A stretch of DNA of 64,000 nt, from the NCBI GenBank assembly GCA_014695195.1, contig JACJNW010000028.1, positions 744,001 to 808,000 on the forward strand, read 5' to 3'. Position numbers and translations under genes: made by a program. Below are positions 1 through 64,000 of the stretch, one piece after another. Source of the DNA: Cyanobacteria bacterium FACHB-DQ100. Its GTDB lineage: Bacteria; Cyanobacteriota; Cyanobacteriia; Leptolyngbyales; Leptolyngbyaceae. Each line of letters begins with the position of its first letter. Positions within the stretch are counted from its first letter, which is position 1. The notes beneath the pieces are model-generated. The model saw only the letters and a list, made by a program, of their open reading frames with translations, was not told where the DNA came from and did no database searches.

Positions 1-238
1 CTAGCAAAACCGGAACTAGCAGAAAATCAAGTTTAGGTATCGTCGTTGCAAGTGTTGTTTCGATATCATCGCTTGCAAGACGATCGAAGCTGAAAGTGCA
101 TAAACCTGAATCCAGTTTCACTCTGGTAGCGCAACATCAAATTCATGATGTTCGAGTTGCTCAGTTGTTGAGTAGCAAGCGGTAATTAGGGTGCGATCGC
201 AGCATCAACACATGAGCGATTGCAATACCAAAAGTGAA

Positions 239-272
239 AAGCGGCGGGAAGTTCTAGAACCTCCCGCCGCTT
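239..272 (-). terminator. Rho-independent terminator of clpC
   Basis: A hairpin with 11-bp arms (AAGCGGCGGGA and TCCCGCCGCTT) lies 22 bases past the clpC stop. On the minus strand the stem is followed by a T-rich stretch (TTTTCACTTTT). The remaining leftmost 238 bases show no gene I can support. Confidence 0.8.
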
Positions 273-293
273 CTGGTTATTGATCGTCAGAAC

Positions 294-2765
294 CTATTCT
301 GCTGCTTGCGGCAACAATTCGCGTTCTTGACCATGTAGAACCGTCACTTGTCCATTTTCATCCACGTCAACGGTTGCAGTATCGCCATCTTTCACCCGTG
401 CTGACAGGATTTCTTCAGCTAACGAGTCTTCTAGCAGTCGCATGATCGCCCGACGTAATGGACGTGCGCCATAGCTTGGATTGTAGCCTTCATCGACCAA
501 ACGATCCTTGAATCGCTCGGTAACTTGCAGCGTAATTCCTTGCTCTTTCAAACGCTTGAACACATCGTTGAGCATGATGTCGGCAATTTCCTTGACCTCT
601 GCCTTGTTCAACTGACGGAACACGATGATTTCATCAAGTCGGTTCAAGAACTCAGGACGGAAGTATTGCTTCAGTTCTTCGTTCACCAAGGAGCGGATGC
701 GGTTGTACTGCGATTCCGATTCGTTCTCGGTGGAGAACTCGAATCCAAGTCCGCCGCCGCCTTTCTCAATTACCTTAGAACCAATGTTCGAGGTCATGAT
801 TAGCAGCGTGTTCTTGAAGTCTACGGTGCGTCCCTTGGCATCGGTCAAGCGACCATCTTCCAAGATTTGCAGCAGCATATTGAAGACATCGGGGTGCGCT
901 TTTTCGATTTCATCGAATAGCACAACGGTGTAAGGTCTGCGACGAACGGCTTCGGTTAATTGACCGCCTTCGTTGTAACCGACATATCCAGGAGGCGAAC
1001 CGATCAGTTTAGAAACGGTGTGACGCTCCATGAACTCCGACATATCTAACCGGATCATCGCTTCTTCTGAACCGAAGAAGTAAGCGGCAAGCGCTTTCGT
1101 CAATTCGGTCTTACCAACTCCAGTGGGACCGGAGAAGATAAAGGATGCGATCGGTCGGTTCGGATTCTTCAAACCAACTCGCGCCCGACGAATGGCTCGC
1201 GACACGGCTTTCACTGCTTCGTCTTGACCGATCAAGCGAGTATGCAGCGTGTCTTCCATGTGCAGCAGCTTCTCGGATTCGGATTCGGTGAGCTTGTTCA
1301 CCGGAACACCTGTCCAAGATGCAACAATTTGCGCGATGTCATCTTCGCCCACAACTGGGGAAGCATTTTCATCAGTGGATTCTGTCTTGCGAGTTTGTGC
1401 GATCGCTCGAATCTCTGCTTTGATCTCCATTTCTCGATCGCGCAGTTCACCTGCTCGATCAAAGTTTTGGGATCTCACTGCATCATCTTTGTCTTTCAGG
1501 ACTTGACGCAGTTCGCGATCGAGTTCTTTCGCGGCTGGTGGCAATTGTGAATTGATCAACCGCACCCGCGATCCGGCTTCGTCAACCAAGTCGATCGCTT
1601 TATCCGGCAAGAATCGATCTGAGATGTAACGGTCTGAGAGTTTTGCCGCAGCTTCGAGAGCTTCGTCAGAGATCTTCAGCTTGTGGTGCTGCTCATAGCG
1701 TTCGCGCAAGCCACGGAGGATTTCGATCGTTTCATCAACCGAGGGTTCACCGACCATGACAGGCTGGAATCGACGTTCCAGGGCGGCATCTCGTTCGATG
1801 TGCTTGCGATACTCGTCGAGCGTCGTTGCACCGATACATTGCAGTTCACCACGGGCAAGGGCAGGCTTCAGGATGTTGGCGGCATCGATCGCGCCTTCTG
1901 CTGCACCCGCACCGATTAGGGTGTGAACTTCGTCGATTACCAGGATGACGTTTCCGGCAGAGCGGATTTCATCCATGATCTTTTTCAAGCGTTCCTCGAA
2001 TTCACCTCGATACTTCGTGCCTGCAACCAGCAGACCGATATCGAGCGTAACCACGCGCTTATCTTCCAAGATGTCAGGAACATCATCATTGGCGATGCGC
2101 TGGGCGAGTCCTTCTGCGATCGCGGTTTTACCCACACCGGGTTCACCGATCAGAACGGGGTTATTTTTCGTCCGGCGACCGAGGATCTGGATCACTCGTT
2201 CGATTTCTTTTTGGCGACCGACCACGGGGTCGAGTTTGCCTTCGGCTGCCATTTGGGTGAGATTCGAGCCGAATTCGTCCAAAGTCGGGGTTTTGGTACG
2301 ACCCTGGCTACCGCCGGAAGTGACTTCGGCGGTTTCACCGAGCATCCGAATCACTTGGGTGCGTACTTTCGAGAGGTCAACGCCAAGGTTTTCTAAAACT
2401 CTTGCAGCAACGCCTTCCCCTTCTCGGATGAGACCTAAAAGCAGGTGTTCGGTTCCAATATAGTTGTGACCGAGTTGGCGAGCTTCTTCAAGTGATAGTT
2501 CCAAGACGCGCTTTGCACGTGGGGTAAACGGAATTTCCACTGCGACAAAGCCCGATCCGCGACCGATGATTTTCTCAACTTCGATGCGAGCGTCCTTGAG
2601 GTTCACTCCCATCGACTTGAGGACTTTGGCAGCGACACCCGTTCCTTCTCCGATCAGACCCAGGAGGATCTGTTCTGTACCCACAAAGTTATGACCCAAG
2701 CGGCGTGCTTCCTCTTGGGCTAACATAATCACCTTAATGGCTTTTTCTGTGAAGCGTTCAAACAT
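294..2765 (-). CDS. clpC: ClpC, AAA+ chaperone of the Clp protease
   Basis: ATP-dependent Hsp100 unfoldase that feeds substrates to ClpP-type proteases in the cytosol. The 823-residue protein has two N-terminal Clp_N repeats (about residues 1-145), the first AAA+ module with Walker A GEPGVGKT at 207-214, a UVR/M-domain region near 430 ([20 protein letters not shown]) and a second AAA+ module with Walker A GPTGVGKT. The length and the UVR-type middle domain fit ClpC and not ClpA or ClpB. It is transcribed leftwards, has its own terminator, and rimI lies upstream on the same strand. In cyanobacteria ClpC is normally essential. Identification is very secure. Confidence 0.97.
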
Positions 2766-2929
2766 GGCGTATTTCCATCACCTGCTGCGTAGGTCTGATT
2801 CTAGCATAGTGGATCTTTCCGGTTATGACGCTTCACAACAGGGAAATGGGGAGATTACCGAACGTGTGCGATCGGTTCTCGGCTGGAAATGGTTAGATTT
2901 ACGACCAAAGAGAGATTCTTATCGATTTC

Positions 2930-3571
2930 TTATGGTTTAGTCAAGCTAGTTTTTTCGAGACTTAGTAGAGATTCGGGATCGCTCAGTATTCGATTGTGCT
3001 GCGTGAGACGATCGCGAATCTCCAGCCACTTTTCTTTCAAAAGGCTCTGAAATTCTGCTGCTTGGAGTCCGCCACGCCAAAGAATCAGCGCATTTTCGCC
3101 TGTGTCAGTGTAGTAGTCTTTACGCTGCCCCGCAACCTTAAACTGAAATTTCTCGTATAGGGAAATTGCGGATTGATTAGAAATTCTGACTTCTAATGTA
3201 GCGTGTTTCATCTGACGCTGACGAGCACGATCGAGTAACGCAAACAAAAGCAGTTTTCCCAATCCTTGCTGCTGATGATCAGGATGAACGGCAATAATCG
3301 TAATGTGCGCTTCGTCTACGATCGCCCAGAAGCATCCATATCCAATCAGACGATCTTCAAAGGTGATGGCGATGAGTTCGCTGTTCAGGCTATCGATTTC
3401 GCGCTGATAGCCTTCGAGCGTCCATAAACCACCGAAACAAATGCGATCGAGTTCGAGGACTTGGGGGAGGAGAGCGGAGTCGATCATTTGGAGCGTGATG
3501 CGGTTCACAAGGTTACAAGTAGCAGAACGGTTCTGATTGTATCGAAGCTTGATCTTGTTAGACTGAAACAT
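2930..3571 (-). CDS. rimI: GNAT N-acetyltransferase, RimI-type (ribosomal protein S18 alanine)
   Basis: GNAT-fold acetyltransferase of the family that acetylates the N-terminal alanine of ribosomal protein bS18. The acetyl-CoA loop is visible as HPDHQQQGLGKLLL, followed by LEVRISNQSAISLYEKFQF and DYYTDTGENALIL, a typical RimI C-terminal half. The motif ELDRICFGGLWTLEGYQRE is characteristic of cyanobacterial members. The ATG at 3571 adds about 21 residues without family resemblance, so an in-frame GTG at 3508 is a plausible alternative start. It is divergent from the DUF433 gene and codirectional with clpC. Confidence 0.85.
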   Translation of the reverse strand: MFQSNKIKLRYNQNRSATCNLVNRITLQMIDSALLPQVLELDRICFGGLWTLEGYQREIDSLNSELIAITFEDRLIGYGCFWAIVDEAHITIIAVHPDHQQQGLGKLLLFALLDRARQRQMKHATLEVRISNQSAISLYEKFQFKVAGQRKDYYTDTGENALILWRGGLQAAEFQSLLKEKWLEIRDRLTQHNRILSDPESLLSLEKTSLTKP

Positions 3572-3595
3572 GGTTTTGTTTCGGAGCGAAGCACG

Positions 3596-3820
3596 ATGTC
3601 AGAGCTACTCGGAAGGATCACGATTAACCCCAAGCAATGTGGAGGTCGCCCTTGCATTCGAGGGATGAGAATTCGAGTATCAGATGTTTTAGACTTATTT
3701 GCTGCTGGATTGAGTGCTGAGCAAATTTTGGAAGAGATGCCCGATTTAGAAGCAGATGACTTAAAAGCATCTCTTTTATATGCTTCACGTAAGCTCAATC
3801 ATCCAGTGTTAGTTGCATGA
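3596..3820 (+). CDS. DUF433 antitoxin-like protein
   Basis: A 74-residue DUF433 protein. The signature is seen as ITINPKQCGGRPCIRGMRIRV followed by a helical segment LFAAGLSAEQILEEMPDLE, which resembles a winged-HTH DNA-binding fold. The frame is open further upstream (to 3461), but that part overlaps rimI, so the ATG at 3596 is preferred. The stop overlaps the next gene by four bases (ATGA), the usual layout for a DUF433-DUF5615 pair in which DUF433 is the presumed antitoxin. The function in this strain is inferred from family and arrangement. Confidence 0.85.
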   Translation: MSELLGRITINPKQCGGRPCIRGMRIRVSDVLDLFAAGLSAEQILEEMPDLEADDLKASLLYASRKLNHPVLVA

Positions 3821-4155
3821 CGATCTGGATCGATGCACACTTGTCGCCTGCGATCGCACTTTGGATCACGAATACATTTGGCATAACTGCATTCGCCTTA
3901 AGAGATGCTGGTTTGAGAGATGCTGAAGATCCTGAGATTTTCGAGGCAGCAAGAGAGCAATCCGTTATTCTGATGACAAAGGATAGTGACTTCGCTGATT
4001 TAGTAGATCGGCTGGGTTCGCCGCCGCGGGTAATTTGGCTTACCTGTGGAAATACTTCTAATACTCGATTGCAGGAGATTTTAAGCGCTGCTTTACCGCA
4101 GGCACTGGAGCTTTTACGATCGGGCGAGGCGTTAGTCGAAATAAGTGGGAATTAG
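3817..4155 (+). CDS. DUF5615 PIN-like toxin
   Basis: A 112-residue PIN-like protein. An N-terminal acidic start (MTIWIDAHLSPAIALWI) and the central MTKDSDFADL are typical of DUF5615, a Mut7-C/PIN-like RNase fold in which conserved aspartates would bind metal. The start codon overlaps the stop of the DUF433 gene, implying translational coupling. It is the predicted toxin of a type II VapBC-like module. RNase activity is inferred from the family only. Confidence 0.82.
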   Translation: MTIWIDAHLSPAIALWITNTFGITAFALRDAGLRDAEDPEIFEAAREQSVILMTKDSDFADLVDRLGSPPRVIWLTCGNTSNTRLQEILSAALPQALELLRSGEALVEISGN

Positions 4156-4248
4156 CGACGTGACTAAACGATCGACGTTTGTGACATTTGCGGCGATCGT
4201 TATTACTCAGCCGAGATTTTGCATACGGCTCATGCGGTGATAACGGGA

Positions 4249-4288
4249 GAGCGATCGCTTAAACAGACTGAGTAAGTTCCGATCGCTC
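4249..4288. terminator. Possible hairpin terminator between convergent genes
   Basis: Nine-base arms GAGCGATCG and CGATCGCTC are separated by 22 bases between the DUF5615 stop and the end of the TPR gene. The arms are HIP1-like sequence and no strong T-run follows, so a role in termination is uncertain. Confidence 0.35.
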
Positions 4289-4340
4289 ATCTCGAATCTG
4301 CTTAACAAGTAAATCTTTGTGTTGTCAATGGATCTTAAAC

Positions 4341-5042
4341 TCAGCATCCTATTTTTCGACGATTTTCATCCTCAGCTTTTGGCTGCCCAAACTTCTGAAC
4401 CAGAGCTAAAGCTGCATGATATTGCTCCAAATTACCTTGCTGTTTGTACAGTGCAGCAGCTTGTTGTAAATTAGCAGTTGCTCGCTGGCGATCACAGTAA
4501 TACTTGTACATCGAGCCTCGAAAGAAAAACGGATCAGCAAGATCAGGTTTGAGTTTTGTAGCCAGATCAAAATCTATGATTGCTTTTTTCGCATCACCAA
4601 ACCAGTACAAGTAGATTGCGCCTCGACCACTGTAAGCTTCTGCCAAATCAGGTTTAAGCTTAATTGCTTTCTCATAATCAGCCATTGCCTCTCTAAATGT
4701 GGATTGAATAGCTTCGACTTGCTCAAGGCTATTCATTTTCTCGTTTACATAGTCCAACTTCAGACGCGTATTGCCTCGACTGCTGTAAGCTTCAGCAAAA
4801 TCAGGTTTGAGTACGATCGCTTGATTAAGATCTGCAAATGCTCTTCGGTAATCTTTGTTGCGATACCGTTCTGTCGCTCGATCAAACAATGCCTGTGCAG
4901 TCAATTGCCTTTTAGTGGCTGAGCTTTGTGACTGTGAAGGAAATGCCTCTATTGGTTTTAATGGTGTAGTGACACAAGTTACGATCGTTAAAAATGAAAT
5001 GACTGTAATTTCAAGTTTGAAAGCCAATCTCGTAAAATTCAT
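4341..5042 (-). CDS. TPR-repeat protein, probably exported or membrane-anchored
   Basis: A 233-residue protein beginning with a hydrophobic segment (roughly residues 10-30, EITVISFLTIVTCVTTPL) that looks like a signal sequence or anchor. Tetratricopeptide repeats follow, seen as ALFDRATERYRNKDYRRAFA, KPDFAEAYSSRGNTRLKLD, KPDLAEAYSGRGAIYLYW and KPDLADPFFFRGSMYKY. TPRs mediate protein-protein contacts; the partner cannot be told from sequence. It lies between two toxin-antitoxin modules, upstream of the lysA cluster. No enzymatic domain is visible. Confidence 0.8.
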   Translation of the reverse strand: MNFTRLAFKLEITVISFLTIVTCVTTPLKPIEAFPSQSQSSATKRQLTAQALFDRATERYRNKDYRRAFADLNQAIVLKPDFAEAYSSRGNTRLKLDYVNEKMNSLEQVEAIQSTFREAMADYEKAIKLKPDLAEAYSGRGAIYLYWFGDAKKAIIDFDLATKLKPDLADPFFFRGSMYKYYCDRQRATANLQQAAALYKQQGNLEQYHAALALVQKFGQPKAEDENRRKIGC

Positions 5043-5102
5043 CCTTCTCGTAATTCTCAGAGAGTTGTTCCTGTAATAATTGGCAAAAAAGATCGATTAG
5101 TT

Positions 5103-5435
5103 TCAGATTTGCAAAAGTTCAATCACTTTCGCGATCGCTTCCGTCAACTTGTCTGGCTTTAATTGACCTGGGGTAGAGAGAATGATTTGTCGATCGGCAG
5201 TAAACAATCGATTCGGTCTGATGTTACTCGACTGCCTCAAGCCGCCGGAACTGAAATCAGAAGCCTCAAGTTGTACGGCATATTCATCTGAAATCTGCTG
5301 ACTGGTAATCTGACTCAAAATTAAATCATCACCGCGCAAGACTGCCAGCACCAAAGCAGGTCGCCGTTTTGCATTCGTCAAATCTGAGAACGGAAACGGC
5401 ACGATAACCACATCACCCTTCACAAATCCTGCCAA
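5103..5435 (-). CDS. MazF/PemK-family toxin
   Basis: A 110-residue protein of the type II endoribonuclease toxin family. The N-terminus GDVVIVPFPFSDLTNAKRRP matches the MazF/PemK strand with the loop that carries the conserved arginines, followed by ALVLAV and a C-terminal DKLTEAIAKVIELL helix. Its start overlaps the end of the upstream small gene by 16 bases, so the two are translated from one message, antitoxin first. mRNA-cleaving activity is inferred from the family. Confidence 0.85.
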   Translation of the reverse strand: MAGFVKGDVVIVPFPFSDLTNAKRRPALVLAVLRGDDLILSQITSQQISDEYAVQLEASDFSSGGLRQSSNIRPNRLFTADRQIILSTPGQLKPDKLTEAIAKVIELLQI

Positions 5436-5614
5436 GCTTCGTCCTCCTCTGGTCTAAGCCAGTCCTTTGCCAAAGCGGACTCACTCATCGCACTGATTTC
5501 TAGTTTGTTCTGCAAATGTTTCGACTTCAGAAATTGAACAAAATCTAGAACCTCTTCGAGTAAGAAGTCAGGCATTTCGTCAATCTCATGCAGCAATTGT
5601 TCTTTCGCTTGCAT
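5420..5614 (-). CDS. DUF2281-like antitoxin
   Basis: A 64-residue protein starting MQAKEQLLHEIDEMPDFLLE, with the pattern seen in DUF2281-type small antitoxins (LLEEVLDFVQFLKSK) and an acidic tail that would wrap the toxin (SALAKDWLRPEEDEAWQDL). It precedes and overlaps the MazF-like gene. The pairing supports an antitoxin role. Confidence 0.78.
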   Translation of the reverse strand: MQAKEQLLHEIDEMPDFLLEEVLDFVQFLKSKHLQNKLEISAMSESALAKDWLRPEEDEAWQDL

Positions 5615-5778
5615 AGGGTTCGATCGCAGTAGGCTTCATTTCAGTCTACACAGAAGCACATAAATCACAGCATTCCTTAAGCCTCTGAGATCCGCTTGAA
5701 TACACTTGCGCTTGTACACTAGAACAATGTGGCAAGATTGCCAAACTCCCCAGAATCATTGAGGACACAAAGCAAGCA

Positions 5779-7161
5779 ATGGTAGTGACGCAAGCGCAAG
5801 TCGCGCACAATTCGGGTCGCCAGTATTTACCGGAATCCGGTTCCGATCGCTCTCCAAACCAATTTCTGATGCCGCTCACCGCTAGGGTGAACGATCGAGA
5901 TCATCTCGAAATCGGCGGCTGTGATGTCACCGAATTGGTCAAACATTTCGGATCTCCGCTCTATATTTTAGATGAGGCAGGATTGAGAACGGCTTGCCAA
6001 CAGTATCGTGAGGCGTTTCGCCGTTACTATCCGGCAGAAGCTCAAGTGCTATATGCCTCGAAAGCTTGGAACTGTCTCGCGGTTTGCTCGATCGTGTCGC
6101 ATGAAGGTCTGGGAATCGATGTTGCAACCGGAGGCGAACTTTATACGGCGCTTCAGGTAGGGGCTGATCCCGCCAAGATTTATCTGCATGGAAATAACAA
6201 ATCGATCGCTGAATTGGAATTGGCGGCGAAATCGGGCTGTACGATCGTCGTCGATAATCTTTTGGAATTGCAGCGATTGACGCAGATTGAGAGCGATCGT
6301 CCAATCCGAATTATGCTCCGTATCACACCCGGACTGGATTGTCACACGCATGAATACATCCGCACCGGACACTTAGACAGTAAATTTGGATTTGATCCAA
6401 ACCACGTTGAAGAAGTGTTCCAATTCGTCAGCCAGAATCCAAGCGTTTCGCTGATTGGACTTCATGCTCATATCGGATCGCAAATTTTTGAACTGCAAGC
6501 ACACCGGGATTTAGGCGGCGTGATGCTGCAATGGGTGAAAAAAGCCGCGCAGTATGGTTTGACGATCTCAGAGATTAACGTGGGTGGCGGTTTGGGAATT
6601 TGCTACAACGAGAACGACGATCCGCCAAGCATTGATGAATGGGTGAGAATCGTTTGTGAATCGATGATCAAAGCGTGTGAAGCAGAGAATTTACCCCTGC
6701 CGAAACTGCTTAGTGAACCGGGTCGATCACTGATCGGTTCTTCTTGCATCACCGCTTACACCGTTGGCGGACGTAAAACTGTTCCGGCGATTCGCACTTA
6801 TATTAGTGTTGATGGCGGAATGTCCGATAATCCGCGACCAATTACGTATCAATCAGTTTGTCGGGCAGTGATTGCGAATCGGATGTCGGATGAAGCAAAA
6901 GAAACGGTGACGATCGCTGGAAAACACTGCGAATCTGGAGATGTTTTGATCAAAGACATCACGCTGCCAGAGGCGCAACCGGGTGATATTCTCATTGTCA
7001 TGGCAACGGGAGCCTACAATTACAGTATGTCATCGAACTACAACCGTCTCACTAAGCCTGCGGCGGTTCTCGTTTATGAAGGAGAAGCAAATATTATCCT
7101 AGAGCGAGAAACTTACGAAGATCTGATTCGACACGATCGAGTCCCGGACAGACTGAAATAA
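5779..7161 (+). CDS. lysA: Diaminopimelate decarboxylase
   Basis: PLP enzyme converting meso-diaminopimelate to L-lysine, the last step of lysine synthesis. The 460-residue protein has the alanine-racemase-type barrel with the PLP lysine at K95 in VLYASKAWNCLAV. Other motifs are HIGSQIFEL, the phosphate-binding INVGGGLGI, EPGRSLIG, and the C-terminal CESGDVLIKD and MATGAYNYSMSSNYN. The first about 35 residues look unconserved. It is followed closely by cdaA and uppS on the same strand, a likely operon. Confidence 0.95.
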   Translation: MVVTQAQVAHNSGRQYLPESGSDRSPNQFLMPLTARVNDRDHLEIGGCDVTELVKHFGSPLYILDEAGLRTACQQYREAFRRYYPAEAQVLYASKAWNCLAVCSIVSHEGLGIDVATGGELYTALQVGADPAKIYLHGNNKSIAELELAAKSGCTIVVDNLLELQRLTQIESDRPIRIMLRITPGLDCHTHEYIRTGHLDSKFGFDPNHVEEVFQFVSQNPSVSLIGLHAHIGSQIFELQAHRDLGGVMLQWVKKAAQYGLTISEINVGGGLGICYNENDDPPSIDEWVRIVCESMIKACEAENLPLPKLLSEPGRSLIGSSCITAYTVGGRKTVPAIRTYISVDGGMSDNPRPITYQSVCRAVIANRMSDEAKETVTIAGKHCESGDVLIKDITLPEAQPGDILIVMATGAYNYSMSSNYNRLTKPAAVLVYEGEANIILERETYEDLIRHDRVPDRLK

Positions 7162-7201
7162 GGACGAAGCATGGAACCATAAAGGGTGAGGATTGGCAAA
7201 G

Positions 7202-8242
7202 ATGGTAATTCAGTGGCAATTCTCCGCTCTAAGCTTAGAGAAAGCCTTGATTGACGTTGCTCCATCAAAGACGATCGCTCAATCCTCATCCTTGCTTCTC
7301 CTGACAACCGCTTTGCAATCTGTGCTGACCTTTGTTGTTCAAAATCTGCGATTTCTGCTTGACGTAGGACTGGTGCTGGCGCTTACCTACGTCATGTTGG
7401 TGATCATTGGGCGAGAACGGCGGACTCTGTGGATGGTGCGCGGTTTTATTGTACTGATGCTGGCAGCAGCAATTAGTCGCCGAATGGATCTGGCGCTGCT
7501 GAGCTTTGTGCTGAATAATCTTGTCGTTGGGGCAGCAGTGGCGATGGCGTTTATTCTACAATCAGAATTTCGTCGATTTCTAGAGCAGCTTGGACGCGGG
7601 GAAATTGCACAACTGTTTCAGCCCTCGAGCCGGAGCCTGCCAGGATCAGACAGCGTGAGCGATGAGATTGTAGAGGCGGTGAAAGGGCTGTCCCAAAATC
7701 GAACTGGGGCATTGATGATTATTGAAACAGGAATTGCGATCGACGATCGAGATTTCTCAGTTCCAGGTGTTAAACTGAACGCGGAACTTTCTAAAGAACT
7801 TCTACAAACAATTTTTCAGACCACGACGCTCTTACATGATGGCGCAGTTCTAATTCGGGGGTCACGCATCATTGCCGCCGGAGTAATTCTGCCGCTGTCA
7901 GAAAAAACTGCCTCAAGACAACTCGGAACTCGTCACCGTGCCGCAATGGGAATTACGGAAAAATTGGAAAACTGTATTTGCGTTGTTGTATCTGAAGAAA
8001 CGGGATCAATCTCACTCGCTGAGCGGGGAATTTTAAATCGTCCCTTAACGAGCAGTAAACTAAAGGAACTTTTGGAAGAACGGTTTTCACAGTCGGGCGA
8101 TCGCGAACCCGTCTCACGCGATCTGAAAAGTCTCGGTCGTCAATTCCGGATAAAGACAGTATCCTTATTCTCGCGTTTACTGAATGAAGGTCGTGTAAAA
8201 GATCGCCGGATTCCAAACGAACGCAAGCGTGGCGACTCTTAA
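7202..8242 (+). CDS. cdaA: Diadenylate cyclase CdaA (c-di-AMP synthase)
   Basis: Membrane-anchored enzyme that condenses two ATP to c-di-AMP, a messenger tied to osmotic and potassium control. The N-terminal part has about three membrane helices ([43 protein letters not shown]). The DAC domain follows, with the catalytic DGA (residues 213-215 in [11 protein letters not shown]) and the RHR motif (244-246 in [10 protein letters not shown]). The ATG at 7202 is preferred because the purine-rich GGTGAGG lies about 10 bases upstream; a TTG at 7193 would be too close. It ends just before uppS. Confidence 0.93.
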
Positions 8243-8300
8243 TTCTGCTAAAACCAGATTGATTTCTCATCCCTTTCATCGGCGTTCCCCCGAAACCACA

Positions 8301-9065
8301 ATGACTACTGCCAAGCACACGATTTTACGAGACCTGCCTGCTGATTTAGACCACGATCGCTTACCCCGCCACGTTGCAGTGATTATGGATGGGAACGGGC
8401 GCTGGGCAAAACGCCAAGGCAAGCCCCGAATTATGGGGCATCGTCGCGGTGTGGATGTGTTGAAAGATTTATTGCGCTGCTGCCGCGATTGGGGAGTTGA
8501 AGCGCTAACGGCATACGCGTTCTCAACTGAAAATTGGGGACGACCGCTTGAAGAGGTGGAATTTTTGATGACACTGTTTGAACGGGTGCTGCGTCAAGAA
8601 TTGCGCGAGATGATGAAAGAAAATGTGCGGATTAAGTTCATCGGTAATTTAGATGCGTTGCCGACGAGCTTACAAGCAGAAATTGAGCGATCGATGTTAG
8701 AAACTAAGGACAATCAAGGCATTCGCTTCACCATTGCAACGAACTACGGTGGGCGGCAAGAAATTATTAAAGCGTGTCGCTCGATCGCCGCTCAAATTCA
8801 GCAAGGGATCATTCAACCTGACGATATTGACGAAAGCTTATTCGAGCGGCATCTGTACACAGCGGGAGTTTGTGACCCAGATTTACTGATTCGGACGAGC
8901 GGTGAAATGCGATTGAGCAATTTTCTGCTGTGGCAAGCGGCTTATTCGGAGTTGTATGTCACCGATACGCTTTGGCCTGATTTTGATCGCACTGAGTTTC
9001 ACCGCGCCTTGCTTTCCTATCAACAACGAGAGCGCCGATTTGGAAAGGTGGGAAATAAAATCTAG
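8301..9065 (+). CDS. uppS: Isoprenyl transferase / undecaprenyl diphosphate synthase
   Basis: cis-prenyltransferase that makes the C55 lipid carrier for peptidoglycan and polysaccharides. Visible motifs are [19 protein letters not shown] with the metal-binding Asp, [27 protein letters not shown] and the C-terminal [15 protein letters not shown]. The frame is open from a GTG at 8229 that would overlap cdaA; the ATG at 8301 gives a 254-residue protein of usual length and is preferred. The gene order lysA-cdaA-uppS links lysine/wall precursor supply, c-di-AMP and lipid carrier synthesis. Confidence 0.93.
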
Positions 9066-9066
9066 G

Positions 9067-9669
9067 CTATCGTCCTGCGGCCAAAATCTGTGCAGCCATT
9101 AGCGTTAAGTCCGGGAAAGTCGGGGAAGAAATACAGTCTTTCTCCCTGAACTGTCCCACTTCCCGGTACTGCTCTCTTTCCAAGTACAGCACAATCACGA
9201 CTTTGCGAGTCGGATCGATCAACCAATATTCAGGAATGCCACGGGCTGCATATTGAGCGCGTTTTCTTACATAATCGCGAAGGTAGTTTTCACTATTTGT
9301 ATCACCGGGAGAAACGATTTCAGCCACCAGAATGGGCGGCGGCATCTCTGAGGTAATGGTGAGTTGCGATTGGGTTAGCGCAAGATGCTCTTCTCGCAAA
9401 ACGACAAAATCAGGAAACCGATTTGCCGCATCTCCAGATTCGATTACAGGAACTTGAAGTTGACACGCATAAAGCTTGATGAGTCGGCGTGAGACGATTT
9501 GCGCGGTTGCAAACAGCCAAAAGAGTTCTTGCGCGATCGCAGTATTCGGTTCCGATTCTGGCGGCAATTCAACTAGCTCTCCGTCTATCCATTCGTATAC
9601 CCGATCGCTGCCGTCATCATAATTGAGGTACTCTTCAAACGTGCTGAATCTCGGTTTGGCTTGCGTCAT
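9067..9669 (-). CDS. Uma2-family (DUF820) endonuclease-like protein
   Basis: A 200-residue PD-(D/E)xK-fold protein of the DUF820 family, which is greatly expanded in cyanobacteria. The probable metal-binding residues are the Asp in RFPDFVVL, the Glu in ILVAEIVSPG and the Lys in DYVRKRAQY, followed by GIPEYWLIDP. The start MTQAKPRFSTFEEYLNYDD closely resembles the second Uma2 copy at 47723-48295. It is convergent with uppS, with only one base between the stops. The biological substrate of this family is not known. Confidence 0.85.
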   Translation of the reverse strand: MTQAKPRFSTFEEYLNYDDGSDRVYEWIDGELVELPPESEPNTAIAQELFWLFATAQIVSRRLIKLYACQLQVPVIESGDAANRFPDFVVLREEHLALTQSQLTITSEMPPPILVAEIVSPGDTNSENYLRDYVRKRAQYAARGIPEYWLIDPTRKVVIVLYLEREQYREVGQFREKDCISSPTFPDLTLMAAQILAAGR

Positions 9670-9674
9670 TGGGG

Positions 9675-9941
9675 TTAAGGTCCTGCAAAGACAGCATCCT
9701 CGATATCTTGGCGGCTGAGCGAATATTTGAACGATCGCTGAACATCGCGCCCGTTCACATTGAGATAACGCACACTCAGTTGATCGACATCAAGCATTAG
9801 TTCGGCTTGCCATCTAGGGCGCTCGATCGTCCAGCAGTGCAAGTCTTGTGGGTCTTGCTCACAGCCTTGCTCGGTTAGCCAAGCTTCGATCGCAGGCAAA
9901 GGATGGTTGTAAAGCGGAGTATCACCGGGAGGTAGAGTCAT
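9675..9941 (-). CDS. DUF3143 family protein
   Basis: An 88-residue cyanobacterial protein (MTLPPGDTPLYNHPLPAIEA, then DLHCWTIERPRWQAE and LSVRYLNVNGRDVQRSFKYS) matching the DUF3143 family. Its start overlaps the end of the J-domain gene by 20 bases, and pairing with a J-domain protein is common, which hints at a joint role. No function is established. Confidence 0.8.
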   Translation of the reverse strand: MTLPPGDTPLYNHPLPAIEAWLTEQGCEQDPQDLHCWTIERPRWQAELMLDVDQLSVRYLNVNGRDVQRSFKYSLSRQDIEDAVFAGP

Positions 9942-10509
9942 AAGAGGGATTCATTTCAGCAGATTCTATTGTCGCTCGATCTGGAGAAAGCGTGGGAGCG
10001 TTCTGGATGAATTCTACCGGCTGAACCTGTGGACGTTGGACGGTAAGCGGCTGAAAAGCTTGATCGCCGCGAGTAATGCCGATCGTGATCGCCAAAATCA
10101 AACAGCCGACAAATGTGATTCCAAGAATAAACAGCGCAAAGACTTCTCCGGGCGAAAGCGGGCGATCGGTGGCATCTAAATAAGCAGAAGAGTTCGGTTC
10201 TGGCTTGTCAGTTTTGTGCAGGCTGGGTAACGGGCGCACCGCGACTAGGCGAGAGTACCCGATCGACAGATCGTAAGCTGCGCGACGTTCAGGATTGCTT
10301 AGCGTCGCGTATGCTTCATTTAGGTACTGAAATTTTCTGAGTGCAATCGCTTGCGGTAGCTCAGTGGTATCAGGATGATAGAGCTTGCTCAATTCTCGAT
10401 ATGCCTGCCGAATCTCTCGCACCGAAGTCGAAGGATGCAACCCTAACAGCCCGTAGTAAGTTGACTCGATCGATGCTTTACCGCTTGAAACTGTTTTCTC
10501 CTGTGCCAC
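9922..10509 (-). CDS. J-domain (DnaJ-like) membrane protein
   Basis: A 195-residue co-chaperone-like protein. The J domain occupies about residues 17-82 with the HPD motif intact (ELSKLYHPDTTELP) and FQYLNEAYATLSNPERRAAY. A single membrane helix follows near residue 130 (VFALFILGITFVGCLILAIT), then a short polar tail. HPD stimulates Hsp70 ATPase activity, so it probably recruits a DnaK to a membrane. It is cotranscribed with the DUF3143 gene. Confidence 0.85.
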   Translation of the reverse strand: MAQEKTVSSGKASIESTYYGLLGLHPSTSVREIRQAYRELSKLYHPDTTELPQAIALRKFQYLNEAYATLSNPERRAAYDLSIGYSRLVAVRPLPSLHKTDKPEPNSSAYLDATDRPLSPGEVFALFILGITFVGCLILAITIGITRGDQAFQPLTVQRPQVQPVEFIQNAPTLSPDRATIESAEMNPSYDSTSR

Positions 10510-10698
10510 TGGCTTACCCTTTCGCTAAGCGTTAGCAACTATTATTGTCGCCAGAAGCGGAAGTCTGCAAGTCGCACTCGCGCCACGCTCTGGAGAATTC
10601 ATCGTCAAATCTTAACCAAACGCCAATCTGGAAATTACCTGTCCTTGGTATTAGAGCTTTAGAGTGAGAGACGGGATTTCAGCACGGGAGCAGAATTC

Positions 10699-11319
10699 AT
10701 GATCCAATCGTTCGCAGCACCGTTGATTGAGCTACCTGATTCGCGCCTTCTTCTCGAACAGCTTTATCGGGAGCGGACTCTACAGCCATTTCGCGGCGGT
10801 CAAGGAATTCCTTTACGTTCAAATGAGCTTTGGGTAGTATGTCGAGGCGTTGTTCTTCTTAACACGCTGCACCCGACGGGAGATGAGGCGTTACTGGGAA
10901 TGGCAACCCCTTCGATGCCGTTTGGCTTGCCGCTGACGTGGATTTCGCCGTATCAAGCGATCGCTTTGACCGATGTCGATTTGTTGCCCTTGACCGTTGC
11001 AGAAGTTGAGAAATCTCCGGCGCTGTGTCAAGGACTCTTTCGCCATCTCAGCCGCCGATTGCAGCAATCTGAAGCGTTTCTCGCGCTATCGGGTTGCCGT
11101 CGCGTTGAAGAGCGATTGAAACAGTTGTTGGTTTTACTCCAGCACGAAGTTGGACAACCTGCTCAGCGCGGGACAAGGCTTCAGGTGCGATTGACTCATC
11201 AGCAGCTAGCCAATGCGATCGGCACTACCCGCGTCACCGTCACGCGCCTGATTGGACAGCTTAAACAAGAAGGCTGGCTGACGATCGATGCAAAGCGACA
11301 CATTATTTTGCATCAGTAG
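10699..11319 (+). CDS. Crp/Fnr-family transcription regulator
   Basis: A 206-residue protein with an N-terminal cyclic-nucleotide-binding-like beta-barrel (roughly 15-115) and a C-terminal Crp-type winged helix with LTHQQLANAIGTTRVTVTRL as the recognition region. The effector-binding pocket is not recognisable as a cAMP site, so the ligand is unknown. It could be one of the short cyanobacterial Crp-like regulators related to NtcA, but NtcA signature residues were not confirmed. Divergent from the J-domain gene, with 189 bases between them. Confidence 0.85.
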   Translation: MIQSFAAPLIELPDSRLLLEQLYRERTLQPFRGGQGIPLRSNELWVVCRGVVLLNTLHPTGDEALLGMATPSMPFGLPLTWISPYQAIALTDVDLLPLTVAEVEKSPALCQGLFRHLSRRLQQSEAFLALSGCRRVEERLKQLLVLLQHEVGQPAQRGTRLQVRLTHQQLANAIGTTRVTVTRLIGQLKQEGWLTIDAKRHIILHQ

Positions 11320-12467
11320 CCTGTAATCACGCGGGCGACCTGTTGCGGCGGTTTTTTAGTTTGTGCAATCAAGGCAGATTCCATCACTGTGGCTTCGATC
11401 GGCACGACTCCGCGCTCCTCGCTGTTGAGCAGCCTTGCGGCTCGCTTAGACAAGTCGAGGACGCGATTATCAAAATAGGGGCCACGATCATTGATCCGCA
11501 CGATCACACTCTTGCCGTTGAGCCGATTTGTCACTTTGAGAAAGGTGCCGAGCGGCAGGGTGGGATGAGCGGCAGTGAGTTCGTTTTGATCGAAGATTTC
11601 GCCGTTTGCGGTTTGGCGACCGTGAAAATAAGGGCCATACCAGGATGCCATGCCGCCGATGCTGTAGTCGGTTTTTGCTAACTGGTACATCTCTATCTGC
11701 GCTTCTGCTAAAGGAATGCTGGTTTGTCCAAGCGCAACCCGGAGATTGTTCACCCACTCAATGGCTAGAAGTTCAGCAGGGCGACCGAGCCGAGAGGCAA
11801 CACGATCTCTGATGGTGAAAATGGTGCGATCACCCAGTTTTGCTGCAAACTGGTTGTTGTCGAGTACGGCTTTGAGCGTTGTAGCATCAAGGTTAGGAAT
11901 TTCGAGCAGTTGCGTGACCTGATCAGCTAGCATTTGCGCGGAGGCCCGATCTCGGACTGTGGCAATTTGACAACCCTTGACCCAAAGCTGAAAGCCACTG
12001 GATGCAGTTTTAGTAGTGGGACAGTGCCAAAATCCAAGCCTGGGGACGAGAGATTCTGAGTGATTTAGCGGAGTTCCGTCATCTGTCACCTCTACGATCG
12101 CGACCGATGAAGCTGTGTCTTTCGAGGGAGCAACTACTGGCAACTGTTCAAACAGAGATTGCATTGAATCAAGGAACTCGCTGAGATGATGGGAGTTCGA
12201 GCTTGAGGATAAGAGTAATTCTTCGACTGTGTTCAGCCAGCTTGATTGAGTATGATTGTGGGAGATTGATGCGGTGAGATCAAAGTTGAGAGAGTTCTGG
12301 GCTGCGATCGCGAGGTGTGGCGAGGACGATCGCGGCAGCGTGGATTGACACACGCGGCTATGACATAGAACATGGGTGAGATATTTGGGTGTGTCTAGAA
12401 GCTTGCTTCCCAAACTGGGAATGCCGCTAAACCACGACGCGACCCACATAAGTCCAAGTATCAACAT
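11313..12467 (-). CDS. RlpA-like septal ring protein with DPBB domain
   Basis: A 384-residue exported protein. It begins with a hydrophobic signal-like stretch (MLILGLMWVASWFSGI), continues with a long variable region, and ends in a double-psi beta-barrel domain (GMASWYGPYFHGRQTANGE, AAHPTLPLGTFLKVTN, VIVRINDRGPYFDNRVLDLS). RlpA proteins bind denuded glycan strands at the septum, and some are lytic transglycosylases; the conserved Asp in RINDRGPY is present. The end overlaps the stop of the Crp gene by seven bases (convergent). Confidence 0.87.
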   Translation of the reverse strand: MLILGLMWVASWFSGIPSLGSKLLDTPKYLTHVLCHSRVCQSTLPRSSSPHLAIAAQNSLNFDLTASISHNHTQSSWLNTVEELLLSSSSNSHHLSEFLDSMQSLFEQLPVVAPSKDTASSVAIVEVTDDGTPLNHSESLVPRLGFWHCPTTKTASSGFQLWVKGCQIATVRDRASAQMLADQVTQLLEIPNLDATTLKAVLDNNQFAAKLGDRTIFTIRDRVASRLGRPAELLAIEWVNNLRVALGQTSIPLAEAQIEMYQLAKTDYSIGGMASWYGPYFHGRQTANGEIFDQNELTAAHPTLPLGTFLKVTNRLNGKSVIVRINDRGPYFDNRVLDLSKRAARLLNSEERGVVPIEATVMESALIAQTKKPPQQVARVITGY

Positions 12468-12631
12468 TTTAGTTTGACTTCAAAATTGTAAACAGCAATA
12501 CTTTTTTGTCAGAACTTAGTATAAAGTTTTCCTGGTACAAAATGGGACTGTCCGGAGGAGATAGATCTTCTTCACATTAAAAAGTGATTTGTCTTTTAAT
12601 GTATCTTCTGGCACATACTGGAGGGGAATGA

Positions 12632-13540
12632 ATGTCGCTACCGTTCTACATTGTGGATGTATTTGCTGAGCGTAAGTTTGCTGGAAACCAGCTTGCCGTC
12701 TTTCGTCAAGCTGAGACGCTGACAACCGAGCAAATGCAGGCGATCGCAAAGGAAATGAACTATTCAGAAACGACGTTCATCCTGTCGGAGACACCCCAGA
12801 ACGAGGGCTATCCAGTCCGCATTTTTACTCCAAATCAGGAGCTTCCCTTCGCAGGACATCCCACCTTAGGAACAGCGTTCATTTTGCAACAAGCTGTCAT
12901 TCAAGAATCAGTATCTACTGTTAGCTTGAATCTGCAAGTTGGGCAAGTTCCCGTTACAGTAACGTATTCCGGTAGAGTGATTGACCTACTGTGGATGCGG
13001 CAAAATACACCAACATTTGGGAAACAGCTAGAAAGAGAGCAGATCGCATCTGTCTCGGGACTGAATCCGGAACAGATTGACGATCGTACTCCGATTGAGG
13101 AAGTGTCTACAGGTCTACCATTTATTATTGTACCGCTCAAGAATTTAGCTGCCTTGCAACAAGCAAAGGTGAATCGAGACGCACTGTTTAAGCTAATCGA
13201 AACGACTGAAGCAAAGGCAATTCTGATTTTTTGTCCTGAAACTCGGAGTGCAGCGAATCATTTAAGTGTGCGCGTGTTTGTTGAAGCGATCGCAGGAACA
13301 CCCGAAGATCCAGCCACCGGTAGCGCAAATGGATGTTTAGCAGCTTATCTGGTGCAGCATGATTATTTCGGTCAGAGGTCGAACGCGAAGCGCGGTGCAA
13401 GCATCGACATTCGAGTGGAGCAAGGCTACGAAATTGGGCGACCTTCATTGTTGCTGCTACAAGCGAAAAAGGAAAAGGAAGCTTTTGAAATTTCAGTAGG
13501 CGGCAAAGTTATCTTAGTTGCAAAAGGTGAGTTTGTTTAA
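12632..13540 (+). CDS. PhzF-family isomerase/epimerase
   Basis: A 302-residue protein of the PhzF/diaminopimelate-epimerase-fold family. Visible motifs are YIVDVFAERKFAGNQLAVF, the catalytic glutamate E46 in MNYSETTFIL, FTPNQELPFAGHPTLGTA and the second-domain EDPATGSANGCLAAYL. The substrate is unknown; most members are not phenazine enzymes, and no phenazine genes are nearby. An M28 peptidase starts 11 bases downstream, so the two may be cotranscribed. Confidence 0.9.
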   Translation: MSLPFYIVDVFAERKFAGNQLAVFRQAETLTTEQMQAIAKEMNYSETTFILSETPQNEGYPVRIFTPNQELPFAGHPTLGTAFILQQAVIQESVSTVSLNLQVGQVPVTVTYSGRVIDLLWMRQNTPTFGKQLEREQIASVSGLNPEQIDDRTPIEEVSTGLPFIIVPLKNLAALQQAKVNRDALFKLIETTEAKAILIFCPETRSAANHLSVRVFVEAIAGTPEDPATGSANGCLAAYLVQHDYFGQRSNAKRGASIDIRVEQGYEIGRPSLLLLQAKKEKEAFEISVGGKVILVAKGEFV

Positions 13541-13551
13541 TAGAGGTGTAG

Positions 13552-14397
13552 ATGCAAGAGACCACTGCAAGACTACGATCGCACCTCGAAGCGGTGGTGC
13601 GCGATCGCGATCCATTTTTTGCAACTCAGGGGCATTTCTATGTTCAGCAATACATCCGCGAACAGTTTGCACAATGGGGAGCGGTTGAATCTCATGCGTT
13701 TCAGGTTGGCAAGCGGACGCACTACAACTGGATTCTGAATCTACCAGGGCGTGAGAATACAAAGCCTCCAATTTTGATCGGCGCACATTATGATGCTGTA
13801 CCAAATTCTCCAGGTGCAGATGATAACGCAACTGGGGTAGCTGTGCTGTTAGAGATGGCAAAGGCATTTTATGAACAATCAGCACGGTATCCGATTCGAT
13901 TAGTTGCCTTTGATTTAGAAGAGATTTTTACACAGTCGGATACCTTCGGGAACACACAGTATGCGATTTCATTAAACGGTGAGCCGTTGCGATTGATGAT
14001 TGCTTTAGAAATGTTGGGATACTGTAATCATGATCGCAATTCACAACGCTATCCCGCAGGATTAGAGCGATTTTATCCAGATCAGGGAAACTTTATCGCG
14101 TTGATTGGCAACATTCCAACAATTCCAGATTTGATTCGATTGAGTCGAGGAATTCGTCGATCGGACGTTGGTTGTGAATGGTTGCCTGCTGGAATGCGGG
14201 GAAAGATTGTTCCGGATACTCGTAGAGGCGATCATGCTGCGTTTTGGGATCGAGGCTATCGCGCATTAATGGTTACAGATACGGCAAACTTGAGAAATCC
14301 GCACTATCACAAACCGAGTGATCGCATTGAAACAATTGATTTCGACTTTCTTACACGAGTTTGCGAAGGATTGATTCATGCAATTCGATCATTGTAG
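13552..14397 (+). CDS. M28-family zinc aminopeptidase-like protein
   Basis: A 281-residue metallopeptidase of the M28 family. Zinc ligands can be read as H79 and D90/D91 in GAHYDAVPNSPGADDNATG, the acidic pair in VAFDLEEIF, and a C-terminal His in RNPHYHKPSD. It has no signal peptide, so it is probably cytosolic. It follows the PhzF gene closely. The substrate is probably small peptides or an amide-linked compound, and glutaminyl-cyclase-like activity cannot be excluded. Confidence 0.85.
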   Translation: MQETTARLRSHLEAVVRDRDPFFATQGHFYVQQYIREQFAQWGAVESHAFQVGKRTHYNWILNLPGRENTKPPILIGAHYDAVPNSPGADDNATGVAVLLEMAKAFYEQSARYPIRLVAFDLEEIFTQSDTFGNTQYAISLNGEPLRLMIALEMLGYCNHDRNSQRYPAGLERFYPDQGNFIALIGNIPTIPDLIRLSRGIRRSDVGCEWLPAGMRGKIVPDTRRGDHAAFWDRGYRALMVTDTANLRNPHYHKPSDRIETIDFDFLTRVCEGLIHAIRSL

Positions 14398-14483
14398 AAC
14401 TCTAAATTGTTTCTAAAACTATCTTTGTCTTTAGCTATTTTCCCTATGATTAAAGGCTAATTGCCACCTACAAGGAAACACGC

Positions 14484-15485
14484 ATGATTCACGCTTACGC
14501 AGCTAAAACAGCAGGCGGAACACTGGAACCCTTTGAATACGATCCAGGAGCGCTGAAAGATCAAGAAGTCGAAATCAATGTTGAATACTGCGGGATCTGC
14601 CACAGCGATTTGAGTATGCTCAAAAATGAATGGGGAATGAGTCAGTATCCGGCGGTTGCAGGGCATGAAGTGGTAGGAACGATCGCGGCAGTGGGCGATC
14701 AAGTAACAACACTCAAGATCGGTCAACGGGTGGGGCTGGGTTGGTTTTCACATTCATGTTTGCATTGCTCATCTTGCATGTCAGGTGATCAGAATTTGTG
14801 TGCGACCGCAGAACAAACGATCGTCGGTCGGTACGGCGGATTTGCGGACAAAGTGCGGGCGTTTGAAGAATGGGTGACTCCGCTACCCGAAGGACTCGAT
14901 CCAGCCAAGGCAGGCCCGATGTTCTGTGGGGGAATTACGGTGTTTAATCCGATCGTGCAGTTTGATGTGCAGCCGACCGATAAGGTCGGGGTGATTGGTA
15001 TTGGTGGGCTTGGACACATGGCGCTTCGATTTCTCAAAGCTTGGGGCTGTGAGGCGACGGCTTTCTCAACGAATCCTGATAAAGCGGCTGAAGCTCAAAA
15101 GATGGGTGCGGCTCATTTTGTGAACTCTCGCGATCCAGAAGCACTCAAAGCATTGGCGGAGTCGTTTGATTTTATTCTCTCAACTGTGAATGCAGATTTA
15201 GATTGGGGAGCTTATATCAATGCGCTGCGTCCCAAAGGGCGATTGCATTTTGTTGGAGTCGTTCCAGGTGCAATTCAGTTAGGCGCTTTTCCTTTGATTG
15301 CTGGACAGAAGTCTGTATCAGGGAGTCCGCTCGGTAGTCCAGCAACTGTAGCAAAGATGCTGGAGTTTGCGGTGCGGCATGAAATTGAACCTGTGACAGA
15401 AACCTTTGCCTTTGATCAAATCAATGAAGCATTAGCGCATTTAGAAACTGGAAAAGCGCGGTATCGCATTGTGCTGAAACGGTGA
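14484..15485 (+). CDS. Zinc-dependent NAD(P)H alcohol dehydrogenase
   Basis: A 333-residue medium-chain dehydrogenase/reductase of the CAD/YahK-like group. The catalytic zinc site is CGICHSDL with GHEVVG, the structural zinc site is the cysteine cluster CLHCSSCMSGDQNLC, and the Rossmann motif is GIGGLGHMAL. It probably reduces aldehydes with NADPH; the exact substrate is not readable. It has its own start with 86 bases upstream. Confidence 0.9.
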   Translation: MIHAYAAKTAGGTLEPFEYDPGALKDQEVEINVEYCGICHSDLSMLKNEWGMSQYPAVAGHEVVGTIAAVGDQVTTLKIGQRVGLGWFSHSCLHCSSCMSGDQNLCATAEQTIVGRYGGFADKVRAFEEWVTPLPEGLDPAKAGPMFCGGITVFNPIVQFDVQPTDKVGVIGIGGLGHMALRFLKAWGCEATAFSTNPDKAAEAQKMGAAHFVNSRDPEALKALAESFDFILSTVNADLDWGAYINALRPKGRLHFVGVVPGAIQLGAFPLIAGQKSVSGSPLGSPATVAKMLEFAVRHEIEPVTETFAFDQINEALAHLETGKARYRIVLKR

Positions 15486-15637
15486 CGGGTGTAGTTTAAG
15501 CGATATTTCTTTCTTTGATGAGTTCTAAACGCCTCTTAAGCCGTAGCAATATTGGTTTAGGAGGCATCAGTATTGACGATCCTATAATCTTCAAAATTGG
15601 GCAATCTTAATAGAGTTTGTGACAGTATTCAGAACCT

Positions 15638-16339
15638 GTGCCCAAAGCAAATCGTCAAGCAGGACAGAATGTGCGTGAGCTAGCAGCAAAGAGACGAGTA
15701 AAAGCTATCACTTCTTTTGCTGAAGCAGGATTTTGTATTTTCTTACCTTTCTTTTTAGTTAGAATCACTAACAATTTCTTAAAGCAAATTCCTTCTATCA
15801 ATGTTTCCCAAGCTCAAAGTTCGCTAAATTTCGCATTTATCTTTCATGTACTTTTTGCGATCGCTGCCTTAGGTTTCGCTGCTAATGGAATGTTTTGGTG
15901 GAAGCGTGCTAATCATGCTGATCAAGGTGCGAAGGGTGAGGAGGAAATTGCTCAGGAACTTTCTCAGTTAAAGCAGGAGGGCTGGGAAATTGAGTATGGT
16001 ATGCGCTTAGGAAATAGATTAGGAGATGCTGATATTGTTTGTATCTCTCCTCAAAACAAAGCGTATGTGATTGATGTAAAGTCTCATCGAGGAGAAGTCA
16101 CAACAGATGGAAAACAATTACTTCGATGTATAGGAAACAGAACCTATCCTTTTGAGAAGGACTTTTTCCAGCAGGCTATGAAGCAGGCTTTACAAGTAAA
16201 AAAACAAGAAAGCTTACAGTTTGTAACGCCGATCGTAGCTTTTTCTGATGCTAAAGTTTTAGTTCCAAATGGCAAGTTACAGAAAGTTTATGTTATCGAG
16301 AAAAGCAGATTAACAGCATTTCTGCGCTCACTTGGTTAA
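15638..16339 (+). CDS. NERD-domain membrane protein
   Basis: A 233-residue protein read from a GTG start. Two hydrophobic segments (AGFCIFLPFFLVRITNNF and FIFHVLFAIAALGFAANG) precede a nuclease-related domain beginning GAKGEEEIAQELSQL, with the putative PD-(D/E)xK core LGDADIVCISPQNKAYVIDVK. NERD domains are thought to be nucleases, but activity is unproven. It stands alone between the dehydrogenase and GH31 genes. The A+T content looks higher than in its neighbours. Confidence 0.8.
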   Translation: MPKANRQAGQNVRELAAKRRVKAITSFAEAGFCIFLPFFLVRITNNFLKQIPSINVSQAQSSLNFAFIFHVLFAIAALGFAANGMFWWKRANHADQGAKGEEEIAQELSQLKQEGWEIEYGMRLGNRLGDADIVCISPQNKAYVIDVKSHRGEVTTDGKQLLRCIGNRTYPFEKDFFQQAMKQALQVKKQESLQFVTPIVAFSDAKVLVPNGKLQKVYVIEKSRLTAFLRSLG

Positions 16340-16400
16340 CAGGTAGTCTATCGCTACTGAACTCTATCCAAGCTAGTTTGCCATCGCTGCTTCATGCGAC

Positions 16401-18722
16401 TTAGACATCAAATACTAATTGCTTTGCAGTACCGTCATCTTCGATTGATTGTTCACCAATCCCAATCATCTCAATGAGAAGTGTTCGATCGCTCGGTTGC
16501 CACTGTCCCTGTCGTGCTTCAATCTCAACAGTTAAATTGTTGACTCGATAAGTTGTGGTAGCAAACTGACCCGATTCATAGTCAAACGATCGACCATCAT
16601 CCTCATACAGCGTAAATTCACCTTCACCTGGATAAACTCGCAATCGAAGCTGGTCGATCGGATGTTCATCGACATATTGCATCACAGGCTGCATTGGAAT
16701 AATTGCGCCCGCTTTGACATACATTGGCATTCGTTCTAGTGGAGCATGAGCCAAGATATGTTGATTACCACTGAACTTTTCACCTGTCCACCAATCAAAC
16801 CAGGTTCCCTCTGGTAGATAAACGGCGCGATATTCCACACCAGGACGATAGACGGGAGCTGCCATCAAATGTGTACCGAGCAGCACTTGATCATGAAGGT
16901 GATAAGTCTTTGAATCATTTGGATACTCATACAGCAAGGGTCGGAGGATCGGCGCACCTGTTTGTGAAGCTTGCCAGAATAAAGTATAGGAATAAGGCAG
17001 CAATTGATAACGTAATTCAATGTATTCGCGGCAGATGGCTTCGACGCGATCGCCAAACACCCAGGGTTCATGTTGCGCTGTGGTGAGTGCCGAATGTGCC
17101 CGCATCAAAGGATAAAGCATTCCCACCTGCATCCAACGCGCAAATAGTTCTGCGGTTGCATTTCCGGCAAATCCACCAATATCAGCACCCACAAAAGGAA
17201 CCCCGGATAATCCCATGTTCGATAACATTGGTAAGGATATTTCGAGATGTTCCCAAAGCGATTGATTGTCACCCATCCAAACCGAAGACCAGCGCTGAAT
17301 TCCGGCAAATCCTGAGCGCGTTAAAACAAACGATCGTTCACTTGGTCGGAGCCGTTTTAAGCCTTCTGCCGAAGCACGCGCCATATTGTAGCCATACAGA
17401 TTGTGTGTTTCTGCGTGGGTTCCCTGTTCTTCAGGATTGCCTTGGGGTGCATCCATTGGGAAAAAGATATATTTGCCTTCATCTCCGAAGGGTCGATCGG
17501 CAATGCAAGGTTCGTTCATGTCATTCCAAATGCCTTCAACTCCAACATCAGTTAAGGTTCGCTGCCAGTCGCCCCACCAGTGACGCACTTCGGAGCGCAA
17601 GAAATCAGGAAACACAGACTTATCAGGCCACACATAGCCCGCGACTAACTTACCGTCTGCACTTCTCACAAAACAATCTTTCTCTAAGCCTTCGTGATAG
17701 ACCGGATAGTTTCCATCCGGTTCATATTTCACACCCGGATCAACGATCGTCACCGTCTTAAAGCCATTTTGCTTCAGTTCAGCAATTAGCTTTGCTGGAT
17801 CAGGAAAGCGCTTTGGACTCCAGGTAAACACCCGATACCCGTGCATGTAGTCGATGTCGAGATGGATCACATCGCAGGGAATTTTGCGCGATCGAAACTC
17901 CTGGGCTAGTTCCTGCACGACATCTTCAGATTCATAGCTCCAGCGACATTGATGATAGCCGATCGACCATTTCGGCGGGAGCGGCATTCGTCCGGTGAGT
18001 TCTGTGTAGGTTTCAAGAATCTGAGCCGGAGTGGTGCCATGAATGATGTAGTAGTCTAATTCTGGACTCTGAGCTTGCATCTGCCAGGTGCCTGGTTCAG
18101 TGACACCTAAATCGAACTGACTGAGATGTGGGATGTTGAGAAAGATTCCGTAAGTTAGCTGAGGTCTGAGTGCAATAAAAAACGGGATCGCTTGATACAT
18201 CTCATCATCAATCGACGAATAATCCAGCGCATCGACTGTCCAATTGGTTTTGATCTGCGATCGTTTGTCTAATAGTCCTGCCCGTTCCCCAAAGCCGTAG
18301 AAATGTTCGTCAGCTTCGATCGTTTTCCAGCAAGCAACTTGTCCCATCCGCCAAGCAATGTTTGTATCTTGTGCAAACGGTTTGCCTTCTAGATCAAAAC
18401 AGCGAATGCGACAGGGAGAACGTTCAATCACGACCCGCATTTGAGCAGTTCGGATTGTGATTGTTTCTTTATCTTCGATCTCAAAGTGGACTGTTTCCCA
18501 CTCTTCATCCGGTCGATTGACAGCCCACGATCGACGCGGCAGAAATTTGCCCGTTGGGGCAAGTTGCACTCGAATTAAATTCGTCGCCAAAATACTAAGT
18601 TTTAAGCAAGCCTCGCCGCAGGTGAGCAAAATTGAGCGCTCGGCAATGTCAACGCGATCGACATTACCTAACGAAATCCAGGGCTGACGAGTGGTAGGAA
18701 GCTTTCCAAAAACTTGAGGCAT
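16401..18722 (-). CDS. Glycoside hydrolase family 31 alpha-glucosidase
   Basis: A 773-residue enzyme of GH31 that would hydrolyse terminal alpha-glucosidic bonds in maltose-like or related sugars. The catalytic nucleophile is D401 in GIWNDMNEP and the acid/base is D514 in FVGADIGGF. Other family marks are IDYMHGYRVFTW, the substrate-site RSGFAGIQRWSSVWMGDN and the C-terminal beta-sandwich (LRVYPGEGEFTLYEDDGRS). No signal peptide is seen, so it probably acts on intracellular sugars. An SDR gene lies just upstream on the same strand. Confidence 0.93.
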   Translation of the reverse strand: MPQVFGKLPTTRQPWISLGNVDRVDIAERSILLTCGEACLKLSILATNLIRVQLAPTGKFLPRRSWAVNRPDEEWETVHFEIEDKETITIRTAQMRVVIERSPCRIRCFDLEGKPFAQDTNIAWRMGQVACWKTIEADEHFYGFGERAGLLDKRSQIKTNWTVDALDYSSIDDEMYQAIPFFIALRPQLTYGIFLNIPHLSQFDLGVTEPGTWQMQAQSPELDYYIIHGTTPAQILETYTELTGRMPLPPKWSIGYHQCRWSYESEDVVQELAQEFRSRKIPCDVIHLDIDYMHGYRVFTWSPKRFPDPAKLIAELKQNGFKTVTIVDPGVKYEPDGNYPVYHEGLEKDCFVRSADGKLVAGYVWPDKSVFPDFLRSEVRHWWGDWQRTLTDVGVEGIWNDMNEPCIADRPFGDEGKYIFFPMDAPQGNPEEQGTHAETHNLYGYNMARASAEGLKRLRPSERSFVLTRSGFAGIQRWSSVWMGDNQSLWEHLEISLPMLSNMGLSGVPFVGADIGGFAGNATAELFARWMQVGMLYPLMRAHSALTTAQHEPWVFGDRVEAICREYIELRYQLLPYSYTLFWQASQTGAPILRPLLYEYPNDSKTYHLHDQVLLGTHLMAAPVYRPGVEYRAVYLPEGTWFDWWTGEKFSGNQHILAHAPLERMPMYVKAGAIIPMQPVMQYVDEHPIDQLRLRVYPGEGEFTLYEDDGRSFDYESGQFATTTYRVNNLTVEIEARQGQWQPSDRTLLIEMIGIGEQSIEDDGTAKQLVFDV

Positions 18723-18743
18723 GATCTTGACCAGATAAACAAT

Positions 18744-18785
18744 TTAGCCAACTAACATTAGCTAACTAACATTAGCCAACTAACA
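18744..18785. repeat. Triple 14-bp tandem repeat at the SDR 3' end
   Basis: Three head-to-tail copies of TTAGCCAACTAACA (the middle copy has one C-to-T change) run across the stop codon of the SDR gene and into the gap before GH31. The outermost copy contains the SDR stop and its last codons. It looks like slipped-strand duplication. Confidence 0.85.
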
Positions 18786-19554
18786 AAGATTCTGCACCAT
18801 CGATCCAAACTTCTGTACCTGTGATGTGACTCGCGGCATCCGAAGCAAGAAAGAGCACCAATTCAGCCACTTGCTCGGCTCTTCCAGGTAAGCCACCATT
18901 TAAGGGCACAGTGCCATGCGGATATTCCACAGGCTCTTTGATTGTTTCGATGTGTTTTGGATGTGCAGTGTTGAAAATATTGGTTCCGATCGCACCTGGA
19001 CAGATTGCATTCACCCGGATCTTATTTTTTGCGAGTTCCAGTGCAATCATCTTCATAAAGGTGACTTGGGCAGCTTTGGTACAAGCATACGCTGTTGCAC
19101 CTGTGTTACTAAAGGTTCGAGTTCCATTCACGGAGGCGGTTACAATCACTGCCCCACCCTGTTTTTTTAAATATGAAACAGCATATTTGACCGTATAAAA
19201 TGTTCCGTTCAAATTTGTATTGACAGTTTCATTCCATTCTTCAGGAGTAATCTCTTCAAGCGGTGCCCAAACGCCATTAATTCCAGCGTTAGCGAAAACA
19301 ATATCAATCCGCCCAAATTTTTGAGCGATTTCATTCATCGCACATTCTACTTGATCCGGTTGAGAAACATCAGCCACCACTGCGATCGCACTGCCGCCCC
19401 GATGCTGAATTTTTTCAACCGTTTCCCCGATCGCGCTTGCAGACCAATCGATTCCAGCGATGATGGCACCGTGTTCAGCCAGCAATAGTGCTGACTCTCG
19501 TCCGATTCCTGATCCTGCGCCTGTAATGACTGCAACCTTACCTGTTAATGGCAT
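18772..19554 (-). CDS. Short-chain dehydrogenase/reductase
   Basis: A 260-residue classical SDR. The cofactor motif is TGAGSGIGRESA at the N-terminus, followed by FANAGINGVWAP and the active-site YACTKAAQ (Tyr and Lys four apart) preceded by a Ser-containing strand (VIVTASVNG). The C-terminus ends TGTEVWIDGAESLL, as in glucose/3-oxoacyl-type SDRs. It lies upstream of the GH31 gene on the same strand, so a role in sugar metabolism is possible but inferred. Its last bases form part of a tandem repeat. Confidence 0.9.
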   Translation of the reverse strand: MPLTGKVAVITGAGSGIGRESALLLAEHGAIIAGIDWSASAIGETVEKIQHRGGSAIAVVADVSQPDQVECAMNEIAQKFGRIDIVFANAGINGVWAPLEEITPEEWNETVNTNLNGTFYTVKYAVSYLKKQGGAVIVTASVNGTRTFSNTGATAYACTKAAQVTFMKMIALELAKNKIRVNAICPGAIGTNIFNTAHPKHIETIKEPVEYPHGTVPLNGGLPGRAEQVAELVLFLASDAASHITGTEVWIDGAESLLVG

Positions 19555-19697
19555 AGTTTCCTCATCGAGAAGTCGTCCGCTTCTACCTTCGTTTTTATTG
19601 GCTTAAGGTTCCTCTGTCTTTAGCAGGGTTCAGAAGCATCAGGATTTAAGTTTCGCTGTACTCAAAGCGGTAGAATACAGGTTGCGTTTTTCTCCGA

Positions 19698-20612
19698 ATG
19701 GTTATGCAACTTCAACAGCGCGGACATTTACTCACCGAGCAAGTTAATCCAGCGAGTGCAAATCTCGACCAGCTTTCGTCGATCGAGCTGGTTGATGTGT
19801 TTAACCAGGAAGATGCGAAAACGATTAGCGCGATCGCACAGGCACGAGAACCTTTAGCGAAAGCGATTGATTTAACTGCAGAAAAGTTACGTCAAGGCGG
19901 ACGGTTGTTTTATGTCGGTGCAGGAACAAGCGGTCGTTTAGGCGTGTTGGATGCGGCAGAGTGTCCGCCTACTTTTTGTACATCTCCGGAAATGGTGCAA
20001 GGAATTATTGCGGGTGGCGCGGATGCTTTGGTGAGAAGTTCAGAAGGGCTAGAAGACTTGGCGGATCAAGGAGCGGCGGCGATCGCGGAGCGGCAGGTGA
20101 GTACGATCGATGTTGTGGTGGGTATTGCCGCAGGTGGGACGACTCCTTATGTTCATGGAGCTTTAGCAGAAGCAAGAAAACGCGGAGCAACCACAATTTT
20201 TATGGCTTGTGTGCCTCAAGAACAAGTTCAGATTGAGGTGGATGTTGATATTCGCTTGTTAGTCGGGGCAGAAGTGTTAGCAGGTTCTACGCGGCTAAAA
20301 GCGGGAACCGTGACCAAACTCGCATTAAATATTCTTTCAACTGGAACAATGGTGCGATTGGGTAAGGTTTACGGCAATCGCATGATTGATGTGGCGGTGA
20401 CGAATACTAAACTGCACGATCGCGCCTTACGAATTCTCTGCGACCTCGCCGATTTAGATCGAGAACAAGCCGCAGCATTACTCGAAAAGAGCGATCGCTC
20501 TGTGAAGACTGCTTTGATGATGCACTGGACAGGACTTTCAAAAGCAGAGTGTGATCGCTTATTGGCTGAGCATCAAGGAAATCTAAGAGCGGCGCTAAAT
20601 CAGCCTAATTGA
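19698..20612 (+). CDS. murQ: N-acetylmuramic acid 6-phosphate etherase
   Basis: SIS-fold lyase that splits the lactyl ether of MurNAc-6-phosphate to GlcNAc-6-phosphate and lactate during cell-wall recycling. The 304-residue protein shows the family marks LSSIELVDVFNQEDAKT, GAGTSGRLGVLDAAECPPT, GIAAGGTTPYVHGAL, LAGSTRLKAGTVTKLALNIL and the C-terminal LLAEHQGNLRAAL. No transporter, MurNAc kinase or anhMurNAc kinase is adjacent. Identification is very secure. Confidence 0.95.
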   Translation: MVMQLQQRGHLLTEQVNPASANLDQLSSIELVDVFNQEDAKTISAIAQAREPLAKAIDLTAEKLRQGGRLFYVGAGTSGRLGVLDAAECPPTFCTSPEMVQGIIAGGADALVRSSEGLEDLADQGAAAIAERQVSTIDVVVGIAAGGTTPYVHGALAEARKRGATTIFMACVPQEQVQIEVDVDIRLLVGAEVLAGSTRLKAGTVTKLALNILSTGTMVRLGKVYGNRMIDVAVTNTKLHDRALRILCDLADLDREQAAALLEKSDRSVKTALMMHWTGLSKAECDRLLAEHQGNLRAALNQPN

Positions 20613-20884
20613 CACCCTGTAGTTTGTACTGCACCTAAGATTCGCCAGACTGCAAACACAACGATCGTGCCTGCAATTGCCACTCCACTGCGGTACAGCA
20701 TCAGCCAGAAGCCGATCGGCTTTTCATTGACAAGTTTCAAATAGCCCCAAGCTAGTGCAGACATAAAGATGCTAATCACACCTGCCCGAATTGAGCCATA
20801 ACAGTCTGAGGTTGTAATCAGAAATCCACAGGAACCTAGAAATAGACACACTAAACTGACTAATGCTGCAAATGATCGAGTCAT
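20600..20884 (-). CDS. Small membrane protein of unknown function
   Basis: A 94-residue protein with three likely membrane helices (ALVSLVCLFLGSCGFLI, GVISIFMSALAWGYL, SGVAIAGTIVVFAVWRI). The end overlaps the murQ stop by 13 bases (convergent). I do not recognise the family. Strong helix periodicity and a clean ATG support a real gene, but the evidence is only compositional. Confidence 0.55.
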   Translation of the reverse strand: MTRSFAALVSLVCLFLGSCGFLITTSDCYGSIRAGVISIFMSALAWGYLKLVNEKPIGFWLMLYRSGVAIAGTIVVFAVWRILGAVQTTGCQLG

Positions 20885-21101
20885 ACGCCTGATAAATGTG
20901 CGATCGCACCTAGATAATCAGCGAACAATTTAGCATTGAGTGTTCCAATTGTTACAGGGTGTGATCACCATTTTTTCAGGGATCGATTACATCAGCGATC
21001 AAGCCACCATCTGTAAAGAAGCTTTGATTTCTGAAACGATGCCGCTAATTTGTCAAAGACTGTCGGTATAGTGAGATAATTCCTTTATTTCAAACCGTTG
21101 T

Positions 21102-21344
21102 GTGAATTTTCCTGTTTATATCGGGATTGGTGCATTTAAGATTCATCCTCACATTTTCTTTGAGGCGATCGCTTATACCGTTGCGCTGCGGTTGTCGCTG
21201 CGAAATTTCCGCCGAGATACGATTAAGCCGACGCAAAGAAGCTCGATCGTGGTTGCTGGCATGGTCGGGGCGCTAATTGGTGCAAAAGTGCTGGTGATGT
21301 TGCAGCGCATTGATCTTTGGTGGCAGCAAAGAGGACTCTTTTAG
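21102..21344 (+). pseudogene. N-terminal fragment of an Lgt-like (prolipoprotein diacylglyceryl transferase family) gene
   Basis: An 80-residue reading frame from a GTG. Its start FPVYIGIGAFKIHPHIFFEA and the later GMVGALIGAKVLVMLQ resemble the first two helices of the Lgt-like membrane family seen in cyanobacteria. The family normally exceeds 230 residues and has further catalytic parts, which are absent. In frame after the stop, a further hydrophobic stretch (about 20 codons to 21,410) can be read. I interpret this as a decayed, truncated gene. Confidence 0.55.
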
Positions 21345-21423
21345 TTGATGTTGCTAGTGATGGTTGCATTGATTAACTTTGGTTGCTATCTGTTTCTGAT
21401 TACTTAGTTTCGATAGTCAGCAT

Positions 21424-22251
21424 TTACCGCTTCCTTGCAATCTGATAGGCAGAAAGGTTGAAAAGCTGAATCTTGCCCTCGAATTGCTGGTTGATCGCAC
21501 TCCGCAACCCCAGAAACAACGCTTCTCGCGTCGGTGCATTCAAAGCGATGTACGGCGAATAGCTGCTTAGAAGCTCCAAATAACGATCGACCTCATAAAC
21601 CCGATCACAATCGATCGTTTCCGTTACTGGAGCCTCAAATAGTCCTGAATCACCGATTAACTTTCCAAGCCCTTGCAAAATCTCTTCCTGAGTGTCCTTG
21701 CCCTCATACTGGGGAGCGATCGACGGTGCGATCTGCTGATAAACCTCATCCAGTACCCGATGCACTTCACGGCTCGGCTCAAGTGGCATATTCCATAGCA
21801 ACACCAAAGCACCATTGTTTTGTAATGCTTCAGAGGCTTTCACATACTTGATATCAGATGCAATCCAGTGCCAAGCATTTGCCGCGAGTACAATCTGATA
21901 CTTTCCAGACTCAACCTGCCACTCTTCAAAGGTCTGAGGAATAATGTTCACCTGCGGATAAGCGGCACAGTTCTGCTGAGCTAATCGGCAGAACTCCAAA
22001 TTCGGCTCCACCGCATCGATCGCATATCCCAACCGAGCAAAATCTACTGTCGCCACGCCCGATCCGCAACCGACTTCCAGAATTCTCGATTCAGGCGACA
22101 ACTGAGCAACCTCAACCACTCGTTGAATCAACGCTTCTGGATAGCGGGGTCGTGCTCGATCGTAGGCTTCCACAACCGGAGAATACCAAACCTTCCGCTG
22201 CTCCAGATCTTTCGTCGAATACTCGTTGAGAACTTCTACCCAGTTTGACAT
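21424..22251 (-). CDS. Class I SAM-dependent methyltransferase
   Basis: A protein of about 275 residues with a Rossmann-type methyltransferase fold. Motif I is ILEVGCGSGVATVDFA, followed by the acidic DAVEPNLEF and the later IVLAANAWHW and LVLLWNMPL. The frame is open to 22314, but the extra part overlaps crtW and looks random; the ATG at 22251 gives MSNWVEVLNEYSTKD and leaves a five-base gap after crtW. The methyl acceptor is unknown; tight linkage to crtW suggests cotranscription but not necessarily a carotenoid substrate. Confidence 0.83.
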   Translation of the reverse strand: MSNWVEVLNEYSTKDLEQRKVWYSPVVEAYDRARPRYPEALIQRVVEVAQLSPESRILEVGCGSGVATVDFARLGYAIDAVEPNLEFCRLAQQNCAAYPQVNIIPQTFEEWQVESGKYQIVLAANAWHWIASDIKYVKASEALQNNGALVLLWNMPLEPSREVHRVLDEVYQQIAPSIAPQYEGKDTQEEILQGLGKLIGDSGLFEAPVTETIDCDRVYEVDRYLELLSSYSPYIALNAPTREALFLGLRSAINQQFEGKIQLFNLSAYQIARKR

Positions 22252-22256
22252 GATAT

Positions 22257-23087
22257 TTAAGCAGAATGCTCCTCTTCGAGTCGGCGCTGATGCAGTTCGG
22301 GAAGCTGCCACCAAGCCAAATCCGGGCGCTCATGATGCTCTAAGTGATAGCCAAAATGGTAGCAGCTAAGAAACGACCAGAGCGGCGACCAGCTCGTACT
22401 CTGTGAACGGCTTTCATTCTGATATCCGCCTACCGGCTCACGATGCGGCAAGAAGGTTCCAAAAAAGAACAGTTGAACCGAACTCAAAATTGATGGAATC
22501 GCCCAAAACAGGGTTAGATTTGCTTCAGGAATGTGAAATAAGCGATGTGCAATGTGGAAAATTGCAACCAGTCCAAAGATGCGCGTCCAGCTCCAGTACC
22601 GCACCATGAAATAGGAATACCAGGCAAAGAAATTTTTGTGTTGACCGTCATGGAAATCAGGATCAGACTCAGAAGCAGGATGGGCATGGTGTTGCCAATG
22701 CGTCCGAATCATTTCTTTCAATGAAAACAACGCATAAACGCGGAGTGCAACCGAGCCAATAAAGTCATTCAGTTTACGATCGCTAGGAGAAACAGCGCCG
22801 TGCATCGCATCGTGAGCCGTAATGAATAATCCGGTATACAAAAATGTCTGTAGCGCGATCGCTGCAATCTTTACAAACAGCGGCATCGAGTTGACATCGG
22901 TAGTGAGCAAAATTGTCAGGCTCGCAGCCCACACACCAATAACCGAGAGCGCAACGAAGACACCACGATCGATGTCGATTCCAGAATCATGTGTAGACCG
23001 AATCGGGGCGGAACGAAAAGAAACCACGGGATAACTCCACAAACATTCAGAATGAGCGGCAAATTTCCACAGGTGCTGCTTCAACAC
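22257..23087 (-). CDS. crtW: CrtW-type beta-carotene ketolase
   Basis: Membrane di-iron oxygenase that introduces 4-keto groups into beta-carotene (echinenone/canthaxanthin) or related xanthophylls. The 276-residue protein shows the three histidine clusters HDAMH, HWQHHAH and CYHFGYHLEHH, plus the family strings LQTFLYTGLFITAHDAMHG, IPSILSSVQLFFFGTFLPH and WWQLPELH. These agree with CrtW and not with CrtR hydroxylase. A methyltransferase follows immediately. The extra N-terminal 20 residues may not be translated if a later start is used. Confidence 0.88.
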   Translation of the reverse strand: MLKQHLWKFAAHSECLWSYPVVSFRSAPIRSTHDSGIDIDRGVFVALSVIGVWAASLTILLTTDVNSMPLFVKIAAIALQTFLYTGLFITAHDAMHGAVSPSDRKLNDFIGSVALRVYALFSLKEMIRTHWQHHAHPASESDPDFHDGQHKNFFAWYSYFMVRYWSWTRIFGLVAIFHIAHRLFHIPEANLTLFWAIPSILSSVQLFFFGTFLPHREPVGGYQNESRSQSTSWSPLWSFLSCYHFGYHLEHHERPDLAWWQLPELHQRRLEEEHSA

Positions 23088-23418
23088 AAACGCTTTGCAA
23101 ATATTAACATTCTTAGGCGGTGTTGTAGAACTTGATCAGACAAAGACCGAGCTTTTAACAAGAAACTTTCTAAATAAGTTTTTGTTTTACCATGCAGAAA
23201 CAGCAATGAAATTGCATTACATGACAGCTTAGAAACTTAACGACACAATGCTATCTCTCTGAGGGGCGAATCTCTACTCTGCCTTGAAACTTAAGCCTTT
23301 TCGCGTATCTCTAAATATTAACTAAATCTGCTTATTTCGCCGATTAACTATCAAAATCTAACGCAGGTTAGACGAATTTGATAGGATTCAAACCACACTA
23401 AAAGTACGCTTTATCTCA
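23088..23418. other. Intergenic region between divergent crtW and SDR genes
   Basis: These 331 bases hold no credible ORF. The region is A+T rich and must contain both promoters, but I could not single out convincing -35/-10 pairs. Confidence 0.5.
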
Positions 23419-24249
23419 ATGATTGTTATGGCTTCTACAGTAATTATCACAGGCGCATCTCAAGGAATTGGGAAAGCCACTGCCCTCCGCTTCGCTCAAG
23501 GTGGCTACAACCTTGTATTAGCATCCCGTAACGTCGATCGCCTCAACGCCGCTGCTCAAGAATTAAAATTAATCGCGCCCAGGGTTACGGCAATTCCAAC
23601 CGATACCCGCGATGCAGACCAAGTAAAAACACTGATCGATCGAGCTATCTCTGAATACGGATCGATCGATGTGTTAGTGAATAATGCAGGCGTTTATATC
23701 TCAGGGCCTGCCGATAGTTTTACGCTCGAAGATTGGCATACGGCAATCGATACAAATCTGTGGGGATACATTCACACCATTCACGCCTTGTTACCGCATT
23801 TCCTCTCAAAAGGAAGCGGCACGATCGTCAACGTTTCATCTTCAGGGGGTAAGGTTCCTATCCCTTACCTTGTGCCTTACTCGGCCTCTAAGTTTGCTGT
23901 AACCGGACTCACTCAAAGCTTACAATCTGAACTTTCCCCCAAAGGGATTACCGTCTGTGGCATCTATCCGAATTTGATCAAGAGCGACTTCATGGAGCGG
24001 GCAATTTTTCGCGGCAAGGATGAAGAAGACGTGATCGCTCGTCGCAAGCAACTAGAGCAAGTTCTCAGCGTCCCAGTCGTCGAGAAACCAGACGATGTAG
24101 CGAAAGCAATTCTAGACGCTGTAAAACATAAAAAGACTGAAGTGATTGTTGGGTCTGCGGGAGCCTCAGTGTTCTCAAATCGACTGTTTCCAGACCTCTT
24201 ACAGTGGGTGATGCGGCGGACGTTCAAAAACAGCGACAAAGATTATTAG
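23419..24249 (+). CDS. Short-chain dehydrogenase/reductase (ketoreductase-like)
   Basis: A 276-residue classical SDR with TGASQGIGKATALRFA as the NAD(P)-binding motif, LVNNAGVYISGPADSF, the Ser in VNVSSSGGKVPI, and the active site YSASKFAV. A second ATG nine bases in (MASTVIITG) is an equally good start. The substrate is unknown; the C-terminal KKTEVIVGSAGASVFSNR resembles broad acyl/steroid-type SDRs. The gene ends overlap the convergent receiver gene by four bases. Confidence 0.88.
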   Translation: MIVMASTVIITGASQGIGKATALRFAQGGYNLVLASRNVDRLNAAAQELKLIAPRVTAIPTDTRDADQVKTLIDRAISEYGSIDVLVNNAGVYISGPADSFTLEDWHTAIDTNLWGYIHTIHALLPHFLSKGSGTIVNVSSSGGKVPIPYLVPYSASKFAVTGLTQSLQSELSPKGITVCGIYPNLIKSDFMERAIFRGKDEEDVIARRKQLEQVLSVPVVEKPDDVAKAILDAVKHKKTEVIVGSAGASVFSNRLFPDLLQWVMRRTFKNSDKDY

Positions 24250-24665
24250 GCTGTAACCCCAGATTCGAGCGGTCTCCAGTCTGTTAATTGTGAGACCGTT
24301 TCAAGCAGTTCTGTCAGTTGGTAAGGTTTGGTAATAAAGGTGTGAAAGCCCGCACTGACCGCCTTATTTTGCGCCTCAATCGCAACCCAAGCCGAAACCG
24401 CGATCGCAGGAATCTGACCGCCTTGCTCTGGAGGTAGGGTGCGGATCTGGCGAATTAGCTCGTAGCCATCGATATGAGGCATTGCCAAATCTGCAATCAA
24501 GATGTCAGGCTGCGATCGTAGTTTCTGCATAGCTTGATCTGCACAGAAAGCGGAAGTCACATCAACCCCGTGCATTTCAAGCAGTGTGGTTAACAGAATT
24601 ATAGAGTCCAAGTCATCGTCAACAATCAGAGCGCGAAGTGGCGAGCTAGAAAGTAAATCATTCAT
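24246..24665 (-). CDS. Single-domain response regulator
   Basis: A 139-residue CheY-like receiver with no output domain. The acidic pocket is IVDDDLD, the phosphoacceptor is D59 in ILIADLAMPHIDGYE, the switch Ser is S91 in AVSAWVA and the lysine is K113 in FITKPYQLTEL. It could act through phosphotransfer or by protein contact. A large histidine kinase lies about 1 kb away on the opposite strand, which is a possible but unproven partner. Confidence 0.9.
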   Translation of the reverse strand: MNDLLSSSPLRALIVDDDLDSIILLTTLLEMHGVDVTSAFCADQAMQKLRSQPDILIADLAMPHIDGYELIRQIRTLPPEQGGQIPAIAVSAWVAIEAQNKAVSAGFHTFITKPYQLTELLETVSQLTDWRPLESGVTA

Positions 24666-25177
24666 GGGGTCTTACCGCGTATCCCTACTATAGATACTTA
24701 ATTCTGAGCGGGAAATAAAGAAAATCTTAAGATATCTTATGCTTTCGTGATGTTTTGTACGATAAGCAAAAGTGCTTACTCAGACTTTATGAAAAATAGC
24801 AAGGTGGAAAAGCGGACAAGCAGTGCCATTAACCTCATCAGGCGCTTGGTATTCGAGCTAGTTTAACTCAAATCCTCCTCATGGGTCTCTATCGAGCAAG
24901 ATTTAGCTTAGGTCATTCTAGCGCTCACTCAAGGTTACACAGTACACAGTTTAAGAGAATTCCCCTGTAATACAGACGTGATTCTTACGTTATCACCATT
25001 GCAACGTTGGCGTTTCTGCTGAGCAGTCGCGGGCTATTCGCCTTTCAAGCGAATCTCTTTCCATGGATATACCGCAGTAGAGAAGAACTCAATTCCCCCG
25101 GTAGAGATAGTGTTTGGGCGCGATCGATACAAATAATAGAAGGATTAACCCCAACCGTGCGCCTCACTCCTGTCACC
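24666..25177. other. Long intergenic region
   Basis: About 510 bases without a gene I can support. A TTG-initiated extension of the next gene (from 25007) is open here but unlikely. The region presumably holds promoters for the flanking divergent genes. Confidence 0.4.
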
Positions 25178-25534
25178 ATGTCGCCCTCAGAAAAGCCTCT
25201 CCTCCGTACCGAAATCGTTCAACCCCCTGCGGATCGTGCAACCGCAGACTCGCAAATTGTGCAGGATGCCTCGCTCCTGCTCGTACCGATTTGTTTCGTT
25301 GCGATTTGGGCAGGCGTTGTGTGTATTATTGCCGACACCTGGAAACTCAGCCGCAAAGAAGTCAAAACCAATCGCCAGCTTGCCCAGTATCCGTGTAAGA
25401 AGTGCCAATTCTTTAATAACAATCCCTACATGAAATGTGCAGTTAATCCGCATAGCGCGATGACCCCTGCGGCAAAGGATTGTTTAGATTTTCGATCGCG
25501 CCATTCTAAGCAAGCCCAGCCCTATCATCGCTAA
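25178..25534 (+). CDS. Small membrane protein with cysteine cluster
   Basis: A 118-residue protein from the ATG at 25178 (MSPSEKPLLRTEIVQ). One membrane helix (LLLVPICFVAIWAGVVCIIA) is followed by a cytosolic tail with YPCKKCQFFNNNPYMKC and later CAVNPH...CLDF, a four-cysteine arrangement that could bind zinc or a metal centre. It resembles small conserved proteins of cyanobacteria, but I do not recognise a named family. The frame upstream to 25007 lacks a good start. Confidence 0.65.
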   Translation: MSPSEKPLLRTEIVQPPADRATADSQIVQDASLLLVPICFVAIWAGVVCIIADTWKLSRKEVKTNRQLAQYPCKKCQFFNNNPYMKCAVNPHSAMTPAAKDCLDFRSRHSKQAQPYHR

Positions 25535-25642
25535 AACTTCTTTGTGCATTGTCAAAATTTAGAAGACTTTGCCCATACTGATCCTTGAAGCAAAGATAAA
25601 GTCTTATTGCTCTCATGGAACAATATAAATAAGGTGGTTAGT

Positions 25643-28312
25643 ATGGGTTTTCAGACGGTTGCTCCAAGCCCGGACGCAGAACTGTTCAGTCGAGTCACGT
25701 CTTGGGTGCGGCGATCGCAACACTTGTCTGGAATTCTTGAAGCAGCCGTAACTGAAATTGGTCAGTTTCTCAATTGCGATCGCGTCAAGATTTACCAGTT
25801 TCAAGCCGATGAGACCGGGCGGGTCGTTGCGGAGTGGATTCGAGAGCAGCGCTTACCATCACTGCTTGGATTAACCTTTCCCGCAGATGATGTTCCACCC
25901 CACGCTAGGGAACTATTTGTCAAAGCGCGAGCGCGATCAATGGTGAATTTAGCCGAGCGCCAGATCGGACAGAGTGGAATCGATCCGGCAGCACCAGAGG
26001 AAATTCGCTATCGTCCGCTTGATCCTTGCCACGCGGAATATCTCACGGCAATGGGCGTTCAATCGTCTCTAGTGATTCCGATCTTGCAGGAGACAGTGCT
26101 GTGGGGATTGCTAGTTATCCATCACGTCGAGCCGCAGACGATCGCCGAAGAGCAAATTGAAGCGCTACAACTGGTGGTCGATTTGCTCACTGTTGCGATC
26201 GCGCAATCGACGCTGACCGAGAAAGCCCGCGCTAAGGCAGCGCGTGAGGCAATGCTGAATCAAATTAGTGGATTACTGCACTCGCTATCTACGATCGAAC
26301 TCCAAGCTGCATTAGAGAGTACGGTTGCTGCGTTTAATGGTTCCGGGGGGCGGTTGTGGGTCTACGCCGAATCTTTGGCAGCGATTCCGCCTCGCAATCC
26401 GCAGCTTCCGAGTAATTGTGTCCGGCTATTTCAGGCAGGGAGCCAGCCAACAATGCCTGAAAATGCGCCCTTTGCACTGCTTGAAGAATATAGTGCCTGG
26501 AAAGATCGATTTCAGCATGAGCAAGCGCCCATTTGGGAGATTGCAGATCTCTATAAAGAATCAAGTTTGCGGAACCTCCAGCCTGCATTCCGATTCACCA
26601 ATATTCGCGGCTTATTGGTCATTCCGCTCTGGTACCGACGGCAATTGTTAGGATATCTCACTATATTTCGTGACGAGATCGAAACAGAAATTCTCTGGGC
26701 AGGAAGAGTCGATCCCGATCATCGACAACTCTACCCGCGTCAGTCGTTTGAGGTCTGGCGCGAATCTTGCCGAGGAAAAATTGAGCCTTGGACGGCGACG
26801 GATTTAGAATTTGCGGGTGCGATCGCGCAGCAATTTGCAACCGCGATTCAACAATACGAGACGCATCAAAAATTGCAGGCGCTCAATGCCAGCTTGGAAC
26901 TACAGGTGCAAGAACGGACTGCCCGACTGGAGCAAGCAACCGAGCAGCAGCGCATTTTATTTAATGTCGTCACGAATATGCGGAAGTCGCTCCAGGTTGA
27001 GACGATTTTTGCAACCGTCACTCAAGAACTGCGAGGATCGCTCAGCGTCGATCGAGTTTGCATCTATCAGTTCGACTGCAGCAGCGAGTACAATTGGGGA
27101 AAAGTCATTGCCGAGGATGTCGGGACAGAGTTTCCAGCGATTCTAGGTTTGGATGTGGAAGACCGTTGCTTCGACGAGATGTATCCGCGCAATCGACAGG
27201 GGCGCGTTAGCTCGATTTCCGATGTGAATCAGGTTGAATTTCAGCCTTGTTATCGGGCCTTACTCGATCAATTTGAGATCAAAGCCAACATTGTTGCACC
27301 GCTTTTACGAGGCAATTTGCTGTGGGGCTTACTTTGCGTGCATCAATGCGATTTTCCGCGTCAGTGGACAGCTGCCGAGATTCGGTTTGTGAGTCAGGTT
27401 GCAGTGCAATTAAGCATTGGGATTGAACAAGCGGAGTTGTTGATTCAAACGCGCCAGCAGGCAAAGCAACTAAAGGACGCGCTTTCTACTTTGAAACAAA
27501 CTCAGAGCCAATTAATTCAGACTGAGAAAATGTCCAGTTTAGGTCAATTGGTGGCGGGTGTTGCTCATGAAATTAACAATCCGGTTAACTTTATTCACGG
27601 GAATCTCAGCCATCTCAGCATCTATACGAACAACCTCCTGAGTATGATTGATGCGTATCAGGCATACTATCCTAATCCTGGAGCGGAGCTTTTAGACCAA
27701 GCCAGCGAGATTGATTTGGAGTTTTTGCGCGAAGACTTACCTAAGATCATTGCTTCAATGCAAGTTGGAACTGAGCGAATTCGCCAGATTGTCCTATCGC
27801 TGCGGAACTTCTCTCGGCTTGATGAAGCGGAAATGAAGGCAGTGGATATTCATGAGGGAATTGATAATACGCTAATGATCTTGCAGCATCGGCTCAAATC
27901 AGACAGCGCCTCTCGCGGAATTAAGGTGATCAAAAACTATGAAGCTTTGCCTTTAATTGAATGCTATGCCGGACAACTCAATCAGGTATTTATGAATATT
28001 CTGAGTAATGCGATCGATGCGCTCGAAGAATCGGATCAAGAAGTGCCAACACTTTGGATTACGACAAAGCGAGTTGAGGGCGATCGCGCTTTGATTTCTG
28101 TTCGGGATAGCGGCAAGGGGATGGGAGCGGAGACCCAAGCTCAAATCTTTGATCCCTTCTTTACAACAAAGCCGATCGGGAGAGGAACGGGGATGGGGTT
28201 GGCAATCAGCTATGAGATTGTGGTGCAAAAACACAGGGGTTTGCTAGAGTGCCGCTCTCAATTGAATCAAGGTACCGAGTTTTGCATTGAGATTCCGATT
28301 TGCCAGAAATAA
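25643..28312 (+). CDS. Cyanobacteriochrome-type GAF sensor histidine kinase
   Basis: A kinase of 889 residues from the ATG at 25643, which has AAGGTGG upstream; a TTG at 25607 is less likely. The first GAF domain (about 20-190) carries the Cys-His pair typical of bilin-binding cyanobacteriochromes (C129 in LDPCHAEYLTAMGVQSS). A PHY/GAF-like region follows (ETEILWAGR, YPRQSFEVWRE), then a third GAF (YQFDCSSEYNWGKVIAEDV, VEFQPCYRALLDQF), a coiled coil, the H-box GVAHEINNPVNF with H642, and an ATPase domain with NAIDAL, DSGKGMG and GTGMGLAIS. It is predicted to sense light and autophosphorylate; chromophore binding is inferred. Confidence 0.87.
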   Translation: MGFQTVAPSPDAELFSRVTSWVRRSQHLSGILEAAVTEIGQFLNCDRVKIYQFQADETGRVVAEWIREQRLPSLLGLTFPADDVPPHARELFVKARARSMVNLAERQIGQSGIDPAAPEEIRYRPLDPCHAEYLTAMGVQSSLVIPILQETVLWGLLVIHHVEPQTIAEEQIEALQLVVDLLTVAIAQSTLTEKARAKAAREAMLNQISGLLHSLSTIELQAALESTVAAFNGSGGRLWVYAESLAAIPPRNPQLPSNCVRLFQAGSQPTMPENAPFALLEEYSAWKDRFQHEQAPIWEIADLYKESSLRNLQPAFRFTNIRGLLVIPLWYRRQLLGYLTIFRDEIETEILWAGRVDPDHRQLYPRQSFEVWRESCRGKIEPWTATDLEFAGAIAQQFATAIQQYETHQKLQALNASLELQVQERTARLEQATEQQRILFNVVTNMRKSLQVETIFATVTQELRGSLSVDRVCIYQFDCSSEYNWGKVIAEDVGTEFPAILGLDVEDRCFDEMYPRNRQGRVSSISDVNQVEFQPCYRALLDQFEIKANIVAPLLRGNLLWGLLCVHQCDFPRQWTAAEIRFVSQVAVQLSIGIEQAELLIQTRQQAKQLKDALSTLKQTQSQLIQTEKMSSLGQLVAGVAHEINNPVNFIHGNLSHLSIYTNNLLSMIDAYQAYYPNPGAELLDQASEIDLEFLREDLPKIIASMQVGTERIRQIVLSLRNFSRLDEAEMKAVDIHEGIDNTLMILQHRLKSDSASRGIKVIKNYEALPLIECYAGQLNQVFMNILSNAIDALEESDQEVPTLWITTKRVEGDRALISVRDSGKGMGAETQAQIFDPFFTTKPIGRGTGMGLAISYEIVVQKHRGLLECRSQLNQGTEFCIEIPICQK

Positions 28313-28313
28313 G

Positions 28314-28343
28314 CAAGAGCGATCGTAAACTCGATCGCTCTTG
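28314..28343. terminator. Bidirectional hairpin terminator
   Basis: Perfect 12-bp arms CAAGAGCGATCG and CGATCGCTCTTG with a six-base loop sit two bases after the kinase stop. They lie in front of the oppositely oriented small gene end, so both genes could use the hairpin. The sequence after the stem is AATTT on the plus strand. Confidence 0.7.
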
Positions 28344-28351
28344 AATTTGCA

Positions 28352-28534
28352 CTAGCCCGTTGTCCGACGAACGTGATCCAAAATTCGCTGTTTACGCTCT
28401 AGAGAGCTTGCAGGCAAAGGTTTGCTAAAGTCGTTGGTACTGCGGGATAGGTGTTCCATGATGCGCTTTTTGCGATCGTCCATCTGTGCCATGTTGTTAC
28501 TCAAAGATTGCGAACGATCTTCATTCTGCCGCAA
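28352..28534 (-). CDS. Small protein with two copies of an RKxRIxxH motif
   Basis: Up to 60 residues. The first start is TTG at 28534 without a clear Shine-Dalgarno; in-frame ATGs at 28492 and 28483 would give about 46 or 43 residues. The protein contains an internal repeat: DDRKKRIMEHLSRST and ERKQRILDHVRRTTG, two basic amphipathic helices joined by a proline-containing linker. It has no hydrophobic segment, is strongly basic and could bind nucleic acid or another protein. I cannot name a family with certainty. Confidence 0.6.
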   Translation of the reverse strand: MRQNEDRSQSLSNNMAQMDDRKKRIMEHLSRSTNDFSKPLPASSLERKQRILDHVRRTTG

Positions 28535-28636
28535 TTATTCAGGGTTTTGATATTGTGGGTTTAATGGAATCGCTCTCTGACAGAGATGCCGTAAAGCCTT
28601 TGAGAGCACGCTCAATCGTTGATTGAAAGCACTTCG

Positions 28637-28666
28637 GCAAGACGAATCAAAGTCGATTCGTCTTGC
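28637..28666 (-). terminator. Terminator of the transketolase-like gene
   Basis: Perfect 12-bp arms GCAAGACGAATC and GATTCGTCTTGC with a six-base loop lie 24 bases past the stop of the minus-strand transketolase-like gene. No long T-run follows. Confidence 0.65.
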
Positions 28667-28690
28667 TCAAAATTCAACTATTTCGTTCAG

Positions 28691-30904
28691 CTATTTCGAC
28701 AGTTCGATCGATCGTTTAACCAATCCTTCTGCCGTGATGCCGTTAACTGCCATCAGTTCCCCAGCCGTTGCAGTCGTTTCACCCCGCTTCCAGGCAAACG
28801 TATCGCGCTTCGCGGTACTCCGGAGCATAATCGGCTCTAGCATTCCGCTTGCACCTCCTGTCACCCCGATCAGTGCGTCGCCACCGAACAAGGTTTCAAA
28901 CGTTGCATCGTCGATAAATCCGCCATCTGGATCTGAGCAAATCTCCCAAGCGACATCACTGGCACGATACAGCCGTCGCGGATTCACCACTGACACAATT
29001 CGCACTCCAAACCCTTGCGATTCCAAAGTCGAAGCGGCAGCAAACACAGGGTTAAGCGTCATATCCCCGATCACCGCAAACACGATCGTTTTCGATCCCG
29101 TAGATTCATGCAGCACGATCGCACCCTGCTCGATCGCTTGTCGAGTCTGCTCAAACGTTGTCCGAATCGGTAACGGTGACTTACTTGCGGTAATCACAAT
29201 TCCTTTATTTTTCGTCGTCAGCGCCCATTCGTAACAGGCTTGAATGCTGTTCGCATCGGGTGGGAACAACGGAAATACGTTGCCGTTTCGCATCATTGCA
29301 GCAAAATACGCTTCGATTTCGGGGCGTTGGTGTGTCCAGCCATTGCGACCTTGCTCTAATGCGCCAGCCGTAAATAAGGTAATGGTCGAAGGTGTAGAAC
29401 GGCGTAATTCTGCCATCGCTTGCGTCACCGTTTGCCAAATCGGTAAACCATTGATCGCAAACGATTCATAAGAACACCACAGCGATCGACTTCCCATGAG
29501 TGCCAATCCTGCTGCCAGTCCCGCACAAGCATCTTCACTCAGCGGCTCATACACTTGACCATTCGGCGCTTGATGGTAGAGCGAATCTTCAGTCGGGTGA
29601 ATAATCTTCAGCGCTTGGTTAATATTGGCGATTCCCGAAGCTTCGTTTCCGTCTGCATTGGTGACGAGAAAAGCACGATCGACCTGGCCCACATGCCCCA
29701 CCAATCGACCCATTGCCGTGGTTGAAACCTTAGCATCACCCCCAACCGCATATTCTTCAAGCGGCAACTGTCCTAAGTCTGGTAGAGTGCGCTCAAATTC
29801 AGTCACGACCGTTTTACTTGCCGATCCGCCGCCGGCTCGTTCACAGTTCGATCGCACCAGTTCCCAAGCTTCTGGAGTTAGAGCACGGGCTTTCAGTGCA
29901 GCGATAATGTCTTCGTTCTCCAAAGTATGCTGTGCGTAAAGGTTGTGAGACTTCGACCCTTTAGCGTGAACCCCTGCGCCTTTAAGCTGCTTGATGATGA
30001 ACACCGTTAACTGACCGCCGAGCGCTAGTGTTGCGGCTTTGTCGGCAGCAGTCAGAACGGCGTTCGCGAACTTGATGCGCTGTTCCAGCGAGAAAACGGT
30101 GCTATCAACGTAATCGCTGGGTTGATTGCGATCGTCAAAATCCTTCGCATCCACCAAGATCACATTCTCAAATCCGTTGCCCTTCCAGTATTCGATCATT
30201 TGCTCGTTGGTTTTGAGCGAGACCATGCTGTGATGCTCTTGCGAATAGCCGTTCCACACCAGCACCGGAAGGAAATTCGTCACGCCTGGAAATGCCGTAT
30301 TGAAGTGCGCCATCGAACTCATGATGTACGGCTCACCCAAGCCTCCGTCGCCCACCGTGAACGGGAAAAGTTTATCGCGGTGTAACAGCGCGGCTGACAT
30401 TGCGAAGTGTTGTCCCTGACCGAGCGGCCCTGCGGGCGCAAGAATGCCTGGAATAAAACCGGACAAGTGACCGAGCAAACCATGTTTTTCGCGGAAGCGA
30501 TCGCGCAGTTGCTGAACGGTTTCGATGCCCATATCTTCGAGGGAGCGATCGAGGAACATAGCGCTATAAAAGCCCGGTGCGTGGTGTCCGACTTCGGTAA
30601 TGATATTTTTGTGACCGAGCATCACGAATGCAGCATAGGCTTCGGCTTGGCTTGCAAACCCGCCCGGATGACCCGACGCTTTACTTGCAGTCATTTGCAG
30701 AATCAAGTAGCGCAGCGCGTCCGCAGCCAGAAGCGTTTGATAGCCTGCGGTCGGATCGGTTGGATCAGAAATAGCGGTTTGTCCGATTGCGATCGCAGAC
30801 GTTTTGCCATACGTCTCAAACCCTGGCACTGTATCGCTAAAGTATTGAATGCCTTCGGTAAAGGCGGGTTTGGTAGACGTTGGATTGGGAGTCACTGCGG
30901 TCAT
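28691..30904 (-). CDS. Transketolase-like thiamine diphosphate enzyme
   Basis: A 737-residue protein of the transketolase superfamily. Marks of the first (PP) domain are ASGHPG (76-81), GPLGQGQHFAMS (159-170) and GDGGLGEPY (185-193), the GDG of the ThDP/Mg site. The pyrimidine domain and the C-terminal domain follow (SLWCSYESFAINGLP, HQRPEIEAYFA, VSVVNPRRLY). It is longer than a standard transketolase (about 670), and the NGY motif after GDG recalls phosphoketolases. It probably transfers or cleaves ketose units, but substrate and pathway are uncertain. Confidence 0.75.
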   Translation of the reverse strand: MTAVTPNPTSTKPAFTEGIQYFSDTVPGFETYGKTSAIAIGQTAISDPTDPTAGYQTLLAADALRYLILQMTASKASGHPGGFASQAEAYAAFVMLGHKNIITEVGHHAPGFYSAMFLDRSLEDMGIETVQQLRDRFREKHGLLGHLSGFIPGILAPAGPLGQGQHFAMSAALLHRDKLFPFTVGDGGLGEPYIMSSMAHFNTAFPGVTNFLPVLVWNGYSQEHHSMVSLKTNEQMIEYWKGNGFENVILVDAKDFDDRNQPSDYVDSTVFSLEQRIKFANAVLTAADKAATLALGGQLTVFIIKQLKGAGVHAKGSKSHNLYAQHTLENEDIIAALKARALTPEAWELVRSNCERAGGGSASKTVVTEFERTLPDLGQLPLEEYAVGGDAKVSTTAMGRLVGHVGQVDRAFLVTNADGNEASGIANINQALKIIHPTEDSLYHQAPNGQVYEPLSEDACAGLAAGLALMGSRSLWCSYESFAINGLPIWQTVTQAMAELRRSTPSTITLFTAGALEQGRNGWTHQRPEIEAYFAAMMRNGNVFPLFPPDANSIQACYEWALTTKNKGIVITASKSPLPIRTTFEQTRQAIEQGAIVLHESTGSKTIVFAVIGDMTLNPVFAAASTLESQGFGVRIVSVVNPRRLYRASDVAWEICSDPDGGFIDDATFETLFGGDALIGVTGGASGMLEPIMLRSTAKRDTFAWKRGETTATAGELMAVNGITAEGLVKRSIELSK

Positions 30905-31116
30905 GCTTCACCTGCTACATCTGTAAATAGGGTCTAGACACTCTATGGTACACAGGCAATGGACGCTTGAGAATAAAGTGCAGTCGTCGGTATACCATAG
31001 ATTTTTATTGATGCTGATTTCGCGAAGGATAGAAAACGAAGCAGCGCTCTATGCGAAAGGTGCGATCGCATCAAAAGAAAATGCTACGCTCTCAACGGTA
31101 AAGGAGCGCGAATGTC

Positions 31117-32325
31117 ATGTCTCAAATCTCAATTTTCCTAAAAGATCTTTTCCGATTTATGCGGGCCTATTTTATCTATTTATTGCCGTCTGTATTCATT
31201 ATTTATCTAGTTTTGGAGTCCTATCAAATCGATTTTCGTCCTTATTACATTGCAGGAAAATCGGTTCTCTACGGTTTAGATCCATATATCAATCATGTGA
31301 CAAAACATCCTGAGTTCTTCGTTCCTGTGAATGCAGGAGAAGCACCTATGTCGGGATTTATTTACTTACCGATCGCCGCTTTATTTTTCACACCGCTTGC
31401 CCTATTTTCTTATTCAACGGCAAAGATCATCTACAGTTCGTTTATCTTAATTCTATTGTGGCTTCTTTTATTTGAGTTAGTTCGTCGAAGCAATTTCAAA
31501 ATTAAAGGAGAAGCACTACTATTTGCGATGACTTCTTTTCCTGTTCTTGCTGCATTTGAGCGAGGACAAATTGATATTCTTGTTTGCTATCTCACAATTT
31601 TAGGTTTCTTTTTACATCAGCAACATCGCCAGAGATTTCTAGCGGGGGCACTATTTGGATTAGCTTTTTGTATTAAGCTATTTCCTGCGATCGCCATTCT
31701 CTACTTCATTGCAAAACGCCAGGTTAGAGTCGTTCTCTACTCATTTGCTTCGATCGTAGTTCTACTGCTTGCACCCCTACCTATCCTGGGAAACTCTATC
31801 TATACAAGCTATCTCAAACGGATGTTGCCCGGAGTATTTGGAGGAATTACAAGCGAAGTACCGATCACAGTACATGGACAAGCGGTGATTAATCGTGTTG
31901 TGATGTCAGTCGATAGCACTGGATTACGAGTTACGCATGATTTTGTGCATGGATTTATGAATCCATTTTTGCGAGGAAAGCCGATCGCATCTTTAACCGT
32001 TGGATTCATTGCCTTTTTAATTTTGATGTATTACCTAAGACGCGAATCGGCTGAACATCAGTTCTTTTCGATCGTTAATTGTATTCATCTGTTCAATCCG
32101 CAAACCTGGATTATGGGAATTGTTTGGTTTATTCCGCTGTTTGTCCACTTATTTGGAAAAGCGAATCATTTAGGAAAGTTTGTTTTAATTCTGCCGCTGT
32201 TTATGCCTCCATTTCTAAACAGCAGCGGAATGCTAGCATACGCCGTCACGCTACTCTTTGCAATTCCGCAAATGCGAGAAAAACTCCTTGCAAAAGATGA
32301 CTATTATCAGTTGAATCAAGCCTAA
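31117..32325 (+). CDS. DUF2029/GT87-type polytopic membrane protein
   Basis: A 402-residue protein with about ten membrane helices and the GT87/DUF2029 marks: a periplasmic loop DFRPYYIAGKSVLYGLDPY, then SGFIYLPIAALFFTPL, ERGQIDILVCYLTILGF and GALFGLAFCIKLFPAIAIL. Members are lipid-linked-sugar mannosyl- or arabinosyltransferases in actinobacteria; the donor and acceptor here are unknown. The start ATG at 31117 has GGAG about 10 bases upstream. It is divergent from the transketolase-like gene. Confidence 0.8.
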   Translation: MSQISIFLKDLFRFMRAYFIYLLPSVFIIYLVLESYQIDFRPYYIAGKSVLYGLDPYINHVTKHPEFFVPVNAGEAPMSGFIYLPIAALFFTPLALFSYSTAKIIYSSFILILLWLLLFELVRRSNFKIKGEALLFAMTSFPVLAAFERGQIDILVCYLTILGFFLHQQHRQRFLAGALFGLAFCIKLFPAIAILYFIAKRQVRVVLYSFASIVVLLLAPLPILGNSIYTSYLKRMLPGVFGGITSEVPITVHGQAVINRVVMSVDSTGLRVTHDFVHGFMNPFLRGKPIASLTVGFIAFLILMYYLRRESAEHQFFSIVNCIHLFNPQTWIMGIVWFIPLFVHLFGKANHLGKFVLILPLFMPPFLNSSGMLAYAVTLLFAIPQMREKLLAKDDYYQLNQA

Positions 32326-32711
32326 CGTGGCTGTTTCTCGGCTTGATAGATATAAAACTTGCCCATCAAGCCAACCGTTTCTAACTGAAAAGCAGGTAAA
32401 TCCAGAAAAATCGGCAAATCTGGAATGATTGATCGCGTTGATAGTGTTGTGCTGTAGAGACTAAACAATCCGTAATTCTGGCGAGCAGTGCTTTGCAGAA
32501 TCAGTCGTTTCACCTGTGCCTGATTCTCTTGCACAAATCGAGGACACTGACTACGAATAAATTGCGGTGCTTCTTTACATCCTTGAGTTTTAACCTGCTC
32601 TAGCGCAAATTCGCCGAAAGCTGCTTCATCAGGATTGGTCAGAACCATGAGTCCTGCAAATCCAACCACACCTAACCCCAACACACCTAGGACAATTTGA
32701 GAAGTTTTCAT
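32322..32711 (-). CDS. DUF4359-like small exported protein
   Basis: A 129-residue protein from the ATG at 32711 (MKTSQIVLGVLGLGVVGFAG), which begins with one membrane helix. The later part has paired cysteines (TQGCKEAPQFIRSQCPRF) and QNYGLFSLYSTTL, consistent with the small DUF4359 family of cyanobacteria. A longer frame to 32837 is open but has a poor N-terminus. It ends four bases into the stop of the GT87 gene (convergent). Function unknown. Confidence 0.65.
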   Translation of the reverse strand: MKTSQIVLGVLGLGVVGFAGLMVLTNPDEAAFGEFALEQVKTQGCKEAPQFIRSQCPRFVQENQAQVKRLILQSTARQNYGLFSLYSTTLSTRSIIPDLPIFLDLPAFQLETVGLMGKFYIYQAEKQPR

Positions 32712-32804
32712 CACACACCACTTCGACTGTCGATCCAAGTTCTTTCGACGTTGTATCACGTTTACAAGTTCTCTGAATTTTTCATCAATCTTCGTTTCTT
32801 GTGC

Positions 32805-32810
32805 TATACT
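32805..32810 (+). promoter_or_regulatory. -10 element of tRNA-His
   Basis: TATACT lies 12 bases upstream of the tRNA 5' end, a good extended -10 context (TTGTGCTATACT). A -35 box could not be assigned with confidence. Confidence 0.5.
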
Positions 32811-32822
32811 AAGTATCGCAAT

Positions 32823-32896
32823 GGCGAGCGTAGCCAAGTGGTTAAGGCAGAGGATTGTGGTTCCTCCACTCGGGGGTTCGAGTCCCCTCGTTCGCC
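32823..32896 (+). tRNA. tRNA-His (GTG anticodon)
   Basis: The gene folds as a standard tRNA. The acceptor stem pairs GCGAGCG with CGTTCGC and has the extra G(-1) opposite C73 that marks tRNA-His. The anticodon loop is TTGTGGT (anticodon GTG), the T loop TTCGAGT has a five-pair stem, and no CCA is encoded (CTA follows). Its 3' part is duplicated at 40,326-40,372, showing use as an integration target. Confidence 0.97.
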
Positions 32897-32898
32897 CT
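32852..32898 (+). repeat. attL: left 47-bp direct repeat (tRNA-His 3' part)
   Basis: An exact 47-base copy, from GGATTGTGGTTCC in the anticodon arm through the tRNA 3' end CGTTCGCCCT, is identical to bases 40,326-40,372. Similarity continues after one mismatch (AGTTCTA versus GGTTCTA). This is the usual footprint of a tyrosine recombinase integrating at a tRNA, here with the intact tRNA rebuilt at the left. Confidence 0.93.
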
Positions 32899-32947
32899 AG
32901 TTCTAGAGATTCCCGGTTTAGCGATGGACTAAATCGGGACTAGAACT
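32899..32947 (+). terminator. Hairpin after tRNA-His
   Basis: Arms AGTTCTAG plus TCCCGGTTTAG pair with CTAAATCGGGACTAGAACT, with a four-base bulge on the left. It is likely to be the terminator of the tRNA and lies at the left border of the island. The right arm includes GGACTAAAT, a string also found near the right border. Confidence 0.6.
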
Positions 32948-32999
32948 AAGACCAAAAAAGAATATCTTGGAATCGGGTTAATCATCATCCTTATTGGGT

Positions 33000-33406
33000 T
33001 GTGACAAAAATCAGAATATCTGTGACAGAAATTTTGTCACAATTGTCACGGCTAGAGGGCTTGCTGGATAAGGGTTTCAGAAAGCCGTGACAAAGTCCAT
33101 TTTCATTCTGTCAAAGCTAGAAGCATTGCTGCACACAGGTTTCAGCTACTTTGTGACAAAAATTGCGATTTTTTTGCTCAAAATTTCCGAGTTTTTTATC
33201 TGGAGTTGGTACAGGCTGTATCCCTAATAAAAAACTAATCTTTTATAGAAAATGTTGTCTTTTTTGTCACAGGTAAGCCCAAACCTTTGTAGGGTAAGAG
33301 TTTGGGGTATGACAAAAGTGTGATAAAACGAGACAGTATTTTTGTCACAGCTCCTAAAATGCCCACGGCGCAAGAGTTGTAGCTGTGACAAAAATTTGTC
33401 ACAGCT
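33000..33406. repeat. Array of TGTGACA / TGTCACA boxes with inverted pairing
   Basis: Eight exact boxes occur: TGTGACA at 33000, 33021, 33152, 33384 and TGTCACA at 33035, 33265, 33343, 33397. Variants lie at 33044, 33086, 33109 and 33308. Two dyads are short (33021-33041 and 33381-33406, the latter with 12-bp arms AGCTGTGACAAA/TTTGTCACAGCT). Four further units are bounded by TGTCA and TGACA boxes starting 41-43 bases apart (33044/33086, 33109/33152, 33265/33308, 33343/33384); the units at 33044 and 33109 share about 50 bases of related sequence. Candidate transposase, replication or regulator binding sites. Confidence 0.85.
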
Positions 33407-33420
33407 ATTCAATCTCTCCA

Positions 33421-33510
33421 ATGACGATCGACGCTTGGCTTATTCTTCTGCTGATGCTTGGGTTAGTGGCTTGGGGGATTCTCTCGGAGCGGCGGGATTT
33501 GGGGAAGTGA
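33421..33510 (+). CDS. 29-residue single-helix membrane peptide
   Basis: The ATG ORF encodes MTIDAWLILLLMLGLVAWGI followed by a charged tail (SERRDLGK after a Leu). One membrane helix with an acidic N-terminus and basic/acidic tail is predicted. A near copy lies at 39062-39151 with mainly conservative changes (D/E, I/V, A/S, silent thirds), which argues that the sequence was selected as protein. A 26-bp palindrome of the TGTGACA array ends 14 bases before the ATG, so expression may be controlled there. It could be a type I-like toxin or a small regulatory peptide; no homology is claimed. Confidence 0.6.
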   Translation: MTIDAWLILLLMLGLVAWGILSERRDLGK

Positions 33511-33923
33511 TCAATTGAAGGCGCGATCGCAAGTTCAATTCTTCACAACCTTTGCTGGAACAATTCTGTAGGACTAGAACATTGCAGGCTTCGGTTTGCT
33601 AAGGGTGTTTGTGTTAAATGCTGGGAAGCTAAAACAATTACGAATCACCTTGGACTCTACGCTGCCCTCTTTTTCTCATGAAGCAAACCTTACACTTCGT
33701 ATCAAAAAGAACATTTTATTTGAATTTAGTATAAATTTAAACAGATCTTAAGATTCCTAGTTCCTCCTTGGGAACGTTGACAGCACGCTGTCACGGTGCT
33801 AAAGGCTCTTGCTGGTCGAATCTTGGTTCAATCCTTGGTAATTCCGGCCTTGATTGATCTAACTCATCAGCAGATTAGTCCCCCTACTCTGTTGGCTTTG
33901 ACAACTTTGCTTGACTAACCCTC

Positions 33924-34007
33924 ATGATCTACCTCCACTCAGGAATAGCTCGTCGAATAAAGCCAGGACGGCTAGTTGTGTTCCCCCTAAAACTCTTAGG
34001 AGGTTAG
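33924..34007 (+). CDS. Possible 27-codon upstream ORF
   Basis: An ATG ORF (MIYLHSGIARRIKPGRL, then a short tail ending LLGG) stops one base before the start of the large LOV/GGDEF/EAL gene. Its last codons contain the AGGAGG ribosome binding site of that gene. It could be a translated leader giving coupling, but nothing beyond position supports it. Confidence 0.25.
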   Translation: MIYLHSGIARRIKPGRLVVFPLKLLGG

Positions 34008-34008
34008 A

Positions 34009-37000
34009 ATGACTTCGGTTAGTTCTCACTTTCAAAACAGTGAGCAAGATTCAAGCCAATCTTGCTCGAAGCTAGCAGCAATATCCCAGCGGTGTCTTGC
34101 TGAGTGCCAGAAAATTAATCAAGCCCTACAGCAGGAATTAAGCGCTTGTGAGCGATCGAAGACAGCATTAGAGCAGTTACTTCAGGCAATCGTTGAGCTA
34201 ACCCCCTTACCAATTGCTCTGGCCTGTACAGAGAATCATCAAATTCTGCTGAAAAATGAACTCGTGCAGCCTTTATTCGGCATTCCAGATAGCGAGATTT
34301 TTGACAGGATCGAACCTGAGTATTACGCCAATCCTGCTAACCATGCTCAAATCCTGAACAAACTGCAAGACAAGGAACGGTTGATTCGCTATGAGCTTCA
34401 GCTAAAAACAGCACAGGGGGAGCTTCGAGATACGTTAGTCTCCGCTCAGACCGTTGAGTATGAGGAGCAACCGGCAATCCTCTGGATCTGGACGGACCTA
34501 ACGGAGCAGAGACAGCCCAGTGAGGCACCCCTAGCACAGAAAAAGCCAGAAACGGGGCTGCAACAGAGCGAAACTCAGTTCCGAGTAATTGCGGAGGCCG
34601 CTCCCATTTCCCTCACTGTTAGCCGTGTGACGGATGGACAGCTCCTGTATGCAAATCAACAGGCTGGGCAAACCTTTGGACTTCCTTGCAACCAGTTTGT
34701 CGGACGTACAGTCCTCGGTTTTTACAACAATGCCCTTGACCATCAAGCAATAGTTCAGCGACTTCTGCAAGAGGAATATATTTCTTACTATGAAGTGCAA
34801 GCTAGAAAAGCGGACAATACCCCCTTTTGGGCTGCTGGTTCTCTTCGACTCCTGACCTGGAATGATGAACCTGCGATTTTCAGTGCTTTTTATGACATTA
34901 CAGAACGTAAACAAGCCGAAATTGCTCTCCAGGCACAGGCGCACCAGCAGGCTACAGTGGCTCAATTGGGGCAACTAGCACTTGAATCGAGCAATCTCGC
35001 TCAGCTACTGGACGAAGCGGTCACTTTGATTGCTCAAGTTCTTGGAGTCACGCTGTGTGGAATTTGGCAACAGCTTTCCAATAACAGTACATTGTTGCTG
35101 CAAGCTGGCGTTGGCTGGCAAGAGGGACTCATTGGGTCTACCCTCGTTGGCACCCAGTCCAATTCCCACTTGGGGTATGCACTTCTTACACAGCAGCCTG
35201 TGCTAATCAAGGACTTTCGGACTGACACCCGATTTAGTGGTTCGCCCCTATTACATAATCACCCAGTTGTGAGCGGTGTAAGCCTTTCCATTTCTGGTCA
35301 GTCCCAGCCATTCGGTGTTTTAGGTTGCTTTACAGATAAGCTTCGCACCTTCACACCAGACGATCTTCACTTTTTACAGGCGATCACCAACATCCTGTCT
35401 AATTTCATTTCGCGCCAGCAGTCAGAAGAACGATTGCATTTGATGGAGCGGGCGATTAACGCTAGCAGTAACGGAATTGTGATCACTGATGCCAATCAAC
35501 CCAATAATCCAATCATTTATGTCAATCCAGCCTTTGAAGCAATTACTGGATACAAGGCAGCTGAAGTAATCGGTCAAAATTGTCGCTTTCTTCAAAGGGG
35601 CAATTTTGACCAACCTGCACTAGCCGTATTACGCTCTGCTATCAAGGCACAGGAAGAATGCCACGTGACTTTGCGAAATCACCACAAAGATGGCACGCTC
35701 TTCTGGAATGAACTGTATGTTGCACCAGTGTTTGATGCTGCGGGATGCCTGACTCACTTTGTGGGAGTACAAACTGATATCACTGAGCGCAAAGCAGCAG
35801 AAGAATTGCTGCGGCAACAGGAGGAACAGTATCGCCGCATCGTAGAGACGGCAACCGAGGGAATTTGGATGCTGGATGCAGACAGCAATACCAGTTTTGT
35901 GAATCAACAGACCGCGACCATGCTAGGCTACAGCCCCGATGAGATGCAAGGGAAGCCTTTGTTTGCCTTTATGGATGAGGAGGGCAAGACGCTTGCCAAT
36001 CTTTACTTAGAACGTCGCCGTCAGGGTGTTTGTGAAATGCACGATTTCAAGTTCCGCCGCAAAGATGGAGCAGACTTGTGGGCCATCCTTTCCACGGCTC
36101 CCTTATTTAATGAGCAAGGGAACTACATTGGTGCCTTAGGGATGCTTACCGATGTAACCGATCGAAGACGAGCCGAGATGGCTCTGCGGGAAAGTGAGCA
36201 ACGACTGAATAACATTCTTGGCTCACTCGAAGATGTGGTCTGGTCCGTTTCAGCCGCAACCAGGGAAACGCTTTATCTCAATCCTGCGGCGGAGAGGATT
36301 TACGGTCGGTCAATCGCAGAATTTTTTGACAACTCGAAACTATGGCTGGAGGTAGTTCACCCAGAGGATCAAAAGCGGGTTCGGATTACTGATAAAGCTT
36401 TGCTGAAGCAGAAAGGGTATGAATTGGAGTATCGAATTCTTCGACCTGATGGTAATGTGCGTTGGCTGCATGAGCGGTGCCACGTCGTTTATGATGCAGC
36501 TCGTAAACCCATCCGGATTGATGGCATTTCCACTGATATTACGGAGCGTAAGCAGCTGGAAGCCCAATTAGTGCATGAGGCTTACCACGATGCTCTGACT
36601 GGGCTGCCTAATCGGGTGCTGTTTATGGATCGGCTGAAGCAGGCGATCGCCCGCACGAAACGTCGCTCCAACCATCGATTTGCGGTGCTCTTTGTCGATC
36701 TCGATCGCTTTAAGGTGATCAATGACAGTCTGGGGCATTTAGTGGGCGATCAATTATTGATAGAGATTGCCAAACGCCTTGCAAGCTGTCTGGGTTCCGA
36801 GCAGACGATCGCTCGTTTAGGGGGAGATGAGTTTACGATTCTACTGGAGGCGATCAAGGACGAGAAAGATGCCACTCTGGTCGCTGAACATCTGCATCAG
36901 GCATTAAAATTACCGTTCAACTTGAATGGGTATGAGGTCCTTACCACGGCAAGTATTGGGATTGCATTGAGTGGGATAGGCTATACTCAGCCTGAGAACA

Positions 37001-37875
37001 TGTTGCGTGATGCGGATACTGCCCTTTATCACGCGAAAGGAAAAGGCAAAGCTTGTTGGGCAGTATTTAATGCAGCGATGCACAGTCAGGCGATGTCGCT
37101 GTTGCAGCTAGAGATGCCCTTGCGTCGGGCAATTGAACGACAGGAACTTCAGGTCTACTATCAACCCCTTGTCTCACTCACTACTGGTCGGATTACTGGA
37201 TTTGAAGCTCTCGTGCGCTGGCTGCACCCGGAGCAAGGATTAATTTCTCCGGCTCAATTTATCCCAGTCGCAGAAGAAACCGGACTGATTGTGCCGATTG
37301 GGCAATGGGTATTGTATGAGTCTTGCCGCCAGCTTCAACGATGGCAAACCCAATTACTCACAACTGCTGGATTGACCATGAGCGTTAACCTTTCAAGTAA
37401 GCAATTCGCTCAGCCCAACTTAGTGGAACAAATTAACCAAGTTTTGCAAGAGACTGGGCTAGATCCAGGCAATTTGAAGTTGGAGATTACTGAGAGCGGT
37501 ATTATGGATAATGATGGATCTATGGCTCTTCTGCAACAGCTTCAGGCACTTGGGGTGCAATTGTGCATTGATGATTTTGGTACAGGCTATTCTTCACTCA
37601 GCCGGTTACGCCAGTTGCCGATCCAAACATTAAAGATTGATCGCTCCTTTGTTAGCGCGATGCAGGAATCAACAGCTGATGCAGAGATTGTCCAGGCTAT
37701 TATCACTCTCGCTCACAATCTGGGAATGACTGTAATTGCAGAAGGAGTTGAAACGGCAGACCAATTAGCTCAGCTAGTCCGATTACATTGTGAACAAGGG
37801 CAGGGTTATTTCTTCGCAAAGCCCCTGAATTGCCAGGCAGCAGAAGCAATGCTGATTGCTGGTTCGCAGATGTAA
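34009..37875 (+). CDS. PAS-PAS-GAF-LOV-PAS-PAS-GGDEF-EAL c-di-GMP enzyme
   Basis: A 1288-residue protein, the main island cargo. Order: coiled coil and PAS (about 50-165), PAS (190-300), GAF (320-460), a LOV-type PAS (475-590), two more PAS domains (605-725, 735-850), GGDEF (860-1020) and EAL (1035-1285). The LOV domain has the flavin-adduct motif GQNCRFLQ with C525 and HKDGTLFWNEL. GGDEF is intact (938-942) but the inhibitory RxxD is replaced (GSEQ). EAL residues are intact (EAL 1066-1068, ITESG, DDFGTGYSS 1188-1196, AEGVET). It may make and/or break c-di-GMP under blue light; the net direction cannot be predicted. AGGAGG lies upstream of the ATG. Confidence 0.9.
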   Translation: MTSVSSHFQNSEQDSSQSCSKLAAISQRCLAECQKINQALQQELSACERSKTALEQLLQAIVELTPLPIALACTENHQILLKNELVQPLFGIPDSEIFDRIEPEYYANPANHAQILNKLQDKERLIRYELQLKTAQGELRDTLVSAQTVEYEEQPAILWIWTDLTEQRQPSEAPLAQKKPETGLQQSETQFRVIAEAAPISLTVSRVTDGQLLYANQQAGQTFGLPCNQFVGRTVLGFYNNALDHQAIVQRLLQEEYISYYEVQARKADNTPFWAAGSLRLLTWNDEPAIFSAFYDITERKQAEIALQAQAHQQATVAQLGQLALESSNLAQLLDEAVTLIAQVLGVTLCGIWQQLSNNSTLLLQAGVGWQEGLIGSTLVGTQSNSHLGYALLTQQPVLIKDFRTDTRFSGSPLLHNHPVVSGVSLSISGQSQPFGVLGCFTDKLRTFTPDDLHFLQAITNILSNFISRQQSEERLHLMERAINASSNGIVITDANQPNNPIIYVNPAFEAITGYKAAEVIGQNCRFLQRGNFDQPALAVLRSAIKAQEECHVTLRNHHKDGTLFWNELYVAPVFDAAGCLTHFVGVQTDITERKAAEELLRQQEEQYRRIVETATEGIWMLDADSNTSFVNQQTATMLGYSPDEMQGKPLFAFMDEEGKTLANLYLERRRQGVCEMHDFKFRRKDGADLWAILSTAPLFNEQGNYIGALGMLTDVTDRRRAEMALRESEQRLNNILGSLEDVVWSVSAATRETLYLNPAAERIYGRSIAEFFDNSKLWLEVVHPEDQKRVRITDKALLKQKGYELEYRILRPDGNVRWLHERCHVVYDAARKPIRIDGISTDITERKQLEAQLVHEAYHDALTGLPNRVLFMDRLKQAIARTKRRSNHRFAVLFVDLDRFKVINDSLGHLVGDQLLIEIAKRLASCLGSEQTIARLGGDEFTILLEAIKDEKDATLVAEHLHQALKLPFNLNGYEVLTTASIGIALSGIGYTQPENMLRDADTALYHAKGKGKACWAVFNAAMHSQAMSLLQLEMPLRRAIERQELQVYYQPLVSLTTGRITGFEALVRWLHPEQGLISPAQFIPVAEETGLIVPIGQWVLYESCRQLQRWQTQLLTTAGLTMSVNLSSKQFAQPNLVEQINQVLQETGLDPGNLKLEITESGIMDNDGSMALLQQLQALGVQLCIDDFGTGYSSLSRLRQLPIQTLKIDRSFVSAMQESTADAEIVQAIITLAHNLGMTVIAEGVETADQLAQLVRLHCEQGQGYFFAKPLNCQAAEAMLIAGSQM

Positions 37876-37946
37876 AGGAAGCTTCTCCACCAATACCGCT
37901 GTTGGTGTTCTGTATTCTATTACATTCTGAATAGGAGAAGTCGCGG

Positions 37947-38060
37947 TTGAGATCAAGCGTTTTGATCCCAGCGTTGGCAGTTGGCGTTCCTTTAACGATC
38001 GTGTTCACCGGATTAATCTGCTACTCCTATCATCCGGTGCGCGCCTTTACTAACCGATAG
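37947..38060 (+). CDS. Possible 37-residue membrane peptide (TTG start)
   Basis: TTG-initiated ORF with GGAG about nine bases upstream, encoding a peptide with one strong membrane helix (LIPALAVGVPLTIVFTGLIC) and a short polar tail (YSYHPVRAFTNR). It lies just after the LOV/GGDEF/EAL gene. It is too short for ORF callers; support is the ribosome site and helix. Confidence 0.4.
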   Translation: MRSSVLIPALAVGVPLTIVFTGLICYSYHPVRAFTNR

Positions 38061-38086
38061 GAATTGGTGCGCTCGATTCTCCCCGC

Positions 38087-38221
38087 ATGGAACAAGAGCA
38101 ATTCTCTACGGCTCCGAGTGCGATTAGCTACGTCCCACCAAGGACAGAGCAGCATAACGCTCCCGTCCACCCGCCACAGATAACCTCGAACTCAACATCA
38201 GTGGTTCGTCCGCTGCCGTGA
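38087..38221 (+). CDS. Possible 44-residue soluble peptide
   Basis: ATG ORF 26 bases after the membrane peptide, encoding a polar proline-rich peptide (MEQEQFSTAPSAISYVPPRT, then a tail rich in Pro, Ser and Thr). No family is recognised, and coding is only weakly supported. The remaining 250 bases to the next gene contain palindromes at 38344-38357 (AGCGTCC/GGACGCT) and at about 38430-38450 (AGGTTCCC/GGGAACCT). Confidence 0.3.
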   Translation: MEQEQFSTAPSAISYVPPRTEQHNAPVHPPQITSNSTSVVRPLP

Positions 38222-38476
38222 AGTGTTAGCCCTCATTCACAGACTTAGGACTACTTGGCGCTATCTCTGGCGGGATTTTTCTTTTGGATTTCCCAGGGTC
38301 AATCCTGAAAAGTTTTGTGTTCGTGACTTAATTGTGAAGCTTTAGCGTCCGGACGCTGTAGCAGGAACAAGGGAAGGCGAAGGACTCACCCTATCTCCGG
38401 GACTCTCCATATTCCTTAGGCATAATCCTTCAGGTTCCCTAGGGGGAACCTCTAAAGCAAGGCGGGAGAAAGACTG

Positions 38477-38980
38477 ATGAAAGGCAAGATCAAAATCGTT
38501 TTGGCTGTGTTGGCACTTCCCGCAATTTGGGCACTTGGAGCCAAGACGGGTAAAGGCAAGCTGTTTCGATGGTGGCTAATGCTGAGTCTGTATTATTCTC
38601 CTGTAACGATCCTTAAAGAGATTGCAAGAGACCCTCGCGACAGCAACAACACGACAATGATCTCGCAACCTGTAGATCGAGGGCAGCTTTTTGCCGACAG
38701 TTTTCAAGGACAGATTAAAGCAAGGTCGGCAGAAGGACTCCGCACAGAATACGCTTCGGAGGTTTTCTCTGCCTGGACTAATCAGTTATTGAATCACAGT
38801 GAAACCTTTAACGCTGCTTTTAACAATGCTTGTGCTGAGCTACAGGAATTCCAAGGAGACGCAAATAAAGCAGGATCTTTAGCTCACAGCGTTAATGGAT
38901 ACACAAGAACCCTCGATCAGTACGTTGTGTATAACCAGATCAAGTTTGACGCTGCAAAGCAATCGGGCTGTACACCCTAG
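38477..38980 (+). CDS. Membrane-anchored island protein of unknown function
   Basis: A 167-residue protein with GGGAG before its ATG. The N-terminus has a hydrophobic helix (IKIVLAVLALPAIWALGA) and a second hydrophobic stretch (WWLMLSLYYSPVTIL); the rest is polar and helix-prone (RTEYASEVFSAWTNQLL, FNAAFNNACAELQEF) and ends SGCTP. I do not recognise the family. It is island-borne, between the tiny ORFs and the integrase. Confidence 0.65.
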   Translation: MKGKIKIVLAVLALPAIWALGAKTGKGKLFRWWLMLSLYYSPVTILKEIARDPRDSNNTTMISQPVDRGQLFADSFQGQIKARSAEGLRTEYASEVFSAWTNQLLNHSETFNAAFNNACAELQEFQGDANKAGSLAHSVNGYTRTLDQYVVYNQIKFDAAKQSGCTP

Positions 38981-39061
38981 TACCTCGCTAACCTCTCAGG
39001 TCTTCCATAGGGATCGTCCTTAAGGGTTGACGCACTTGAAACACGCTAACAAATTTCTCCC

Positions 39062-39151
39062 ATGACGATCGAGGCTTAGCTTGTCCTTCTGCTGATGCTT
39101 GCGCTCGTATCTTGGGGAATTCTGTTGGAGCGGCGTGATTTGGGGGAGTGA
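39062..39151 (+). pseudogene. Second copy of the small membrane-peptide ORF, with a stop
   Basis: It has the same 30-codon length as 33421-33510 and about 80% identical bases. The Trp codon six is TAG here, so full translation stops after five residues; an in-frame ATG at codon 12 could give MLALVSWGILLERRDLGE. Similarity continues past the stop (TCGATTGAAGGGCGCGATCG). It lies 61 bases before the integrase. Confidence 0.7.
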
Positions 39152-39212
39152 TCGATTGAAGGGCGCGATCGCACTTCTTGAGGATTGCTCATACCTAAAA
39201 TGAGAGAGATTC

Positions 39213-40190
39213 TTGTGGGTACGCAGCAATGGCGAAACAGACACGCCCTCGACTATCAAGAGACACAAAAAATCTAGCGCTGCTAATTGCAATGGCTGTC
39301 CGCAAGCCTGTAGAGAGTTCAATTGGGACGACTGGACAGACAACACGAAGCCAGAACTAGATGCGGTTAAGGATTGGTTAGAGCGCTTTGAAGTCGATTA
39401 TTTTCAACGCAGGAAGCGTACACCCAAAAGCGAAACGACGTGGAAGACTGACTATAAACAGCCCTTTGGACAATTACCAGCCGATGAACCGTTAACGGCG
39501 GAATTGTTGCGATCGTTCATCCTTAAAACAGAGCCAGACACCCGCAATCGGCAACGGCGGTGCATGGCTTATGGACAGTTAGCCAAGCTTGCCGGGTTGG
39601 AAATGGATGCAACCGCATTGCGGGGGGACTATTCCGCTAAACGATTGAACCCACGCGACCTCCCAAGCGATAAAGAGATCTCAGAGTGGCGCGATCGCAT
39701 CAATAAGGAGAATGAGTCTTGGGGATATGCTTTCGGGTTGATGGCTTGCTATGGTTTGCGAAATCATGAGCTATTCCATATCGACCTACAAAAGTTGCGA
39801 GATAGTCCAGTGCTAACGCTGCTGGAGGATGAAAACGGCGGCGGAAAGACGGGCGGTAGGCGTGTTTGGGCGCTCTATCCCGAATGGTATGACCAATGGC
39901 ATTTGTGGGACGTAAAGCTACTGCCACAGGTAACAGGCAAGACCAATGCAGCATTAGGAAACCGTGTGACGACTGCGTTTGCTCGATACGGTCTCCATAA
40001 GCCTTACAACCTGCGTCATGCTTGGGCGGTAAGATCGATCGACTTCTTGCCCATTGAACTTGCAGCCGCTCAGATGGGACATTCGCTAAAGGTTCACTCG
40101 GAAATTTATCACCATTGGATTTCTGACGAGACACACCAACGGGCTTATGATGCCGCAATAAATAGATCAGATCGACCCTTGCCGCCTTGA
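39213..40190 (+). CDS. Tyrosine recombinase (island integrase), N-terminus atypical
   Basis: A 325-residue site-specific recombinase of the cyanobacterial tRNA-island type. Catalytic residues are R183 (YGLRNHELF), a probable Lys near 212 (GKTGGRR), R268 in YNLRHAWAVR (Tyr265 where His is usual), H290 (MGHS) and the nucleophile Y299. The core-binding part is CREFNWDDWTDNTKPELD to KRTPKSETTWKTDY. The reading frame has no ATG near its start and begins at TTG 39213; an ATG at 39229 opens a different frame (MAKQTRPRLSRDTKNLALLI). The arm-type N-terminal region seen in relatives is missing or frameshifted. Confidence 0.85.
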   Translation: MWVRSNGETDTPSTIKRHKKSSAANCNGCPQACREFNWDDWTDNTKPELDAVKDWLERFEVDYFQRRKRTPKSETTWKTDYKQPFGQLPADEPLTAELLRSFILKTEPDTRNRQRRCMAYGQLAKLAGLEMDATALRGDYSAKRLNPRDLPSDKEISEWRDRINKENESWGYAFGLMACYGLRNHELFHIDLQKLRDSPVLTLLEDENGGGKTGGRRVWALYPEWYDQWHLWDVKLLPQVTGKTNAALGNRVTTAFARYGLHKPYNLRHAWAVRSIDFLPIELAAAQMGHSLKVHSEIYHHWISDETHQRAYDAAINRSDRPLPP

Positions 40191-40290
40191 CGGACTAAAT
40201 TTGGACTAAATAACAGCAATGGTCTGGAGTGTTTACCGATAGTTTGGTACATTCGCTCAGTTAAAAAAGCTTGATTTTATAAGGGTTTTA

Positions 40291-40317
40291 ACCTGTATCG
40301 CCTTGGTACAGGCTTTT
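40291..40317 (+). terminator. Terminator of the integrase gene
   Basis: CCTGTA and TACAGG arms with a nine-base loop are followed by CTTTTT, between the integrase and attR. The string TTGGTACAGGCT here (40303-40314) also occurs inside the left array at 33206-33217. Confidence 0.65.
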
Positions 40318-40325
40318 TCCGTTTT

Positions 40326-40372
40326 GGATTGTGGTTCCTCCACTCGGGGGTTCGAGTCCCCTCGTTCGCCCT
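40326..40372 (+). repeat. attR: right 47-bp direct repeat
   Basis: Exact copy of bases 32,852-32,898 (3' part of tRNA-His) without the tRNA 5' half. It marks the right border of the island; chromosome-like sequence resumes afterwards. Confidence 0.93.
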
Positions 40373-40433
40373 GGTTCTAACGATTGGCTTGAACTTGTGA
40401 GCCAAATCTGATCGAGACGAGAACAAACTGAAT

Positions 40434-40530
40434 AACAAAAACGGCAGCATTGATTCCGTATTTGCAGCTTTTAATGGTTATTTCACCTATAAAAGCTGTA
40501 AATGCTGAGATTGATGCCGCCGTTTTTGTT
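40434..40530. repeat. 97-base imperfect long palindrome
   Basis: Arms of about 40 bases (left starts AACAAAAACGGCAGCATTGA, right ends CCGCCGTTTTTGTT) are roughly 80% complementary around a 16-base loop. It lies 61 bases outside attR, upstream of the TPR-like gene. It could be a miniature inverted-repeat element or an RNA structure. The rest of 40,373-40,735 holds no supported gene. Confidence 0.65.
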
Positions 40531-40735
40531 GTGTGTGAGAAGCTGATTTGTTTAACTAGAATGCTTATACTGCAGTTCTCACACACACCAGAATGTCTAG
40601 CAGACGATCTCCCGCTCTCCGTAACAGTTGCAAGCACTGATAAAGTTTGCGCGAAGGTTCACGCAAGCCGAACTCATCATTTGATTTTGCGTCACTATAA
40701 GTTATAGTCACATTCCCAAACGTGAGGGCAGAGAC

Positions 40736-42307
40736 ATGGCACTCGGAATCAGGCGCAGCACAGGGTTAACGGTTATCGCTCTGCTCACGGTGCTATTGCC
40801 CAGTCAGCCAGGATTTGGAAAGGAAAGAAGCGAGTCTAAAGCTCCTTTAGTGGCTGAGATTGCGTTTCAATATGCTGCAATTGATCGATCTCCCTCGGCT
40901 ATGAGCGTTTTGAACCAGGCGCTATCCCTCACAGAAACGATGCAGAGTGATTGTTATAAAGCAACACCGTTGATGCGGGTTGCCAACGGCTACACGCTGG
41001 TCGGTCAAGCGAGTAAAGGGCAACAATTGCTCACAAAAGCGTTCCAGATTGGACGTGCTCAGACGATCGCGAACTGTACCCTCAGTGCCACCTCACCAGA
41101 AGAATCATTGCTCAACAGAGCGGGTGAATACGCAAAAGCAGGGTATTACGATTTTGCGCTGGCAATTATTCGAGGAGTAGATAACTGGTTTCGCCCGATC
41201 GCCATGATCAGAGTAGTGGAATCGTATCAGAAGGATCAAAAGCCTGAGCAAGCGAGGCAGATTTTAGATGAAGCGATCGCCTTTACTCAACGCAATCCAA
41301 ATCTCCGAATGCGGCGACAAACTCTCTTGGGGATTGCCTTTGAACTCAAGCGCACTGGGCAATCAGAATTCTTGCCAGTTGTGCTTCAGCAAGCTCTAGA
41401 GAGTATTCGCGCTCGTCCTCAGTCGCCATCGCAAGCAGATATTTCCTGGGATATCACGCAAAAACTTCAAGTTTCCGATTTGCTGATTGGGAGTGGACAG
41501 AAACCGCAAGCGATCGCGCTACTCAATCAGGTTCTACCGGAAATTCAAGCCCTGCGATCAACTCAGTTTCCCTCCGAGCCAGTCCATCTTCTCAGCAAAG
41601 CTGCGACTCAGTACGCAGCCGTAGGGGAGTTGAGTCAAGCTAAGGCGATTTTAGCGACCGCTCAATCGAAAGCACAGGCATTAGCCCCATCTCCATTTCG
41701 CAATTCTGCCGTTGCCCAAGTAGCCAGAGGATATGCTGAAATCGGACAGCTTCAGACTGCGCGTGACTTGGCAGGTCAAATTAAAACGCAGACAGACCGG
41801 GAGCAAGTGTTGCAAGCGATCGCGCTGCGGTATGCCAAAGCTGGAAAAGCTGCTGAGGCGGTGAAGGTGGCGAGATCGCTCGCCACTGCAAAAAACTTGG
41901 CTCTCTCTGAAATCGTCAGACATTATCTGGCAAATCAGCAGTATGACCAAGCGTTGCAGATTGCTCAACGAGAACGAGTTCAAGGCATCCTTCCTGAAGT
42001 CGCGCTTGCTTATGCTGAGGCAGGAAAACCACAGCAGGCACAGCAAATTGTGCAGTCGATTCCATCGCTGTCTAATAATCCTGCTCATTTAGATTGGTTG
42101 ATGCCTGCTTTAGCACAATCGTTTGCCCAAATTGGACAATTTGAGCAAGCTTTACAAGTTGCCCAACGGACAGACACGAAGGAGTACAAGAGCCGAGCAC
42201 TGACCGCGATCGCGACTCAGTACCTTGCCAAAGATGAAGTTGCAAATCGAGCAAAAGCGACTGAAATCTTGAATCAGGCTCTTCAGGTTGCGCTGTCGAT
42301 CAAGTAG
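40736..42307 (+). CDS. Exported TPR-like repeat protein
   Basis: A 523-residue protein with a signal peptide (TGLTVIALLTVLLPSQPGFG). It is built from TPR-like helical pairs, for example GYTLVGQASKGQQLLTKAFQ, GYAEIGQLQTARDLAGQI, RYAKAGKAAEAVKVARSL, AYAEAGKPQQAQQIVQSI and SFAQIGQFEQALQVAQRT. No enzymatic domain is visible. It probably acts as a periplasmic or lumenal scaffold. GTGAGGGCAG lies before the ATG. Confidence 0.85.
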   Translation: MALGIRRSTGLTVIALLTVLLPSQPGFGKERSESKAPLVAEIAFQYAAIDRSPSAMSVLNQALSLTETMQSDCYKATPLMRVANGYTLVGQASKGQQLLTKAFQIGRAQTIANCTLSATSPEESLLNRAGEYAKAGYYDFALAIIRGVDNWFRPIAMIRVVESYQKDQKPEQARQILDEAIAFTQRNPNLRMRRQTLLGIAFELKRTGQSEFLPVVLQQALESIRARPQSPSQADISWDITQKLQVSDLLIGSGQKPQAIALLNQVLPEIQALRSTQFPSEPVHLLSKAATQYAAVGELSQAKAILATAQSKAQALAPSPFRNSAVAQVARGYAEIGQLQTARDLAGQIKTQTDREQVLQAIALRYAKAGKAAEAVKVARSLATAKNLALSEIVRHYLANQQYDQALQIAQRERVQGILPEVALAYAEAGKPQQAQQIVQSIPSLSNNPAHLDWLMPALAQSFAQIGQFEQALQVAQRTDTKEYKSRALTAIATQYLAKDEVANRAKATEILNQALQVALSIK

Positions 42308-42383
42308 CGAAATTCTGTCCTCGCAGTGCAGAGGTTCTCAAATCTGAGCAATCGCATTTAGTCCAACATTGCATTGATCGATT

Positions 42384-42632
42384 TCATCCACCAAACTTAT
42401 CGATCGCTCTGAGAGTTCCTGTCTGCAATCGCTTCAATGCACCATCCCGAAAAGCAAGAAATCTTACAATCACCGCATTTCCAGTGATTGAGCGAAAAAT
42501 AGAACGAAAGTTCTCTTTCACGAAAGGACAAACACAATAGGTCGATCGAGCTTTCCAACCGTGACCTGGTTCAGCAGTTGCACGTAAACATTCAAGAGCT
42601 AAAGGAAGCCAGACTCTAACCTTCGCGCTCAT
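42384..42632 (-). CDS. Small hypothetical protein
   Basis: An 82-residue ATG ORF (MSAKVRVWLPLALECLRATA) with several cysteines and basic residues. No ribosome site or family is recognised. It is the last of three minus-strand small ORFs; coding is uncertain. Confidence 0.3.
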   Translation of the reverse strand: MSAKVRVWLPLALECLRATAEPGHGWKARSTYCVCPFVKENFRSIFRSITGNAVIVRFLAFRDGALKRLQTGTLRAIDKFGG

Positions 42633-42663
42633 TTGGCATTACGCATTCGAGACACAGGGCTGA

Positions 42664-42861
42664 TCACTCCGACTCAGATCTAGACGACTCGATCGGACGA
42701 ACTACAACTCGACCGTTTTCGACAACAGTACAGAGCTTATGAACCTTTGCAGCAGGCTTCGCCAGGGGATGCTTTAGGGCATCACAGTGCTCGATCGCCG
42801 CATATTGCTGATCCTGCAACACTCGAACAAAGCCTGCACAAGATGAAGTTGGAGAAGCCAT
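42664..42861 (-). CDS. Small hypothetical protein
   Basis: A 65-residue ATG ORF (MASPTSSCAGFVRVLQDQQY ... HKLCTVVENGRVVVRPIESS). GGAGG lies 13 bases upstream, rather far. Beta-rich C-terminal half; no family recognised. Codirectional with its small neighbours. Confidence 0.45.
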   Translation of the reverse strand: MASPTSSCAGFVRVLQDQQYAAIEHCDALKHPLAKPAAKVHKLCTVVENGRVVVRPIESSRSESE

Positions 42862-42964
42862 AGACGTTTGAATTCCTCCAGTTTCATGATGTGCCTGCGT
42901 CAGAACCCAGCGATCGCGGATTCTGCCACCGACGAAGACGAAGTGTGGACATTACAGATTGCGT

Positions 42965-43213
42965 TTAACGCTGGGTTTCGACGGGTGAAGGGATCTTTGC
43001 GTAAGCTGCATCACTGGCAATCAGCGTCCAGCCTGCTTCGCGTAATTTTTGATAAGTTGTCCAGCCCTTCGAGGCACCGCGAATCTGCAAATCGGGGACG
43101 CGATACTGAGGAAAAGCTGTATAGGGTGTCCAGGGTTGGTGAGGGCGTTCGCGAAGGTGAAGAATCTTCGTGCCTCCGCCCAATCCTGCTAACCAACACA
43201 TTTGTCCAGCCAT
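42965..43213 (-). CDS. Small conserved-looking protein
   Basis: An 82-residue ATG ORF with GGAG nine bases upstream. The central YRVPDLQIRGASKGWTTYQK and REAGWTLI look like a conserved small cyanobacterial protein, but I cannot name a family. It is the first of three minus-strand small genes (42,384-43,213). Opposite-strand ORFs over the same bases look like shadows. Confidence 0.55.
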   Translation of the reverse strand: MAGQMCWLAGLGGGTKILHLRERPHQPWTPYTAFPQYRVPDLQIRGASKGWTTYQKLREAGWTLIASDAAYAKIPSPVETQR

Positions 43214-43635
43214 TGCCGTGATCTCCAGTGAAACAACTTCGATATTTGAGGTACTTCAGACCCAACCCTATCGATTACGTCCAGATTATGTCTCTTTTAT
43301 TTAAATATCATTGATAAAAAGGCAGAAACATGCGTAAACAAATTCCCTCTTGAGATCGAGAAACGAAGAACCTGTGCAGAAGAAATTGTCCTGAAACGCT
43401 TCAGTGAGAGTACACTGCTTAAGAAGCGAACATCTAATTTCACCGTTTGGTGACTCTACTGTCTCGCTTTCGCTGCATCTAGCTCACTTGGAGTAACATT
43501 TTTTCAAACTTTTCTGTCTACTTCAATGAATTGCGGCTAGATATATTACAGAGCAAACCTACTGATATTCCGGCATCTCCACTTATCTCGTTAACATCGC
43601 TTTCAGTCTTCCTTAATTCTCCGTAACATCCCGGT
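43214..43635. other. Intergenic region before the DICT kinase
   Basis: About 420 A+T-rich bases between divergent genes; no gene seen. It presumably holds the kinase promoter. Confidence 0.4.
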
Positions 43636-45087
43636 ATGGCATCAGTTGTAACTTCTGAGATCTCTTTGTTTGAGCTTGTAGCGGGTTCAGCCTCAGCACC
43701 GCCAGTCATGCACGTCAGCCCAGTTACGTTCAAAGCGCTGATGAGTAGTTTAATCGATCTGCTCATCGATCAGGGTGAGCCAGCATTAGTGTGGGCAAAG
43801 TTGCCGAAAGGAGAAGCGTGGCAATTGGAGTTCGATCGCTATCTCGATCGACTGACCCCGCTTCAGCAAATCTTTTACTTTAAGAACCCGCGCGACGACC
43901 TTCCAGAACCCGCATTAGGACTGAAAGCGGAACTCGAACCCTCATTACCCGCCTATCCGATCCCCGCGCTGACTACGATTACCCTGCCGTTAGAGAGTAG
44001 CTTAAGAAAAGAATTTTTTTTGCTGATTTGGTCGAAGCAATTTTGCGGATTGCTGGTTGGGCATCGCGCTAGAGTGCCCAACCGCGAAGCAGATGCGCTA
44101 GGAACAAGCACGATCGACGAAGATGTCACCGAAAAAAAGCAGTCCCTGATGGCATTTCTAGTCATTGAGCCGGAAGTAATCCGGCAGGCGATCGCGGTGC
44201 TACAGCCGTTTGCGCCAAGAAGCGAAACGCTTCCAGAATCGAGTCCGCTTGATCTAGCCGTTATCAATCAGCTTTTAGCAAAACAGATTCAGCGACAAGA
44301 AGACCTGTGGCAGCGATCAAGTACGCATCGTCGGCAAGCTGAATTGGCAAATTTGCTCCAGCTTCAGAACGAGGAGCTAATTAGCACGATTCGATTAAAA
44401 GATGAGTTTTTGCACAACGTGGGGCAAGAGCTACGCACCCCGTTAACCAATATGAAGACAGCGCTGACGTTGCTCAATTCACCCACACTGAAACCTCAGC
44501 AAAAGCAGCGCTATATGGACTTGCTGGCAAGGGAGTGCGATCGGCAAAGTTCGCTGATCAAGAGCTTACTGGATCTGGTTAGTCTAGATCAGCTTGCAGA
44601 GCATCGGACGGCTCAGGCACTCCGGTTGAGCGAGATCGTTCCGGGCGTTGTCAGCACGTATCAACCTTTAGCAGAAGAGAAAGGAGTGAGGTTAGCGTAT
44701 GTCATTCCTGAAGAGCTGCCAGCGATCGCCTGTTTATCGATTTGGTTAAAGCAGATTGTCGTGAATTTGCTGCATAACGCGATCAAATTTACCCCGCGTG
44801 GCGGGCAAGTTTGGGTACGGGCGAAACAGCAGGGAGATTATATTCAGCTTGAGTTTCGCGATACGGGGATCGGGATTCCATCGACTGAAATCCCCAAGAT
44901 TTTCGATCGCTTTTATCGAGTTAGACAATCCGTGGATGATGATATGGGCGGTGCTGGCTTGGGATTGACGATCGTGCAGAAGTTGCTTCTACACTGTGGC
45001 GGCTCAATCACTGTGAAAAGCCGCATCGGGGAAGGATCAACGTTTAACGTCTTACTTCCGGTTTATCGCCACTCTGAGGAGAGCTGA
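43636..45087 (+). CDS. DICT-domain sensor histidine kinase with substituted H-box
   Basis: A 483-residue cytosolic protein. The N-terminal DICT sensory domain (about 1-200) starts SEISLFELVAGSASAPPVMH. A dimerisation helix follows with FLHNVGQELRTPLTNMKTAL, where the usual phosphoacceptor His of HELRTP is Q264. The ATPase domain looks intact (VVNLLHNAIKFTPRGG, FRDTGIGIPSTEIPKIFDRF, GAGLGLTIVQKLL). It may be a regulator without autophosphorylation, or it may use H260 four residues earlier. DICT domains occur in light-related cyanobacterial proteins; the ligand is unknown. Confidence 0.87.
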   Translation: MASVVTSEISLFELVAGSASAPPVMHVSPVTFKALMSSLIDLLIDQGEPALVWAKLPKGEAWQLEFDRYLDRLTPLQQIFYFKNPRDDLPEPALGLKAELEPSLPAYPIPALTTITLPLESSLRKEFFLLIWSKQFCGLLVGHRARVPNREADALGTSTIDEDVTEKKQSLMAFLVIEPEVIRQAIAVLQPFAPRSETLPESSPLDLAVINQLLAKQIQRQEDLWQRSSTHRRQAELANLLQLQNEELISTIRLKDEFLHNVGQELRTPLTNMKTALTLLNSPTLKPQQKQRYMDLLARECDRQSSLIKSLLDLVSLDQLAEHRTAQALRLSEIVPGVVSTYQPLAEEKGVRLAYVIPEELPAIACLSIWLKQIVVNLLHNAIKFTPRGGQVWVRAKQQGDYIQLEFRDTGIGIPSTEIPKIFDRFYRVRQSVDDDMGGAGLGLTIVQKLLLHCGGSITVKSRIGEGSTFNVLLPVYRHSEES

Positions 45088-45213
45088 GTCGCTTCTGCAT
45101 AGGGGCTGTGATGCAGAACGACTCTAGAACACGTTATCAATTATGATTCAGTGTTGAATTTTAGCGACGATCGTAGTAAACCTTAGGGGAAACTGCGAGA
45201 CATCATCCCCATT

Positions 45214-46032
45214 ATGCAAGAACGTTTAATCAGAACTCTTGTTCTATTTATTGTTCTAACGGTTCTTTTTGGCATTCTCGAACGGCTTTTCCCTAGCATT
45301 CCCAATCAGCCTAAATGGCGGCGTGGAGTGTGGCTCGATACGTTTTATTGGTTCTTCACGCCAATGGCGATTCAGATTTTAAGCATCATCTCGATCGCGC
45401 TGATATTTGTGCCGATTTACTTACTCTTGGGTCGCTCACTGGCTTGGCATGATGTTCTCGCGGGATACGGCCCAATTGCACAGTTGCCCTTGTGGCAGCA
45501 GGGATTACTCGCGATCGTCATGGGCGATTTTGTGGGCTACTGGACGCATCGCTGGCATCACACTCAGCAGCTTTGGGATTATCATGCGGTGCATCATAGT
45601 GCTGATACGATCGACTGGCTCACGGCGGTGCGTTTACATCCCGTCAACGATATTATCTCGCGAGTGTGTCAATCGTCCCCGGTTCTGCTGCTTGGGCTTT
45701 CTCCGATCGCGGTTGAAGCTTACGTGCCGCTGCTGTCTGCTTATGTTGCGTTCATCCATGCAAACGTGCGCTGGACATATGGGCCGCTTCGCTATCTGCT
45801 TGCGAGTCCAGCGTTTCATCGTTGGCATCACACGACGGACGAGGACGGGCAGGGCAAAAACTTTGCGGGATTGTTTCCCATTTTTGATGTGATTTTTGGG
45901 ACGTTTTATATGCCTTGTGGTAGACAGCCCCAGAATTTTGGTATCGCTGGAGAAACGATTCCGGAGAATTTTCGCTCTCATCTGCTTTATCCGTTCCGCA
46001 ATTGGCGACAGGCGAAAAGGGTTGCTGAGTGA
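45214..46032 (+). CDS. Fatty acid hydroxylase/sterol desaturase superfamily protein
   Basis: A 272-residue integral membrane di-iron enzyme. Histidine clusters are HRWHHTQQLWDYHAVHHS and HRWHHTTDEDGQGKNFAG, ending FPIFDVIFGTFYMP. Four hydrophobic helices are visible (LVLFIVLTVLFGIL and others). The lipid or sterol substrate is unknown. It has its own start with 126 bases upstream. Confidence 0.88.
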   Translation: MQERLIRTLVLFIVLTVLFGILERLFPSIPNQPKWRRGVWLDTFYWFFTPMAIQILSIISIALIFVPIYLLLGRSLAWHDVLAGYGPIAQLPLWQQGLLAIVMGDFVGYWTHRWHHTQQLWDYHAVHHSADTIDWLTAVRLHPVNDIISRVCQSSPVLLLGLSPIAVEAYVPLLSAYVAFIHANVRWTYGPLRYLLASPAFHRWHHTTDEDGQGKNFAGLFPIFDVIFGTFYMPCGRQPQNFGIAGETIPENFRSHLLYPFRNWRQAKRVAE

Positions 46033-46074
46033 TGCGGTAATGCTACATCTCTAACGACTCGCTACGGATCTGGG

Positions 46075-46121
46075 AGAGACGCGATTAGAAGCTTCGCTGC
46101 ACCTACGGTGTTCGCGTCTCT
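46075..46121. repeat. Hairpin with GAGACGCG arms
   Basis: Ten-base arms AGAGACGCGA and TCGCGTCTCT around a 27-base loop. It resembles palindromic repeats common between genes in filamentous cyanobacteria; possibly also a terminator of the hydroxylase gene. Confidence 0.5.
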
Positions 46122-46183
46122 AGGCGGGACTGGTGGGTTGTAGAACTTTTGGAGACTGGTATAAAACGATCGCTCCAATGAAA

Positions 46184-46209
46184 AACTCCGGGTTAAGATT
46201 CCCGGAGTT
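46184..46209 (-). terminator. Terminator of the DUF1825 gene
   Basis: AACTCCGGG and CCCGGAGTT with an eight-base loop; on the minus strand the stem is followed by TTTTTCATTG. It lies 14 bases past the DUF1825 stop. Confidence 0.8.
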
Positions 46210-46222
46210 CTCGTAAAGTGAT

Positions 46223-46540
46223 TTATTTTTCAATTTCGGATTTCATTCGGGCTAGCGTTAACGCCATTTGATCAAACATCTGCTGGGGAGTCATCCCAAA
46301 CTGCCCCAACTGAGTTTTAAGCTGCTCAACGGTCATCTGAGCGGAGAAATCCTCGGAAAGCTCAAAGCGCTTCATAAAAACCTTGTAGCGATCCATAATG
46401 GCTTCCATCTGCTCAATGTACATCAGCTTGCCTTCACGATCGAACTTGCCATAACTACTGCCAAGCTGAACCAACGATTGATAGTCGTGGAATAGTTTTT
46501 TCGCTTCTTCTTGAACAATCTCGGAGTCAAAGAATCCCAT
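46223..46540 (-). CDS. DUF1825 family protein
   Basis: A 105-residue, highly helical protein (MGFFDSEIVQEEAKKLFHDY, GKLMYIEQMEAIMDRYKVFM, SAQMTVEQLKTQLGQFGMTP) of the cyanobacterial DUF1825 family. It is soluble with no known function; distribution suggests a core cyanobacterial role. It has its own terminator and is divergent from the TM2 gene. Confidence 0.88.
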   Translation of the reverse strand: MGFFDSEIVQEEAKKLFHDYQSLVQLGSSYGKFDREGKLMYIEQMEAIMDRYKVFMKRFELSEDFSAQMTVEQLKTQLGQFGMTPQQMFDQMALTLARMKSEIEK

Positions 46541-46731
46541 TGCCTTAATCTGAGGTCACGCAGGACGCGGTAAATAATAGTTGCACAGGTGGTGCCTAAA
46601 TTCATCATATTCCACGTCTTTCGCCGGTGTAAGTAGTGTTTTCACTACCTGAGTCGATCGAACAGGAATCAAATGTCTGCAACTGTGCCATTCTTCGCTA
46701 TATTGAATCCACGCTAATTGCAGTAAAACAT

Positions 46732-47133
46732 ATGTTCAGTCAACCAAAAAGCCGAAGAGTTGCCGCGCTGTTAGCGATCGTCGGGGTTGTGCCGATCGTC
46801 GGTGGTTTTCATTTAGTCGGCTTACACAAACTCTATTTGGGACAACGCTGGTGGTGCTTGGTTTATCTTGCACTCGCGCTCACTGGAAGTAAAATTGCCT
46901 GGATTGCAGGGCTATTTGATGCGGTGTTTTACTTGATTCAGAATCCAGATGAGTTCGACGTGAATTTTAATGATGAAGCGGTGTCCGAAATAGGGACAAT
47001 TAGCCTGCAATCGAACTCAGTCGTCACCGTTTCTGAAAGTTTGCGAGAACTCGATCAGCTCCGGCAAGATGGTTTAATTTCAGAATACGAGTTTGAACAA
47101 AAACGACGAAAACTCCTCGATCGTATTAAATAG
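46732..47133 (+). CDS. TM2-like membrane protein with C-terminal SHOCT-type helix
   Basis: A 133-residue protein from the ATG at 46732; the frame is open from 46636 but the extra part looks non-coding. It has two membrane helices with the TM2 pattern (GGFHLVGLHKLYLGQRWW, VYLALALTGSKIAWIAGLFD) and a C-terminal SHOCT-like motif (LRELDQLRQDGLISEYEFEQ). Function unknown. The HhH gene follows two bases later. Confidence 0.8.
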   Translation: MFSQPKSRRVAALLAIVGVVPIVGGFHLVGLHKLYLGQRWWCLVYLALALTGSKIAWIAGLFDAVFYLIQNPDEFDVNFNDEAVSEIGTISLQSNSVVTVSESLRELDQLRQDGLISEYEFEQKRRKLLDRIK

Positions 47134-47135
47134 CG

Positions 47136-47654
47136 ATGCTCAATTGGTTCTCTTCTGCGCTGTTGAAGTCCAAAATTCAGAATGATCCGTATTATCGGTT
47201 TCAAACATTGGCTGAGATTCGGATTGCAGCGGACTTGGGCATTCAAATCGATGTGAATCAGGCGGGTGTCGATGATTGGCTAAGATTGCCAGGGTTATCC
47301 ATTCATCAAGCGAAAACTTTGACGCAACTGAGCGAGTTGGGAGTGCAATTTCTCTGCGTCGAAGATGTTGCAGCCGCATTAGGATTATCTCTTCAGCGCT
47401 TGAAGCCGTTAGAACCGGTGATGAAATTCTGCTATTACGATCCTGAGAGTTTGCATCAGATTCAGCGAGTGAACTTGAACATGGCAACGGCGATAGAACT
47501 CACTCAGATTCCACAAATCCGATCGGTACTCGCACGAGCGATCGTCCGCAATCGTCAATCTCAAGGCAGCTATAAAGACCTCGTAGATCTACAACAGCGC
47601 CTTTCGCTACCAAATCATTTAATTGCAGAATTGATGCACTATTTACGGTTTTGA
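47136..47654 (+). CDS. Helix-hairpin-helix (ComEA-like) protein
   Basis: A 172-residue protein with HhH motifs typical of DNA-binding ComEA-like proteins: DDWLRLPGLSIHQAKTLTQL and LNMATAIELTQIPQIRSVLA followed by RNRQSQGSYKDLVDLQQRL. It starts two bases after the TM2 gene, so cotranscription is likely. No signal peptide is seen, which differs from exported ComEA used in DNA uptake. Confidence 0.8.
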   Translation: MLNWFSSALLKSKIQNDPYYRFQTLAEIRIAADLGIQIDVNQAGVDDWLRLPGLSIHQAKTLTQLSELGVQFLCVEDVAAALGLSLQRLKPLEPVMKFCYYDPESLHQIQRVNLNMATAIELTQIPQIRSVLARAIVRNRQSQGSYKDLVDLQQRLSLPNHLIAELMHYLRF

Positions 47655-47722
47655 ACAGCAATCAGGCACGCAATTCAGACGCAAATTCAGACACAATGTA
47701 GAAAACCGATCGTAAAACTGCG

Positions 47723-48295
47723 ATGACTCAGGCAAAATCTAAATTTTCTAGTTTTGAAGAGTATCTAGCCTACGATGATGATACAGACCAGCTGTACGAA
47801 TTAGTGGATGGGGAGCTAGTTGCGTTGCCGCCTGAGTCGGGTCGAAATAGTCAAATTCTTATGTTGATCATTCTGGCGATCGCTCCGCTCATTGATCCGC
47901 GCAGAATTCGAGTTCGGGGGTTAGAACTGGAAGTTCGAGGTAATCCGAGAAATCGCTTCCCTGATTTAACAATTCTCCACGAAGAACATATCGAACAGTT
48001 ACAGCGCCGAGATACGATTCGACTTTCGATGCGCCCTCCTTTGTTGGTTATTGAAATCGTCAGTCCAGGCGAAGCAAATCGAGCCAGAGATTACAGCGAC
48101 AAGCGTAACCAATATCAAGACCGTGGTATTCCTGAGTATTGGGTTGTTGACCCTCAAACGCAAGCTGTAACAGTATTAAAGCTAAACGAATCTGGAATTT
48201 ACATCGAGCTTGGTGTCTTTCAGAACGACCAGCGCATTGAATCCCTTCTATTCCCAGAATTCAATCTGACTCCAGCACAGATGTTTGCGGCATGA
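47723..48295 (+). CDS. Uma2-family (DUF820) endonuclease-like protein
   Basis: A 190-residue PD-(D/E)xK-fold protein. Presumed active residues are the Asp in NRFPDLTIL, Glu in LLVIEIVSPG and Lys in YSDKRNQYQDRGIPEYWVVD. The start MTQAKSKFSSFEEYLAYDDD is very close to the copy at 9067-9669. Its stop overlaps the trm1 start by four bases (ATGA). Confidence 0.85.
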   Translation: MTQAKSKFSSFEEYLAYDDDTDQLYELVDGELVALPPESGRNSQILMLIILAIAPLIDPRRIRVRGLELEVRGNPRNRFPDLTILHEEHIEQLQRRDTIRLSMRPPLLVIEIVSPGEANRARDYSDKRNQYQDRGIPEYWVVDPQTQAVTVLKLNESGIYIELGVFQNDQRIESLLFPEFNLTPAQMFAA

Positions 48296-49389
48296 CGATC
48301 GAGGGAAAAGCCACGTTCAATGTCGGCAGTGCGTTCTACAATCCCAACGCTGCGATCGTCAGAGATTTAGCGGTACTTGCCGCTGCCGTCTATCGGCGCG
48401 ATCGCGGACAGTTGCGGGTGTTGGATGCGATGGCGGGTTGCGGAGTGCGATCGCTGCGGTACGTCCTTGAAAGTCAGGCAGATTTCGTTTGGGCAAATGA
48501 TAGTAATTCAGACATTCAAACCGTGTTACGCGAGAATCTAGCGGTACTCAAGCCAGAACAGTATCAGGTGAGCGATCGTGATGCGATTCGAGTATTTTTT
48601 GAGTGTTATAACCGTCAGGATTACTTTGATTTAGTGGATGTCGATGGGTTTGGCTCTCCGGTTCCGTTTGTTTCTGCAAGTCTGAGCGCTTGTGCAATTG
48701 GAGGATTAATCTATCTCACCAGTACAGATGGGCGCACTGTGACCGGACGCGCTCCAGAAAACTGTGTTGCAGATTACGGAGCTTATGCGCGAATTCATCC
48801 GGCAGCGCATGAACAGGGATTGAGACTGATTCTGGGAACTGTTCAACAACAAGCGGCTGCTCGCGGAATGGGTGTAAAGCCTGTATTTTCTTATTTCACC
48901 GGACAAACTTACCGAGTCATGGTGCGATTGGTTTCCTCGATCGAACTCACCGAGCAGAACTATGGATTTCTAGGCTTTTGTCATGAGTGCGGTACTTATC
49001 AACCTGTCGAATGGCGCAAGTTAGGTCGAGCGCAGTGTAGGAATGAGGGTCGATCGCTGGTGCTGAGCGGGGCAATGTGGTTAGGTAATCTACACGATCG
49101 ACATCAGATCGCTCGCATGATTGAACTGGCAAATGCCTGGAATTGGTCATCGCAAGTTCGATTACTGGAATTGATGCAGGCGGAAGCAGAAATGCCGCCG
49201 TACTTCTACACGCTGGGCGAAATTGGACGACGCGGAAAATTAGACATTCCCAAATCAAGTTATCTGATTCAAACGCTGCAAAATTGGGGATATCGAGCCA
49301 GTTTAAGTCACGTCGAGCGAGAAGCAATTAAAACAGATGCAGATTTACCGACTTGCATTCGGGCGGCAAAGTCTTTTGCGATCGAGTAA
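48292..49389 (+). CDS. trm1: Trm1-type tRNA (guanine-26,N2) dimethyltransferase
   Basis: A 365-residue SAM enzyme that methylates N2 of G26 (and G27 in some bacteria) in tRNA. The N-terminus EGKATFNVGSAFYNPNAAIV, the SAM motif VLDAMAGCGVRSLRYVLE, the catalytic LVDVDGFGSPVPFVSAS and the C-terminal domain (YFTGQTYRVMVRL, FLGFCHECGTYQP, PPYFYTLGEIGRRGKLDIPK) match Trm1. Mainly an archaeal/eukaryotic family, known in few bacteria including cyanobacteria. Translationally coupled to the Uma2 gene. Confidence 0.92.
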   Translation: MTIEGKATFNVGSAFYNPNAAIVRDLAVLAAAVYRRDRGQLRVLDAMAGCGVRSLRYVLESQADFVWANDSNSDIQTVLRENLAVLKPEQYQVSDRDAIRVFFECYNRQDYFDLVDVDGFGSPVPFVSASLSACAIGGLIYLTSTDGRTVTGRAPENCVADYGAYARIHPAAHEQGLRLILGTVQQQAAARGMGVKPVFSYFTGQTYRVMVRLVSSIELTEQNYGFLGFCHECGTYQPVEWRKLGRAQCRNEGRSLVLSGAMWLGNLHDRHQIARMIELANAWNWSSQVRLLELMQAEAEMPPYFYTLGEIGRRGKLDIPKSSYLIQTLQNWGYRASLSHVEREAIKTDADLPTCIRAAKSFAIE

Positions 49390-49838
49390 ACAATCGGGTA
49401 AACCGAAGTTGACTAAACCGCGAAGGACAGATTACCCTGGAGCTAGGAATGACCAAAAGTTAAGTTTTTTGGGTTCCGATCGCTCTCAAGCAAAGAAAGC
49501 AATTTTGGGTTAAGTTTTGGAATTGCTTTCGCGCCCAAAAGCAGTAAACACGGTGGTTTTATGCACTATCTAAAAGAAGTTCCAGACATATAGCGGGCAT
49601 TGCTACAGCCTCGTCGGGAAGCACAATTTAGTGATTTGCAATTAGAGTTTGAGCCATTTTAATCGTTGTTTTCTGATGTGTTCTGCATAACATATCAGGA
49701 TTAGTGGTTTTGATGTTTTTTCTGATTTTCTAGTGATTGGTGCAATTTCGTGATTGCATCCAGCACTCTGTTGTGCGACTGAATACTTTTACATTCGAAG
49801 ATCCGTATTTTGTAGCATTTGAAAAAGGAAAAGTTTGT
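49390..49838. other. Intergenic region with hairpin and a possible gene remnant
   Basis: Arms AAAGCAATT and AATTGCTTT at about 49495-49530 may terminate trm1. At about 49590-49662 a short open stretch (ALLQPRREAQFSDLQLEFEP) without start looks like the tail of a decayed gene. Nothing else is supported. Confidence 0.35.
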
Positions 49839-50303
49839 ATGTTATCCGTTGATGTAAATGTTGCTTATCGCATTGCAACATCGAAAGACGTGGATGTTTT
49901 ACTCGAATTGGTTCAAGAGTTTCATCAAATTGAAAAACTACCGTTCGATCCGGTTCTCGATCGTGGTTCGCTCCAGCAATTTCTCAGTAATCCTGCGCTC
50001 GGTCGAGTTTGGTTAATTACCGAGCGCAATCAGGTTATCGGTTACGTTGCTGTAACCTTTAGCTATAGCATTGAATTTCGCGGTCTCGGTGCTTATATCG
50101 ATGAGTTGTATCTCCGTTCTGCCTATCGAGGACAGGGCATCGGTACTCAGACGCTGAAGTTTGTTGAGCGGTTTTGCCGATCGCAGAACATTCCCTCGAT
50201 CTCCTTATCTGTCCACGATGATAATGAACGCGCCTATAAGGTGTATCGCAAAGCAGGATACGACGATCGCGGCTATCAAGTGATGATGAAAGCAATCGCG
50301 TAA
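49839..50303 (+). CDS. GNAT-family N-acetyltransferase
   Basis: A 154-residue acetyltransferase from the ATG at 49839 (MLSVDVNVAYRIATSKDVDV); the frame is open from 49737, but the extension is A+T rich and unconserved-looking. The acetyl-CoA site is ELYLRSAYRGQGIGTQTL, followed by LSVHDDNERAYKVYRKAGY. The substrate is unknown. It ends one base from the convergent acyltransferase stop. Confidence 0.85.
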   Translation: MLSVDVNVAYRIATSKDVDVLLELVQEFHQIEKLPFDPVLDRGSLQQFLSNPALGRVWLITERNQVIGYVAVTFSYSIEFRGLGAYIDELYLRSAYRGQGIGTQTLKFVERFCRSQNIPSISLSVHDDNERAYKVYRKAGYDDRGYQVMMKAIA

Positions 50304-50304
50304 A

Positions 50305-51732
50305 TCAAACCTTTGATAACGCCTGATCTTGCTTCAAATCATTTTGATTCACCCAGATCGATCGCTGACCGTTAGAAATCCGGCATAGATAGAACGCTTT
50401 ATCGTGGATTACCTGCTCGACATTCAGAATTGTCCAGCCTGGTTTTCCACGGTAAAGCACAGCTTCTCCGACTCTAGGAACCCAAGAGCCGATCTTATGA
50501 GTTGGAGTCAATCTTGCATCGGTGTAATGCCAAAGCGCGATCGCTCCTCGCTCAATCCAGGGTGTGACCCGATCTGCGATCACCGCCAAAATCAAGGTTC
50601 CAACGACCATCAATGGCAACACCTGATAGTACAAATCAAGCTGATTGCGAACATACAAATTTAAGGTTCGATCGACCACAAAATTATGAATCAGAAAATA
50701 ACTATAGCTATGAGTACCCAGCCATACCATCACAGTGCCTAGCTTGAGACGATCGCTCAGGAATCGGAACACCACCATGCAACAGAGTGTTAGCCCGATC
50801 GCTAAGAGAAAATCATCAAAAATCCAACCCAATCGATAGAACTGAGCCACAAAACCGATCGCATATAGGCTCAGTCCGATCAACAATGCTCTCGAAGACC
50901 GCCAGAAAATTGCACCCTTTCCTTGCACATACTGACGCGCTACAACCATGCCTAAAACGAAGGTACTGAGCTTCGCAATGAAATGCACAAAGGGTTGCCA
51001 ACCTGCTGCCGCACCGACGATCGCATAAGTCGGATGTCCCCCAAAAACAAACACCCCGAACGCACGATAGATAAACGTGACCGCCGTTGCCACAAGCAGT
51101 AAGTTGCGCGATCCCCAGCGATTCATCAAATACCAAAGCACCGGAAACACTAAAGCAAAGCTCAGAATCAGGGGCACAAACCACCAAGGGCCACTGGTGG
51201 GTAGCAACAAATCGCCGCCGTAATCAAACAAAATCGGAAACGACATTCCCGCAAAAGTATGCCACGCATCCGGGATATAGCTATTGGTTGTTTTCCCAAC
51301 AATCCACAGCACCGGATACGATAGCCACGCAACTGTCCAGAACGGCAACAGAATCCGCAGCAATCTGCGTTTGAGAAATCGTCCCACCTCGATCGGCTTG
51401 CCCTTCAGAGACAGCACCAAACTAAAGCCACTCACCAACACAAACACATCGACAAACTGATAGCCAAACCAAATCGGCAAGCTCAACGCTTGAGTGATCC
51501 AACTCTCTCCGAGTTGGCGAGTGGCTGCAAAAAGCTGCTGCATATTTGCAATCAGTCCCGTCGGCTGAGGCGTAAAGGCATAGCGCGTGAACAATAGCTG
51601 AGCATGGTAAAACAGCAGCAACGCCGCCGCAAAGATCCGGATGCCTTCTAACCACGCCAACCGCCTTAATCCTTTTGACTCAGCCATTCGTTCTCTCCAC
51701 TCAACTGCTGCATTGCTTGACGATCGTTCCAC
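50305..51732 (-). CDS. Acyltransferase-3 family membrane protein with C-terminal extension
   Basis: A 475-residue protein with about ten membrane helices and the start WLEGIRIFAAALLLFYHAQL, the acyltransferase-3 signature with catalytic-type His. Later parts include DVFVLVSGFSLVLSLKGKPI, TSGPWWFVPLILSFALVFPV and SYSYFLIHNFVVDRTL. The last about 85 residues form a soluble SH3-like tail (KIGSWVPRVGEAVLYRGKPG). It may O-acylate exopolysaccharide or lipid. An alternative start is M16 (51687). Confidence 0.83.
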   Translation of the reverse strand: MERSSSNAAVEWRERMAESKGLRRLAWLEGIRIFAAALLLFYHAQLLFTRYAFTPQPTGLIANMQQLFAATRQLGESWITQALSLPIWFGYQFVDVFVLVSGFSLVLSLKGKPIEVGRFLKRRLLRILLPFWTVAWLSYPVLWIVGKTTNSYIPDAWHTFAGMSFPILFDYGGDLLLPTSGPWWFVPLILSFALVFPVLWYLMNRWGSRNLLLVATAVTFIYRAFGVFVFGGHPTYAIVGAAAGWQPFVHFIAKLSTFVLGMVVARQYVQGKGAIFWRSSRALLIGLSLYAIGFVAQFYRLGWIFDDFLLAIGLTLCCMVVFRFLSDRLKLGTVMVWLGTHSYSYFLIHNFVVDRTLNLYVRNQLDLYYQVLPLMVVGTLILAVIADRVTPWIERGAIALWHYTDARLTPTHKIGSWVPRVGEAVLYRGKPGWTILNVEQVIHDKAFYLCRISNGQRSIWVNQNDLKQDQALSKV

Positions 51733-52101
51733 CGCTTAAGTTTCTCTGGCGTTTGGGTGCAGTGTCTCGTCAGCCTGCCACTCTATCACCTCTTTGATTA
51801 CTCAACGTTAACAGTGAGTTTATAGAAGTTCATCTCGCACAAGAAAGACTAATGGGACACTGAGCGAATACGGAAGGTAGATCAGCTTAAACTCTCTGCG
51901 CCCAATGTTCTATCCATATTCTATCCATCCGGAGTGACGGACATTACTCATATAACAAGAATAACGCTCGTATAAAACAACACCATTACCCGTGAATTTA
52001 CTCATTGAAATTAGGAAGAGAAAATAAAAATCCCCAATTCCACCGTGTAGATCCTTGAATAAATCCGATTCAATCTGTGCAAGACATACGAGATCCTCAT
52101 T
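51733..52101. other. Intergenic region
   Basis: About 370 bases between divergent genes, with no ORF I can support. It presumably holds both promoters. Confidence 0.4.
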
Positions 52102-52398
52102 ATGAAAATTCGATTCACCCCCAAAGACTTATCAGTGCTCGAAGACTTTCGGATCGATCGATTAAGACAGCTTTATGTTCAAACGTTGTCCGGCTGCGCC
52201 CTAGAACTGAAATTTAATACCCTCTTAATTCACTGCTCAGAACCCTGGTGCGTTGATCAGGTCATGGAAGAACTCGATCGCCTTGTCAAAGCCTCATGGA
52301 TTGTCTTAGGCGTGAAATCCGTCTCAATCTGCTACGCCACTGAAGAAGTCTGTCGGATTAACACTCGCGCTCGTCAGCAAAAGTGCATCACAAGCTAA
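52102..52398 (+). CDS. Small conserved-looking hypothetical protein
   Basis: A 98-residue soluble protein (MKIRFTPKDLSVLEDFRIDR ... LIHCSEPWCVDQVMEELDRL) with a mixed alpha/beta pattern and five cysteines. A family is not recognised. It lies 51 bases before thiD and may be cotranscribed with it. Confidence 0.65.
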   Translation: MKIRFTPKDLSVLEDFRIDRLRQLYVQTLSGCALELKFNTLLIHCSEPWCVDQVMEELDRLVKASWIVLGVKSVSICYATEEVCRINTRARQQKCITS

Positions 52399-52449
52399 GG
52401 ACATTCGCCGTTTACCATAGAGCATAGAGCCTTTGGGTAAACGAAAACG

Positions 52450-53265
52450 ATGACACTTCCTTCAGTCAAAATCGCGTTAACGATCGCCGGATCAGACAGT
52501 GGCGGTGGTGCGGGAATTCAAGCCGATTTGCGAACGTTTGCGTTTCATTGCGTTCATGGAACTAGCGCCCTGACTTGTATTACCGCACAAAATACGCTGG
52601 GAGTGACACGAGTAGATGCGCTGCCACCCGAAGCAGTCACAGCGCAAATTCAAGCCGTTGTTCAAGACATCGGCGTACAGGCGGCAAAAACCGGAATGCT
52701 GCTGAATCAAGGCATTATCACAGCCGTGTCCGAACAAGTTGCTGCCTGCCAAATTTCCAATCTCGTCGTTGACCCAGTGATGGTGTCCCGCACTGGAGCA
52801 CAACTCATCGACAATGCAGCGATCGATGCTCTGAAAACGCTTCTCATCCCCCAAGCGATCGTTCTGACTCCGAATCGCTACGAAGCTCAGTTACTGAGCG
52901 GCATTGAAATTAATACCTTAGAAGAAATGCAGACCGCCGCGCAGCGCATTGCTGAACTGGGGGCGAAGTCGGTTTTAGTCAAAGGAGGCGGCATGACTAA
53001 TGCCCTGCGTGGAGTCGATGTCTGGTTTGATGGCGCTCAGTGCGAAACCTTTGCAGCTCAGCGAATCGATACAAAACATACGCACGGCACAGGGTGTACC
53101 CTTTCAGCCGCGATCGCCGCAAACCTAGCGCTTGGAAAAGATCTGCGATCGGCAATCAAAGCTGCAAAAGATTATGTGACGACTGCATTAGAGTACGCAC
53201 TGGCGATCGGTCAGGGGCAAGGGCCTGTGGGTCATTTCTTTCCGCTGATGCAGAGATCGATCTAA
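52450..53265 (+). CDS. thiD: Hydroxymethylpyrimidine/phosphomethylpyrimidine kinase
   Basis: Ribokinase-fold enzyme phosphorylating HMP and HMP-P for thiamine diphosphate synthesis. The 271-residue protein shows LTIAGSDSGGGAGIQADLRT, TCITAQNTLGV, VVDPVMVSRTGAQLID, LTPNRYEAQLLSG and the ATP/anion site DTKHTHGTGCTLSAAIAA. No TPP riboswitch-like element was seen upstream. Identification is secure. Confidence 0.95.
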   Translation: MTLPSVKIALTIAGSDSGGGAGIQADLRTFAFHCVHGTSALTCITAQNTLGVTRVDALPPEAVTAQIQAVVQDIGVQAAKTGMLLNQGIITAVSEQVAACQISNLVVDPVMVSRTGAQLIDNAAIDALKTLLIPQAIVLTPNRYEAQLLSGIEINTLEEMQTAAQRIAELGAKSVLVKGGGMTNALRGVDVWFDGAQCETFAAQRIDTKHTHGTGCTLSAAIAANLALGKDLRSAIKAAKDYVTTALEYALAIGQGQGPVGHFFPLMQRSI

Positions 53266-53475
53266 CCATTACTGAAATCTCTTCCAAATGATACGGTTTT
53301 CCTCCTGTTCCTGAATTCGCCCAAGTTTGACTAAACCGCCACAATAGAGAAAATAACTAAATTTCTGCTCATCGTTTGTTAATTTGAGAATTCACCTTTG
53401 CAGAAGGACTGGATGGATCTACTCCTTGTGCTGTAGCTGATTTTCCCCTGAGCGCAGCTATATTGGAGTGTTTTC

Positions 53476-54204
53476 ATGTCTTCGTTTGCGGCTTCTAGTG
53501 CGCTAGAAAATCGCCTACTTTCAGCGCTTCCTTTCGAGATTTATCAAAAATTAGCGGCTCATCTAGAGCCAGTCATGCTCTCACCGCAGCAAATTCTCCA
53601 CCCGATTGGTGAAGGGATCGCTTACGTTTATTTTCCGATCCGATCGCTGGTTTCGCTGACGACGTTACTTTCAAACGGCTCGATGCTCGAAGTCGGATTG
53701 GTAGGACGCAACGGATTTGTAGGAGCTTCCGTGGTTTTAGGACGCCGCGAAAGCGTCCAGCAGGCGATCGTTCAAGTGGGCGATTCTGCCTTTCGTTTAC
53801 CAATCGAACAGCTTCTAATTGAATTCGAGCAAAGTCCAGCTTTACAGTCACTTTTATTAGAATACGTCCAGGTTTTATTACTTCAAACTTCGCAGCTCGC
53901 GGCGTGTCATCGCTTTCATCACATCCGCGAACGGCTGGCACGACAATTATTATTAATTCAATCTGCCTTAAGCATCGACGAATTTACCCTGACTCATGAG
54001 GCGCTTGCACAGATGTTGGGCACTCGTCGATCGGGCGTGACGGTTGCGATCGGAGAACTAACCCAACTGGGAGCAATTCAGTGCAGTCGGGGGCGCATTT
54101 CGATCGTTCAGCCGCAAGTTCTCGAATCGATTTCCTGCGAATGCTTTGCGGTGATTCGAGAAGAGCGCAACCGATTTAACTACAGGCATCCGCGATCGCG
54201 CTGA
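53476..54204 (+). CDS. Crp/Fnr-like transcription regulator
   Basis: A 242-residue protein with an N-terminal cNMP-binding-like barrel (PIGEGIAYVYFPIRSLVSLT, MLEVGLVGRNGFVGASVVLG) and a C-terminal winged helix (FTLTHEALAQMLGTRRSGVT). The barrel has features of the common non-cAMP group widespread in bacteria, so the effector is unknown. It is convergent with the IctB-like gene, three bases apart. Confidence 0.85.
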   Translation: MSSFAASSALENRLLSALPFEIYQKLAAHLEPVMLSPQQILHPIGEGIAYVYFPIRSLVSLTTLLSNGSMLEVGLVGRNGFVGASVVLGRRESVQQAIVQVGDSAFRLPIEQLLIEFEQSPALQSLLLEYVQVLLLQTSQLAACHRFHHIRERLARQLLLIQSALSIDEFTLTHEALAQMLGTRRSGVTVAIGELTQLGAIQCSRGRISIVQPQVLESISCECFAVIREERNRFNYRHPRSR

Positions 54205-54207
54205 TGT

Positions 54208-55614
54208 TTAAGCGTCTGCTGCAAGTTCAGGTGGCTGAGCTGATAACTTCGCTGCGGCATGGGGCGCATAGTAGCTTGCGACTAGAGCAACGCTGAGCCA
54301 CCATAACACACTCACTTCTGGTCGATACCAAACCGTATCGACCGCACCATGCCCCAACATTCCCGCGATCGTCGTGATCGCGCCAATCAGCCAGAATCCG
54401 TCTGAATCGCTCATCGCTCTCAAGCGCCGTAGCTGCAAAAATCCCTGATTAAATGTCACCAGCAACAACCACAGAAATGCTGTCAGCCCAATCAAACCTG
54501 ACTCGACTGCAATCTCTAGCAGCACCGAGTATGCACTTAAGGCACTAAATCGTGCGGCTGCGTACAGTGGATAAATGCGCTTGAAGACTAGATCCCCTGG
54601 GCCAAATCCTAGAATCGGACGATCGCGAATCATTTCCAGTACCGATCGCCAAACGTTCAATCGAAACGCATTACTACTATCGCCACTGCCCGCGAACATA
54701 CTGCCTACTCGGTAGCGGAACGGTGTGACAAAAATAAATCCCAGCACCAAAATCCCCGCCAGTCCCCCAAACACAAGCGGTAACGCCCACAGCCGCAAGA
54801 ATCTCGGCAAATACGCACTCCACCAATACCGCAGCAGCACCACGAGCACTAACGCCGCAACGACTAATCCGATCCATCCTCCCCGGCTCTGGGTCAACAG
54901 TAAACACGCTGTATTGATCCCAAACATAACGATCGCCAGCACTTTCGGTAGCCAGCGTTTCCAGACAAAGATCGCACTAAACGACAGCCACACCGCAGGC
55001 ATCAAATATCCAGCTAGTAGATTCGGATTGCCTAAAAAACTATATACCCGTGTAGACTGCGCCAGCGGTGACTCTGGATCAACCCACGTCGCCAACGCAT
55101 CCGCACCGTGAATCGACTGCCGAACTCCATAGCTGCTCACCACCAGCGCCACAAGTAGAAACGCGGTGATACAGAACGATCGCAGCTTCGGCGATCGCAG
55201 CACTCGCGCCATCAAAATGAAAAACATCAGATAGAGTGACAGCTTCCCCAATCCCAAAAACGCCAAGCGCTTGACTGGAGAAAGCGCTGCCGCTGTTGCA
55301 GCAATTCCCCAAAACAACAGCACTAGCAAATGAATCGGCGTAAACCCCAAACGGGGATCACCGTCAGAAACCGTTAACAAGATCCAGAACAAAATACAAC
55401 TCGCAAGCAGCCAACCGATCAGATTCGTGGCAACAAACGGAGAAAGAGCAAACACAAGACTGATCAGCAGTGCCCCGATTGCATCTCCCTGCTGCATCAG
55501 CCAACTGTGCTGTCGCCAAGTGGACAGCGATCCCACCAGTCGATGAACATAGCTCACCTGCCCCCACTGCCAAACGGGGAGCGTGGTCAGTGTCACTTGT
55601 TGCCAAACCGAATT
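54208..55614 (-). CDS. ictB: IctB-like membrane protein (O-antigen ligase superfamily)
   Basis: A 468-residue protein from the second Met (MNSVWQQVTLTTLPVWQWGQ); a start at 55644 adds ten residues. About ten or more membrane helices and the strings DALATWVDPESPLAQSTRVY, YSFLGNPNLLAGYLMPAVW, LTQSRGGWIGLV and ARFSALSAYSVLLEIAVESG match cyanobacterial IctB, historically linked to inorganic carbon accumulation but belonging to the Wzy/O-antigen ligase superfamily. The true biochemical role is debated. It lies downstream of a kinase-like gene and is separated from it by a terminator. Confidence 0.87.
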   Translation of the reverse strand, partial: NSVWQQVTLTTLPVWQWGQVSYVHRLVGSLSTWRQHSWLMQQGDAIGALLISLVFALSPFVATNLIGWLLASCILFWILLTVSDGDPRLGFTPIHLLVLLFWGIAATAAALSPVKRLAFLGLGKLSLYLMFFILMARVLRSPKLRSFCITAFLLVALVVSSYGVRQSIHGADALATWVDPESPLAQSTRVYSFLGNPNLLAGYLMPAVWLSFSAIFVWKRWLPKVLAIVMFGINTACLLLTQSRGGWIGLVVAALVLVVLLRYWWSAYLPRFLRLWALPLVFGGLAGILVLGFIFVTPFRYRVGSMFAGSGDSSNAFRLNVWRSVLEMIRDRPILGFGPGDLVFKRIYPLYAAARFSALSAYSVLLEIAVESGLIGLTAFLWLLLVTFNQGFLQLRRLRAMSDSDGFWLIGAITTIAGMLGHGAVDTVWYRPEVSVLWWLSVALVASYYAPHAAAKLSAQPPELAADA

Positions 55615-55648
55615 CATACGCGGATTTCCTGTGCTTTGAAGCAAAAAC

Positions 55649-55673
55649 AGCCCTAGCGAATTAGGCTAGGGCT
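55649..55673 (-). terminator. Terminator of the GAF kinase-like gene
   Basis: AGCCCTAGC and GCTAGGGCT with a seven-base loop; on the minus strand GTTTTTGC follows. It lies between the two minus-strand genes, so they probably form separate transcripts. Confidence 0.85.
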
Positions 55674-55703
55674 ATTATCCGCGATATTGGCGTTTTGACA
55701 AGG

Positions 55704-57185
55704 CTACTGCGTTAATCGGGGCAAAGTGATCACATATCGGTATCCCGGTTCTGATGATCCTTGAATCAAGATTTGCCCACCGTGCATCTCCGCAAGTTGC
55801 CGACTCAGCAGCAAGCCGAGATTCTTCCGGGCGGTGTCAGCATCGGTTTCCGAGAACTGATCAAGGTTGTTAAACTTTGGAGCACTGAGGGCGGTCGCAA
55901 CCGGGATGAGTCCCGCGCTTGCACGATGCCCATGACTCTGCATCTCGTACTCAAATGACGCGATCGCGCTGGTTTGCGGCATTAGCATTTCGTTAAAACC
56001 AAGCCCCTCGCCGAGACAGGGGTGCGCCGCCCAAACCGTTAGCCGCAGTCCGCTGCTCTTTTGCGAAACGTGCAGGCGCACGATACTACCCGCTGTCGAG
56101 GACTGAACCACGCTAAACAGCAAGTGATAGAGCATTTGGCGGATCTTGTCTTTGTCGAGTAGCCAAATACGATTACCGGGTTCAACCGATAGCCGAATTT
56201 GCTGCTCTCGACGATTGGCAGCTTGCTCTAAGGTACTGATTGCCTGCTGACAGACCATCTCAATGTCGATCGACGATAAGTTCAGCGCTCGGCTTTGGTC
56301 GTCAAGCTGCGACAGTTCTAGAATTTCCTTTACTAAAGATAATAGGTACTGCCCGCTGTGATGAATGATATCGAGATACTCTTTTTGCTTGCTAGTCAGG
56401 GGGCCGTAGATTTCGCGATTGAGTACACTTGCCATTCCCATAACGGAGGTCAATGGGGTGCGTAACTCCTGAGTGAGTTGAGCCAGGAGTTCAAACTTAA
56501 TGGGGTTTGAAGGCGGAGGGAGGGCGGCAGGCTGAACTCTCGGTGCAGGTTTGACGACTTGAGCTTTAACCATTTGCAGGCGCTCATATTCACTCATGCT
56601 GAGGCGGGCAGTCAGCAGGAGAAATTCGATATCCCGTTCTGTGAAGTTTCGGGGGCGAGAATCCATGACACAAAGCGTACCGACACACTCGCCGCTGACC
56701 GTCAGCAGGGGCGCACCGAGATACGCACGAATGCCGTACTGTTGACACAGCAAAGAGTTGGCAAACGCTGGGTGCTCAAGCGTGTCCTCGATCGCCAAAA
56801 CCTGCTGGCTATCCATCACATGCACACAGAAGGCGTGTTCGCGGGGCAGTTGTCGGGAAAGCGCCAAGTCATTCATTAAGCCCAAGCGCGAGAGACCAAC
56901 CGCAGATTTGAACCACTGACGCGATTGATCGATCGCGCTGAGCAAGCTAATTGGCGCACCGAGCGAGTGAGCAGCGGTTTGAGTTGCTTCCTCAAAAATC
57001 GGTACAACTTCGGTATCGAGCAACCCGAGTTCCGTCAGTACCAGTAGACGCTGCTGCTCACGAGCAGCAGCCGTTAACCCATCTAATCGGCAAAATAGCC
57101 TGATTTCGGGGATTCCCATTCCAACCCCAATCCTCGATCTAAAGAACTCCTCGACCATCTGACAATCCAGTGCTTTAGGGAACAA
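55704..57185 (-). CDS. GAF protein with degenerate histidine-kinase module
   Basis: A 493-residue protein; M23 (57119) is a likely true start. A GAF domain (about 55-210) has FCVHVMDSQQVLAIEDTLEH and YLGAPLLTVSGECVGTLCVM. The dimerisation helix has LAQLTQELRTPLTSVMGMAS, with Q239 at the usual phosphoacceptor position. The ATPase part is strongly altered: IRQMLYHLLFSVVQSS replaces the N-box and no DxGxG motif is seen; only LGLLLSRQLAEMHGGQI recalls the end of the fold. It is predicted to be a pseudokinase-like sensor. Confidence 0.8.
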   Translation of the reverse strand: MFPKALDCQMVEEFFRSRIGVGMGIPEIRLFCRLDGLTAAAREQQRLLVLTELGLLDTEVVPIFEEATQTAAHSLGAPISLLSAIDQSRQWFKSAVGLSRLGLMNDLALSRQLPREHAFCVHVMDSQQVLAIEDTLEHPAFANSLLCQQYGIRAYLGAPLLTVSGECVGTLCVMDSRPRNFTERDIEFLLLTARLSMSEYERLQMVKAQVVKPAPRVQPAALPPPSNPIKFELLAQLTQELRTPLTSVMGMASVLNREIYGPLTSKQKEYLDIIHHSGQYLLSLVKEILELSQLDDQSRALNLSSIDIEMVCQQAISTLEQAANRREQQIRLSVEPGNRIWLLDKDKIRQMLYHLLFSVVQSSTAGSIVRLHVSQKSSGLRLTVWAAHPCLGEGLGFNEMLMPQTSAIASFEYEMQSHGHRASAGLIPVATALSAPKFNNLDQFSETDADTARKNLGLLLSRQLAEMHGGQILIQGSSEPGYRYVITLPRLTQ

Positions 57186-57328
57186 CGACTGTCAAACAGT
57201 CTTCAACTATACACAGATTGCCCTGACTTGCTGGTAAATCAACGTTCACTAGCAAGAGAGATTACGGAAGTTTAAGGGTTTGGGCGGTTCTAGTCTGATG
57301 AAATTACGGACAAAATGACTCCAGCAGA

Positions 57329-58045
57329 TTATTTTGTCCAAGCGGAATGATTTAGGAGTGCAGCAATCACTCGAACGCCGCGGAGCTGATTGGAGAGCGG
57401 CAAGTGTCCTTTAGGCGCATTCAGACTCCAGGTAAAGCCGTCGGGATAGCGCGTCCAGGTGTAGCCAGATTTCCAGCCGATTTTTTCCCACAGTTTTTCC
57501 CATTTTTTGCCAACACTGAGCCAGATTTGCCGCTGCACCGAAAAGCCGTAGCGATAGTCGGAATGAGCCAGCCACAAGGCATCGATCGTGTGTAAATCTG
57601 GGGTCGGGAAGTTCTCAACCTCGGTGAAGTAGAGCCATTTGCGAAGGACGGCGGATTCTCCCGCCAGTTCACACAGTTTTTGAATTGTGAGGAGATCGGC
57701 GGCTTGGAATTTCTGCTGGGCGAGGAGTTGCTGAAGTTCGGTGTAGTCGATGTTGCGATCGGACTTGAGCGGGATGGTTCCAGTGGGGAAGTGCTGCTGA
57801 AGAAACTCCAACACTTTTGGCGCTTGAGTGTTGAACAGGGTTTGATAAATTTTGGCGCTGACTCGGCTCGATTCAGGACGATCGAGCAAAAATTCCATCA
57901 GCGCAGGAAATCCGTCTTCACCAAGGGCGGAGAGTTCGTCGATCGCCTGAAGCTGCACCTTTTCGGAGTCTGATCGAAGCTTCAGTTGGAGCGTCGCAAT
58001 GCTACCGGGAAGATCGAGGGCTGAGGAGGTTTCTAAATTAGTCAT
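57329..58045 (-). CDS. gun4: GUN4-domain protein, regulator of Mg-chelatase
   Basis: Porphyrin-binding protein that activates Mg-chelatase in chlorophyll synthesis. The N-terminal helical repeat region (about 1-85) is followed by the GUN4 core: FQAADLLTIQKLCELAG, HTIDALWLAHSDYRYGFSVQ, RQIWLSVGKKWEKLWEKIGW and KGHLPLSNQLRGVRVIAALL. About 238 residues, close to the known two-domain cyanobacterial Gun4. The start is the second Met (58045); another ATG lies nine bases upstream. It is the last gene of the ycf29-rfaE2-gun4 cluster. Confidence 0.93.
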   Translation of the reverse strand: MTNLETSSALDLPGSIATLQLKLRSDSEKVQLQAIDELSALGEDGFPALMEFLLDRPESSRVSAKIYQTLFNTQAPKVLEFLQQHFPTGTIPLKSDRNIDYTELQQLLAQQKFQAADLLTIQKLCELAGESAVLRKWLYFTEVENFPTPDLHTIDALWLAHSDYRYGFSVQRQIWLSVGKKWEKLWEKIGWKSGYTWTRYPDGFTWSLNAPKGHLPLSNQLRGVRVIAALLNHSAWTK

Positions 58046-58061
58046 GTAAACCATGTGGGTG

Positions 58062-58559
58062 TTAGGGGGTTCGGGTTACGCCTCTCAAAATTCGATCGAC
58101 GATCGCTGTCGTTGAAGACGGTACTTCAATATCGATGAGACGAACTTGTCCGCCGTAGGATTGTACGATCGAGGCTTCGGGCAATGTCTGTAGATTGTAG
58201 TCACCACCTTTAGCATAAATCTCAGGGCGGAGCGCTTCAACTAGCTCGCAAGCAGTTTTTTCAGAAAAAATCACGACTCCATCGACAGATTTCAGCGCCG
58301 CTAAGACTTCGGCACGTTCTAGCTCAGTCACAATCGGACGGGGTGGGCTGCGATCGGGCTTAATTAATCGAATTGATTCGTCACTATTTAATCCAATCAC
58401 GAGTGATTGTCCGAGCTGTCTGGCTGAGTTGAGGTAGCGCACATGACCCAGATGCAGCAGATCGAAGCAGCCGTTCGTCACCACAAGCGGTCGCCAGCGA
58501 GCGGGATCAGATGCGATCGCAGTCTTTAGCACCTTCAGAGAATAAATGCCCACACTCAT
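58062..58559 (-). CDS. rfaE2: Heptose-1-phosphate adenylyltransferase (RfaE2-like)
   Basis: A 165-residue nucleotidyltransferase that would make ADP-heptose for LPS. Visible motifs are NGCFDLLHLGHVRYLNSARQ (HxGH-type), LVIGLNSDESIRLIKPDR, VDGVVIFSEKTACELVEALR and YAKGGDYNLQTLPE. It lacks the kinase half of HldE, so it is the stand-alone form. It overlaps ycf29 by four bases and is 16 bases upstream of gun4. Confidence 0.87.
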   Translation of the reverse strand: MSVGIYSLKVLKTAIASDPARWRPLVVTNGCFDLLHLGHVRYLNSARQLGQSLVIGLNSDESIRLIKPDRSPPRPIVTELERAEVLAALKSVDGVVIFSEKTACELVEALRPEIYAKGGDYNLQTLPEASIVQSYGGQVRLIDIEVPSSTTAIVDRILRGVTRTP

Positions 58560-59236
58560 GCGTTTTCTTCATGGGTTACAGGTTCAGTAGAGGGCAGTCG
58601 GTAGCCTCTTTCAAACGCATAGCGCACGAGTTGCGATCGATTTTCAAGCTGTAGTTTGCTCAAAATGTTGCTTAAATGCGTTTGCACGGTGCGCGGACTG
58701 ACAAATAAATGATCGCCAATCTGCTTGTTGGTGTGACCTTGAATGACTTCCCAGAACACTTTTTCTTCAGCAGGAGTTAGGGGTAGTGGATTTACGGTTT
58801 GCGAGGATGTTTCGTTCGACGGTTGGCTCGACTGCTGCATCAGGCGCACAATTTCGGTGTGGATGCGGCGCGATCGTTCCAATTGCCCTTCGATCTTTGC
58901 TAATAATTCTCTTGGTTCAAAGGGTTTGGTCAAATAATCATCGGCTCCGATCGAATGACCTTGAACGCGGTCTTCTACTTCGCTGCGTCTGGAGAGAAAG
59001 ATAAAGGGAACCAGTTGTCCGGTTCTGAGCGATCGTAAGCGGCGACAGAATTCGAGTCCGTCCATTTCTGGCATAACCACGTCAGACACCACTAAATCTG
59101 GCAAATCTTGTTCAAATAGGGCTAATCCTTCGATTCCCGATGCTGCACCCTGTACCGCATATCCGCGTTTTTCTAAAAATTGAATGAGTGCGACTCGCAG
59201 TGCAGTATCATCATCGACAATCAAAATTTTTTTCAT
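58556..59236 (-). CDS. ycf29: Ycf29/NarL-type response regulator
   Basis: A 226-residue protein from the Met at 59236 (MKKILIVDDD); the frame is open to 59266. The receiver has D52 in LVVSDVVMPEMDG and SIGADDYLTKPFEPRELLAK; the LuxR-type HTH is LTPAEEKVFWEVIQGHTNKQ followed by VSPRTVQTHLSNILSKLQL. It resembles Ycf29 of red-algal plastids. It probably controls genes in response to an unlinked kinase. First gene of the cluster with rfaE2 and gun4. Confidence 0.85.
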   Translation of the reverse strand: MKKILIVDDDTALRVALIQFLEKRGYAVQGAASGIEGLALFEQDLPDLVVSDVVMPEMDGLEFCRRLRSLRTGQLVPFIFLSRRSEVEDRVQGHSIGADDYLTKPFEPRELLAKIEGQLERSRRIHTEIVRLMQQSSQPSNETSSQTVNPLPLTPAEEKVFWEVIQGHTNKQIGDHLFVSPRTVQTHLSNILSKLQLENRSQLVRYAFERGYRLPSTEPVTHEENA

Positions 59237-59517
59237 GCGCCTCTCCAGAAGCTCAAGCCGATTCATTTCTACCTGTCGTGCGATCGAAACTAAGAAACGA
59301 ACTTACCTATTCACTCAGTTAGTCAACGGATTAACCGAAAGTTTTCCCTTATTATGGTATCCCAGTGACTGATGGCTCTGAGGTTTCAGGCTTATCTTTA
59401 CGTTCTAGCTGCGTGAATTTGTCTTGCTTTTACCTAGCCAATAAGAGATAAATTGCAAGATTGGTTTGCTGATTTAGCACACCGCCCAACTTATCCTAAC
59501 TTGAGAATTGCTCGATC

Positions 59518-60939
59518 ATGTACGAAAAAATTACACCTCCTTCGACGGGTTCTGCGATTAGATTTGAGAACGGAGAACCGATCGTTCCAGATAACCCGAT
59601 TATTCCATTCATTCGAGGAGATGGAACGGGCATTGACTTGTGGCCCGCATCGCAGAAGGTCTTTGATGCGGCAGTTCAGAGGGCATACGGCGGGAAGCGT
59701 CAGATCACTTGGTTCAAGATCTACGTTGGCGATGAGGCTTGCGAACAGTATGGAACGTATCAATATTTACCTGAAGACTCGCTAGAAGCGATTCGAGAAT
59801 TCGGTGTGGCGATCAAAGGCCCATTGACAACCCCGATCGGCGGTGGGATTCGATCGCTGAATGTAGCGTTGCGCCAAATCTTTGATCTGTATGCCTGTGT
59901 GCGTCCCTGTAAGTATTACGCCGGAACACCTTCGCCACATCGCTATCCGGAGAAACTCGATGTCATCATCTATCGTGAGAACACTGAGGATATCTACCTG
60001 GGGATCGAGTGGAAACAAGGCAGCGAGATTGGCGATCGTTTAATCAAGCTGCTGAATGAGGATCTGATTCCCAGCACTCCAGAACACGGGAAAAAGCAGA
60101 TTCCGCTCGATGCGGGCATTGGAATTAAGCCGATCAGTAAGAAAGGATCGCAGCGTCTTGTGCGTCGAGCGATTCAACACGCGCTCCGGTTGCCGAAGCA
60201 TAAACAAACGGTGACGCTGGTTCACAAAGGTAACATTATGAAGTACACCGAAGGCGCGTTTCGGGATTGGGGATATGAACTAGCGACAACGGAGTTTCGA
60301 TCAGAGTGTGTGACCGAGCGTGAATCCTGGATTCTTGGTAACAAAGAGAAAAACCCGAATCTGACGATCGAAGAAAATGCCCGTCAGATTGATCCGGGTT
60401 ATGGTTCGATGACTCCGGATAAGCAAGCATCAATCTGCAAAGAAGTGCAAATGGTTCTTGATTCCATCTGGGAAACGCATGGGAGCGGGAAATGGAAGGA
60501 AAAAGTAATGATTAACGATCGCATTGCGGATAGCATTTTCCAACAGATTCAGACCCGTCCGGATGAATACTCGATTTTAGCGACGATGAACCTGAACGGA
60601 GATTATATTTCCGATGCTGCGGCTGCGATCGCGGGTGGTTTGGGCATGGCTCCCGGTGCAAATATCGGAGATGCCTGCGCGATTTTTGAGGCAACTCATG
60701 GTACGGCTCCGAAACATGCAGGACTTGATCGCGTGAATCCCGGTTCACTGATTCTTTCTGGTGTGATGATGCTGGAATATTTGGGCTGGCAAGAAGCAGC
60801 AGATTTGATCAAGGGCGGATTGGCGAAGGCGATCGAGCAGCGCGAGGTAACGTATGATTTAGCGCGATTGATGGAACCTCCGGTTGAGCCGCCGCTGAAA
60901 TGCTCTGAATTTGCGGATGCAATTATTCGGAATTTTTAA
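59518..60939 (+). CDS. icd: NADP-dependent isocitrate dehydrogenase
   Basis: Oxidises isocitrate to 2-oxoglutarate, the carbon skeleton for ammonium assimilation. The 473-residue protein has [18 protein letters not shown], the substrate loop with Ser in [63 protein letters not shown] and [14 protein letters not shown] good terminator follows. Identification is secure. Confidence 0.96.
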
Positions 60940-60945
60940 ACCGAG

Positions 60946-60984
60946 AATCGGGATTGTTCAAGCGTCGTTCAATCCCGATTTTTT
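60946..60984 (+). terminator. Terminator of icd
   Basis: AATCGGGATTG and CAATCCCGATT arms with a 13-base loop, followed by TTTT. It may serve the convergent gene as well. Confidence 0.85.
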
Positions 60985-61859
60985 CAGGGATTCGAGAAGG
61001 TGTTGATATTCCCGCCGCCGATCGTGCGGCCGGGAATCGATCGCGGTACGGAAAACGGTTGCTGATTCACCACTGGAGCATTCTGCATTACACCGAAATT
61101 TTGAGCTTCAACGGGTTGGGGTGTGAGAGCTTGCGGTGCAACAGGTGAAGCAACAGGTGCATTGATCGCAGGTGCAATGGGTAAAGGCGCAGAAACAGTC
61201 GGAATGGTTCCAGGAACGATCGGCTGTGTCCCTTCGATTAGCGCTGAAAACGAATTTTGAGGGGCGGCATTGATTGAGGTTCCTGTATTGGGAGTATCCA
61301 AGCGAATTGTGCCTTCGATCGGAGGTTGCGAGACGATCAAACGGTTCTCAGTGGCTAATTTCGTCAGTGCCTCTTGCAGTCGGTTTGGCGGCAGTGCGGC
61401 TTCAGGTACAGCGGGTCGCGTTGTGTAGGGAAGCCCAAGTTCTGTTGATGGGGCGCTTCTAAGCGTTCCGGTTGTTTCTTGTGTTTCTGGCTCAGATTGG
61501 GCGATCGCATCAGTCGGGGTAGAAAAGAGCCGATTTGGAGTCGCAGCATTTTGCGGTGTTGCAGTTGGAGCAGTAGGCGCGATTAAAAATTGAGCCGTTT
61601 CCGGTCTGGATGCCGCTTTGATGTCGTTCATCAAGAGCGACAAAGAATCAATATCGGCACCGATCGCCCGATCTTCTGGTGACAGGGTGCCCTCAGCCGC
61701 CGGGTTCTCAAGCTCACGAGCAACTTCTGTGCGGCTGAAGAATTCCCAGGTAAACAACACCAAAAACAACAGCGCGATCGCAGGTGCCCAAACGACAGGA
61801 CGACCGATCGGGCGCAGCCGCGCTAATCCATACCGAACCCAGGATGGCTGATGCCGCAT
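60984..61859 (-). CDS. Membrane-anchored low-complexity protein
   Basis: A 291-residue protein with one membrane helix near the N-terminus (WAPAIALLFLVLFTWEFFS) and a long Pro/Thr/Ala-rich tail, presumably extracytoplasmic. A short coiled region (ADIDSLSLLMNDIKA) precedes the low-complexity part. No family recognised; function unknown. It ends in the icd terminator region. Confidence 0.75.
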   Translation of the reverse strand: MRHQPSWVRYGLARLRPIGRPVVWAPAIALLFLVLFTWEFFSRTEVARELENPAAEGTLSPEDRAIGADIDSLSLLMNDIKAASRPETAQFLIAPTAPTATPQNAATPNRLFSTPTDAIAQSEPETQETTGTLRSAPSTELGLPYTTRPAVPEAALPPNRLQEALTKLATENRLIVSQPPIEGTIRLDTPNTGTSINAAPQNSFSALIEGTQPIVPGTIPTVSAPLPIAPAINAPVASPVAPQALTPQPVEAQNFGVMQNAPVVNQQPFSVPRSIPGRTIGGGNINTFSNP

Positions 61860-61926
61860 AGACTAAATCCATGATACTTAAGGCTGATTGTATTCTATTT
61901 AACACAGAAGAATTGAGAAAATCTCG

Positions 61927-62580
61927 TCAGTCTTTACTAAGTTGTGCAATACAATCCGGGGCATCGTGGGTCGGACTGTTGACGGTTAGCGGAACCGGAT
62001 ACGATCGCATAGTAGCACTGGCGTAGGGGTGAAGGAGCGATTGGGCTGATTTGAAGCTTGGATCGAGCCAGTGATCGTACTCGTCTTTGCTGAGGATCAC
62101 GGGCATTCGATCGTGAACGGTTGCTGCAAGCTCATTCGCTTCAGTCGTGATAATTGTGCAAGTTTCAACAGTTTCACCGTCTGGAGAGTTCCAGCGCTCC
62201 CAGAGTCCGGCAAAGGCAAAAGGTTGATGGTCTTCTAATTGGAAGTAGAACGGCTGCTTTTTACCCGCTTGCTTTTTCCATTCGTAGTAGCCATCCGCCA
62301 CAACCAGACAGCGACGGCGCTTAAATGCATCGCGGAATGAAGGTTTCTCACTGACTGTTTCAGCGCGGGCGTTGATTAGTTTATTTCCGATCGCCGGATC
62401 TTTCGCCCAAGCGGGAATCAATCCCCAGCGTAAGAGTTTGAAGTGATGCGGTTCGACGATCGCGCCGATGGGTTGAGTGGGGGCAATGTTGTAGCGCGGT
62501 TGCCAGTTAGGAATTTCGTCGAGGTCGAAGGTTTGGGCAATCGCGTCTGCTGTATGAGTTTGGGTAAATCTTCCGCACAT
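61927..62580 (-). CDS. SRAP/HMCES-type (YedK) abasic-site sensor
   Basis: A 217-residue SOS-response-associated peptidase that forms a protective covalent crosslink with abasic sites in single-stranded DNA. The catalytic Cys2 is in MCGRFTQT. Other marks are PRYNIAPTQPIGAI, LRWGLIPAWAKDPAIGNKLI, NARAETVSEKPSFRDAFKRR, RCLVVADGYYEWKK and the late His in ATVHDRMPVIL. Identification is secure. Confidence 0.93.
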   Translation of the reverse strand: MCGRFTQTHTADAIAQTFDLDEIPNWQPRYNIAPTQPIGAIVEPHHFKLLRWGLIPAWAKDPAIGNKLINARAETVSEKPSFRDAFKRRRCLVVADGYYEWKKQAGKKQPFYFQLEDHQPFAFAGLWERWNSPDGETVETCTIITTEANELAATVHDRMPVILSKDEYDHWLDPSFKSAQSLLHPYASATMRSYPVPLTVNSPTHDAPDCIAQLSKD

Positions 62581-62614
62581 AAAAATCGTGATTTTGGAGG
62601 CTTTCCTCAGTACA

Positions 62615-62652
62615 CAAGAACTCCGACTTCGTTGAGAAAATCGGAGTTCTTG
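62615..62652 (-). terminator. Terminator of the rhodanese-like gene
   Basis: CAAGAACTCCGA and TCGGAGTTCTTG arms with a 14-base loop, 24 bases past the stop of the rhodanese-like gene. Confidence 0.75.
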
Positions 62653-62676
62653 TTAGTTTAGGAGAATCGCAAAACT

Positions 62677-63168
62677 CTATGGCTTTTCAAAATCGATCTC
62701 TTGACGTTCAAAGTGGTTTTTCACATTGTCTACCACGTTGTAAGCATTCTTGCCCGGATCAGCGAGAGATTCGTCAACGCCCTCGGTCGAACCTGCAACC
62801 GCTTTCCAAGCGTCCAGTCCACCTTTCAACTCTGAAACACTGTTAAACCCTGCTTGACGCAGCAGGTTTGCAGCTTCAGCCGTTTCTTGATCGCTTGCAC
62901 CGTAAACGTAGATATCGCGATTCGATTCAAAGTTATTTTTTGCTAAATCGACCAGCTTGTCGATCGGAAACTCCATTGCTCCCATGATGTGACCTTGGTT
63001 ATAAACATCACGCGGACGCACATCTAGAATCGTCAGTCCGGGTTCGCCCCACTCTAAGCGAGACTTCAGATCATGAACTGAAGACTGTGCCTTCAATCCA
63101 GGCGGCGTAGGAGTGATATTCGGCAGCATTTCTTTAGCTTTTTCAATTGCATCTTCTACTTTAGACAT
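62677..63168 (-). CDS. Rhodanese-fold protein lacking the catalytic Cys
   Basis: A 163-residue protein with a rhodanese domain (about 25-125): LTILDVRPRDVYNQGHIMGA, IDKLVDLAKNNFESN and LLRQAGFNSVSELKGGLDAW. The active-site loop reads IYVYGASDQETAEA, with Gly where the catalytic Cys is expected, so sulfur transfer is unlikely. Probably a binding or regulatory protein. The C-terminal tail (VVDNVKNHFERQEIDFEKP) is charged. Confidence 0.85.
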   Translation of the reverse strand: MSKVEDAIEKAKEMLPNITPTPPGLKAQSSVHDLKSRLEWGEPGLTILDVRPRDVYNQGHIMGAMEFPIDKLVDLAKNNFESNRDIYVYGASDQETAEAANLLRQAGFNSVSELKGGLDAWKAVAGSTEGVDESLADPGKNAYNVVDNVKNHFERQEIDFEKP

Positions 63169-63276
63169 AATAAAAATTTCCCGTAGAGGTCATGATCAAT
63201 CTAACGGGGAGGCGTGGGATCGCTTATCTGGCTAAAGTGAGAAGGTGCCGATCGTCGCAAGGTAGATTTGCGAAAC

Positions 63277-64000
63277 TTATTCAAATGGATTCGTGCGCCA
63301 AGGGGTTGGATCGACGGCGGCACCATGCAAGAATAAGCCCCAATGTAAGTGAGATCCGGTTGCGGCTCCGGTAGCTCCGATCGCACCGATGCGCTGTCCG
63401 GGTCTAACAACATCTCCTTCTTTGACATCGATCCGGCTCATGTGAATGTAGATGGTTTCAACTCCCTGACCGTGATCGAGTCCGACACAGTTTCCATGCA
63501 CTTTGAAGCCTTGGGATTCTCGCCCGATTAAGACTACGCGACCTGCTGCCGGAGCCACGATCGCTGATCCGTATCCACCTGCATAATCAATCCCACGATG
63601 ATAATAATCTTTGGCAAAGACTCCGTTGTAATAGCGGCGAATGCCGTAACCTGCGGTCACTCCACCCTGACTTGGCCGCGCAAATTTGCCTGACCAAAGT
63701 TTTTCTGGAGAAACGATCGCTTTAAACGCATCAATGCGATCAAATTCAGCATCGCTGCCGTTGTCATCTTTTCCGGGAGGTAGCCAAATGCTTTGAGTTG
63801 GAAACGATCGATTTCGCAAGGTAATTGGGATCGTCTGGGTATCCGTTCCCCCAGAAATTTGAATCGAGAGGCGACCAGGACGATCGAGCGGTGTTGTAGG
63901 TAGAAGCGATCGATAACGGTTATTGCCCAAATCAAACGATGGATAGGTCTTCCCGTTAAAGCGAATTGTCGGGGCGGTTTGAGATTGGGTGATCACGGAA
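63277..64000 (-). CDS. M23-family metallopeptidase, partial
   Basis: Peptidoglycan-hydrolase-type LytM domain at the C-terminus. Zinc ligands are HRGIDYAGG (His and Asp) and HLHWGLF; VTAGYGIRRYYNGVFAKDYY precedes them. The N-terminal beta-domain (TAPTIRFNGKTYPSFDLG, TTPLDRPGRLSIQISGG) lacks a signal peptide; the frame stays open through the window edge, and GTG at 63996 is probably not the true start. The gene continues outside the window. Confidence 0.85.
   Translation of the reverse strand, partial: SVITQSQTAPTIRFNGKTYPSFDLGNNRYRSLLPTTPLDRPGRLSIQISGGTDTQTIPITLRNRSFPTQSIWLPPGKDDNGSDAEFDRIDAFKAIVSPEKLWSGKFARPSQGGVTAGYGIRRYYNGVFAKDYYHRGIDYAGGYGSAIVAPAAGRVVLIGRESQGFKVHGNCVGLDHGQGVETIYIHMSRIDVKEGDVVRPGQRIGAIGATGAATGSHLHWGLFLHGAAVDPTPWRTNPFE

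Follow-up and report, generated by a model that had tools for sequence, protein, structure and literature searches.

We found that the clustered TGTGACA/TGTCACA boxes at positions 33000–33406 of the window (the whole stretch of DNA analysed, 64,000 nucleotides; 744001–808000 of contig C28 in genome G000) are most probably an orphaned replication origin of the iteron type that belonged to an integrative element resembling a plasmid. They are situated a short way into an insertion of about 7.5 kb (32852–40385) at a tRNA-His gene, next to its left end. A preliminary description of the sequence had likened the array to a transposon end and had listed an origin or iteron region among the alternatives; it is this alternative that is backed by comparison with VapE loci and plasmids. 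Relatives and gene content point to a cyanobacterial host.

The TGTGACA boxes are real and occur far above chance. All twelve boxes reported within about 400 bases, eight exact and four variant, are present, and are arranged in a left iteron group (33000–33158; boxes at 33000+, 33021+, 33035−, 33044− (variant TGTCACG), 33087+ (variant CGTGACA), 33109− (variant TGTCAAA), and 33152+) and a right iteron group (33265–33403; boxes at 33265−, 33308+ (variant TATGACA), 33343−, 33384+, and 33397−). The remaining 63.6 kb of the window holds six exact boxes, the chance expectation for the whole window being about seven. The top 7-mer of 33000–33406, GTGACAA, has nine copies counting both strands, as compared with a mean of 2.4 and a maximum of 5 for the top 7-mer in 2000 dinucleotide shuffles of the same stretch. 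Between the facing boxes of the two groups lies a 105-bp gap (33159–33263; 71% AT) overlooked in the preliminary description, which belongs to the most AT-rich 0.02% of all 105-bp stretches in the window and is a candidate DNA-unwinding element.

The internal order of the array was also as first described, with inverted pairs 41–43 bases apart (43 for 33044/33087, 33109/33152, and 33265/33308, and 41 for 33343/33384) and interior sequence, CTAGA-N4-TTGCTGnAnAnrGGTTTCAG, common to units A (33044–33093) and B (33109–33158). The core motif reads TTGCTGGATAAGGGTTTCAG in unit A (33061–33080, plus strand) and TTGCTGCACACAGGTTTCAG in unit B (33126–33145, plus strand), with TTTCAG 5–6 nt ahead of a box in both. 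The right group contains units C (33265–33314) and D (33343–33390), as well as a perfect 13+2+13 palindrome, TAGCTGTGACAAA-AA-TTTGTCACAGCTA, at 33380–33407, which had likewise been overlooked. The strong predicted fold of the array (z about −7) is explained by the inverted repeats; Rfam recognised the tRNA alone in this region, weak microRNA matches reflecting hairpins only. A whole-genome search, as had been proposed, showed the array to be unique: neither a second copy nor another TTTGTCAC-N20-44-GTGACAAA pair was found elsewhere in the 5.5-Mb genome, and the array had chance matches only when plasmids and phages were searched by BLAST.

The limits of the surrounding element were established by alignment with sibling genomes. 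The integration target is the tRNA-His gene (anticodon GTG; 32824–32897, plus strand; ARAGORN and Rfam), of which the 3′ part with its flank (attL, 32852–32911, plus strand) recurs with 95% identity as a 60-bp direct repeat (attR, 40326–40385, plus strand), missed in the preliminary description, directly after a tyrosine recombinase gene (39213–40190, plus strand). The sequence that follows the second tRNA copy resembles that directly 3′ of tRNA-His in the sibling genome G004 (77% over 270 bp), as expected if 32852–40385 is an insertion. In G004 and in a second sibling, G007, relatives of the recombinase likewise adjoin tRNA-His attachment repeats. Thus, the suggested link of a mobile element to a tRNA holds, the tRNA being tRNA-His, although its agent is a tyrosine recombinase. 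The recombinase lacks about 50 N-terminal residues relative to its homologues, the catalytic part being kept. At several sites, a tRNA gene or attachment repeat is followed by a TGTGTGTGAGAA-type inverted repeat whose arms are about 35 bp apart (window 40531–40590; L094, L267, and L093).

The cargo of the element consists of a 1288-residue PAS/GAF-GGDEF-EAL protein (34009–37875, plus strand; Pfam) and a 167-residue protein with no Pfam match (38477–38980, plus strand), a relative of which is encoded in G007 (L090). The cargo is flanked by copies of a hydrophobic micro-ORF of 29 codons (MTIDAWLILLLMLGLVAWGILSERRDLGK), one between the array and the cargo (33421–33510, plus strand) and the other, with an in-frame stop, ahead of the recombinase (39062–39150). 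Many copies of this micro-ORF (MTI..AWL..LLMLGLVAWG...ERRD), together with about 120 bp of flank, were seen in the genus (also in L097, L089, L092, and L098), where they often flank GGDEF/PAS genes and follow box arrays with differing boxes. Among these, arrays with boxes GGTAACTT, CTGGCTAAC, and GGTTGGCAAG lie ahead of the micro-ORF at about 111400 and 121400 of G000:C37 (L097, 3310–3470 and 13240–13490), the latter close to an integrase-like fragment, and in G001:C10 (L098, 4060–4200), with no VapE recognised nearby; these are possibly further orphan origins. In the element of the window, Pfam analysis of the ORFs recognised no VapE, DUF3854, primase, or other replication or initiator gene, and no such gene (rep or VapE) stands immediately 5′ of the array. 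The only VapE gene of the same genome is on contig C32, with an array of GGTTGTCC boxes at its 3′ side. A VapE protein scan of a collection of genome contigs gave no confirmed relative.

Arrays of this build accompany VapE genes in other cyanobacteria as well. By a fixed rule (at least seven copies of one 7-mer, in both orientations, within 450 bp), arrays were detected at 19 of 29 cyanobacterial VapE loci, no array adjoining VapE at the other 10, versus 2 of 148 control pieces, which were pattern matches from varied genomes and not matched intergenic sequence. They are composed of 7–8-bp boxes in inverted groups with an AT-rich gap, situated at the 3′ end of the VapE (helicase-primase) gene; in several of them (L099, with 142 bp and 75% AT, L113, and L131) the gap between facing boxes is about 95–140 bp. 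The box sequence varies with the VapE element (GGTTGTCC, TGTTACA, GGTGGTA, CCGTCACC, TACACAG, GTGGCAC, GGTACCAC, GGTTGGTC, AGGTCGG, TGCTACC, GGTGTCA, and others). When the boxes were masked, TTTCAG (with its complement) was the most widespread 6-mer, present in 14 of 18 VapE arrays, and it lay 2–10 nt ahead of a box in 10 of the 18 (next best 6-mer, 7; permuted 6-mers, mean 0.7). The longer core, TTGCTG...GGTTTCAG, occurs in some VapE-linked arrays and is absent or weak in others, such as the GTGGAAC arrays of Nostoc.

VapE was also found by protein search on many cyanobacterial plasmids. Seven of ten VapE plasmids examined carry an array, six of these overlapping or directly following the 3′ end of VapE; the array is near the gene on Nostoc plasmids and about 1.1 kb downstream of it on a Phormidium plasmid (L303), and three of the ten have no array adjoining VapE by the rules used. 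The smallest is p2-NIES88 of Microcystis (NZ_AP024567.1), a plasmid of 3,117 bp that encodes VapE, one small protein, and nothing else. Its array, 3′ of VapE, has nine GGTAGGG boxes and a 127-bp gap (73% AT) between facing boxes, and contains a core of the same class as that of unit A, TTGCTGTATATAGGTTTCAG; this core matches TTGCTGNANANRGGTTTCAG, a pattern that had been defined on the window alone before this comparison. This array is very likely the replication origin of the plasmid, because a two-gene plasmid must hold its origin and because origins of PICIs, in which iterons lie 3′ of the initiator gene in two sets flanking an AT-rich region (PMC6092414), share that build.

The likeness to the p2-NIES88 array argues that the window array, too, was once an origin. 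The arrays of p2-NIES88, C32, and the window all have inverted box groups with an AT-rich gap between facing boxes, and the TTGCTG...GGTTTCAG core is common to the window and the arrays of VapE-type replicons, C32 having a related CTTGTATATCAAGCGGTTCAG. The window array differs in its boxes (TGTGACA versus GGTAGGG or GGTTGTCC) and in having no adjoining VapE gene; since adjacency to an initiator gene is the defining feature, we regard it as an orphan look-alike and not as a working member. The PICI/SaPI origins (PMC6092414) have the same build and, by analogy, a probably similar way of working; unlike those islands, the window element has no rep gene, satellite genes, or shown link to a phage, and membership of the PICIs is not claimed. 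In scans of other genomes, an array combining TGTGACA boxes with an initiator gene was not found, and a search for a cognate having both TGTGACA boxes and the core gave a single array-like match (L225), rejected as a collagen-like coding repeat. The alpha origin of phage P4 (ori1/crr, type I iterons) likewise consists of short repeats of either orientation to which a primase-helicase binds; its ori and crr lie apart, and its sequence differs from that of the window array.

Presumably, the ancestral element encoded a VapE-type helicase-primase initiator that bound the TGTGACA boxes on either side of the 105-bp gap and melted it, so that replication of the excised circle could begin, the core between the boxes being a conserved origin component of help in this process. 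Integration into tRNA-His would have been the work of the tyrosine recombinase, placing the origin beside attL and the integrase beside attR, and the cargo with its flanking micro-ORF repeats may later have displaced the interior, leaving the element with no initiator gene and with an integrase devoid of its N-terminus. VapE and an array are both found no more than a few kb from an integrase of the same family in G262, G268, G106 (twice), G330, and G310; some of these integrases adjoin a tRNA. The nearest relatives of the integrase in the genus accompany DUF3854 primases and arrays that are shorter and have other boxes, and the lost initiator could therefore have been of the DUF3854 type. A 19-kb tRNA-His element in G004 (L094), with an integrase, a DUF3854 primase, an actin-like ParM homologue, and an array of CGTGGCA boxes, appears to be an intact integrative plasmid with an integrase of this family.

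An operator cluster, an alternative raised in the preliminary description, might be bound by a repressor of the micro-ORF and cargo or of an antisense gene; the palindromic pairing of boxes ahead of the micro-ORF and the GGDEF-EAL gene speaks for it. We consider this improbable, as no regulator gene was recognised in the element and many genomes, the two-gene plasmid among them, have arrays of the same build 3′ of VapE. Even less probable is that the tyrosine recombinase of the element itself uses the boxes as arm-type or excisionase sites. The array is only about 100 bp from attL; however, the boxes are absent near attR and from siblings with 72–73% identical integrases, and other candidate arm repeats, recognised by eye, recur at both ends of each element (GGACTAAAT in the window, GTGAGCC... 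in G004, and GTGAGCAAG... in G007). In the window, these putative arm-type repeats are GGACTAAATCGGGACTAGAA at 32926–32945 and, on the integrase side, GGACTAAATTTGGACTAAAT at 40192–40211 (both plus strand), agreeing in 16 of 20 bases. Such element-specific repeats differ from the TGTGACA boxes, which are thus probably not recombinase sites.

The preliminary description had favoured a relic end of a Tn7-like or type V-K CAST element, with the TGTGACA boxes as TnsB sites, and the adjoining tRNA and the TGACA shared with known ends are compatible with this. A Tn7-like end for comparison came from a search of 380 genomes for TTTGTCAC-N-GTGACAAA, which gave scattered single pairs, among them this TnsB-linked end (L282) and one pair apparently in a coding region (L292). 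The L282 end, which adjoins a TnsB-like gene with rve and Mu-transpos_C domains, also has TGACA at its heart, yet it is built differently, with a terminal TGTACA followed by inner TGACAAATTA boxes all in one direction, whereas the window array has no TGTACA and carries inverted box groups about an AT-rich gap. The proposed search for a matching right end and a target duplication revealed no second array in the genome and, at the flanks, the 60-bp tRNA repeat of an attL/attR pair with a tyrosine recombinase instead of a 5-bp duplication. The absence of TnsB, TnsC, TniQ, and Cas12k ORFs at the array, already remarked upon, holds for the whole element; the only TniQ match of the genome is a TnsD-like gene on contig C42, the first 16 kb of which contains no TnsB among ORFs of at least 200 residues and no box cluster. 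Tn7-like/CAST ends and the window array thus both have TGACA-containing boxes and differ in orientation, termini, partners, and type of target, and we judge a transposon end very unlikely. A cluster of small palindromic repeats (MITE/REP-like) with no origin function is just as unlikely: every unit is an inverted repeat and the core recurs in MITE-like repeats of other genomes (L035/L039 and L042), but the units have no other copies in the genome and are ordered about the AT-rich gap as in the plasmid array.

The core pattern was found in 8 of 390 genomes, its reversed control giving no match, and it was encountered in further contexts. The exact core TTGCTGNAYAAGGGTTTCAG was seen in apparent leaders of CRISPR arrays about 100–150 bp before the first repeat (L033, L043, L048, and L050, in G287, G272, and G126), in L033 between copies of CGACCCCCTCG. 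Short repeats with terminal inverted repeats, MITE-like and at two sites per genome, also contain it (L035/L039 in G108 and L042/L049 in G346). In L054 and L292, box arrays, that of L054 with the core, apparently lie inside the coding sequence of replication-protein-like genes, which suggests origins embedded in rep genes. Rather tentatively, and with the balance against it, TTGCTGnAyAnrGGTTTCAG might be an initiator-independent origin element, a host factor target or a site of primosome loading, shared by cyanobacterial origins with wholly different iterons and also used in CRISPR leaders and MITE-like repeats.

Collectively, a transposon-end interpretation is replaced by a testable origin. 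Inverted box groups, an AT-rich gap, and TTTCAG near a box provide a rule by which origins could be located in cyanobacterial VapE-type elements and plasmids, and orphan origins of this kind would serve as markers of decayed integrative plasmids. The possible shared core is the part of the finding worth following, since arrays share it although their boxes differ, which indicates a component of the origin not accounted for by initiator specificity.
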